34,000 nucleotides of DNA, from contig JAAYNQ010000036.1 in NCBI GenBank assembly GCA_012520725.1, positions 1 through 34,000 of the forward strand, given 5' to 3'. Below are positions 1 through 34,000 of the stretch, one piece after another. The notes below the pieces were generated by a model. That model had not been told where the DNA came from. It saw nothing but the letters and a program-made list of their open reading frames with translations, and did no database searches. Origin of the DNA: Syntrophomonadaceae bacterium (GTDB lineage Bacteria; Bacillota; Syntrophomonadia; Syntrophomonadales; Syntrophomonadaceae). The stretch's first letter is position 1; each line of letters opens with the position of its first letter. A program made the position numbers and the translations under genes.

Positions 1-54
1 CATCATCTTTTTCACAATAGAGTACTTGAACTTATCACTATATTTAGCCATCAT
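1..54 (-). CDS. IS3-family OrfA-like transposase, N-terminal fragment
   Basis: Eighteen codons are visible on the minus strand, reading MMAKYSDKFKYSIVKKMM, and the gene continues beyond the window edge. The start is supported by AGAGGAG five to six bases upstream. The peptide resembles the extreme N-terminus of the small helix-turn-helix OrfA proteins of IS3/IS150-type elements, which typically open with a K-Y-S-x-E/D-F-K motif. OrfA binds the element's terminal repeats and is normally joined to the OrfB integrase by programmed frameshifting. The call rests on this short peptide and on the IS-like end at 122. The catalytic part is outside the window, so activity cannot be judged. Confidence 0.5.
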   Translation of the reverse strand, partial: MMAKYSDKFKYSIVKKMM

Positions 55-122
55 TTCACTCCTCTGTGTCTGTAATGCTTACTATACTTTTAATAGAGCT
101 CCATGACAACTATTTTGACACA
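1..122 (-). mobile_element. IS3-like insertion sequence, left end (partial)
   Basis: The minus strand begins TGTGTCAAAATAGTTGTC at position 122, which resembles the TG-starting terminal inverted repeat of IS3-family elements. It is followed by a short leader, an AGAGGAG ribosome binding site and the first codons of a transposase-like ORF that runs off the window at position 1. The exact boundary at 122 is inferred from the TG end, because the other end of the element is not visible. The element stops about 90 bases upstream of the LexA-controlled promoter, so that promoter appears undisturbed. Confidence 0.5.
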
Positions 123-209
123 GGGGGGGTTCTTGCATGTGTAAGCATTTTTCTTCAGGGAAGATTTAATTTTGCATCCTGTAATTTAATGGAAAACAAG
201 ATAAGCTTA

Positions 210-236
210 TTGACCGAACATATGTTCTGTTATACT
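210..236 (+). promoter_or_regulatory. Probable SOS promoter of the imuB-like/dnaE2 cassette
   Basis: TTGACC at 210-215 serves as a -35 box and TATACT at 231-236 as a -10 box, spaced by 15 bases; TACTAT at 233-238 would give the more usual 17. A LexA-type palindrome occupies the spacer, so LexA binding would directly block RNA polymerase. The predicted transcript has a leader of roughly 155 bases before the first gene at 401. Confidence 0.55.
215..228. promoter_or_regulatory. LexA (DinR-type) SOS box
   Basis: The sequence CGAACATATGTTCT matches the Gram-positive LexA consensus CGAACRNRYGTTYG at 13 of 14 positions; only the last base differs. It lies between the -35 and -10 boxes of the promoter for the Y-family/DnaE2 cassette. 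LexA control is established for imuB/dnaE2 cassettes in other bacteria. Control here is inferred from the motif. Confidence 0.75.
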
Positions 237-400
237 ATTGTTAATACAATAAAAGATCCCTAATCCAAAAGTTATCAGCAGCTTTGGATGCCTAAAGATC
301 CGTTTGCTGCCGGAAGGGGGCTAGCAGGCTGGATCACATCCCAATCAATTTTGCCTGGCTTTCTGCAGTGGGGATCAATAAAAAGTAATGGTGAGAAAAG

Positions 401-1429
401 ATGCGTCGAATCATTTATTTGAAAACTGGCTTCCCCTTAGCGGAAGAAGTATTGGAAGAATGCAGTATATATACTCCCTTGGTAGAACCCCAAGGGGACT
501 CAAGTCTGTTCTGTGATCTCAGTGGATGCGGTCCCACCCTGGATATAATAAAGTCCATAGTAGGGAAACATTATCACTTGACGGGTCGACCTGCTCAGCT
601 AGCTCTGGCCTCCTCTCGCCTGGTAGCCGAAAACGCTCTGGGGCGAAGTCAGCTGCCCCGGTCCAGGGTATACCGGAAAATAAAAACCCGGGAAGCTATA
701 ATCTTAGAAGTGCTACCGGGCCTGGAAGCGGAGTTTATCTCATCTATTCCCCTGTCAGAGTTTACTGCCATTAGCCTTAAGGAAGCCAGAAAGCTGGAAC
801 GGGCAGGGCTATCTACCGTAGGAGAGTTAAAAACCCTGGGGACCGAAAGGATGATAGCTCTACTGGGTAAAAGGGGAGTGGATCTGCTCCGCCAGCTTCA
901 GGGGATTGACGACAGGCCGATTTTAGGACTCTATCCTCCTCGGAAAATATCCTATCCCCTGCTTTTTAATCCCGGCAGTGAGGCCATAAATGATCTTCAG
1001 ATGAAGGAAGCGGGCCGGGTTTTACAGGCTTTGCTGGAGAAAAGGCATTCCGCTTGTGCTCATATAACTCTGGAACTCAAGGTGAAAGATAGCTTGATCA
1101 GGAAAGAACGCAGGCTTAAAGGAGCAGAATGCCGGGGGAAAGTTTTGTCAGCGGCTTTCATGGAGATGTTTCAAAAGGCAGAATTGGAATACCCTCCGGA
1201 GGAGGGGACAATTGTATTATCAGAATTATCACCCTTGGAATGGCAGGAAGCAGATCTTTTTTCCCTTTTGCCCCGGGAGAGAAACGGATGCAAATGGCGA
1301 GTGGAAAAGACCATAGAAAAATTGGATATTCGCTTTCCCGGCCAGATAAGCTGGGGGAAGGAAGAGGGCAGGAGAGAAAAAGTATTGGCCTATTTTGATC
1401 CTTGGCGCCTGAACCCAATCACTCATTAG
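401..1429 (+). CDS. ImuB-like Y-family polymerase homologue (catalytically degenerate)
   Basis: The protein has 342 residues and resembles ImuB/DinB-type Y-family proteins from the palm onward. The line TPLVEPQGDSSLFCDLSG (25-42) sits where active polymerases carry S-I-D-E-A, so the catalytic Asp-Glu pair is absent. Residues 126-150 (KEARKLERAGLSTVGELK) form a helix-hairpin-helix-like segment, followed by a little-finger-like region. QEADLF at 282-287 fits the beta-clamp motif QxxDLF. About 90 N-terminal residues carrying the first catalytic Asp and the fingers are missing relative to Pol IV. No plausible coding extension was found upstream, where a LexA box and promoter lie. By analogy with ImuB, it probably recruits the downstream DnaE2-type polymerase to the clamp during the SOS response. 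Confidence 0.75.
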   Translation: MRRIIYLKTGFPLAEEVLEECSIYTPLVEPQGDSSLFCDLSGCGPTLDIIKSIVGKHYHLTGRPAQLALASSRLVAENALGRSQLPRSRVYRKIKTREAIILEVLPGLEAEFISSIPLSEFTAISLKEARKLERAGLSTVGELKTLGTERMIALLGKRGVDLLRQLQGIDDRPILGLYPPRKISYPLLFNPGSEAINDLQMKEAGRVLQALLEKRHSACAHITLELKVKDSLIRKERRLKGAECRGKVLSAAFMEMFQKAELEYPPEEGTIVLSELSPLEWQEADLFSLLPRERNGCKWRVEKTIEKLDIRFPGQISWGKEEGRREKVLAYFDPWRLNPITH

Positions 1430-1444
1430 CAAGCAGGTGAAGCC

Positions 1445-1687
1445 ATGAACAAGTCAGATAAATTGAAAGTACAATGCAGGGAGTTTGATCAACCGGTCTT
1501 TATAGAAATCAAAGAGCGAGTGATTAAAGTTGAAGAGATTTTGGAATCCTGGCACGATACCGGATGCTGGTGGGAAGGGGAAAGCGAAAAGGTGTTTTAT
1601 CGCCTTTACTGTCAGGATGGAGGCATAAGGGAGATATTCCAGGACCTCTCTTCCGGCCAATGGTTTTTATATCGGATATATGACTGA
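1445..1687 (+). CDS. DUF6504-like small protein of the mutagenesis cassette
   Basis: This 80-residue protein lies 15 bases after the ImuB-like gene. An upstream GCAGGTGAAGCC can serve as ribosome binding site. The sequence is rich in beta-strand-like segments and ends SSGQWFLYRIYD. That pattern (VxRVLExW...GxWW...YYRL...DLxSGxWFLxRIYD) resembles the DUF6504 family, which is often encoded beside or fused to ImuB/DnaE2 genes. Here the matching parts are VEEILESWHDTGCWWEGE (about 29-46) and the C-terminal motif. No enzymatic motif or membrane segment is seen. Its place between the polymerase-like protein and DnaE2 suggests a structural or recruiting role in the mutasome, possibly filling the position of ImuA, which is absent. 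The function is not established; the family assignment is from memory of the motif. Confidence 0.65.
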   Translation: MNKSDKLKVQCREFDQPVFIEIKERVIKVEEILESWHDTGCWWEGESEKVFYRLYCQDGGIREIFQDLSSGQWFLYRIYD

Positions 1688-1733
1688 GGGTGCTTGTCCC
1701 CGGGGCACCCGGTCTGCATTGGAGGCGAAGCGG

Positions 1734-4700
1734 ATGGATTTTGTGTCATTGCATAGTCATAGTCCCTTTTCGTTTCTGGATGGAGCCAGCCGTATTGAAG
1801 AGCTGGTAAATAGGGCAGCGGAATTGGATATGCCGGCCCTGGCCATCACCGATCATGATAATCTCTGTGGGGCGGTAAAATTCTACAAAGGGGCCCGGAA
1901 AGCAGGGATCAAGCCCATACAGGGGGTGGAAATCACCATGGAAGGCGGCTTTCACCTGACCCTCCTGGCTCGCAGTCCCCGGGCTTATGCTTCGCTGTGT
2001 TCATTGCTTACCCGCTCCCACCTGGATAATCCCCGGGGTGAGCCGGCAGCGGCTTTTACAGGATTGAAAGAGCTAAAGGAGGTAATAGTCTTATCCGGTT
2101 GTCGGCAGGGTGAAATCAACCAGCTTATACTGCAGGGCCAGTATAAAAAGGCCTGCCGGCGAGCCAGGGAGTATTTGGGTATTCTGGGCCGGGAGAATTT
2201 CTATATTGAGCTGCAGGGAGGCTGTTTGCCCGGGGACTCTTTCATCAACCGGCGCTTGTACCAACTGGCCCAAGACCTGGATATAGAAATGGTGGCCAGC
2301 AACAATGTTCATTACGCCTGTCATCAGGACTTTATAATCCATGATCTTCTGACTTGCATCCGTACCCTCACCCGGGTCCAGGATATACACCCCCGGCGCC
2401 CTTTAAACGGGGAAAACTATCTTAAACCCACCCCGGAGATGAAAAAGCTTTTCGCCGGTTATCCTAAAGCAGTGGAAAATACCAGGCGTATAGCGGAAGA
2501 ATGCCAAAGGGTGTTTGAGGATAATCAAGTCCACTTGCCCGCTTATTCAGAGCGAAAAGGGGAGACTTCGGGGCAGATGTTAAAGAGGCTGGTTTTCGAA
2601 GGAGCCAGGAGGCGTTATGGAAGGATCAATGGAAGGGTGCGGGAACGCCTGGATAGGGAAATTGAGGTAATAGAAAAACTGGGTTTTGCCGACTATTTTT
2701 TGGTGGTGGCGGATGTAGCCCGCTATGCCCGCAGCCGGGGGATACGTTACGCTGGACGCGGTTCGGCAGCTGATTCACTGGTGGTTTACTGCCTTTATAT
2801 ATCAGAGGTGGATTCACTGGCCAGAGGCCTTTTGTTTGAGCGCTTTATGAGTCCGGAAAGAAAGGGCTTGCCGGATATCGATATAGATTTTGAATCAGCT
2901 TACCGGGATGAAGTGATTGATTATGTTTACCAGCGTTATGGTGAAGAACGGGTAGCCCGGGTAGCCACCTATAATACCTTCCAGGCTCGTTCCGCTGTGA
3001 GGGAACTGGGCAAGGCCCTGGGGGTTAGCGAAGCAGAGTTGGATCCCATAGCCAAAAGACTGCCCCATACTCATGCCGATAAGCTGCGGCAGGTTTTGAG
3101 TACCCTGCCCGAGTTAAAAAACAGCCCCTTACAGGAGGAAAGATTTCAATTATTGCTGGAACTTAGTGAGAAAATAGCCGGCTTTCCCCGCTTTTTAGGC
3201 ACTCATTTAGGAGGAGTGGTAATAAGCGACGTACCTTTGCTGACCCTGACTCCACTGCAGAAATCGGCCTTGGGGCCAATCATAACCCAGTTCGACAAGG
3301 ATGATGTAGAAGAATTGGGTCTGGCCAAATTGGACCTGCTGCCCCTGCGCACCCTGGGGGTTATAAGTGATGCGGCCCGCTATATTAAAGAATCCGGGCA
3401 GGTATTTGATTATGGCACTATCCCTCTGGACGATCAGGCCAGTTATGAAATGATCAACCAGGGTGACACTATAGGCGTCTTCCAGTTGGAGAGTCCGGCC
3501 CAGAGGGCTTTGCAGTCCCATTTTAATGCCAGGCATATGGAAGACATGGTAGCCAGTATGGCCCTAATCAGGCCGGGCCCCATTAAAGGAAATATGGTAG
3601 AACCATATATTGCCCGCCGGCAGGGCCAGGAAGAAGTCTCTTACCTGCACCCGCGCTTAAAACCTATACTGGAGAAAACTTACGGGGTAGTGCTTTTCCA
3701 GGAGCAGGTTATTGAGATTGCTACCGCTATTGCCGGATTCAATCCCGGGGAGGCTGATCGCTTACGCCGGGTAATGACCAATGCCCGTTCGGAAAAAGTG
3801 ATGCAGGAAATTGGGGCTGAATTTATAGAGAAGGCTCAAAAGAATGGGATAGATGGAGACCTGGCCCGGGAGATATTTGCCTGTATACGGGGATATGCCA
3901 GCTATGGTTTCTGCGAGGCCCATGCAGCTGCCTTTGCTACCACCAGCTTTAAGACCGCCTATATGCTCAAGCATTATCCAGCCGAGTACTACACCGCAAT
4001 TCTGAATAATCAACCTATGGGCTTTTACCCCCCATATATTATCTGCAGCGAAGCCCGGCGCCGGGGGATAGCCATATTGGGGCCGGATGTAAATGCCAGT
4101 GAAAGCAATTTTAAGACTGAAGGTAAAAAAGCTATAAGGGTAGGGCTGAAACAGGTGCGGGGTATAAGCCGTAATGAGCTGCGGCATATAGCTGAGGAAC
4201 GCAGCCGGGGAGTCTTTAAAAGCCCCCAGGAATTTATGGAACGCAGCCGGGTCAATCGGGATGTGATGGAAAATTTGATTAAATGCGGAGCCCTGGACAG
4301 TTTATGCCCAAACCGCCGGCAGATGCTGGTGGAAGTACCCCTTTGGATGGAAAAGCTGCAAAAGCAAGACCGGGGGGAACAGCCTCTCTTTGAAAACCAT
4401 CCGGGAGGGCAAGTGGATGATTTTAAAGACTGGGAAAAAGAGGCCTGGGAACGGGAAATACTGGGCTTGGACCTAAACAGTCATTTTATGGCTAGAATGC
4501 GGGCGGAACTGAGCCGGCGCCATATATATTCCAGTAAAGAAGTGAAAAACTTACCCGCAGGTAAAATGGTGCAAATAGCCGGAACCCTTTTCCGGCCTCA
4601 CCGTCCCCCCACCCGCAGTGGCAAAATAGTAGTTTTCTTTTCTTTGGTGGATGAATTCGGCCTAATCGATGTCAGCCTTTTTGAAGACCTTTATATGCAA

Positions 4701-4814
4701 TACGGAGATTTCATATTCGGTGAACAAAGAGCTCCCTTGCTGGTAAAGGGAAGAATTCAGCGCCGGGGAAATGGAGTCAGTATAATGGCCCAAAAAATCT
4801 CCTTCCTTGGTTAG
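1734..4814 (+). CDS. dnaE2: Error-prone DNA polymerase DnaE2-type (Pol III alpha family)
   Basis: This 1,026-residue C-family polymerase is close in length to DnaE2 and shorter than housekeeping DnaE. An N-terminal PHP domain starts with LHSHSPFSFLDGA and keeps H-x-H, DHD and NNVHY metal-site residues. The catalytic aspartates are in PDIDIDF (380-386) and KLD (Asp534), with GVFQLES further on and a C-terminal OB fold from about residue 944. An ATG at 1680 overlaps the previous gene, but the ATG at 1734 is preferred because GGAGG lies nine bases upstream and the PHP domain begins right after it. Downstream of an ImuB-like gene and a LexA box, it is the likely translesion polymerase of an SOS mutasome. 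It could instead be a second replicative DnaE, but the length and context favour DnaE2. Confidence 0.85.
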   Translation: MDFVSLHSHSPFSFLDGASRIEELVNRAAELDMPALAITDHDNLCGAVKFYKGARKAGIKPIQGVEITMEGGFHLTLLARSPRAYASLCSLLTRSHLDNPRGEPAAAFTGLKELKEVIVLSGCRQGEINQLILQGQYKKACRRAREYLGILGRENFYIELQGGCLPGDSFINRRLYQLAQDLDIEMVASNNVHYACHQDFIIHDLLTCIRTLTRVQDIHPRRPLNGENYLKPTPEMKKLFAGYPKAVENTRRIAEECQRVFEDNQVHLPAYSERKGETSGQMLKRLVFEGARRRYGRINGRVRERLDREIEVIEKLGFADYFLVVADVARYARSRGIRYAGRGSAADSLVVYCLYISEVDSLARGLLFERFMSPERKGLPDIDIDFESAYRDEVIDYVYQRYGEERVARVATYNTFQARSAVRELGKALGVSEAELDPIAKRLPHTHADKLRQVLSTLPELKNSPLQEERFQLLLELSEKIAGFPRFLGTHLGGVVISDVPLLTLTPLQKSALGPIITQFDKDDVEELGLAKLDLLPLRTLGVISDAARYIKESGQVFDYGTIPLDDQASYEMINQGDTIGVFQLESPAQRALQSHFNARHMEDMVASMALIRPGPIKGNMVEPYIARRQGQEEVSYLHPRLKPILEKTYGVVLFQEQVIEIATAIAGFNPGEADRLRRVMTNARSEKVMQEIGAEFIEKAQKNGIDGDLAREIFACIRGYASYGFCEAHAAAFATTSFKTAYMLKHYPAEYYTAILNNQPMGFYPPYIICSEARRRGIAILGPDVNASESNFKTEGKKAIRVGLKQVRGISRNELRHIAEERSRGVFKSPQEFMERSRVNRDVMENLIKCGALDSLCPNRRQMLVEVPLWMEKLQKQDRGEQPLFENHPGGQVDDFKDWEKEAWEREILGLDLNSHFMARMRAELSRRHIYSSKEVKNLPAGKMVQIAGTLFRPHRPPTRSGKIVVFFSLVDEFGLIDVSLFEDLYMQYGDFIFGEQRAPLLVKGRIQRRGNGVSIMAQKISFLG

Positions 4815-5038
4815 GAAAACAGAGGCGGCGCTTCTCCTGGCTTGAAAAGTGAAAAGAAGGATTTTATAATCAGGTGTGGAATATCAAGTTATTCATAAGG
4901 AAAGTTCTAAAAATATTGCCTAAACGGAGAATATCAGGTACGGGCTTATAATTAAGGCTCTGAATGTTAATTATTATTATAGCTAAATAGAGCTGGTTGC
5001 CGGGATGCAGTCAGTTTTTAAAGGAGGATATACAGCTT

Positions 5039-6778
5039 ATGAAACAGGACAGTAGTTTAACCAATCCCGCTAGCGGTCCGGAGGAAAAGAATAAATCCCC
5101 TATGGATTTGCCCAGCAATTTTATTCAGGATATTATCAGTGCTGATTTGAAAGCAGGAAAAAACCAGGGGAGAGTTCATACTCGTTTTCCCCCCGAGCCT
5201 AATGGCTACCTGCACATTGGACATGCCAAGTCTATCTGTCTAAATTTTGGTTTGGCCCAGGCCAATGGCGGTTTATGCAATTTGCGCTTTGATGATACTA
5301 ATCCCAGTAAAGAGGAAGTTGAGTTCGTGGATTCAATTATGAACGATGTGCGTTGGCTGGGATTTGATTGGGAGGAACGCCTTTATTATGCCTCAGACTA
5401 TTTTGAGCAGCTTTATGAATGGGCTGTGCAGCTTATCAAAGATGGGAAAGCATACGTATGTGATTTGAATGCCGAGGAGATTAGAGCTTACCGTGGCACT
5501 TTAACTGAAGCCGGGCGGGAAAGTCCTTATCGTAACCGCTCAGTAGAGGAAAACCTGGATCTCTTTCAACGTATGCGAGCAGGAGAGTTTGAGGAAGGTT
5601 CCCGGGTATTAAGAGCCAAAATCGATATGGCCTCTCCTAATTTAAATATGCGGGATCCGGTGTTATACCGGATATTAAAGCAAGCCCATCATAGAACCGG
5701 TAATAAATGGATGATTTATCCCATGTATGACTACGCCCATCCCCTCTCCGATGCTATTGAGGCCATAACTCATTCCATCTGTACCCTGGAATTTGCAGAT
5801 CACCGTCCTTTGTATGACTGGTTTATTGATAACGTTAAACCGGAGTACACACCGCGGCAATATGAATTTGCCCGTTTGAATTTAAGTTATACCGTTATGA
5901 GCAAAAGAAAGCTGCGGGCTCTGGTAGAACAAGGATATGTAAAGGGATGGGATGATCCCCGTATGCCTACCATATCAGGATTAAGGCGACGAGGATATAC
6001 TCCCGAAGCTATTAAAGATTTCTGTGAGCGGATTGGAGTAGCCAAAAGAGACAGTACGGTGGACATAGCATTATTGGAATATTGTATCAGGGAAGATCTT
6101 AACCGGCGGGCCGATCGTGTTATGGCGGTTTTGCGTCCATTAAAAATAGTCATAGAAAACTACCCGGAAGGGCAGACAGAGTGGTTGGATATCGAGAATA
6201 ATCCGGAAAATCCGGATAGTGGAAGCCGGAAGATACCTTTTGAACGGGAACTGTATATAGAGCAGGAAGATTTCATGGAAGATCCGCCCCGCAAATTCTT
6301 CCGGCTGGCTCCGGGGCGGGAAGTCAGATTGAAAGGAGCCTATATAATTAAGTGCGAAGCAGTGATAAAAGATGAAGAGAGCGGGGAGATTATAGAACTG
6401 CGTTGCAGCTATGATCCAGATACCAAAAGCGGTGGTCCCGCAGCAGGCCGCAAGGTAAAAGGGACTTTGCATTGGGTGGCAGTCAGCAAGGCTGTAAAGG
6501 CAGAGGTGCGCCTTTATGATCATCTTTTTGCTTGCGAAAACCCCGATGATGAGGAGGAGGGTAAAGATTTTACCCAGAACCTGAATCCCAACTCCTTATT
6601 GGTGCTCAATAACTGTATGCTGGAAGCAGGCCTGGAAGGGGTAAAGGCTGGAGAACGCTTCCAGTTCCTGCGCCAGGGATATTTTGTAGTTGATCTGGAT
6701 AGCAAGAACGATAACCTGGTATTCAATCGCATTGTTCCCCTGCGGGACAGTTGGGCCAAAATTCAAAAAAAAGGCTAA
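5039..6778 (+). CDS. glnS: Glutaminyl-tRNA synthetase
   Basis: This 579-residue class I synthetase charges tRNA-Gln with glutamine in the cytoplasm. The ATP-binding HIGH motif is at 59-62 within [12 protein letters not shown], and the second motif is MSKRK at 287-291, which corresponds to KMSKS. The C-terminal half forms the two anticodon-binding beta-barrels typical of Gln[19 protein letters not shown] and the absence of glutamate-type features separate it from GltX. The start at 5039 follows AAGGAGG by 11 bases; an in-frame TTG at 4997 would add 14 residues but lacks a good site. No T-box leader was seen in the 224 bases upstream. Many Firmicutes use GatCAB instead, so a direct GlnRS is a lineage-restricted trait. 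Confidence 0.95.
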
Positions 6779-6820
6779 GTAGTTGGCCCTATAAAGCCTG
6801 TCCAGAAAAGAGGTGTGATG

Positions 6821-7057
6821 ATGAGTGAGTGTGAAACACTTAGTAAAATGCTTGATGAAATATTAAGGGAAATAAAAGTCTTGGATCATAGGCTGAGCAA
6901 TATGGAAAACCAGTTTGGGTTAATAAAAAGGGATATAGAATCTCTGGATAGCAGTATGGGTGAAATAGAAGAGAATATAAGCAGTATTAATGATACGGTA
7001 AGTACTATTGAAGTTAATATCAACAGCATGGTACTGGATTCCTTAAACGACCTATAA
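6821..7057 (+). CDS. Small coiled-coil protein of unknown function
   Basis: This 78-residue acidic protein is dominated by heptad-like repeats: KMLDEILREIKVLDHRLSNM at the N-terminus, then repeated IESLDSSMGEIEENISSI-type segments with hydrophobic residues at a and d positions. That pattern predicts one long helix that forms a coiled-coil oligomer. There is no cysteine cluster, signal peptide or membrane segment apart from a mildly hydrophobic end. GTG (6815), ATG (6818) and ATG (6821) compete as starts; 6821 is chosen because AGAGG then sits seven bases upstream. It follows glnS by 42 bases and may be read through from it. An AT-rich hairpin downstream probably ends the transcript. I do not recognise the family. 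Confidence 0.6.
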   Translation: MSECETLSKMLDEILREIKVLDHRLSNMENQFGLIKRDIESLDSSMGEIEENISSINDTVSTIEVNINSMVLDSLNDL

Positions 7058-7141
7058 GTAAATGCTAAAAGAAGTATTGGAAATGGCTGATCCCCAATGT
7101 AATTCTTAATGACTTATATTAATATTAAGAATCATTCATAC

Positions 7142-7184
7142 AAAATATACCATGAGCAAGCGGTTAAGGCTAATGGTATATTTT
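7142..7184 (+). terminator. AT-rich hairpin, possible terminator of the coiled-coil gene
   Basis: AAAATATACCAT (7142-7153) and ATGGTATATTTT (7173-7184) are perfect 12-base inverted repeats with a 19-base loop that contains a further AGC/GCT pairing. The right arm ends in four T residues, so the structure could act as a weak bidirectional terminator. The low GC content of the stem makes this uncertain. A smaller inverted repeat, ATTCTTAAT / ATTAAGAAT, lies just upstream at 7102-7132. Confidence 0.4.
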
Positions 7185-7211
7185 CACGTATAATAGGGAA
7201 GTATTTAAGCT

Positions 7212-7237
7212 GAACTGACTTGACATCAAGTCAGTTC
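7212..7237. promoter_or_regulatory. Perfect 12-bp inverted repeat upstream of the zinc-ribbon gene
   Basis: GAACTGACTTGA and TCAAGTCAGTTC form a perfect palindrome separated by CA. The near-zero spacer and lack of a T run fit a protein-binding operator or cruciform better than a terminator. It ends about 90 bases before the zinc-ribbon gene. No regulator that would bind it is identified in the window. Confidence 0.4.
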
Positions 7238-7329
7238 TAAATTATATTTAACAGGCATTGACCCATTATTCTTCTTATATGAAGAAAGAAGTAAGGGGTA
7301 GATTTCCAGAAAGGGGATAATTAAAAAAT

Positions 7330-7638
7330 ATGGAAGACAAGTATTTAGTTTGCAAGGACTGCGGAGAAGAATTCTTATTTTCGGTATCGGAACAGGAGTT
7401 TTATAAAGAAAAGGGCTTCGAAAATGAACCTGGCCGGTGCAGAGATTGCAGAAAGGCTCGCAAGCAGTCACGTGGTAACAGTGGAGGCGGTAGTGGACAG
7501 AGATTTCGGGAGGACCGTCCGATGTTTAAGGCCGTATGTGCCGAGTGCGGAGAGGAGACCACAGTCCCCTTTGAACCGAGTGGAGATAGACCCATTTACT
7601 GCAGGGGTTGCTTTAACAACAGGAGAAACCGGTACTAA
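7330..7638 (+). CDS. Double zinc-ribbon protein
   Basis: This 102-residue soluble protein has two zinc ribbons. The first is CKDC at residues 8-11 paired with CRDC near 37-40. The second is CAEC near 70 paired with YCRGCF near 90. A glycine, serine and arginine-rich linker of about 20 residues joins them. The first half resembles the widespread VCKDCGxEFxFxxxEQxFYxExGFxNxPxRCxxC zinc-ribbon family, and the second the CxECGxxTxVPFxPxxxRPxYCRxCF family. Such proteins are often annotated only as zinc-ribbon domain proteins; nucleic-acid binding is a guess supported by the basic ends. GGGGATAATTAAAAAAT precedes the start. The gene appears monocistronic and has its own terminator. Confidence 0.75.
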   Translation: MEDKYLVCKDCGEEFLFSVSEQEFYKEKGFENEPGRCRDCRKARKQSRGNSGGGSGQRFREDRPMFKAVCAECGEETTVPFEPSGDRPIYCRGCFNNRRNRY

Positions 7639-7655
7639 GTATATTATCAGACAGG

Positions 7656-7684
7656 AAGAGGCCGACTAAAAAGGCCTCTTTTTT
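7656..7684 (+). terminator. Rho-independent terminator after the zinc-ribbon gene
   Basis: AAGAGGCC (7656-7663) pairs perfectly with GGCCTCTT (7673-7680) and runs into six consecutive T residues. This is a standard intrinsic terminator 18 bases past the stop codon. Confidence 0.9.
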
Positions 7685-7727
7685 GTTTCCCGGTATTTCC
7701 CGGTATTAAGGGATTCCTTGCGGGATT

Positions 7728-7817
7728 GTAGGGGCGGTCTTCGACCGCCCGCGGAATAATGCTAGATATACGGTATTTATTGCCGGCCCCGGGCGGGCGA
7801 CCGCAGCTAGCCCCTAC
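7728..7817. repeat. REPIN A1
   Basis: The left unit is GTAGGGGCGGTCTTCGACCG extended by CCCGC, with stem GGGCGGTC and GACCGCCC. The right unit is the reverse-oriented form ending AGCTAGCCCCTAC. The two GTAG-headed palindromes face each other across 90 bases. Confidence 0.8.
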
Positions 7818-7847
7818 GAGCTACAACGCTATTTTTGCTTGATCTCG

Positions 7848-7873
7848 GGCGGGCCAGCGCAGCTAGCCCCTAC
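7848..7873 (-). repeat. REP unit, TAGC type
   Basis: On the minus strand this reads GTAGGGGCTAGCTGCGCTGG and then CCCGCC. It is a 26-base unit with the GTAG head and an imperfect palindrome. Confidence 0.8.
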
Positions 7874-7905
7874 AGACTTACAACGCTATTTTTTGCTTGA
7901 TCTCG

Positions 7906-7931
7906 GGCGGGCCAGCGCAGCTAGCCCCTAC
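7906..7931 (-). repeat. REP unit, TAGC type
   Basis: This is identical in type and orientation to the unit 58 bases upstream and shares the same TTTTGCTTGATCTC flank. Confidence 0.8.
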
Positions 7932-7968
7932 GGTTTATCCTGGTATTAAGGGATTCCTTGCGGGGACT

Positions 7969-8058
7969 GTAGGGGCGGTCTTCGACCGCCCGCGGAATAA
8001 TGCTAGATATACGGTATTTATTGCCGGCCCCGGGCGGGCGACCGCAGGTCGCCCCTAC
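7969..8058. repeat. REPIN A2
   Basis: This is the second copy of the 90-base REPIN. Its right unit is GGCGACCGCAGGTCGCCCCTAC, a better palindrome than the corresponding unit of copy 1. That suggests replacement or mutation after duplication. Confidence 0.8.
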
Positions 8059-8088
8059 GGTTTACAACGCTATTTTTGCTTGATCTCG

Positions 8089-8114
8089 GGCGGGCCAGCG
8101 CAGCTAGCCCCTAC
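8089..8114 (-). repeat. REP unit, TAGC type
   Basis: This is the last intact unit of the array, in the same orientation as those at 7848 and 7906, with the same upstream spacer. Confidence 0.8.
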
Positions 8115-8312
8115 GAGCTTACAACGGATTCATTCATCCCTACACCGCCCGCCCGGGCATACAAAGGTGTTGGAGCAGTTGCTCGCCCGGGCTTGCGGTG
8201 AGGGGAGAAGAAAAAGGCCTGGTGTGGTTTAGACCGCCTATTTTTGTTACAATATTGACTGACGGGCCTTGGTTTAAAAAAGCATTTGAAAAGTATTTGA
8301 AAGGAAAGGTCT

Positions 8313-9656
8313 ATGGAAGCAAGAAGCGAGACTAGAGGTAGTTATCACATTCTGACTTACGGCTGTCAGATGAATGTCCGGGATTCTGAGATTTTGGCCG
8401 GAATCGTAGAGGGCATGGGTTATATTATGACTCCCCATTTGGACGAAGCGGATTTAATAATCTTTAATACCTGCAGTGTGCGGCATTCAGCCGAAAACAA
8501 AGTATACGGCAAGTTGGGGGAAGTAGCTCGTCTAAAAAGGAAAAACCCGGATATGATTATTGCCGTAGGGGGCTGTATGGCCCAGTTGGAGAATGTAAGA
8601 AAGAGATTAAAAAAGCAGCAGGTGGATATTGTATTCGGCACTCAGAATCTGGATGAACTCCCCCAATTGATAGCTGAGCACCAGCAATCAGGCCGTAATC
8701 TGGTTAAGATTTATGAAGAAGGGGACCGGGAAATAGCCGATAACCTGCCCAGCAGCCGCAATAAAGGGGTCAGTGCCTTTGTAAATATAATGTATGGTTG
8801 CAACAACTTCTGTAGCTACTGCATAGTACCCTATACCAGAGGACGGGAAAGAAGCCGGCAACCGGACCATATTATGGCGGAAATAAGAGATTTGCTTCGG
8901 CAGGGATATAAAGAGGTGACCCTTTTAGGGCAGAATGTGAATTCTTACGGCAAGGGGCTGGAGGCAGGAGTGGATTTTGCCGACCTTTTATCCATGGTAA
9001 GCCGTATTGATGGCATAGAGCGCATTCGCTTTACCACTTCCCATCCCCGGGACATGAGTGATAAATTAATTGATACCATCGCCCAGGAACCCAAAGTCTG
9101 TGAACACATCCATGTGGCCATGCAGGCCGGGAGCAATAGAATACTGCAGTTGATGAACCGGGGTTATACCCGGGAACACTACCTGGAAAGGACTCAAAGG
9201 ATAAGGGAGAAGATTCCCGGAGTGGCCATCAGCACCGATATTATTGTGGGATTTCCGGGAGAAAGTGAAGAGGATTTTCAGGATACTCTGGACATGGTAC
9301 GAAAGGTGCGCTTTGATTCTGCCTTTACTTTTATGTATTCTGTTCGATCCGGCACCAAAGCCGCCAGCCTGGACCACCACCTTCCCTTGGAAGTCAGACG
9401 GCAGCGCTTGCTGACCCTCAATGAACTACAGTATTCCATCGCCCTGGAGATAAACCAGTCCCTGGTGGGAAGCACTCAAGAAGTGCTGGTGGAGGGTTGG
9501 AGTAAAACCGACAAAGGCAAGCTCAGCTCCCGCACCCGGACCAATCGCATTGTTATATTTTCTGGACCAGAAACCTTAATTGGAAAGATAATAAATGTTA
9601 AAATAAAAGAAGCTACTACTTTTTCTCTATTTGGAGAAATCATGCAAGTGGATTAA
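8313..9656 (+). CDS. miaB: tRNA-2-methylthio-N6-dimethylallyladenosine synthase
   Basis: MiaB is a radical-SAM methylthiotransferase that converts i6A37 of tRNAs to ms2i6A37. The protein has 447 residues, a normal length. The N-terminal UPF0004 domain carries its cluster cysteines at C18 (YGCQMN), C54 (NTCSVR) and C88 (GGCMA). The radical-SAM cluster is CNNFCSYC at 163-170. The TRAM domain occupies the last 60-70 residues. LLGQNVNSYG and the overall pattern favour MiaB over MtaB or RimO. AAAGGAAAGG lies just upstream of the ATG. It pairs functionally with miaA further downstream in the same cluster and is followed within 28 bases by a YlbF-family gene, as in many clostridia. Confidence 0.95.
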   Translation: MEARSETRGSYHILTYGCQMNVRDSEILAGIVEGMGYIMTPHLDEADLIIFNTCSVRHSAENKVYGKLGEVARLKRKNPDMIIAVGGCMAQLENVRKRLKKQQVDIVFGTQNLDELPQLIAEHQQSGRNLVKIYEEGDREIADNLPSSRNKGVSAFVNIMYGCNNFCSYCIVPYTRGRERSRQPDHIMAEIRDLLRQGYKEVTLLGQNVNSYGKGLEAGVDFADLLSMVSRIDGIERIRFTTSHPRDMSDKLIDTIAQEPKVCEHIHVAMQAGSNRILQLMNRGYTREHYLERTQRIREKIPGVAISTDIIVGFPGESEEDFQDTLDMVRKVRFDSAFTFMYSVRSGTKAASLDHHLPLEVRRQRLLTLNELQYSIALEINQSLVGSTQEVLVEGWSKTDKGKLSSRTRTNRIVIFSGPETLIGKIINVKIKEATTFSLFGEIMQVD

Positions 9657-9683
9657 GGTATTTATTTAAGGGGGATTAGGGGT

Positions 9684-10058
9684 TTGTCAAAAGAGGATAT
9701 TATTAAACTGGCGTTTGATCTGGGGACATCTATAGGGGATTCCGAAGAAATAAACCGTTTGAAGGAATTACAGGATAGATTAAATCAGGATCTTGAAGCA
9801 TCTGCTTTAATTATTAAATACAAGGATGCCAAAATGAAATTGGAAAACAAGATGAATGATGGTCTTTCTATCAGCAAATTGGAAGAAGATCATATAAATA
9901 TCCTGGAACAGCAGTTGAGCGATAATAGCCTATTACAGGAAATGATGGCCGCCCAGGAGAAATTCGATAATTTAATGCAGGCGGTTTACTTTGCTATGAA
10001 CCAGGCGATTACCGGTAGTTGTGCCGGTTCCTGTTCTTCCTGTAATGGCTGTAGCTAG
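9684..10058 (+). CDS. YlbF/YmcA-family regulator with cysteine-rich tail
   Basis: This 124-residue, mostly helical protein belongs to the YlbF/YmcA (RicF/RicA) family. It starts with TTG, preceded by a GGGGG-type ribosome binding site. Helical segments span about 20-105. The last 12 residues, CAGSCSSCNGCS, place four cysteines at 113, 117, 120 and 123. In Bacillus subtilis the RicA-RicF-RicT complex binds Fe-S clusters, stimulates RNase Y-dependent mRNA processing and affects development. The cysteine tail here is consistent with cluster binding by this subunit. Its position between miaB and mutS matches ymcA synteny, although whether it corresponds to RicA or RicF is not resolved from sequence alone. 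Confidence 0.8.
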   Translation: MSKEDIIKLAFDLGTSIGDSEEINRLKELQDRLNQDLEASALIIKYKDAKMKLENKMNDGLSISKLEEDHINILEQQLSDNSLLQEMMAAQEKFDNLMQAVYFAMNQAITGSCAGSCSSCNGCS

Positions 10059-10087
10059 TCTTTGCGCCTATTAATCTTTATTTATAG

Positions 10088-10115
10088 AGACCTGGTTTAC
10101 CGGGTCTTTCTTTTT
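10088..10115 (+). terminator. Rho-independent terminator after the YlbF-family gene
   Basis: AGACCTGGT (10088-10096) pairs with ACCGGGTCT (10099-10107) with one G-T wobble. It is followed by TTCTTTTT. It lies 30 bases beyond the stop codon and separates the miaB unit from mutS. Confidence 0.8.
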
Positions 10116-10158
10116 ACTTGCAAAAAGGACTAATCATATTTTCTAGGGGGTTGCCGAA

Positions 10159-12732
10159 CTGTCTGCCAAATATACACCCATGATTGAACAATACCTGCAG
10201 GTAAAGGAACAGCATCAGGATTGTATTCTCTTCTTTCGCCTGGGGGATTTTTATGAAATGTTTTTTGAAGATGCCCGCTTGGCCTCCCGGGAGCTAGATA
10301 TAGTTTTGACCGGGCGGGATGCGGGCCAGGAAGAGAAAGTTCCTATGTGTGGTATACCATATCATTCGGCCAATAATTACATTGCTCGTTTGATTAGCCG
10401 GGGATATCGCATAGCTGTTTGTGAGCAGGTGGAAGATCCCAAAGTGGCCAAGGGAATCGTGAAAAGAGAAGTAACCCGTATAATTACCCCGGGCACAGTT
10501 ATGGATGATAACATCCTGTCCGAAAGCCGGAATAACTACCTGGCTGCAGTGATAGTGGAAAACGACGCCAATGCCCTGGCCTATATCGATGTGTCAACCG
10601 GGGATTTCTGGGTCAGCCAATTCAGTGGGGAGGATAAGGACTTGGAAGTGCAGAATGAATTGCTGCGCCTATCCCCAGCCGAAGTTCTGATCAATAATGA
10701 GTCTTGTCTGGAGTTGGATTGGCAAAAACCGGCCTTTTTATCTGGAAGTACCGCTCTTAGCAACATTGCTACCGATATTTTAGGGTATGAAACTGCGCGC
10801 AATATCTTACTCCGGCAATTTCAGGTTCAGACCTTGGATGGTTTTGGCCTGAAGGAATATAAAACTGCGGTTAAGGCCGCCGCAGCGGTGGTGGATTTTC
10901 TCCAGCATACCCAGAAAAACAGTTTGAAACAGGTAGTAAGCATCAGATTCTATCGCCCCGGACAATACCTGGAACTGGATTATTATACCAGGCGCAATCT
11001 GGAATTAACCTCCAGTATGCGGGATAATAAGAGAGAAGGTTCCCTCTTGGGAGTATTGGATTTCTGCTGTACCTCCATGGGGAAGCGACTACTCAGGAAA
11101 TGGATTGAGCAGCCTTTGAAAAACCCGGCAGAAATTGAAGCCAGGCTGGACGGGGTAGAGGAACTGAAAAACAAGGTTGGATGGAGGGAGGAATTAAAGG
11201 AACTGCTGGATCGGGTTTATGATTTGGAGAGAATTGCCGGTAAGATAGGCAGCGAAATGGCCAATGCCCGGGATCTCTTAGCTTTGAAAAACTCCCTTGT
11301 GGCTCTTAATGAGCTGTCACCAGACTTTTTGCAAGCCCAGAGTCATTTGCTGCAAGAGATAGCTGCCATGGATAAGCTGCAGGACATTTATGAAATTATA
11401 GATAAGAGTATCCATGAGGAGGCTGCTTTGAGCCTGAAGGAAGGTGACATAATAAAAAAGGGGTATCATCCTGAAATAGATGAACTCAGGGACTTGTCCC
11501 AAAAGGGAAGCGCCTGGCTGATGGAATTTGAAGCCCGGGAAAAAGAACGTACCGGCATCAAATATCTCAAAGTAGGCTTTAACAAGGTATTCGGCTATTA
11601 CCTGGAAGTAAGCAAATCCAATCTGGATCGAATTCCAGCAGACTATGTACGCAAACAGACTCTGGTCAATACCGAAAGATTTATCTGTGAAGAGCTAAAG
11701 AATTACGAGGATAAAATCCTGGGAGCCAGGGAGAGGTTATATGCCCTGGAATATGAAGTATTTCTGCAGATAAGGAAAAGCCTTTCGGCTCATATAAAAC
11801 GTATTCTCAAAACAGCCCAGCAGGTGGCAGTCCTGGATGTCCTCTTCAGCCTGGCTCAAGCAGCTTATCTCAACAATTACGTCCGGCCGGAAATAAACAG
11901 CAGCCAGGAAATTGAAATCACATCCGGGCGTCATCCGGTAGTAGAAAAAACCCTGGAAGAAACCCGATTTGTCCCCAATGATACTCATATAGGGGGGGAT
12001 AAAATCTTTGCCATCATAACCGGTCCCAATATGGGGGGGAAAAGCACCTATATGCGACAAGTGGCTTTGCTGGTATTAATGGCCCAGATGGGTAGCTTTG
12101 TACCTGCTGCATCAGCCCGAATAGGTATAGTGGACAAGATATTCACCCGGGTGGGGGCCTCGGACGATTTGGCTGCCGGCCAGAGTACCTTTATGGTGGA
12201 AATGGTGGAAGTGTCCAATATATTACATAATGCCAGCAAAAACAGCTTGATCATCCTGGACGAGATCGGGCGGGGTACCAGTACCTACGATGGCATGAGT
12301 ATTGCCCGGGCTGTAAGCGAGTACATATTGGAAGGGATTAAGGCGCGAACCATGTTTGCCACCCATTACCATGAGTTAACCGATTTAAGCGATAAATACT
12401 CACAGGTAGTCAATTTGTCGGTTTCGGTTTATGAGAGTGAAGAAACGGTAGTCTTTCTGAAGAAGGTATTACCAGGGAAGGCGGACAAGAGCTATGGTAT
12501 TCAGGTAGCCAAGCTGGCTGGACTTCCCCAGCCGGTGATTGAACGGGCCCGGGAGATACTCCTGAGCCTTGAAAAGAGCCCGGTCATGCCGGCTGCCCCG
12601 GTCTTATCCCAACCATCGCTATTTGCTCCCCAGCATCCGATTCTCAGCGAATTGGAAGAGATGGACCTTAACGGCATTACTCCTTTGGAGGCTATCAACC
12701 TTTTGTTTAAATGGAAGCATATTTTAAGCTGA
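10159..12732 (+). CDS. mutS: DNA mismatch repair protein MutS (apparent CTG start)
   Basis: MutS recognises mismatches and small loops and recruits MutL. The mismatch-binding F-Y-E motif lies in FFRLGDFYEMFF near residue 30. The ATPase carries GPNMGGKST, DEIGRGTSTYDG and ATHYHEL in the C-terminal 250 residues. The first ATG (10180) is too late: the codons before it read AKYTPM, the conserved MutS N-terminus, and no site precedes that ATG. The in-frame stop upstream is TAG at 10144. The only plausible initiator between is CTG at 10159, eight bases after AGGGGG. That start gives 857 residues. A rare CTG start is therefore inferred. A terminator upstream implies a separate promoter, not identified. 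Confidence 0.92.
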   Translation: MSAKYTPMIEQYLQVKEQHQDCILFFRLGDFYEMFFEDARLASRELDIVLTGRDAGQEEKVPMCGIPYHSANNYIARLISRGYRIAVCEQVEDPKVAKGIVKREVTRIITPGTVMDDNILSESRNNYLAAVIVENDANALAYIDVSTGDFWVSQFSGEDKDLEVQNELLRLSPAEVLINNESCLELDWQKPAFLSGSTALSNIATDILGYETARNILLRQFQVQTLDGFGLKEYKTAVKAAAAVVDFLQHTQKNSLKQVVSIRFYRPGQYLELDYYTRRNLELTSSMRDNKREGSLLGVLDFCCTSMGKRLLRKWIEQPLKNPAEIEARLDGVEELKNKVGWREELKELLDRVYDLERIAGKIGSEMANARDLLALKNSLVALNELSPDFLQAQSHLLQEIAAMDKLQDIYEIIDKSIHEEAALSLKEGDIIKKGYHPEIDELRDLSQKGSAWLMEFEAREKERTGIKYLKVGFNKVFGYYLEVSKSNLDRIPADYVRKQTLVNTERFICEELKNYEDKILGARERLYALEYEVFLQIRKSLSAHIKRILKTAQQVAVLDVLFSLAQAAYLNNYVRPEINSSQEIEITSGRHPVVEKTLEETRFVPNDTHIGGDKIFAIITGPNMGGKSTYMRQVALLVLMAQMGSFVPAASARIGIVDKIFTRVGASDDLAAGQSTFMVEMVEVSNILHNASKNSLIILDEIGRGTSTYDGMSIARAVSEYILEGIKARTMFATHYHELTDLSDKYSQVVNLSVSVYESEETVVFLKKVLPGKADKSYGIQVAKLAGLPQPVIERAREILLSLEKSPVMPAAPVLSQPSLFAPQHPILSELEEMDLNGITPLEAINLLFKWKHILS

Positions 12733-12838
12733 GTACCAGAATAAACCCATTAAGCTTTTATATGAGCTCAGGGAGGATTATGCTGCAATTAATATAGAAT
12801 TAGGATTAAGAAGCTTATCTTTTGCCAGTGGTGAAAGG

Positions 12839-12859
12839 TGCTCAGCCTGGGGCTGAGCA
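12839..12859 (+). terminator. GC-rich hairpin between mutS and the hydantoinase gene
   Basis: TGCTCAGCC and GGCTGAGCA form a perfect nine-base stem with a TGG loop. No T run follows, so it may be an inefficient terminator or an mRNA-stabilising structure. Just upstream at about 12780 a good GGGAGGA site precedes a five-codon ORF (MLQLI) that I would not call a gene. Nothing else recognisable is in this 196-base gap. Confidence 0.45.
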
Positions 12860-12928
12860 TTAAAGAATGGAATTTAGTAGTGAAAAGCATGATGAAGGAT
12901 AATATTATCTAATAGGAGGTGGCAAACA

Positions 12929-14599
12929 TTGTTAATTGGTATTGATGTAGGAGGTACCTTTACCGATGGAGTACTATTTCGAGATGGGCAAATAGTAAAA
13001 TCGGTTAAAAAGGCAACCCAGGAAGATAACTTGAAAAACAGCCTCTTGCAGGTTCTGGATGAATTGCTGCTAGCCCAGGATAAAGAGCAGATTCAAAGGA
13101 TAGTCTTGAGCACTACTTTGGTGACCAATCTGCTGGCTACTGGCCGCGGTGAAAAGACCGCTTTGGTCATGTTGCCCGGCTATGGATTGCCTCATGATTC
13201 CTATGAGTTAAGCGGGGATATATATTTTATGAAAGGGGCAGTAGATTTTCGAGGTCGGGAAATAGAACCCCTGGATAAAGGGGAAATAACCGAACTGCTG
13301 AATTGGATCAAGGATACCGGGGTCAAACGGATCGCTCTGGCTGCCAAATTCGCCAACCGCAACAATGTCCACGAGCAGATGTTAAAGAAGAGGATAATGG
13401 AAGAATGTGAAGGGGTTCATGTTTCTATCAGCTCGGAAATTTCAGGCAAACTCAACTTTCCCCGTCGAGCTGCCACCACCTATTTTACGGCTATGACCAT
13501 AAGTGAATGGAATCGTTTTGTGGATCAAATAGAAGAAGCCCTCAAGCTCAGAGGAATAAAAGCTGAGGTTCAGGTGCTAAAAGCAGATGGAGGTACCATG
13601 CCCCTGGCTGCTTCCCGTACCAAGCCCTGCGAAACCGCCTTTTCCGGTCCGGCTGCCAGTACCATGGGGGGATCAGCCCTAACTAGAGATAAACTGAATT
13701 CGGTAGTGGTAGATGTGGGAGGCACTACAACTGACCTATCCCTGATTATTTCCGGTGAGCCCCTATATGCCTCCAAAGGTGCGGTTATTGAGAAACAGCT
13801 CACCCATGTGAATTCTTTCGCGGTTAGATCCATCCCTTTAGGTGGGGACAGCGTCATTACCGCCCAGGGGGTTCAGCCCTACCGGCTAGGTCCGGCAGCC
13901 TGTTTTGGAGGGGAGAAAGCTACCGTAACCGATGCTTTCAATATTCATCTTAATTTGAACTTAGGGAATGTAGCCCAATCTGAAAGCCAATTAAAAGCTA
14001 TCGCTGAAGAACTGCAGATGGATACCCCTTCCTTGTCAGCCCGGATAGTTGAGGAAGTAAGCCAGAAACTACTGGCAGAAGTCAATGACATGTTCCGGCA
14101 ATGGGAGAACGAACCAGCCTATAAAGTCTGGGAGGTTATACACCAACGAAAATTCGCCCTGGATCGGGTTATAGGTATTGGAGCGGCAGCTCCTGCGCTA
14201 GTACCGGCCCTGGCTGCCTTGATGCAGGTAGAGTCTTTTGTCCATGAGTACTCACCGGTAGCCAATGCCCTAGGGGCAGCAGTGGTTCGGCCTACCTTAT
14301 CCGTAATGCTGCATGTGGATACCCAGAGCAAAAAATATACCCTGGACCCGGGTGGTATTAGCGGAACCCTGGAAAAAGCCCGCAATTTTCAACTGGACCA
14401 CGCCAGGGCTATGGCTCGCCAGCACTTGCATATTGTGGGCAAGGAGCTGGGGATGGAGGACTATACTGATGATGCCGATTTCTTCCTGGAAGAGCAATTC
14501 AATATGATAAGGGGATGGGATCGAACCGGCAAACTCTTTGAAGTGGGAATACAGGTAGCTCCAGGCTTTATCAAAGAATATGAGGGGGTGAAGATATGA
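12929..14599 (+). CDS. Hydantoinase/oxoprolinase family protein, subunit A type
   Basis: This 556-residue protein starts with TTG, eight bases after AGGAGGT. The N-terminus, IGIDVGGTFTDGV, is the ATP-binding motif of the HyuA/oxoprolinase branch of the ASKHA fold, and VVVDVGGTTTDLSLI near 260-275 is the second phosphate-binding motif. The family includes ATP-dependent N-methylhydantoinase, 5-oxoprolinase and acetone carboxylase subunits. No HyuB-type partner lies in the window, and at 556 residues it is shorter than many HyuA proteins, so the substrate is unknown. Its stop overlaps the start of the histone-deacetylase-family gene by four bases (ATGA), which implies translational coupling and a shared process. 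The pair interrupts the usual mutS-mutL adjacency. Confidence 0.85.
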   Translation: MLIGIDVGGTFTDGVLFRDGQIVKSVKKATQEDNLKNSLLQVLDELLLAQDKEQIQRIVLSTTLVTNLLATGRGEKTALVMLPGYGLPHDSYELSGDIYFMKGAVDFRGREIEPLDKGEITELLNWIKDTGVKRIALAAKFANRNNVHEQMLKKRIMEECEGVHVSISSEISGKLNFPRRAATTYFTAMTISEWNRFVDQIEEALKLRGIKAEVQVLKADGGTMPLAASRTKPCETAFSGPAASTMGGSALTRDKLNSVVVDVGGTTTDLSLIISGEPLYASKGAVIEKQLTHVNSFAVRSIPLGGDSVITAQGVQPYRLGPAACFGGEKATVTDAFNIHLNLNLGNVAQSESQLKAIAEELQMDTPSLSARIVEEVSQKLLAEVNDMFRQWENEPAYKVWEVIHQRKFALDRVIGIGAAAPALVPALAALMQVESFVHEYSPVANALGAAVVRPTLSVMLHVDTQSKKYTLDPGGISGTLEKARNFQLDHARAMARQHLHIVGKELGMEDYTDDADFFLEEQFNMIRGWDRTGKLFEVGIQVAPGFIKEYEGVKI

Positions 14600-15942
14600 A
14601 GCCAACCGGAATATTGTTTTTTCCAGCCTTTGACTGGGCCATTTCTCCCACCCATCCGGAACGGGAAGAAAGGCTATTATACACCAGGGACCAGATATTT
14701 GAGGAAGGAATCATGGACCTGCCGCAAATCCGGGAATATAAGCCAGGTCTGGCCAGTTTAAAGGACATTGCCCGGGTGCATTTTTGTGTACCCAATGTAG
14801 AAGCGCAGATTACCGAAGCTCATCTGGTCTCTGCCGGCTCGGCCCTGGTTATGGCTGATGCGGTGATGCAAGGTGAGGTTAGGAACGGTTTTGCCATTAT
14901 CCGCCCCCCGGGACATCATGCCATGACCGTAGCCCATGGCAACCGGGGATTCTGTAATATTAACAATGAAGCTATTATGGTGGAATACCTGCGGCAAAAA
15001 TACGGCCTCAAACGGATTGCCATTGTGGATACTGATGTTCACCATGGAGATGGAACCCAGGAGATATTCTATCATGATCCCGAAGTGCTCTTTATATCTT
15101 TCCACCAGGATGGCAGGACTCTGTACCCTGGCTCCGGCTTTATGGAGGAGGCCGGAGGGCCCTTGGCTTATGGCACCACCATAAATATACCCTTGCTGCC
15201 TCGTACTACTGACACCGGCATCCATTATGTCCTGGACCATTTGGTTATGCCCATACTGGAAGAATTCAAACCGGATATAATTATCAATTCAGCCGGTCAG
15301 GATAACCATTATAGCGATCCCCTGGCCAATATGGCCTTTTCTGCCCAGGGATATGCCCGTTTGAATGAAACCCTGGCCCCGGATATCGCGGTGTTGGAGG
15401 GAGGATACTCGGTGGAATCAGCTCTGCCCTATATAAATATGGGCATTATCATGGCCATGGCCGGGATTGACTATTCCAATTTAAGGGAACCCGATTACAA
15501 ACCGGGCCGATTGAAAGAACCTGCCAGCAACATGGAACGTATTTACAAGATCGTCGATACCCAGTTGAATACCTTCCGCCGGCGGGAGGAGGTTATTGAA
15601 AAAAACCGCCGGAGTGGACAAATGTTCAAAACTTCCCATGAGAGCATTTTTTACGATACCGATTATATTAGTGAGAGCCAGAGAAACGAACTGCGCTTAT
15701 GCCCGAGCTGCGGCGGGTTTAGAATAATAAACTCTTCCGCCCGGCACCCCAATGGCCGTGAATATAATATAGCCTGCATCCAGCTGCCCATTTACGCTTG
15801 CCCGGGTTGCCAGGAGCAGGCCAGGGATGCCTATACTACTATGAACAGCAGTGATATCTATGACCTGGTTTACCTGCAGGACCGGGTTAAAGATGAATAT
15901 AGAAGCACTGATACCCGCAGCGGGGAGGAAAGGATTCTTTAG
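14596..15942 (+). CDS. Histone-deacetylase-family hydrolase with C-terminal zinc-ribbon extension
   Basis: This 448-residue protein has a class II-like deacetylase domain over about residues 1-310. The tandem catalytic histidines are His107-His108 in RPPGHHA. The zinc ligands are Asp147 and His149 in DTDVHHGDGTQ and Asp236 in SAGQDNHY, and GGY supplies the transition-state tyrosine. Bacterial members deacylate acetyl-polyamines, acetoin-related substrates or protein acyl-lysines; the substrate here is unknown. The extra 120-130 C-terminal residues hold CPSCGG and CPGCQ, a probable zinc ribbon not found in minimal members. The gene overlaps the hydantoinase gene by four bases and ends one base before mutL begins, so all three are probably co-transcribed. 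Lysine deacylation would suit a fatty-acid-degrading syntroph rich in acyl-CoA, but that is speculative. Confidence 0.88.
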   Translation: MKPTGILFFPAFDWAISPTHPEREERLLYTRDQIFEEGIMDLPQIREYKPGLASLKDIARVHFCVPNVEAQITEAHLVSAGSALVMADAVMQGEVRNGFAIIRPPGHHAMTVAHGNRGFCNINNEAIMVEYLRQKYGLKRIAIVDTDVHHGDGTQEIFYHDPEVLFISFHQDGRTLYPGSGFMEEAGGPLAYGTTINIPLLPRTTDTGIHYVLDHLVMPILEEFKPDIIINSAGQDNHYSDPLANMAFSAQGYARLNETLAPDIAVLEGGYSVESALPYINMGIIMAMAGIDYSNLREPDYKPGRLKEPASNMERIYKIVDTQLNTFRRREEVIEKNRRSGQMFKTSHESIFYDTDYISESQRNELRLCPSCGGFRIINSSARHPNGREYNIACIQLPIYACPGCQEQARDAYTTMNSSDIYDLVYLQDRVKDEYRSTDTRSGEERIL

Positions 15943-15943
15943 T

Positions 15944-17701
15944 ATGACTATCAAGCTGCTGGAAGATGATCTGATAAACAAAATTGCTGCCGGAGAAGTG
16001 GTGGAGCGGCCGGCCTCCATAGTCAAGGAACTGGTTGAGAACTCTATTGATGCTAAAGCTAATGACATAAGGGTCAAAATCAGCGGGGGTGGCCGGGAGC
16101 GAATTGAGGTAGAGGATAACGGGCAGGGAATAAAATATGAAGAGGTAAATCTGGCCTTTCTTCGGCATGCCACCAGCAAAATCCGGCAAGAAGCGGACTT
16201 GCAGCGTATTTTAAGCCTGGGATTTCGGGGCGAAGCTCTGCCCAGCATAGCTTCGGTTTCCCGGGTTGATCTGTATAGCCAATCAGCCGGAGAAAAGGGA
16301 GTGCATGTGAGCCTGGAGGGAGGGCAGGTGCTACAGCAGGAAATATATCCTTCAGCTCCAGGAACCAGAATAGTAGTAAAGGATCTGTTTTTTAACACCC
16401 CGGCCCGGCAGAAATTCTTAAAGAGCCCGGTTACCGAATCCAATTATATTTACGAACTGATGTGCAAATATGCTCTGTCCCGGCCTGATATTTCCTTTTC
16501 CTACAGCAGTGAGAGGAAGAACTATTTTAAGACCCCAGGCCAGGATTCCCTTTTGGATACCATAATGAGCATATACGGTAAAGACTTTACCGATCAATTA
16601 ATGGAAGTATACTATAAAGGTCAGGATTACCTGATTAAGGGCTTTATTTCCCAACCCGAAATGAAGAGAAGCAATCGCAAAAACCAGCTGATCTTTATTA
16701 ACCGGCGGCCCATAAGTAGTCCGGTAATTTACCGGGCCATAGACCAGGCTTATCAAGGCCGCTTGCTCTCCCGGGAACACCCGGTAGTTATCCTGTCTAT
16801 CGACCTGGATCCGGCCCAGGTGGATGTTAATGTCCACCCTCAGAAAAGCCAGGTTCGCTTTCAGGATGAACAAGGGGTTTTTCGGGTAGTGCTGGATGTA
16901 CTGAGATCTAGATTGGAAAATAGCCATTGGGGAGTGAAATTAAACTATTTTCAAGGGGATAAGTTGCCCCCTCTCTCCATTCAGGAAAATAAAATATTGG
17001 AATATGAAAAGCGGCCAGAACAAGGAGCAATCTTCAAGCAATACGAAAAACCACCCTGGGCCGAGCAAGACCGGGAATCCAAGGACTTGCTTCCTTCTCC
17101 AGATACTATTATCCCCGAACTGGAAGAAGAGAGCGGGGAAGATACAAAGATTATCGGGCAGGCCTTTGATTCCTATATTCTGCTGCAAAAGGACAATTCC
17201 CTGTGGATCGCGGATCAGCATGCGGCCCATGAAAGAGTGATATACAATCAACTGCGGGATAGTATAAAGGATCAGAGGGCACAGGTGCAGGATCTGATTA
17301 TTCCCATTACCCTGGAACTTTCCAGCAAGGAAATGGATATCCTGCAGCAGTACCTGGAATCATTTCAGAGCCTGGGCTTTGAACTGCAGGTAATCGGTCC
17401 CAACTCCATTGCCTTGCGGGGAGTTCCTCAGGAAGCTTGGGGACGGGAAAAGGAAATATTATATGGTATTTTGGATGAACTGCTGACTAATAAAGGGGTT
17501 CCTGATTTATATGGTCCAGCCTTGAATGTTATCTCCTGCAAGCAGGCGGTAAAAGCAGGTACCCGCTTAAGCACCCCGGAAATGGCAAAAATAATCAGTA
17601 GTCTCCTGGCTCTGGATGATTACGGGCATTGTCCCCATGGGCGGCCTACCATCATTAGATTATCTTATGAAGATCTGGAACGTATGTTTAAGAGGAGATA
17701 G
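15944..17701 (+). CDS. mutL: DNA mismatch repair protein MutL
   Basis: MutL, 585 residues, couples MutS recognition to strand incision. The N-terminal GHKL ATPase has ELVENSIDAKA, EDNGQGI, RHATSKI and GFRGEAL. The C-terminal dimerisation and endonuclease domain has DQHAAHERVIYNQ from residue 424, SCKQAVKAG and CPHGRP, which is the metal-site set of nicking MutL proteins found in bacteria lacking MutH. In the canonical DQHA(X)2E(X)4E motif the last Glu is Asn here. The ATG at 15944 is chosen over upstream in-frame ATGs because the universal MTIKLLxxDLINKIAAGEV start begins there. It abuts the preceding stop by one base and is followed one base later by an RsmJ-like gene. Confidence 0.95.
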   Translation: MTIKLLEDDLINKIAAGEVVERPASIVKELVENSIDAKANDIRVKISGGGRERIEVEDNGQGIKYEEVNLAFLRHATSKIRQEADLQRILSLGFRGEALPSIASVSRVDLYSQSAGEKGVHVSLEGGQVLQQEIYPSAPGTRIVVKDLFFNTPARQKFLKSPVTESNYIYELMCKYALSRPDISFSYSSERKNYFKTPGQDSLLDTIMSIYGKDFTDQLMEVYYKGQDYLIKGFISQPEMKRSNRKNQLIFINRRPISSPVIYRAIDQAYQGRLLSREHPVVILSIDLDPAQVDVNVHPQKSQVRFQDEQGVFRVVLDVLRSRLENSHWGVKLNYFQGDKLPPLSIQENKILEYEKRPEQGAIFKQYEKPPWAEQDRESKDLLPSPDTIIPELEEESGEDTKIIGQAFDSYILLQKDNSLWIADQHAAHERVIYNQLRDSIKDQRAQVQDLIIPITLELSSKEMDILQQYLESFQSLGFELQVIGPNSIALRGVPQEAWGREKEILYGILDELLTNKGVPDLYGPALNVISCKQAVKAGTRLSTPEMAKIISSLLALDDYGHCPHGRPTIIRLSYEDLERMFKRR

Positions 17702-17702
17702 A

Positions 17703-18479
17703 ATGAAAATCGTGGCCACTACTACCCAGTCTGGGAATGGTATAGATTCCAGTTTCCAGCAATTCCTCAATGAGAGTGATATAGAATATGTACCCCGGCA
17801 GCGCAAAAGCCTGGAGCGAATACAAAGGGAAAACCAGGCCCAGGGGGTTATAGTCTGGGAAAGATCCGGTCCGGTGCTCTATTGGCCCGGTAGCAAATTC
17901 TTTTTCCATCCCAGTATGGCTAAAGTTAGAATTGCTCTTTACCGGAAAAAGGGGCAGGTGGATCCTCTGATAGAGGTATGCGACTTGAAAGAGGATGACC
18001 GTTTTCTGGATTGTACTTTGGGTTTAGGGGCTGATGCCATAGTGGCTTCCTATTTTACCCCCCTGGGACAGGTAGTGGGCTTGGAATCATCCTTGCCCAT
18101 TAGCCAGGTGGTAAAATGGGGTATGCAGCTCTATCAATCGGAGATGCTCTGGCTGCAGGAAGCCATCAAGAGAATAAAGGTGATAAATTGCGAGCACCAG
18201 AGCTATTTGAAGCAATTAGAGGATAAATCCTTTGATGTGGTCTATTTTGACCCTATGTTCAGAGATCCCCTTTTAAAAAGCCAGGCCTTATCTCCTTTAA
18301 GGAAAGTGGCCAATCACCAACCCCTGGAACTGGAGACCATACAGCAAGCCTGCCGGGTAGCAAGAAAAAGGGTGGTAATAAAAGAAAGAAGAGACGGCAG
18401 CGAATTTAGCAGGCTTCATTGCCAGGAGGTCATAGGCAGCCCTAATAATAAAATCGCTTTCGGGGTAATCCATCTGTAG
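17703..18479 (+). CDS. Class I SAM-dependent methyltransferase, RsmJ-like
   Basis: This 258-residue protein has a Rossmann methyltransferase fold. FLDCTLGLGADAIVAS near residue 100 is the SAM-binding motif I, and FDVVYFDPMFRDP near 180 is motif IV. The DxxxGLGxDA and DVVYxDPMF combination is typical of the RsmJ/YhiQ family that methylates G1516 of 16S rRNA in Escherichia coli. In Firmicutes the substrate is not established, so a gene symbol is withheld. The start at 17703 lies one base after the mutL stop with AGGAG upstream; the long in-frame extension inside mutL is rejected. The stop codon itself lies inside a REP element (GTAGGGG), so the repeat has inserted at, or supplied, the gene end. 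Confidence 0.75.
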   Translation: MKIVATTTQSGNGIDSSFQQFLNESDIEYVPRQRKSLERIQRENQAQGVIVWERSGPVLYWPGSKFFFHPSMAKVRIALYRKKGQVDPLIEVCDLKEDDRFLDCTLGLGADAIVASYFTPLGQVVGLESSLPISQVVKWGMQLYQSEMLWLQEAIKRIKVINCEHQSYLKQLEDKSFDVVYFDPMFRDPLLKSQALSPLRKVANHQPLELETIQQACRVARKRVVIKERRDGSEFSRLHCQEVIGSPNNKIAFGVIHL

Positions 18480-18501
18480 GGGCTAGCTTTGCTGGCCCGC
18501 C
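18476..18501 (+). repeat. REP unit overlapping a stop codon
   Basis: GTAGGGGCTAGCTTTGCTGG continues to CCCGCC. The TAG of its GTAG head is the stop codon of the RsmJ-like gene. Confidence 0.85.
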
Positions 18502-18532
18502 TGAGCTAAAGCCTAAAATAGCATCGCAAGCT

Positions 18533-18616
18533 GTAGGGGCTAGCTCTGCTGGCCCGCCGGTCAATTCACCGGAATTATCGTTGCAAACACGGCGGGCGGT
18601 CAAAGACCGCCCCTAC
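18533..18616. repeat. REPIN B1
   Basis: This 84-base element has a TAGC-type REP on the left and an inverted GGTC-type REP (stem GGGCGGTC/GACCGCCC) on the right. It differs from the copy at 20151-20234 at about five positions. The internal spacer includes CCGGTCAATTCACCGG, itself an inverted repeat. Confidence 0.85.
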
Positions 18617-18653
18617 ATAGCTCGTCGTAGATCCATATTAACGTTGTAAGCCT

Positions 18654-18679
18654 GTAGGGGCTAGCTGTGCTGGCCCGCC
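18654..18679 (+). repeat. REP unit, TAGC type
   Basis: GTAGGGGCTAGCTGTGCTGG followed by CCCGCC lies about 90 bases upstream of miaA. The rest of the 291-base gap between the RsmJ-like gene and miaA shows no gene. Confidence 0.85.
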
Positions 18680-18770
18680 GTGATTGGCAATTATTAGACT
18701 GAACCCCCATGATAGGGGAATACTAACTAATATGAAAGTTTTTACAAAGCAATGGTAAGGATGAATGATA

Positions 18771-19706
18771 ATGCTTAAATTGGCAGCCATCGTGGGGCCT
18801 ACCGCCTCCGGCAAAACTTCATTGGCCATAGAAATAGCCCAAAGATTAAATGGGGAAATTATAAGCTGCGATTCCATGCAGGTATACCGGGGAATGGATA
18901 TCGGTACTGCCAAAGCAACTGCCGAAGAACGCAAGCTAGTGCCTCATCATCTACTAGATGTAGTGGATATTGATCAGGATTTCAATGTAGCCCAGTACCA
19001 GCGTCTGGCTCAGCAGGCCATTGTAGATATTAATGCACGGGGCAAGCTGCCACTTTTAGTGGGAGGAACCGGATTATACTATCAGGCGGTAGTGGATAAT
19101 TATCATTTTTTCCCCCTGGAATCCAAAGCATCCGTACTGAAGAAATGGGAAAACATAATAGATGAATATGGTCTTGACCATGCTTACAACTTTCTTAAGG
19201 AAGTTGATTATCCCTACAGCCAAGTGATCAGCTGCAATGATCGCAAACGAATTGTTAGAGCACTGGAGGTTTATGAATTAACCGGCCAGGCCTTTTCCGC
19301 CTTTCAGGGGCGGGACCGCCATACTTATAATCTGGCCTCTGTGGGCTTATACCTGCAACGACCACAACTATATGAACGCATTGAACAAAGGGTAGAGCAG
19401 ATGATAGAGCAGGGTCTTATCCAGGAAGTATTAGCTTTAAGATATAGAAGAAACTATCAAGACCGGCTTAATTCCATGCAGGCTCTGGGTTATAAGCAGG
19501 TTATAGCCTATCTGGACGGCTTTATTGACCGGGAGGGCATGATTGAAGAGATTAAAAGGCAGACCCGCCGCTTTGCCAAAAGGCAGCTGACCTGGTTTAA
19601 AAAGGACAAAAGGATCTACTGGGTAGAGGTAGGGCATTCCTGCCAAAAAGAAATAATAATAGAAAAAATAGTATCTTATATTGAAGGACAGCTCTACAGA
19701 GTGTAG
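18771..19706 (+). CDS. miaA: tRNA dimethylallyltransferase
   Basis: MiaA transfers a dimethylallyl group to N6 of A37 in tRNAs that read codons starting with U, making the substrate of MiaB. The protein has 311 residues, a normal length. The P-loop is GPTASGKT near residue 9, followed by ISCDSMQVYRGMDIGTAK, PHHLLD and GGTGLYYQA, all family signatures. RQTRRFAKRQLTWF near the C-terminus is the tRNA-contact segment. The ATG at 18771 lies nine bases after TAAGGAT; an ATG at 18765 adds two residues but sits too close. It is separated from mutL and the RsmJ-like gene by REP elements and is followed by hfq within 44 bases, the classic miaA-hfq pair. Confidence 0.96.
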   Translation: MLKLAAIVGPTASGKTSLAIEIAQRLNGEIISCDSMQVYRGMDIGTAKATAEERKLVPHHLLDVVDIDQDFNVAQYQRLAQQAIVDINARGKLPLLVGGTGLYYQAVVDNYHFFPLESKASVLKKWENIIDEYGLDHAYNFLKEVDYPYSQVISCNDRKRIVRALEVYELTGQAFSAFQGRDRHTYNLASVGLYLQRPQLYERIEQRVEQMIEQGLIQEVLALRYRRNYQDRLNSMQALGYKQVIAYLDGFIDREGMIEEIKRQTRRFAKRQLTWFKKDKRIYWVEVGHSCQKEIIIEKIVSYIEGQLYRV

Positions 19707-19749
19707 AATCTAATATTAGAGATAGAAATATGAATGGAGGTCTGGAGTT

Positions 19750-19995
19750 ATGAATAAAAACCAGATTAACCTGCAGGACGCCTTCCTCAACCTGGTAAGA
19801 AAGGAGAAGGCCCCGGTTACAGTTTTCCTGATCAACGGATTTCAGATAAAGGGAATTGTCAAAGGCTTTGATAATTTTACCGTTATCGTAGAAATAGATG
19901 GTAAACAACAGCTGATTTACAAACATGCCATATCAACTGTGGCTCCGGTACGCCCCATCGGTATGATCAATATCGATCCCAAGAGTGAGGATTAG
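19750..19995 (+). CDS. hfq: RNA chaperone Hfq
   Basis: Hfq is an 81-residue Sm-like protein that forms a hexameric ring and binds poly-A and U-rich RNA. The Sm1 motif spans [23 protein letters not shown] (about residues 24-46), and Sm2 is YKHAIST near 58-64, the usual YKHAIS signature of the uridine-binding pore. The start follows GGAGG by nine bases. The short gap from miaA suggests co-transcription. The acidic C-terminal tail (PKSED) is short, as in other Firmicutes. A strong terminator follows. Confidence 0.97.
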
Positions 19996-20031
19996 TTAAT
20001 ACATCAAGTTGAATATTTCGTATACAATAAG

Positions 20032-20058
20032 AACCCCGTAGGCCGAACGGGGTTTTTA
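20032..20058 (+). terminator. Rho-independent terminator after hfq
   Basis: AACCCCGT (20032-20039) and ACGGGGTT (20047-20054) form an eight-base stem with a seven-base loop, and the right arm runs into TTTTT. It lies 37 bases after the hfq stop. Confidence 0.92.
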
Positions 20059-20089
20059 TTTGTGGAGCTTTACTGCCCCCTGTATTATA

Positions 20090-20115
20090 GTAGGGGCTAG
20101 CTGCGCTGGCCCGCC
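20090..20115 (+). repeat. REP unit, TAGC type
   Basis: GTAGGGGCTAGCTGCGCTGG followed by CCCGCC lies in the convergent hfq/porB gap. The 313 bases between these genes hold only the hfq terminator and REP elements. Confidence 0.85.
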
Positions 20116-20150
20116 GTAATGAGTAGACGAGAAATCATCGGTGTAGGTAT

Positions 20151-20234
20151 GTAGGGGCTAGCTGCGCTGGCCCGCCGGTCTATTCACCGGAAATACCGTT
20201 GCAAACACGGCGGGCGGTCAAAGACCGCCCCTAC
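20151..20234. repeat. REPIN B2
   Basis: This is an 84-base element with the same architecture as 18533-18616: TAGC-type left unit, CCGGTCTATTCACCGG spacer and GGTC-type right unit in reverse. About 79 of 84 positions are identical to B1. Confidence 0.85.
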
Positions 20235-20239
20235 ATAGC

Positions 20240-20302
20240 CCGCCGGTCTATTCACCGGAAATATCGTTACAAACGCAAAGGGCGGTCAAAGACCGCCCTT
20301 AC
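20240..20302. repeat. Truncated REPIN with intact right unit
   Basis: CCCGCCGGTCTATTCACCGG repeats the B2 spacer and left-unit end, but the left GTAG head is missing. The right unit, GGGCGGTCAAAGACCGCCC plus TTAC, is complete at 20280-20302. It ends seven bases past the porB stop. Read on the minus strand, its stem is followed by CTTTGCGTTTG, so it may terminate the por transcript. Confidence 0.75.
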
Positions 20303-20308
20303 AATCCT

Positions 20309-21247
20309 TTAAATGTTGATCTTGGCCCGTTCCCGCATGAAAGCAATCTGCTGGTCGATGTCGCCTTGGATTTCGGCTATGCGTTGGGAAGCGTCAGAAC
20401 CCTGGAGCAGACGCTTGAAGCGTCCTTGCTTCATAAGGTATTCATCCACCGGTTCTGCCGCTTTCTTGCCGCTGATAATATTGGAACTGGGGCTGTTAAA
20501 GCTAATCTTACCGTTTTCTGCTTCCCACAACAACCAGGCACCGCTGCGTACCGCCATACGACTCAGCTGTACTGTTTCTGCCATATCAAACTGCCAGCCC
20601 AAATAGCAGGGAGCCAGTATTTCAATGTATTTCATACCTGGAGTGTTTTTGGCTTTTACTACCTTGTCGTACAAATCTCCCGGATAAGCTACGGTGGCGG
20701 TAGCCACATAAGGGATATTGTGCTCCAGCATCAGCAAGGCCATATTTTTCTTGGGCTGGCGCTTGCCGCTGGGAGTGGTGGTAGTATAAGTACCCCGGGG
20801 GGTAGCCCCACTGCGTTGTACCCCGGTATTGCTGTAGGCTTCGTTATTATAACAAAAGTGAATTATGTTATCGTTGCGCTCTGCTGCGGCTGATAAGGCC
20901 TGGAAGCCTATGTCATAGGTACCGCCGTCCCCCACCCAGGAAAATACAGTGGGAAGCTCACCTTCCAGGCGGCCCTTTTCCTTCATTATCTCCAAGGCAT
21001 GGGTAATACCGGAAGCCGAAGAACCGGCAGAGGCAAAGGTAATATTTATGCAAGGCCAGTTGTAGCCCAGTTTGGGGGTCATGCCCATGCTGGCTACCGA
21101 GCAGGAGGGGGTCAGCAGCATGATGGCGTTGGTACCCAAAGCCTTGCCCACTATGCGTAAAGCCATGGTGGCGGGGCAGCCTCCACAGGCTCCGTTGCCG
21201 CTTAAAACCTGCTCAATATCCGGTAATTTCTTAATACTGGTAGCCAT
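20309..21247 (-). CDS. porB: 2-oxoacid (pyruvate) ferredoxin oxidoreductase, beta subunit
   Basis: The beta subunit, 312 residues, binds thiamine pyrophosphate and a 4Fe-4S cluster and catalyses oxidative decarboxylation of a 2-oxoacid with ferredoxin reduction. The TPP motif is GDGGTYDIG followed by NN about 26 residues later (CYNNEAYSNTG). CGGCP near residue 20, with later cysteines, supplies cluster ligands. It is the last gene of the minus-strand set and lies 30 bases after porA. Pyruvate is the most likely substrate, but 2-ketoisovalerate enzymes share this subunit pattern. A REP hairpin starts seven bases beyond the stop and could end transcription. Confidence 0.9.
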   Translation of the reverse strand: MATSIKKLPDIEQVLSGNGACGGCPATMALRIVGKALGTNAIMLLTPSCSVASMGMTPKLGYNWPCINITFASAGSSASGITHALEIMKEKGRLEGELPTVFSWVGDGGTYDIGFQALSAAAERNDNIIHFCYNNEAYSNTGVQRSGATPRGTYTTTTPSGKRQPKKNMALLMLEHNIPYVATATVAYPGDLYDKVVKAKNTPGMKYIEILAPCYLGWQFDMAETVQLSRMAVRSGAWLLWEAENGKISFNSPSSNIISGKKAAEPVDEYLMKQGRFKRLLQGSDASQRIAEIQGDIDQQIAFMRERAKINI

Positions 21248-21277
21248 ATCTTATCCATTCCTTTCCTGGTCTATCTT

Positions 21278-22408
21278 TTATTCATCCATCATGGCAAGAA
21301 TCTGTTCGGCCATGAAGCGCCGGGTCAGATCTATGCCGCCAATGCCGATTACCCGGTTTTTAACCGTGATATCATGGCGCCGGCCAAATAGCACGCTTTT
21401 CAGTTCCGAGGCTAAAATGCCGCCGGGGTGGCCAAAATTGTAATTGCGGTCCAGCACCATCACCTGTGCATTTTGCGGCAGTGCATTGATGATATCCTCG
21501 GCCGGGAAGGGCAGGTAAAGGCGTGGCCGCAGGAGACCGGCCTTGATACCCTGATCGCGAAGGATATCGACGGAAAGCCGCAATTCTGCTGCCATACTAT
21601 TGACCGCAAAAGCTACTACCTCGGCATCTTCCAAGCGATAAGTATCGATGGTGTCCCCATCCCACATACCTGTGATCTCTTTATACTCCTGAGCTGCCTG
21701 CTTTACCAGCGGGATGGAGGCCCTGATATCGTCAGATAGCATCTGGCGGAAAGGAGCGTATTCAGACGCCATAGTCACATTGCTGAAGGAAGAAGGATTT
21801 TGGGGATCCAACCGCCATTCCGGTTCATGGGGAGGCAGGAAACGATCAATATCCTCCTGGGGAGGCAGGGTGAGGGGCATCAGACAATGGGAGATGGCAA
21901 AGCCATCAAAGTTTACCATAACCGGGATGTTAATCTGTTCTGCCACTCTAAAAGCCTGTAAAATGGTGTTGAATACCTCCTGATTGGAAGAGCAATGGTA
22001 TTGTATCCAGCCGGTATCCCGCTGGGAGAATGAATCCTGGTGATCAGCCCACAGGGTCCAGGGGGCAAAAATACCCCGGTTAACGTTACACATTACCACC
22101 GGCAAACGTCCACCTGATGCCATATGTAGAACCTCATGCATATAAAGCAGGCCGTTGGCTGAGGTAGCTGTGAAAACCCGGGCTCCGGCGGCGGAAGCGG
22201 CTACGGCAGCGGCCAAAACACTATGTTCGCCTTCTACCGGAATAAAGCGGGCATTCATCTCGCCGCTTTCTACCATGGCAGCAATCGCTTCCATAATGCT
22301 GGTTTGGGGAGTAATAGGATAGCCGGGAATTACGTCTACCCGGGCGCATTTTGCGGCCAGTGCGGCGGCATGAGTACCGGTATTCATTATAACTTGTGCT
22401 GCTTTCAT
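21278..22408 (-). CDS. porA: 2-oxoacid (pyruvate) ferredoxin oxidoreductase, alpha subunit
   Basis: The alpha subunit, 376 residues, forms the pyrimidine-binding and transketolase-like domains of the four-subunit enzyme. Diagnostic segments are VDVIPGYPITPQTSIME and EGEHSVLAAAVAASAAGARVFTATSANGL at the N-terminus and LDRNYNFGHPGGILASE near the end. The ATG at 22408 is chosen over a longer frame because the family's MKAAQVIMNTG-type start begins there and AGGAGGAG lies six bases upstream. That ribosome binding site is part of the four Glu codons ending porD; the porD stop and the porA start are separated by a single base, so the two are translationally coupled. Confidence 0.9.
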   Translation of the reverse strand: MKAAQVIMNTGTHAAALAAKCARVDVIPGYPITPQTSIMEAIAAMVESGEMNARFIPVEGEHSVLAAAVAASAAGARVFTATSANGLLYMHEVLHMASGGRLPVVMCNVNRGIFAPWTLWADHQDSFSQRDTGWIQYHCSSNQEVFNTILQAFRVAEQINIPVMVNFDGFAISHCLMPLTLPPQEDIDRFLPPHEPEWRLDPQNPSSFSNVTMASEYAPFRQMLSDDIRASIPLVKQAAQEYKEITGMWDGDTIDTYRLEDAEVVAFAVNSMAAELRLSVDILRDQGIKAGLLRPRLYLPFPAEDIINALPQNAQVMVLDRNYNFGHPGGILASELKSVLFGRRHDITVKNRVIGIGGIDLTRRFMAEQILAMMDE

Positions 22409-22409
22409 G

Positions 22410-22673
22410 CTACTCCTCCTCCTCATTAACCATGCTGATAGCCCCGGTGGGGCATTCTTCTGCGCAAACGCCGCAGCCTTTGCAGTAAGTATAATCAATA
22501 GTTATTTCAATGCGGTCTATGACTGCTTCTGGGCAGTAGACCCAGCAGAATTGGCATTTATTGCATAAGTTATGGTCAACCACCGGACGGTGGGTGCGCC
22601 AGGATCCCGTATCACCGCCGGATCCTTTCATGGGCCAGGAAATAGGCCGGTAGGCTTTTGTAACTGACTTCAT
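22410..22673 (-). CDS. porD: 2-oxoacid (pyruvate) ferredoxin oxidoreductase, delta (ferredoxin) subunit
   Basis: This 87-residue subunit carries two 4Fe-4S clusters that pass electrons from the TPP site to external ferredoxin. The binding motifs are CNKCQFCWVYCP and CKGCGVCAEECP. The approximately 35-residue N-terminal arm (SWPMKGSGGDTGSWRTHRPV) is typical of PorD rather than free ferredoxin. The C-terminus is a run of four glutamates, whose codons also serve as the porA ribosome binding site. A terminator and a second hairpin separate it from porC upstream, unlike in many compact por operons. Confidence 0.93.
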   Translation of the reverse strand: MKSVTKAYRPISWPMKGSGGDTGSWRTHRPVVDHNLCNKCQFCWVYCPEAVIDRIEITIDYTYCKGCGVCAEECPTGAISMVNEEEE

Positions 22674-22747
22674 TTACTTTCCATTCCTTTCGCTAATTCC
22701 AATTTTCTGGCACAATCTGAATAATTCGATTACGCCGTTTAAACATA

Positions 22748-22774
22748 GGAAGAAACTGCCAGGCAGTCTCTTCC
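22748..22774 (-). other. Long hairpin between porC and porD
   Basis: GGAAGAAACTGCC (22748-22760) and GGCAGTCTCTTCC (22762-22774) form a near-perfect inverted repeat with one wobble, giving about 11 pairs and a five-base loop. No T run follows in either direction. It lies in the porDAB leader and could act as an mRNA stabiliser, a processing site or part of an attenuator. Confidence 0.6.
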
Positions 22775-22782
22775 CATGCTAC

Positions 22783-22809
22783 AAAAAGGTGGTGGTATTA
22801 ACCGCCACC
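22783..22809 (-). terminator. Intrinsic terminator after porC
   Basis: On the minus strand GGTGGCGGT pairs with ACCACCACC (one G-T wobble) across a TAAT loop and is followed by TTTTTG. It begins 22 bases past the porC stop, so porC can be made without porDAB. Confidence 0.75.
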
Positions 22810-22830
22810 AGTTTTCTTAATGATAATCCT

Positions 22831-23379
22831 TTAAAACTGCGGAGGACATAATTGTACTTCATGGTAAGCCTTACCGGCAGCTCCCAGATTACGCTTACCG
22901 TTATTTCCCGGCCATTTATTGAGTATGGTTTGTTCCATGATATTTTGCGGGATGTTTAGAACCTTGCAAACCGCTCCAAATAATGGAATATTAATAGTAG
23001 GTCCATCGGCTGAGAAAAGTCCGGCATCACGAGCAATGGCGTCAGCATCCACCTGCCAGGTAGGGTGATTCGATACCGAAATGGCTTGGGGAGAATTAAC
23101 GATTACAGTTCCAACGTTATTAATGCCTTCATTGACTGCTGCCTGGGTTAGCTTTTCGCTCATCACTACCAAATAATCCGGCAATTCGCATTGGCTGTGG
23201 GCATGAATAGTAGTGGGAGAAATTCGCACTGCTGCCCGCACTGGTGCTCCGCGCCGTTCTACTCCGAAGAAAGGCAAGGCCTGCCCTTGCTGACCGTTTT
23301 CTAATGCTGCCTGGGCTAACAAGTGGGCCAAGGTAACCGACCCCTGTCCGCCAAAGCCATTAATGCGTAATTCTAACAT
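22831..23379 (-). CDS. porC: 2-oxoacid (pyruvate) ferredoxin oxidoreductase, gamma subunit
   Basis: The gamma subunit, 182 residues, starts LELRINGFGGQGSVTLAHLL, the conserved GxGGQG motif of this family, and has FGVERRGAPVRAAVRIS near residue 50. It binds the CoA-proximal side of the four-subunit enzyme. The ATG at 23379 follows GGAGG by about seven bases; a longer upstream frame lacks homology. It is the first gene of the minus-strand set and is preceded by a promoter with a GntR-type operator about 110 bases upstream. It is followed by its own terminator, so its stoichiometry relative to porDAB may be set post-initiation. Confidence 0.92.
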   Translation of the reverse strand: MLELRINGFGGQGSVTLAHLLAQAALENGQQGQALPFFGVERRGAPVRAAVRISPTTIHAHSQCELPDYLVVMSEKLTQAAVNEGINNVGTVIVNSPQAISVSNHPTWQVDADAIARDAGLFSADGPTINIPLFGAVCKVLNIPQNIMEQTILNKWPGNNGKRNLGAAGKAYHEVQLCPPQF

Positions 23380-23484
23380 ATTATTCCTCCATTCTATGTG
23401 ATGCCGGAGATATCCTGTGGAAACACTTGTCATCTTCCTGGCATATCTTTGGCTTGCCTAATATTCTGCTTGCTAAGTGTCCTG

Positions 23485-23497
23485 GTGGTCAGACCAC
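23485..23497. promoter_or_regulatory. GntR/FadR-type operator at the por transcription start
   Basis: GTGGTCAGACCAC is a perfect odd-length palindrome with the TGGT-N3-ACCA core bound by FadR-subfamily GntR regulators such as PdhR, LldR and FadR. It covers the predicted +1 of the por promoter, so a bound protein would repress. The regulator gene is not in the window. Confidence 0.65.
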
Positions 23498-23501
23498 TTA
23501 C

Positions 23502-23531
23502 ATTATAAAATTTATTCTCTTCATAAAGCAA
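23502..23531 (-). promoter_or_regulatory. Sigma-A-type promoter of por genes
   Basis: On the minus strand TTGCTT (23531-23526) and TATAAT (23507-23502) are spaced by 18 bases. The -10 box is perfect. The predicted start near 23495 gives a leader of about 115 bases before porC. Confidence 0.65.
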
Positions 23532-23670
23532 TATTCCTTCTAAATTTTTAAAATAAGTTTAAAATTGTTTTTACTGATCCGGAGCCAAAAACACGGCCAG
23601 ATTACTTTGGATGATGCAAGAGTGTATTTTGCAGCATGGTAGCAAGAATTAGACCTGATACTCAAAATGA

Positions 23671-23699
23671 TTGACACTGATAGGGAGTTCTAATATCAT
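23671..23699 (+). promoter_or_regulatory. Consensus sigma-A promoter of the thioredoxin/ccdA genes
   Basis: TTGACA (23671-23676) and TATCAT (23694-23699) are spaced by exactly 17 bases. The predicted transcript has a leader of about 160 bases before the thioredoxin-like gene. That leader contains a 41-codon open stretch without a start codon, which I do not call a gene. The 489-base divergent gap with porC otherwise holds only the por promoter and operator. Confidence 0.7.
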
Positions 23700-23868
23700 A
23701 AGCAATACTTATATAAGGTAATTATTTGGGGAGATAGCATCATCCCAGAATATTATGCTTGGAGTGGAGTTCAGCCAGCACTGGATGGAAGTGCAGTTAA
23801 TAAATATATCCTGAAAATAATAGAACGGGTAATATGAGAAACAAGTATTACTTGCAGGAGGAGGAAGC

Positions 23869-24306
23869 ATGAACAGAAGGCTTAAATGGATAGTTATCGC
23901 TTTAATACTGGTATTTCTAGGAGTAATGATATATAAATATTATTTGGCTGCTCCTGCACCACAGCAGGAGATAGATTCCAATGTCTTATCTGCCGAGCAG
24001 GAAATAAATAGTGGGTTGGAAAACAAGGAGAGTATGTGGATATTGTTTGTCTCTGCCAGCTGTGAGCCCTGTGCCGAGATGCATGAAATATTCAAGCAGT
24101 TAAAACCAAAATATTCAGGAAAAGTGAAGTTTATAGAAGTTGACGTTAATGATAGAGCCAATTTTAAGCTAGTGCAGCAATATAAATTACAGTATGTCCC
24201 CACCACCTTTATCGTGGATAGTCAGGGGAATACATCCTATCATAATGTAGGGGTAATAGCGCTGGATAGGCTACAGGCCGAGCTGGACCGGGTGGTGAGG
24301 CAGTAA
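23869..24306 (+). CDS. Membrane-anchored thioredoxin-like protein
   Basis: The protein has 145 residues. Residues 8-26 form an N-terminal membrane anchor after a basic MNRRLK start. The thioredoxin fold follows, with the active site CEPC at 65-68 and the cis-proline loop YVPTTF near 112-117. The redox domain therefore faces outside. GGAGGAGGAAGC precedes the ATG. The next gene, a CcdA-type membrane electron carrier, overlaps by one base (TAATG). The pair resembles ResA/CcdA, in which CcdA reduces an extracytoplasmic thioredoxin with electrons from the cytoplasm. No cytochrome c maturation genes are present here, so the target may be other extracytoplasmic thiol proteins. Confidence 0.85.
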   Translation: MNRRLKWIVIALILVFLGVMIYKYYLAAPAPQQEIDSNVLSAEQEINSGLENKESMWILFVSASCEPCAEMHEIFKQLKPKYSGKVKFIEVDVNDRANFKLVQQYKLQYVPTTFIVDSQGNTSYHNVGVIALDRLQAELDRVVRQ

Positions 24307-24992
24307 TGGAAGCCTGGCTTAACCAGGTGGCACCGCAATTATTAAAAGATATTTCAATATACGCTTATGGACTGGTTTTCTTGGCCGGGCTGGTCAGCAG
24401 TATTGGTCCCTGTAATATTACCATGGTCCCGATAATAGTAGCCCACGTAGCCGGGAAAGAAGCTACCCGTCGGAGAAGCTTTGCCATATCCATGGCCTTT
24501 ATGCTGGGTACCGCCACCACCTTTATGCTCTTGGGTATATTTATTGCCGTGGTAGGGGGTATCTTCGGAACCAGCAGGAGCATCATATATTATTTAGTGG
24601 CCAGTGTTTGTGTAATAATCGGTTTAAATCTCTTAGGAATACTCAGGTTAAACATTAACTTTGGTGGTAATCTTCTTAATCGTACGGCTAATCTAAGCGG
24701 GTTAGGCGGCAGTTATTTACTGGGCCTGACTATGGGGCTGGTAGGTTCACAGTGCGGCACCCCAATGCTCCTGGTGATTTTATCCCTGGCCTTGGCCAGC
24801 GGAAAATGGCTATATGGTGCCAGCTTACTCTTTGTATATGCATTGGGGCGTGGAGTGCCAGTAGTATTAGCAGGAACATTTACCGGCATACTGAGCCGTA
24901 TGCAGCTTTTCGCAGCTACGAGCCAGGCCCTGGAAAGAGTAGCCGGTTTAATAATTATCCTGGTGGGAGGGTATTTTTTCTGGATAGCCTGA
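24306..24992 (+). CDS. CcdA-family transmembrane electron carrier
   Basis: This 228-residue protein has about six hydrophobic segments and belongs to the CcdA/DsbD-beta family, which moves reducing equivalents from cytoplasmic thioredoxin across the membrane. The two redox cysteines are Cys36 in SSIGPCN and Cys150 in GSQCGTP, in the first and fourth segments as expected. VYALGRGVPVVLAG is a further family segment. The gene begins within the stop of the thioredoxin-like gene, so the two products are made together and probably form one redox pathway. The gene symbol is withheld because several CcdA-like paralogues exist in this class. Confidence 0.88.
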   Translation: MEAWLNQVAPQLLKDISIYAYGLVFLAGLVSSIGPCNITMVPIIVAHVAGKEATRRRSFAISMAFMLGTATTFMLLGIFIAVVGGIFGTSRSIIYYLVASVCVIIGLNLLGILRLNINFGGNLLNRTANLSGLGGSYLLGLTMGLVGSQCGTPMLLVILSLALASGKWLYGASLLFVYALGRGVPVVLAGTFTGILSRMQLFAATSQALERVAGLIIILVGGYFFWIA

Positions 24993-25030
24993 ATCTTTCA
25001 TAACAATAACCAAAGAAGGGGAGATCATAG

Positions 25031-25189
25031 TTGGATATTGGTGTGATCGGTGGAGCAGATGGGCCAACCTGTATTGTTATAAGCTCCAGTACTGATTGGT
25101 GTACTGTTGCCGCCATAGCAATTATATTTATTGCAGGTATTATTATTTGGAATATTGGAAAGGGAAGAAGTAAATCGGGCCGATCTTAA
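25031..25189 (+). CDS. 52-residue microprotein with decarboxylase beta-subunit signature
   Basis: This short ORF starts with TTG, seven bases after GGGGAG. It begins MDIGVIGGADGPTCIVI, which carries the IGxIGGADGPTxI signature of the beta subunits of Na+-translocating decarboxylases (oxaloacetate, malonate and glutaconyl-CoA families). A hydrophobic stretch, VAAIAIIFIAGIIIW, at about residues 26-40 is one membrane segment, followed by a basic tail NIGKGRSKSGRS. A full beta subunit has over 370 residues with several membrane segments, so this is not a pump by itself. It may be a decayed fragment or a stand-alone regulatory peptide; the good ribosome binding site and clean reading frame favour a gene. 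It lies 38 bases after ccdA. Confidence 0.6.
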   Translation: MDIGVIGGADGPTCIVISSSTDWCTVAAIAIIFIAGIIIWNIGKGRSKSGRS

Positions 25190-25253
25190 GAAGATGGCCA
25201 AATACCAGTAACCTGCCTTGTAATAAAACAGGTGACAGAGGAGTGCCAGGCAG

Positions 25254-25979
25254 ATGAAGAAGTATATTGAAAAGGTTTATCTCCGGGAATACCCCGGGGC
25301 AGATTCATACCTATACCGGCTTCCGGTAGTTAAAAACCTTTGGAAAATTGGGGGATTGGATTTCACCAGTAGTGTAATTATTTTTGTCGGAGAGAATGGC
25401 ACCGGCAAGTCTACCTTACTGGAAGCTATGGCCATTGCCCTGGGATTTAACCCGGAAGGCGGCAGTAGAAATTTTCATTTTGCCACCAAGGATACCCACT
25501 CCGATCTGAATGAGTATCTGCGAATTAGTCGCAGCAATTATTTCCAAGATGGTTTTTTCCTGCGTTCAGAAAGCTTATACAATATCTCATCATATATTGA
25601 TGATAGAGATCCTGAAATCATATACAGTTACGGCGGCAAATCCCTTCATCATCAATCCCATGGTGAAAGTGTATTGACATTGGTTCAAAATCGCTTTGGA
25701 GGAAACGGCTTATATATTTTGGATGAACCCGAGGCGGCACTTTCCCCCTCCAGGCAGCTAACACTAATGGTGGAAATGAATCATTTGGTGAAAAACAACT
25801 CCCAATTCATTATGGCCACCCATTCTCCCATTTTAATATGTTATCCCGGAGCACAGCTGGTTGAACTTACCGAGGACGGAATTAATACGCTTGAGTATCA
25901 AGAAACAGAGCACTTCAAGCTCACTAAGCAATTCTTAAATAACCCGGAACAAATGCTAAGGTATTTGTTGCAGGATTGA
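25254..25979 (+). CDS. SMC/ABC-type ATPase (COG3910-like)
   Basis: This 241-residue soluble ATPase has Walker A GENGTGKST at 46-54, an ABC-signature-like SHGES near 136, Walker B LYILDEPEAALSP near 155 and an H-loop ATHSP near 185. It lacks a coiled-coil arm and any transport partner, so it is not a transporter subunit. It fits the family of stand-alone predicted ATPases with an AAA_23-like N-terminus. Such proteins are common in Firmicutes, often as single genes, and their role is unknown. Defence roles are reported for some related ABC-ATPases, but no partner nuclease or effector lies next to it. A GAGGAGTGCCAGGCAG site precedes the start. Confidence 0.8.
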   Translation: MKKYIEKVYLREYPGADSYLYRLPVVKNLWKIGGLDFTSSVIIFVGENGTGKSTLLEAMAIALGFNPEGGSRNFHFATKDTHSDLNEYLRISRSNYFQDGFFLRSESLYNISSYIDDRDPEIIYSYGGKSLHHQSHGESVLTLVQNRFGGNGLYILDEPEAALSPSRQLTLMVEMNHLVKNNSQFIMATHSPILICYPGAQLVELTEDGINTLEYQETEHFKLTKQFLNNPEQMLRYLLQD

Positions 25980-26191
25980 TTTAGGGGCCAGTCTCTGCTT
26001 GCCAATGGTCCTTCTTATCCTGCTCCTATGGCTCCACCTGCTTCGGAATAAGATATAATTCTCCTCGCCTGATGCTATATATTAGAAGTAAAACTTATCC
26101 AGCTAACAACAATAGTGGTATTATACTGTAAGCAGGCCTTTTTCCCATGCGTAAAACAGGTAAGTATTATTATGAGAGGCAGGTTGATATT

Positions 26192-27478
26192 ATGAAAAAG
26201 CTGATGATTTGTCTTTTAGTTGGGGTATTGATGCTCTGTCCTCTGGTAGCAATGGCCAGCCCAGGTTCTGATGGAGTTTTTGTTGATGTCCAGGGGCATT
26301 GGGCCGAAACGGTAATTGAAAATGCTTATAAAAGCGGTTTGATGATGGGTATGGGGGTAAATGAATCCGGCTTTAAGATCTTTGCTCCCGAAGAAGCGGT
26401 AAACCGCTACCAATTGGCCGTAGTCCTGGATCGGGTTTTTGACTTGGATTATGGGAACCTGCGCTTTATTAAAGAACCGGTGGCCAGCGATTACTATTAT
26501 GACCTGGAAAATGACGCCTGGTATAGTGAAGCCGTGACCATGGGAACTATTAATCACCTTTTTAATCGGATGGATGAGTTTGCCGGAGGAGAGCAAGTTA
26601 GCAGAATAGAGGTTGCCCTTAGTATTTACCGGGGATTTATGGCCAAGGGTATAAGTGTTCCTATGATAATGCTGATGCCCCTTTATGATGATACGGAAGG
26701 CCTGTCCCAGGAAGAAAGCAATGCTATGGTGTTTGTAAGCAATACCGGTATTATGCAGGGAAATAACCAGCTCTTCCGCCCTCATGATCCCATTAAACGA
26801 GCTGAACTGGCCAAGGTGTTAAGCAAATGTGCGGAATTGATAGAGATGAACCCGCCTGAGTCTCTACCAATAGCTGATATTAAAGTGGAGATTAAAGAAG
26901 TCCAAAGTGAATCCCCATTAATAAATGTCGATCTTAATATTCCGGTAATCAGCGGTATGTCTGATCAAGGAATACAGAAGCAGCTTAACCAATTGCTGGA
27001 GCAGGATGCTTTGGAGCGTAAGGCAGCAATGATAGCTCAAGCTGAAGAGGATTCGGATTTTATCCTCAGTGAACCTTATCATAGCTATGAATTAGTAAGT
27101 AGGTTTTATCAATATTATTTAAGCAATGATGTCTTGAGCTTATATGTGGACTATTATTCCTATACCGGTGGTGCTCACGGCATGACGGAAAGGATAGCCT
27201 ATAATTTTGATCTGAAAAATGGAGAAGAGCTGGATTTAAGTGACTTGTTTGCACCGGAAAGCGATTACCAGGAAATGATTAATGAGATAGTGCAGGCAGA
27301 AATAGACCGCAACCCTCAAATATATTTTGAAGGAGAATGGGGTTTTAAAGGAATAAAGGAAGATCAGGGCTTTTACCTGGAAAACGGAAATCTGATAGTA
27401 TATTTTCTGCAATATGAGATTGCTCCTTATGCAGCTGGGATAAGAACCTTTGCCATACCCATGGCTTCTACTTTTTAA
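26192..27478 (+). CDS. Secreted SLH-domain protein with DUF3298-like domain
   Basis: The protein has 428 residues. A signal peptide spans about residues 1-23 (MKKLMICLLVGVLM...AMA, cleavage after AMA). SLH-type repeats follow: VDVQGHWAETVIENAYKSGL, the next at LENDAWYSEAVTMGTI, and a third at VFVSNTGIMQGNNQLFRPHD with PIKRAELAKVL. These anchor proteins to cell-wall polymers. The C-terminal part (about 225-428) resembles DUF4163/DUF3298, including YTGGAHGMT and LFAPESDYQ. Similar domains occur in the anti-sigma factor RsiV, where the domain binds lysozyme, so an inhibitor or sensing role is possible. The start at 26192 is preferred to the ATG at 26147 because the signal peptide begins there. 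A terminator lies 150 bases downstream. Confidence 0.85.
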   Translation: MKKLMICLLVGVLMLCPLVAMASPGSDGVFVDVQGHWAETVIENAYKSGLMMGMGVNESGFKIFAPEEAVNRYQLAVVLDRVFDLDYGNLRFIKEPVASDYYYDLENDAWYSEAVTMGTINHLFNRMDEFAGGEQVSRIEVALSIYRGFMAKGISVPMIMLMPLYDDTEGLSQEESNAMVFVSNTGIMQGNNQLFRPHDPIKRAELAKVLSKCAELIEMNPPESLPIADIKVEIKEVQSESPLINVDLNIPVISGMSDQGIQKQLNQLLEQDALERKAAMIAQAEEDSDFILSEPYHSYELVSRFYQYYLSNDVLSLYVDYYSYTGGAHGMTERIAYNFDLKNGEELDLSDLFAPESDYQEMINEIVQAEIDRNPQIYFEGEWGFKGIKEDQGFYLENGNLIVYFLQYEIAPYAAGIRTFAIPMASTF

Positions 27479-27627
27479 TTCGGCCCTTTAGCCATTAAGG
27501 GTACTTGGCCTGTGAAGAATATCGCTACTGTCTAGTTTCTTACATAGCAGATATATAAAAATAAAAAAGTTAATATACTATCCTTGATGCTGTACGCTAT
27601 CATAATATTATATTTCTCCAGTTGAAG

Positions 27628-27660
27628 CGGCCACAAGATTTACTGTGGCCGTTTTCATTT
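27628..27660 (+). terminator. Rho-independent terminator after the SLH protein gene
   Basis: CGGCCACA (27628-27635) pairs with TGTGGCCG (27644-27651) across an eight-base loop and is followed by TTTTCATTTT. The rest of the 330-base gap shows no gene. Confidence 0.85.
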
Positions 27661-27760
27661 TAAAAGAAAGGGCGGGGAAACCCAGGGATTTATTTAGAAG
27701 GATAAAAGCATTTCTATTTTCGCATTAACCATTATAAGGCATAATTTCCTCTATCCTTGC

Positions 27761-27778
27761 GTACATTATGTACATAAT
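27761..27778. promoter_or_regulatory. TGTACA-core operator of the toxin-antitoxin pair
   Basis: GTACATTATGTAC (27761-27773) overlaps ATTATGTACATAAT (27765-27778), both perfect palindromes. Together they hold one exact TGTACA hexamer and one CGTACA near-match nine bases apart. YefM-type antitoxins recognise TGTACA cores in paired repeats, so autoregulation of the following genes is likely. A weak promoter, TTGCGT at 27757 with TATACA at 27778, would be covered by the operator. Confidence 0.65.
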
Positions 27779-27807
27779 ATACAATGGGGGTGAGGATGGT
27801 GATCTTT

Positions 27808-28218
27808 ATGGATATGATGCAGGCAACTAATGTTAGAAAAAATTTTTCATCGGTTATAGACACAGCGGTTAGAGATAGGCCGGTTATGTTTAAGCGCAAT
27901 AGAGATTATCTTATGTTACTATCGAATACTCAGGTTTTAAGTCTATTACGAGAGTATACTTTTAAAGCCCAATATATTGCTGAAGAAGACGAGACAATAA
28001 CCGCTGTATTAGATGGTTTTGATCTTGTGGTTAATGCTGCAGATCAGGAACAGGCAAGAAATATGCTTGCAGTTGAGCTTGTTGATTACGCGAAGGACTA
28101 CTTTGACCAATTCCAATTATATTATAACTCCCTTAATCGAAAAGAGCATTTTCCCTATATTTTGAGGGTACTGCTTGCTGAAGACTTGGATGAAGTTAAG
28201 GAGTTAATTAATGCCTAG
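27808..28218 (+). CDS. Phd/YefM-like antitoxin with unusual C-terminal domain
   Basis: This is a 136-residue protein when started at the ATG at 27808; ATG 27784, ATG 27796 and GTG 27799 are alternatives, and the purine-rich GGGGGTGAGG at 27786-27795 argues for one of the later ones. The N-terminal 45 residues (MQATNVRKNFSSVIDTAV...LLSNTQVLSLL) match the Phd/YefM DNA-binding fold. The C-terminal 80 residues are longer than usual in YefM. They contain an EDETITAVLDGFDLVVNAAD segment followed by a helix, which loosely recalls the HicB partial RNase H fold. The gene overlaps the toxin by eight bases and sits behind a TGTACA operator. It probably neutralises the HicA-like toxin and represses the pair. 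Confidence 0.75.
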   Translation: MDMMQATNVRKNFSSVIDTAVRDRPVMFKRNRDYLMLLSNTQVLSLLREYTFKAQYIAEEDETITAVLDGFDLVVNAADQEQARNMLAVELVDYAKDYFDQFQLYYNSLNRKEHFPYILRVLLAEDLDEVKELINA

Positions 28219-28429
28219 CTGGAGAGATCTCAAAAGATTTTGTGAACGAGACGGATGGGAACTGTATAAAACAACAGACCACTGGTATTATCGTAAATAT
28301 ATGCCTGATGGCACATTGAAAAGAACTAAAGTATCAATGGGGACGGGAGAAATAAAAAAGAATCTCTGGAAAGAGATTTTAAATAAACAACTTCAAGTCT
28401 CCATAGAGTATTTCAACGATAAAATATAA
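28211..28429 (+). CDS. HicA-like toxin
   Basis: This 72-residue basic protein resembles the double-stranded-RNA-binding fold of HicA mRNA interferases: WRDLKRFCERDGWELYK is the first helix and strand, His24 in TDHWYYRK fits the catalytic histidine position, and PDGTLKRTKV, then IKKNLWKEIL, form the strand and final helix. HicA toxins normally cleave mRNA and block translation and are paired with HicB antitoxins. Here the partner is Phd/YefM-like, overlapping by eight bases (ATG inside the antitoxin's last codons), which makes a mixed system. Activity is inferred from fold and context only. Confidence 0.7.
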   Translation: MPSWRDLKRFCERDGWELYKTTDHWYYRKYMPDGTLKRTKVSMGTGEIKKNLWKEILNKQLQVSIEYFNDKI

Positions 28430-28441
28430 TACGCATTTTTG

Positions 28442-28577
28442 TTCCGCCTGGGCCAACACCGGTCCAGACAGAACTATTTCCTTGTCTATTTTTTCCTTGC
28501 TTACGACATATCTTCTCTATATCTTTATGCTTCCAAGTAAACGTATACTCAATTATAACTCCGGAAAACCAAAAGCT
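28442..28577 (-). pseudogene. Truncated HicA-like paralogue (relic 1)
   Basis: On the minus strand EYTFTWKHKDIEKICRKQG continues through SSVWTGVGPGG and then loses similarity. It matches the ORF at 30459-30668 over its first half, with about 80 percent DNA identity judged by eye (30561-30693). It also aligns loosely with the HicA-like toxin next door through W-[KR]-D-[LIM]-x-[KR]-[IF]-C and the later PDG position. The missing second half and the lack of the His24 equivalent indicate a relic. It is convergent with the toxin gene, starting 13 bases after the toxin stop. Confidence 0.6.
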
Positions 28578-28673
28578 TGTAGAATTTTTCCTTATCACAA
28601 TAAGGAAATAATGGGATTACGAATACTGCATTTATTTTTGCCGATGCTGCATTTGATAAGCCGATTTATCCAC

Positions 28674-28702
28674 TTGACGGTTCAAAGGCAAGGTGCTACC
28701 AT
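28674..28702 (+). promoter_or_regulatory. Probable promoter of the TetR/C45 genes
   Basis: TTGACG (28674-28679) and TACCAT (28697-28702) are spaced by 17 bases. The predicted start near 28709 falls inside the TetR-type operator. Confidence 0.45.
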
Positions 28703-28703
28703 G

Positions 28704-28723
28704 TACCTACCGACCGGTAGGTA
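28704..28723. promoter_or_regulatory. TetR-type operator
   Basis: TACCTACC (28704-28711) and GGTAGGTA (28716-28723) are perfect inverted arms around GACC. The ACCGACCGGT-like centre is a known TetR-family operator style. It covers the predicted transcription start and abuts the AGGAGGGG ribosome binding site of the TetR gene, so autorepression is likely. Confidence 0.7.
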
Positions 28724-28738
28724 GGAGGGGAAAAGTTG

Positions 28739-29347
28739 ATGAAATCTACCCGGAGCCGCTTAAAAGAAACAGCCTTTTCGCTATTTGCCGCTTATGGATA
28801 TGAGTCAACCACCATGAGCCAAATCGCAAATGCAATAGGCATCAAGAAACCGACTCTATATTCATACTATGAATCCAAGGAAGAATTATTTTTGTCTGTC
28901 TTTGCAGAAGTAGCAGAAGAATATCGTCAATATATGGAACAGATCTTGGAAGAAGCACAACAGATGGAAAGCACTAAAGATCAACTTTACCACATCTTCC
29001 AAAGATATATTACCTATTTTGCTCAAAACCCTGAGCTATCAGCTTTTTGGAATCGCATCCTTATTTTCCCTCCAGCATCTCTTAAAGACAAATTGTTTAC
29101 CCAAATTAGTAATTTGGAAGCTAGCCTGTATGAAAAAGTAGCCGAAATTATCCGAGCTGGCCTGGACCGCGGAGATCTACGTCATAGTGTTGTATTAGAT
29201 ACACTATTTACGTTTTACTGTTTCAGAGAAGGCTTATTATTGGCGATATTGTTGAATCCTGATTTAGAACCACGCAAGATTGAAGTGGTTTGGGAAAATA
29301 TCTGGTATGGAATTGGAAATCATGGGGGGATTGAAAATGAAAAGTAA
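28739..29347 (+). CDS. TetR-family transcriptional regulator
   Basis: This 202-residue protein has the N-terminal TetR DNA-binding domain: RLKETAFSLFAAYGYESTTMSQIANAIGIKKPTLYSYYESKEELF (about residues 7-52). The rest is a helical ligand-binding and dimerisation domain (QLYHIFQRYITYFAQNPELSAFW...) like those of fatty-acid or drug-responsive repressors. The ATG at 28739 lies nine bases after AGGAGGGG. A palindrome 16 bases upstream of the start is its likely operator. The gene overlaps the C45-family acyltransferase gene by 11 bases, so the two form one unit and the acyltransferase's substrate or product may be the ligand. Confidence 0.88.
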   Translation: MKSTRSRLKETAFSLFAAYGYESTTMSQIANAIGIKKPTLYSYYESKEELFLSVFAEVAEEYRQYMEQILEEAQQMESTKDQLYHIFQRYITYFAQNPELSAFWNRILIFPPASLKDKLFTQISNLEASLYEKVAEIIRAGLDRGDLRHSVVLDTLFTFYCFREGLLLAILLNPDLEPRKIEVVWENIWYGIGNHGGIENEK

Positions 29348-30404
29348 AAGAGTGCTCAGAGTTATCGAATGTAAAGGGACTCCGTATGAAATCGGTCAAC
29401 AATATGGTGAAGGTTGCCGTGATAGTATCCTTAAATCCATGGAAATCAATTTTGGAATATTAACCTCCGGTTACAAAATAAGCCAAGATGAACTTATTAA
29501 CAGTGCCAAAAAATATCTACCTTTGGTGAGAATCTTTGATCCTGAGTTGATTGAAATGATCAAGGGTCAGGCTGAAGGAGCTGGCATTAGCTTTGATCAG
29601 GCTTTTGCTTTACGCTGTACCCTGGAACTCGGTCCATATTATCCCAGGCTTTCCGGATTGTGCACATCCTTTGCTGCTCGTGGGAAGGCTACCCGGGAAA
29701 GCAAAACTATTCTAGGTCAGAATATCGACTGGTACCCAGGATTCCCCATTGATCTGCTAAAAGTTGTTCATGAGGATGGATTGACTCAACTGACCATTTC
29801 TTTAGGTGGTTTTGCCGAGTATACTTTAAATTCGGCAGGATTGGGAATATGTGCAAATTCGACCTTAACTCCTGCTGAAAATTTTCAATTAAATATTCCA
29901 GTAGCCTGTTACTTGCCTAAAACCATGCGGCAGAAGAACATTGGAGATGCTCTAGGTGTATTGTGCCAAGCTGCTCGGGGTGTTGGCTATTACCACCTGG
30001 CCAGTGCGGAAGGTGATATAGTTGGTATTGAGAGTGTGTTCGATGACTTCAATATTATTTACCCCGAACAGGATATATTGGTACACTCCAATCATTATGT
30101 AACTGATCGTTTTAAGAAAGGAGACCAGGCTTACATGGGGATAGCAGACAGCTACCTTCGTTTAGACAGAATAAAGCGCCTCATGGAGATGGAATACGGT
30201 GACCTTAGCGTGGAAAAAATGATGGCGATCTTAACAGATCACAATGACTATCCGCTCTCAATCTGCCGCCATTATGACCCGGAAACCCCTAGACTGTTTA
30301 ATGCTGAGACCCTGGTATCATTTATAATGCTTCCGGAAGAACAACGGATGTTTATATCATATGGACCTCCCTGCCAGAACGAGTACATAGAGTACAGACT
30401 ATAA
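29337..30404 (+). CDS. C45-family autoproteolytic acyltransferase/hydrolase
   Basis: This 355-residue protein belongs to the N-terminal nucleophile hydrolases related to acyl-CoA:6-aminopenicillanic-acid acyltransferase. The probable nucleophile is Cys109 in SGLCTSFAARG; autocleavage before it would expose its amino group. GQNIDWYPG follows at about 125-135, and YCTN-type equivalents appear as NSAGLGICANSTLTP near 165-180. The N-terminal VIECKGTPYEIGQQYGEGC is typical of the family. Bacterial members act on acyl-amino compounds, bile salts or signalling amides, so the substrate here is open. No signal peptide is seen. The ATG at 29337, inside the TetR gene and six bases after GGGGGG, is chosen over an in-frame ATG at 29280. 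A TetR partner implies inducible expression. Confidence 0.82.
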   Translation: MKSKRVLRVIECKGTPYEIGQQYGEGCRDSILKSMEINFGILTSGYKISQDELINSAKKYLPLVRIFDPELIEMIKGQAEGAGISFDQAFALRCTLELGPYYPRLSGLCTSFAARGKATRESKTILGQNIDWYPGFPIDLLKVVHEDGLTQLTISLGGFAEYTLNSAGLGICANSTLTPAENFQLNIPVACYLPKTMRQKNIGDALGVLCQAARGVGYYHLASAEGDIVGIESVFDDFNIIYPEQDILVHSNHYVTDRFKKGDQAYMGIADSYLRLDRIKRLMEMEYGDLSVEKMMAILTDHNDYPLSICRHYDPETPRLFNAETLVSFIMLPEEQRMFISYGPPCQNEYIEYRL

Positions 30405-30458
30405 CCTGCATTCAAAAAATCGGTATTTTTATATAGGTTAAAGATTATTGAATGGCTA

Positions 30459-30668
30459 TTATTCTGCCGATCCATGTTTCACTGCTATCCTTAATATCTC
30501 ATTAGGCAATCCTGGCCCAACATTGCCAGTGTGTTTCGAATGAATAGTAGTAGTTCTTATTTTTCCGTCTGGGCCAACACCGGTCCAGACAGAACTCTTA
30601 CCTTGTTTTTCCATACCTGGCTTTCGACATATCTTTTCCATATCTTTCCAAGTAAACGTATAACCCAT
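30459..30668 (-). CDS. HicA-fold paralogue without antitoxin (relic 2 or orphan)
   Basis: A 69-residue minus-strand ORF begins GYTFTWKDMEKICRKPGMEK and contains SSVWTGVGPDGKIRTTTI and LPNEILR. It aligns with the HicA-like toxin at 28211 through W-[KR]-D-[LM]-x-[KR]-[IF]-C-x-[KR]-x-G, PDG-x-[IL]-[KR]-x-T and x-EIL. The catalytic-type His of the toxin is replaced by Val, though IHSKH adds others. No ribosome binding site or antitoxin gene lies upstream, so expression is uncertain. It is convergent with the C45 gene and is the full-length counterpart of the truncated copy at 28442-28577. Confidence 0.55.
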   Translation of the reverse strand: MGYTFTWKDMEKICRKPGMEKQGKSSVWTGVGPDGKIRTTTIHSKHTGNVGPGLPNEILRIAVKHGSAE

Positions 30669-30822
30669 TATGACTGCGAAAAACCAAAAAGCCTGTCAGC
30701 CCCTCCAAGGAGGATATAACAGAAAAAACCAGAATAGTAGATATATATGCCAAATTATAGCATATGTGGATTGTTCATTTGTTGGGGCCAGCCTTTAAAG
30801 AGTGGGGAGTGGAACATTATAT

Positions 30823-33564
30823 ATGAGGATAGTATTTGGCATGTATCTTGATGGTGTGCCATGGAGCAAGCAAATCGCATCTATAGGCGAGGTGCGGACC
30901 GGGCCTTTGGGGTTTTTATCAATCCTTGAGACCCGCTTGGGCCTTTCCGGTTTGTCTGTACACCCTGTGCATCGTATTGATGAATACATGAAGCGTATGA
31001 AGCATATTGATAGTGATACTGCCTGGTTTCACAACTCATTGGCAGATGATCCATGGTCAACAGCCAGGCAGATGCTGCTGTGGCGTGATGAACTGATTGA
31101 GGCTGGTTGGCGGGGGGACATGAATACAGTTGGATCTTGTCGCCTGCAGGCTCTCACAGAAATCGAAAAGCTCGATCTGCCTCTTTCGCCAGGTTATGCT
31201 GAAAGACTGCGCCAGGTGATCAGACATTTAGAAAAGGGTAAGAAGGTAAGTATTGCCAGTATTCGTCTAGTTGAACCATTGGAATTGCTGCCACCGGTCT
31301 GGCGTGATTTAATGGGACTGTTACCTAAACAGGGCATTTTGGTGCAACAATTGCCCAAACCAAGCGGTAGTAAACAAAGGAATAACCTGGCTGCGATTCA
31401 GAACACATTGCTGGGAAATACAGGGCATGATTTCTTGTCACTCCATGATGATTCGCTGGTTCTTCTGGAAGCCGACAATGAATGGCAGGCTGCTGAGCAT
31501 CTGGCTTTATGGTTGGCGGCTGCTCCGGATTCTAATGAGCAGGTAACGATTATCTGCGGCAGCGATACCAGTATCCTGGATCAGGCTTTAAAACGACATG
31601 GATTGCCTTGCATGGGCCGGGCTGAAATTTCCCGCTGGCGAGAGATACAACAGATTTTACCTCTGATGCTGGCTAATGCCTGGAAACCGGTAGATATTTA
31701 CCTGTTGGTGGAAATGCTGTCTTTGACCATTGCTCCTTTCCCACGGTTCGTTTGCCAAAGTCTCTTGAGAGCTATCGCCCAGGAACCAGGTGTGGGCGGC
31801 AGAGCATGGGAGGCGGCTCTTCTTGAGATTGAAAATGCTTACCGGGAAAGATTGGAGACTAAAGGTGATCGACTGAGCACCGATAAAGCACGCCAATATG
31901 TGCAGCAAATACAAGCGGTACTGGTGGATGAAAGATTTGACCCGCTGGATGGAATTCCTGAAGATATGCTGCGGGACCGTTGCCAGAAGGTCATAAACTT
32001 GCTGGGATGGAGGCTCGAAACCGAGCCCATGCTGATTGAAATCATTAGACAGACCCGGGAAATTCAAGCAATCGCCTCAGGTAAAGGCAGAGTATCCCGG
32101 GTTACTCTGGAAAGAATGCTGGACACGGTGATAGGTGAGGGAAGCAAGAACCTGAATATTTGTGAAGAATCTGCCTCCTGGCATGTGGTAGATCATCCGG
32201 GTCAGCTTATTGATCCCTGCCGAGAGCTTATATGGTGGGGGTTTCAGGATCCCATGATAGGTCCGCCCACATATTGGAGCAAACAGGAACGGACCGAGCT
32301 TGAGGTAGCTGGCGTATTTATCGAAGAATCAAAGTGTTTTCGCAACCGGGAAGCCAACGCCTGGCAACAGGCCTTTATAAATGCTGAGGAAAGGTTCATT
32401 GCCATACATATTGCCCGAACGGACGGAGTGTCAGCCAGTCATCATCCTTATTGGGATACCATTCATCAGGTTGTGAGCCAAACCGGGAAGGGGTATTCAG
32501 AGGAAGAAGCAAGGAAGATGCTGATCAGGAAATGTAAGGAATTTAACCATCAGGATAATTGGGCTTTTGCCGGACGCAACTATACCCTTAAGAAAGTGGA
32601 GGCAGAAGTACCGATGCAATTGGTATCTGTTTATCCTGTTACCCCAAAGCTCATCAGACCGCAGGGCAAGTTGTCATATAGTGAGATTAGTTCTTTAATC
32701 GCCTGCCCTATGAAATGGGCTTTACAGTATTATGCCCGCCTGGCTTTGCCCAAAAGCCAAATCATCCCCAGCGGCAACCAGATGTTGGGGACACTCTGCC
32801 ATAGGATCGTGGAGGAGTTATACGCTGTCCAGGATCATTGGGAGCCTGATGCGGCCGCAGCAAAGGCCGAGCACCTGTATGAACAATTGCTGCCTTCCAT
32901 GGCCTCGGAACTGTTGATGGAAGGAAGAATGGTCGAGAACAGTCGTTACCAAGAGGCGATTGTCCGAGCCATATATATTCTGGTCGAAGCAATAAACAAG
33001 TATGGCCTGACAGTAGAAGCCACCGAAGCTCCATTAAAGGGTGAAATCAATGGTATACCGGTGATCGGCTATGCAGATTTGCTTTTGCGGGACAATGGGG
33101 GGCAGGCCTTTGTGCTGGATATGAAATGGTCCACTTTTGCCAAATATAAACGGCAGGAGGTTGAAGAGGGCAGTGCCCTGCAGCTGGCGACCTATGCCTG
33201 GATGTTAAGAAGCACTGATGTGGCCAAAGATATTCATGCTGGCTACTTTATGCTGGCTCAAGGCCAGTTTATCAGTGACAGTTCACTCCTGGGCAATAAT
33301 GCGGTGATATCTGCAAGAACCCTGGAGAAGACTTGGGACATGGCGGTGGCCAGCATAAACGAAGTCTTAAACGATCTCGATCAGGGTTTGCTGAAAGCCC
33401 ATGGAATAGAGGAATTGATGCAAATAAATAATGGCGAGACCCTTGATAAGATACAGGCACAACGCAAAGAACAATACCTGGCCAAGGAGATGCTTTATCA
33501 AAGTCCATCATGCCAGTATTGTGATTTTGGCAGATTGTGCGGTTGGTCAGGAGGCAGTAAATGA
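30823..33564 (+). CDS. AddB-like Fe-S PD-(D/E)XK nuclease
   Basis: This 913-residue protein has a C-terminal PD-(D/E)XK nuclease: GYAD752, VLD766MK768 and QLATYAWML. It carries an iron-sulfur staple formed by Cys628 (IACPMKWALQYY) and Cys897, Cys900 and Cys906 (CQYCDFGRLC), the arrangement found in AddB and RecB-family nucleases. The N-terminal two thirds correspond to the inactive helicase-like half of AddB/RecC proteins; no Walker A motif is visible. The ATG at 30823 is preferred over GTG at 30802 because the GGGGAG site fits better. Its stop overlaps the start of a UvrD-like helicase by four bases, so the two likely form a helicase-nuclease complex for double-strand end processing. It may be a divergent AddAB or a defence-associated version. 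Confidence 0.78.
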   Translation: MRIVFGMYLDGVPWSKQIASIGEVRTGPLGFLSILETRLGLSGLSVHPVHRIDEYMKRMKHIDSDTAWFHNSLADDPWSTARQMLLWRDELIEAGWRGDMNTVGSCRLQALTEIEKLDLPLSPGYAERLRQVIRHLEKGKKVSIASIRLVEPLELLPPVWRDLMGLLPKQGILVQQLPKPSGSKQRNNLAAIQNTLLGNTGHDFLSLHDDSLVLLEADNEWQAAEHLALWLAAAPDSNEQVTIICGSDTSILDQALKRHGLPCMGRAEISRWREIQQILPLMLANAWKPVDIYLLVEMLSLTIAPFPRFVCQSLLRAIAQEPGVGGRAWEAALLEIENAYRERLETKGDRLSTDKARQYVQQIQAVLVDERFDPLDGIPEDMLRDRCQKVINLLGWRLETEPMLIEIIRQTREIQAIASGKGRVSRVTLERMLDTVIGEGSKNLNICEESASWHVVDHPGQLIDPCRELIWWGFQDPMIGPPTYWSKQERTELEVAGVFIEESKCFRNREANAWQQAFINAEERFIAIHIARTDGVSASHHPYWDTIHQVVSQTGKGYSEEEARKMLIRKCKEFNHQDNWAFAGRNYTLKKVEAEVPMQLVSVYPVTPKLIRPQGKLSYSEISSLIACPMKWALQYYARLALPKSQIIPSGNQMLGTLCHRIVEELYAVQDHWEPDAAAAKAEHLYEQLLPSMASELLMEGRMVENSRYQEAIVRAIYILVEAINKYGLTVEATEAPLKGEINGIPVIGYADLLLRDNGGQAFVLDMKWSTFAKYKRQEVEEGSALQLATYAWMLRSTDVAKDIHAGYFMLAQGQFISDSSLLGNNAVISARTLEKTWDMAVASINEVLNDLDQGLLKAHGIEELMQINNGETLDKIQAQRKEQYLAKEMLYQSPSCQYCDFGRLCGWSGGSK

Positions 33565-34000
33565 AAAATATTGAACTGATCAATGCCAGTGCTGGTTCAG
33601 GTAAGACTTTCAATCTGACCCGAATCATTGTGGAGGCTTTAAAAAGTGGGATAAAACCAGAAGAGCTTATGGCCACCACATTTACCAATAAAGCAGCAGA
33701 TGAACTGCGGGAGCGGATTCGCGTAGAACTACTGAAAAACAAGCAAGTCGAAGAGGCCGGACATATTTATGACGGTTTCATTGGAACCGTCAACAGCATA
33801 TGTGCCCGGCTGCTGAGAGAATATGCGTTGGATGCAGGCCTATCGCCTGCTATAGATGTAATGCCTGAAAATGACGGCGATCGGATATTTAATATCGCCA
33901 TAGACAGCGCCATAGTAGGATATGCCCGTAGCATGGAAGCATCCGCACGACGTCTGGCCCTGGATGGACGGGGTACCAGGTTCAGTAAAAATGATTGGCG
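33561..34000 (+). CDS. UvrD/AddA-like helicase, N-terminal part (runs off window)
   Basis: The visible 146 codons are open to the window end. Walker A is NASAGSGKTFNL at residues 8-19, motif Ia TTFTNKAADELRERI lies near 40-54, and motif Ib GTVNSICARLLREYA lies near 77-91. These are signatures of superfamily 1A helicases of the UvrD/RecB/AddA type. The start follows GGAGG by six bases and overlaps the AddB-like gene by four bases (ATGA), giving tight coupling. A full AddA would be about 1,200 residues; only the beginning is here, so the nuclease domain expected at its C-terminus cannot be seen. Confidence 0.88.
   Translation, partial: MKNIELINASAGSGKTFNLTRIIVEALKSGIKPEELMATTFTNKAADELRERIRVELLKNKQVEEAGHIYDGFIGTVNSICARLLREYALDAGLSPAIDVMPENDGDRIFNIAIDSAIVGYARSMEASARRLALDGRGTRFSKNDW

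Follow-up and report, generated by a model that had tools for sequence, protein, structure and literature searches.

Behind a thioredoxin-ccdA gene pair, the 34,000-nucleotide stretch of Syntrophomonadaceae DNA analysed here (contig JAAYNQ010000036.1, hereafter the window) holds a short gene whose 52-amino-acid product, MDIGVIGGADGPTCIVISSSTDWCTVAAIAIIFIAGIIIWNIGKGRSKSGRS, carries the MDIGVIGGADGPT peptide, one membrane helix and a basic tail (Table 1). The original prediction of a 52-codon ORF with a ribosome binding site, an N-terminal signature and one membrane segment was confirmed by reading of the ORF and by hydrophobicity; its start, placed at 25021, had to be moved to the TTG at 25031, the former position falling inside the ribosome binding site. 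Since a TAG stop lies immediately 5' of this TTG, 25031 is the sole start retaining the entire motif. The protein has a single hydrophobic stretch (residues 24-42, mean KD 2.48), and the positive-inside rule suggests that its N-terminus faces outwards. An AlphaFold model built from three sequences places strands at residues 2-8 and 11-17 ahead of the helix, at low confidence (mean pLDDT 67). The ATPase encoded downstream (241 amino acids) is weakly similar to the effector ATPases of retron/PtuA type, and may be a stand-alone OLD-like ATPase.

Table 1. Features of the microprotein locus, in window positions.
Feature	Position	Strand	Remarks
Membrane-anchored thioredoxin-like gene	23869..24306	+	Upstream, probably co-transcribed; not conserved as partner
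CcdA/DsbD_TM gene	24306..24992	+	38 nt upstream of the microprotein; not conserved as partner
Ribosome binding site AAGGGGAG	25016..25023	+	7 nt 5' of the TTG; comparable sites precede most relatives
Microprotein ORF	25031..25189	+	52 codons, TTG start, single-pass, predicted N-out/C-in
18-residue IGGADGPT module DIGVIGGADGPTCIVISS	25034..25087	+	Residues 2-19; limits are conservation boundaries among carriers
Membrane helix	25100..25156	+	Residues 24-42; AlphaFold helix 23-44
Basic C-terminal tail	25157..25186	+	Net +4; predicted cytoplasmic
AAA_15/AAA_21 ATPase gene	25254..25979	+	Downstream of the microprotein; not conserved as partner

Sequence comparison indicates that positions 25031-25189 are a real gene and no relic. 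Its status as a gene, as opposed to a chance reading frame, arises from three observations: a relative 73-76% identical exists in another genus, the differences between the two are richest at third codon positions, and about ten further microproteins share the same layout. The closest relative, of 53 amino acids, comes from a Syntrophomonadaceae MAG (G031, also L071), from which the window ORF differs at 8, 7 and 17 first, second and third codon positions, respectively. The further single-helix microproteins were recovered with a consensus query in 398 Bacillota genomes, including G802, G572, G705, G689, G737, G782, G666 and G691; others occur in G446 and, in degenerate form, in G641. Members are 47-62 amino acids long, most have a ribosome binding site before the start, and all follow one plan: an acidic or neutral N-terminal part that contains the module near the start is followed, after 9-13 residues, by the single helix and then a basic tail. 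Having this layout and its own start codon with a ribosome binding site, the window ORF is, as judged from sequence, a true member of a one-helix microprotein family of anaerobic Bacillota.

The neighbours of these relatives, whose inspection had been proposed along with the search for similar short ORFs, are unrelated genes that vary from one member to the next (guaB, ggt, map, purC/purF and others). Across families, no conserved neighbourhood was found, as ggt, map, yheC/D-like genes, purC/purF, guaB and purA differ between lineages. In three separate lineages, a carrier of the module adjoins a purine synthesis gene, lying between purC and purF, behind guaB or next to purA (L073:6001-6147, L124:4811-4966, L125:5139-5294 and L067:399-701), which may be due to chance.

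At the locus itself, an interaction with the adjacent CcdA system had also been suggested. Such a role in the thioredoxin/CcdA redox system, with Cys14 and Cys24 facing it, would agree with the common strand, the 38 nt that separate the ORF from ccdA and the position of both cysteines in the protein's outer part (25070-25072 and 25100-25102). However, neither the cysteines nor the neighbourhood are conserved: CcdA relatives are present in 28 of the 54 genomes of the window's family, and the microprotein is absent behind ccdA in every relative locus read, among them two that share both the genus and the thioredoxin-ccdA pair of the window. Besides, the closest relative, in G031, stands on another contig than ccdA. 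The synteny thus contradicts a CcdA partner, which was dropped as a candidate and which we regard as most improbable. The same loci bear on the idea that the ORF is the remainder of an oadB gene once located at this place. A sub-threshold match to the OAD_beta model speaks for such a relic, but the relatives' ccdA loci that were read contain no oadB and no oadB remnant, the ORF displays a signature of selection with its own start and ribosome binding site, and dozens of comparable carriers exist. Synteny and codon pattern together rule out this origin, whose probability we consider next to negligible.

The match in question, to Pfam OAD_beta (PF03977), covers residues 3-32 only (E=1.9e-4) and reaches 21 bits, below the curated cut-off of 31.6 bits, and the TIGR01109 score of 19.8 lies far below the 190.6 bits of NCBIfam. 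No family model in Pfam, NCBIfam or PHROGs exceeds its cut-off, an unpublished model elsewhere being possible, and no description was found in the literature on GGADGPT or on small decarboxylase-like proteins. When the organism's own genome was searched with the PF03977 profile, the microprotein was the sole match in the window's contig; a full-length beta subunit (402-aa open frame) was detected on another contig, in a complete oad operon with alpha, gamma-like and biotin-carrier genes beside it. The signature does therefore stand alone, as had been noted, its own genome's oad genes being located elsewhere. No alpha, gamma or biotin-carrier genes adjoin the microprotein, and carriers were never seen beside oad genes in the loci read.

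In the Salmonella OadB, the peptide forms the tip of the helical hairpin H1, where Asp203 is a Na+ ligand, and the Na+ sites also need Ser382 and Asn412 (PMC7274780). Alignment to the OadB structure 6iva brings the microprotein peptide onto the GGADGPT of the H1 tip, with the ligand Asp present, in agreement with the earlier statement that the signature corresponds to the Na+-binding region of full-length subunits. While OadB (PF03977, TIGR01109; PDB 6iva/6iww) has the identical IGGADGPT peptide with Asp203 at this tip, the full-length subunit comprises ten helices and two hairpins, whereas the microprotein possesses a single helix and lacks the second hairpin, Ser382 and Asn412. Their likeness ends with the 18-residue module. 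When compared by hmmsearch with the OadB helix T5, nearly all microprotein helices score within the range of shuffled sequences, the likeness being one of composition only; an origin as an excised H1b-T5 piece of OadB was rejected, since shuffled sequence comes as close to T5 as the helix does.

The idea of a decarboxylase-specific signature fails for this reason, the helix being unlike the one that follows in OadB, and also because the peptide recurs in many unrelated proteins. A survey of 150 genomes of the family of G446 (Oscillospiraceae, according to a related record and an isolate match) and of further carriers yielded the 18-residue consensus [SD][IV]G[IV]IGGADGPT[AS][IV][FI][VI][TSA][GS] in at least a dozen unrelated protein kinds of anaerobic Firmicutes. 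Barnase-type RNase lipoproteins (PF00545; L072, L140 and L162) carry it at differing distances from the lipid cysteine; HAAS proteins (L157, L166, L082, and L218 from Subdoligranulum variabile) between helices; a PepSY/RsgI_M protein between repeats; a YhfC protease within a loop; and a many-helix membrane protein at its extreme C-terminus. It is also found in a DUF1294 protein, an ABC-2-like permease, an XRE regulator (HTH_3) with a membrane anchor, other lipoproteins, a Cu_amine_oxidN1 protein and a soluble family of 218 amino acids. In a family of about 500 amino acids (L210-L212, L214, L215 and L176), one tested member of which gave no Pfam match, the module lies near the C-terminus and the Thr of GGADGPT is often Ile or Val. 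The window's own family contains a membrane-anchored carrier of 422 amino acids (G044). Some small carriers exceed the Pfam cut-off though they are not pump subunits. Small helix-module-helix proteins of about 85-103 amino acids (L035:4843-5154 and L067:399-701) pass the Pfam OAD_beta threshold, and annotation would name them decarboxylase beta subunits. L066 is a fragment of an oadB whose frame is broken.

The positions occupied by the module, namely N-terminal tails, the residues behind lipoprotein cysteines, interdomain linkers, loops and a C-terminus, are accessible ones. In a soluble carrier, it belongs to a tail segment predicted with very low confidence, and a fold search with this low-confidence model returned no meaningful match. 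Two soluble carriers keep the module at an overall identity of 38%. Taken together, the accessible positions, the low-confidence segment and this retention are more in keeping with a short linear motif for recognition than with a structural core. Alternatively, GGADGPT could bind Na+ or another cation by itself, thereby turning its carriers into Na+-responsive proteins. The Asp that acts as Na+ ligand in OadB is retained in the carriers, most of which are located at or outside the membrane. However, Ser382 and Asn412, needed in OadB, are absent here, a flexible 18-residue tail makes a poor Na+ site, and soluble carriers exist, so that such an autonomous cation loop seems unlikely.

Among carriers, conservation is sharply confined to -5 to +12 around GGADGPT; in OadB it reaches further in both directions. 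Position -2 is V in 46% of carriers versus I in 100% of OadB. DGPT is invariant partly because this pattern served to collect the carriers; degenerate versions (GGADGTT, GSADGPT, GGADGQT and GGADGPV) were encountered as well. The alignments indicate a consensus particular to the carriers. The synonymous positions of the module vary freely among them. With silent positions free and the peptide kept, the target of selection is the peptide; copying of a DNA word has not taken place. The IMG/VR pattern matches L080, L083, L084 and L090, which look like chance matches in non-coding frames, were excluded from the codon table; they remain in the 43-row logo, which they blur slightly. A functionless origin, by a mobile DNA word or by repeated copying of an oadB segment, would account for the very different hosts and for the shifting place of the module among related lipoproteins, but is at odds with the freely differing synonymous positions, with the carriers' own consensus and with the module being retained in the soluble pair of 38% identity, and we hold it to be highly unlikely. 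A mobile word at the DNA level was discarded, the codons being too free, as was a phage or plasmid origin, for which weak matches only were obtained, partly to full-length oadB or to unannotated contigs.

As for the pump itself, full-length or nearly full-length OadB is encoded in all 16 small-carrier genomes examined, compared to 104 of 199 genomes drawn from the phylum (Fisher p 6e-5), and, within the G446 family, in 16 of the 19 genomes whose carrier was confirmed versus 63 of the 131 without one (Fisher p 0.003); these p-values ignore phylogeny, and counting about 11 separate families brings the value to about 8e-4. Such co-occurrence would also arise if the carriers derived from oadB. In G967, carriers are present but OadB is missing, although the main contig alone accounts for 2.55 Mb of the roughly 2.6 Mb genome; a pump in the same genome is thus not strictly required for the module. 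G905 and G984 likewise have carriers without OadB. The earlier proposal that the microprotein regulates or interacts with a decarboxylase encoded elsewhere thus holds as far as the decarboxylase on another contig is concerned, co-occurrence being the one observation that links it to the pump. In its most direct form, this proposal would have the microprotein imitate the OadB H1 tip and dock in or beside the pump, in order to inhibit or stabilise it. The identical peptide around the Na+ ligand Asp203 and the presence of OadB in each small-carrier genome examined are consistent with mimicry. Nevertheless, the helix resembles the post-H1 helix of OadB in composition only, RNase lipoproteins, regulators and soluble proteins contain the module as well, the G967 carriers have no OadB beside them in the genome and carriers never adjoin oad genes in the loci read, which makes a pump regulator of this kind distinctly unlikely.

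The explanation that we favour, and to which we would grant about an even chance, takes the module to be a short motif for recognition or docking, of which the microprotein would be a minimal anchored display, with the pump as leading candidate partner. The microprotein family would present the 18-residue module on the external side of the membrane, where one common partner would read it as a short linear motif, the various carriers thereby bringing it to the partner's site of action and the microprotein representing the minimal membrane-anchored form. On the ground of co-occurrence, this partner may be the biotin-dependent Na+ pump containing the same peptide, or a factor serving it. It counts against this explanation that carriers seem to occur on both sides of the membrane, which would oblige a single reader to work on either side, and that no gene consistently adjoins the carriers among the inspected neighbours of relatives.

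Short sorting or recognition tags common to unrelated proteins, such as LPXTG and PEP-CTERM, are well known. Similarly to the module, they are short conserved peptides on unrelated proteins, often with a membrane anchor and a basic tail, suggesting a common reader. They are, however, C-terminal and precede the anchor of an exported protein, whereas the module is N-terminal, internal or C-terminal, in exported as well as soluble proteins, and does not take the form of a motif ahead of a C-terminal anchor. To our knowledge, no enzyme dedicated to reading it has been described. Bacteria also produce single-pass regulatory microproteins of about 50 amino acids, with one helix and encoded by a stand-alone gene, to which the window protein corresponds in each of these respects; unlike them, it carries a module common to an ion pump and to many other proteins.

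The peptide, hitherto known solely from the ion site of a Na+ pump, is revealed as a module in its own right, present on at least a dozen unrelated protein kinds in anaerobic gut and digester bacteria. This explains why short ORFs, lipoproteins and regulators can match decarboxylase beta-subunit models, and the spread of the module predicts a reader. In a broader reading, which is possible and still rather doubtful, GGADGPT would be the address of a recognition system in anaerobic Bacillota, with one reader and many carriers, OadB sharing the module or being its origin and the microprotein its minimal ligand. If this were true, Na+ energetics would be linked to unrelated membrane, exported and soluble carriers.

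Follow-up and report, generated by a model that had tools for sequence, protein, structure and literature searches.

The two overlapping plus-strand genes found in the window (the whole 34,000-nt stretch of DNA analysed here), an antitoxin gene upstream and a toxin gene downstream, most probably form a type II hicBA toxin-antitoxin operon, a reading to which we assign a probability of about 0.88. According to this reading, the toxin would be a HicA RNase, while the antitoxin would repress its own operon through a Phd/YefM domain and mask HicA through a HicB-like domain. The module consists of the following features:

27761-27782 (no strand): palindromic operator, a 22-nt inverted repeat made of the overlapping GTACATTATGTAC and GTACATAATATAC
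27784-28218 (+): antitoxin gene, longest ORF, 144 aa
27786-27795 (+): Shine-Dalgarno-like GGGGGTGAGG, ahead of ATG 27808 (in-frame ATGs also at 27814 and 27817)
27808-28218 (+): antitoxin gene from the likelier start ATG 27808, 136 aa, PF12910 PHD_like
27808-27945 (+): predicted Phd/YefM-type DNA-binding and dimerisation domain, model residues ~1-45
27955-28110 (+): predicted HicB-like beta-beta-beta-alpha (partial RNase H) domain, model residues ~49-100
28111-28215 (+): C-terminal helical extension with the motif NR..H.PY, from the antitoxin family alignment
28211-28429 (+): HicA-like toxin gene, 72 aa, without the Shared Domain
28211-28218 (+): 8-nt gene overlap, ATGCCTAG
28280-28282 (+): His24 codon CAC, predicted catalytic residue, from hhalign and the toxin alignment

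The ATG at 27808 was taken as the likelier antitoxin start because the one at 27784 borders the palindrome and precedes the Shine-Dalgarno-like sequence; a purine-rich stretch resembling the latter also precedes the starts of homologous antitoxin genes. The toxin start lies within the end of the antitoxin gene, the 8-nt overlap observed here is identical in the closest relatives, and translational coupling through it is presumed. Each of the two genes is present as a single copy in the genome.

Within the operator, the first repeat (27761-27773) is an exact palindrome and the second (27770-27782) a palindrome with one mismatch. Of 35 non-redundant relatives, 26 carry TGTACA 5′ of the module, compared with a mean of 2.1 and a maximum of 6 in shuffled sequences and with 1 of 33 for a control region; the spaced form GTAC-N5-GTAC lay upstream in 18 of the 35 (shuffle mean 0.06). 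The TGTACA operator is real, and its conservation 5′ of the relatives goes far beyond chance. A consensus promoter was looked for at the operator, and none was found.

The antitoxin matched PF12910 (PHD_like) with 138.7 bits over model positions 3-140 of 141, i.e., over the full model and above the Pfam gathering cut-off of 27, and its PDB sequence match was 3k6q (E 2.6e-35), the crystal structure of a Syntrophomonas wolfei antitoxin (Swol_0700). At the N-terminus, a weak Pfam match to PF02604 (Phd/YefM) was obtained, this family being matched by 20 of the 37 antitoxin family members, and a profile built from the 37 sequences matched YefM (2a6q) in its N-terminal part with an E-value of 7e-4. 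Structure prediction with AlphaFold2 (pLDDT 94.4) gave the order strand-helix-helix-strand-strand-helix, followed by beta-beta-beta-long helix, and then by three more helices. When this model was searched with Foldseek, 3k6q was matched (TM 0.94, E 1.5e-15), followed by many Phd/YefM antitoxins over ~50 residues, with the N-terminus matching Phd 4zlx_A at a probability of 1.00 and an rmsd of 1.2. The central part was matched to the N-terminal domain of Burkholderia pseudomallei HicB (6g1c_V) with a probability of 0.84, an E-value of 2.0, and an rmsd of 1.3 across 51 columns. Aligned by hhalign with canonical HicB proteins of related genomes, the antitoxin reached a probability of only 31-39%, with a score of 27.8, whereas the best of 200 column-shuffled decoys scored 17.3 and a reversed-alignment control 11.5. 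Since the score exceeds that of all decoys despite the low probability, we consider the assignment of the predicted C-terminal fold as HicB-like to be sound but distant, and of modest strength. In the NCBIfam search, a ribonuclease H model and ThiF were matched, both far below their cut-offs; the former agrees with the fold and was left out of the evidence, and the latter was rejected.

The most conserved patch of the antitoxin family comprises Y93, N109, R110, H113, P115, Y116, and L122 (residues 93-122, window 28087-28176). In the alignment, N109 and R110 are invariant and H113, P115, Y116, and L122 nearly so; most of the patch falls in the C-terminal helices, which are absent from Phd and from the canonical HicB domain. 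No described role for the NR..H.PY patch was found in the literature. This helical cap, for which neither Phd nor the canonical HicB domain accounts, could be the real toxin contact, and a variant of the hicBA reading can be considered in which neutralisation is achieved mainly by the NR..H.PY helices and not by the HicB-like sheet and helix. The conservation of the extension, the highest in the family, and its absence from both Phd and the canonical HicB domain argue for this variant, whereas the RNase H-like domain is what contacts HicA in classical HicAB and in the Class 5 models (PMC10865869), and we regard it as rather unlikely. As a tentative and somewhat doubtful extension of the same idea, the PF12910 antitoxins might represent a separate HicB lineage whose NR..H.PY cap binds or inhibits the toxin, and in which a sister subfamily with a His-less partner may be a non-RNase module.

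The toxin scored 19.2 bits against PF07927 (HicA), which is under the Pfam gathering cut-off of 27, and the same model was matched at E ≤ 0.01 by 21 of the 36 toxin family members (best 4.4e-9); one relative (G082, locus L082) reached 36.3 bits and thus passed the cut-off. The comparison of the toxin profile with canonical HicA by hhalign gave a probability of 96.2; His24 coincided with the invariant His, and none of the decoys came near. The predicted structure (pLDDT 94.6) has the alpha-beta-beta-beta-alpha order of a dsRBD plus one short C-terminal helix, and its top PDB match in Foldseek was HicA3 (4p78_C, probability 0.93), with an E-value of only 0.079. By sequence, the HicA match in the PDB was very weak; matches to designed beta-trefoils were dismissed as repeat-driven, chance similarity being summed over the repeats. 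In characterised HicA proteins, the catalytic His is required for RNase activity or toxicity (reviewed in PMC11594946). By analogy with these, the 72-aa HicA-type toxin, with its dsRBD fold and His24, is a probable mRNA endonuclease. His24 is nearly invariant in the alignment of 36 toxins. It is replaced in three otherwise intact sequences (Y in L007 and L064, R in L074), which are possibly inactive variants.

The pairing of the two genes was observed in both directions. An intact relative of the toxin adjoins 38 of 44 distinct full-length antitoxins from Bacillota, mostly overlapping or within 3 nt, and a toxin-first search placed the antitoxin directly upstream in all 18 loci (18/18); gene order and junction are conserved among the relatives. 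Among the other six antitoxins, three are accompanied by a broken toxin (L016/L077, L017/L086, and L057), one (L030) has a different HicA-like ORF as its neighbour, and for two (L015 and L060) no toxin was found alongside. Intact antitoxins next to frameshifted, deleted, or missing toxins were seen at all of these loci except L030, which is what a costly toxin would lead one to expect. Both genes are under purifying selection in the relatives, with dN/dS values of ~0.03-0.27 in unsaturated pairs (dS is saturated in the window's closest pair). The nearest named relatives belong to Syntrophomonadaceae, and others were found in Heliorestis, Paenibacillus, Desulfotomaculum, and Oscillospiraceae. 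A search for a mobile-element home gave no sign of one, with no plasmid match, no viral contigs, and one partial match to a phage record, and no PADLOC model matched the antitoxin or the toxin.

These data also bear on the possibility that the HicA-like protein has lost its toxin activity and is maintained for a regulatory or RNA-binding role. The three aligned toxins without His24, the relatives that retain an antitoxin beside a broken or missing toxin, and a sister subfamily in which the HicA-like ORF lacks the His would fit such a loss; in the window, however, His24 is present at its nearly invariant position, and purifying selection on the toxin gene is strong among the relatives, which makes this explanation improbable. 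A relBE/yefM-yoeB type module, in which the Phd/YefM antitoxin would neutralise a RelE-fold toxin, is suggested by the name and description of PF12910 in Pfam (RelE / RelB TA system) and by the N-terminal Phd/YefM domain, but it is very improbable, as Pfam gives only HicA for the partner, 21 of the 36 members of its family match HicA, the toxin model has the alpha-beta-beta-beta-alpha order with HicA3 as its best fold match, by which RelE/RelB membership was rejected, and the antitoxin C-terminus is predicted to be folded and HicB-like, unlike that of YefM.

Several further HicA-like genes were seen. On the minus strand of the window there are two diverged copies of another one (30459-30668 and 28413-28598), the N-terminal parts of which are clearly alike (DNA alignment of 28436-28580 with 30557-30696). 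The ORF at 30459 encodes 69 aa, matches HicA weakly (13.1 bits), and has SSVW in place of the His. The copy at 28413-28598 is a degraded one whose ORF extends into the end of the toxin gene. Next to neither of them could an antitoxin be recognised. A subfamily of longer PHD_like antitoxins (~161 aa) overlaps an 81-aa ORF by ~52 nt (L026:1896-2141, L030 on the minus strand, and L053:1926-2171). This ORF (..KKWNGTDINGNFWQTYIHNHGDG..) is HicA-like by eye and lacks the catalytic His, and no Pfam match was found for it. Some 1.8 kb 5′ of the module, the window also encodes a small AAA_15/AAA_21-like ATPase of 241 aa (25254-25979, +), which has weak similarity to the defence ATPases AriA, PtuA, and GajA in PADLOC.

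The initial annotation, made from the sequence alone, had recognised a YefM-like antitoxin N-terminus, a YefM-style TGTACA operator, a C-terminal part possibly resembling HicB, and a HicA-like toxin with a His at the catalytic position, and all four readings were borne out by the fold matches (Phd 4zlx_A, 6g1c_V, HicA3), the profile comparisons, and the operator counts given above. Its statement that the overlap and the palindromes show a working operon went too far, as they indicate only a conserved, coupled, and probably autoregulated one. In the hicBA mechanism that we favour, an antitoxin dimer would use its Phd/YefM domain to bind the TGTACA palindromes (27761-27782) and would repress its own operon. 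The HicB-like domain would cover HicA and mask the active site, the 8-nt overlap would couple the translation of the toxin to that of the antitoxin, and loss of the antitoxin would leave a free RNase. The RNase activity, toxicity, neutralisation, and repression, as well as any role in defence, are here inferred by analogy with characterised HicAB and Phd/YefM systems and with the published Class 5 models.

Among known systems, the module is a further member of the published Class 5 hicBA (Gerdes 2024, mBio, PMC10865869). In this class the antitoxin gene comes first and often overlaps hicA, and the HicB protein carries an N-terminal Phd/YefM domain together with a partial RNase H domain, for which an A2B2 complex was modelled (PMC10865869). 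All features of the class that were assessed were found in the module, i.e., the antitoxin-first order with overlapping genes, the N-terminal Phd/YefM domain, the central partial RNase H-like HicB fold, and a small single-domain HicA without the Shared Domain, the last of which sets Class 5 apart from Class 6. No decisive difference was found, the comparison being with the published architecture, of which WP_078438722.1 and WP_217700609.1 are example sequences. The mixture of domains, which the initial annotation had implicitly treated as new, has therefore been known since 2024, and for the antitoxin family both a Pfam entry and a crystal structure already exist. The domain swapping it had proposed stands in so far as domains from two antitoxin classes are mixed, but what was found is a widespread Bacillota family and not a one-off swap.

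The closest structural counterpart of the antitoxin is its full-length homologue Swol_0700 (PF12910/3k6q), which shares the same fold (TM 0.94); several of the module's close relatives belong to the same genus. Pfam ties PF12910 to RelE/RelB, whereas the partner here is HicA-like; this description looks wrong for the lineage examined (Bacillota), in which the partner should read HicA. In the Class 5 literature that we found, neither the link to PF12910/3k6q nor the conserved C-terminal cap is spelled out. The module independently backs the Class 5 grouping in Syntrophomonadaceae and other Bacillota, and it connects this grouping with a family for which a crystal structure (3k6q) is available.

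With classical hicAB (Classes 3/4; Escherichia coli, B. pseudomallei, Yersinia pestis HicA3) the module shares a dsRBD-type HicA with the catalytic His and a HicB-like neutralising domain. In those systems, however, hicA comes first and HicB ends in a C-terminal HTH or RHH, whereas here the order is reversed and the DNA-binding domain is of the Phd/YefM type and N-terminal, which sets the module outside Classes 3/4. From yefM-yoeB and phd-doc it differs in its toxin, which is HicA-like by both model and searches and not of the RelE/YoeB or Doc type, and in the folded HicB-like C-terminus of the antitoxin, while the DNA-binding domain and the TGTACA-type operator are shared. The module offers a compact system for testing how a repressor domain of the Phd/YefM type works once it is joined to a HicB inhibitor domain.
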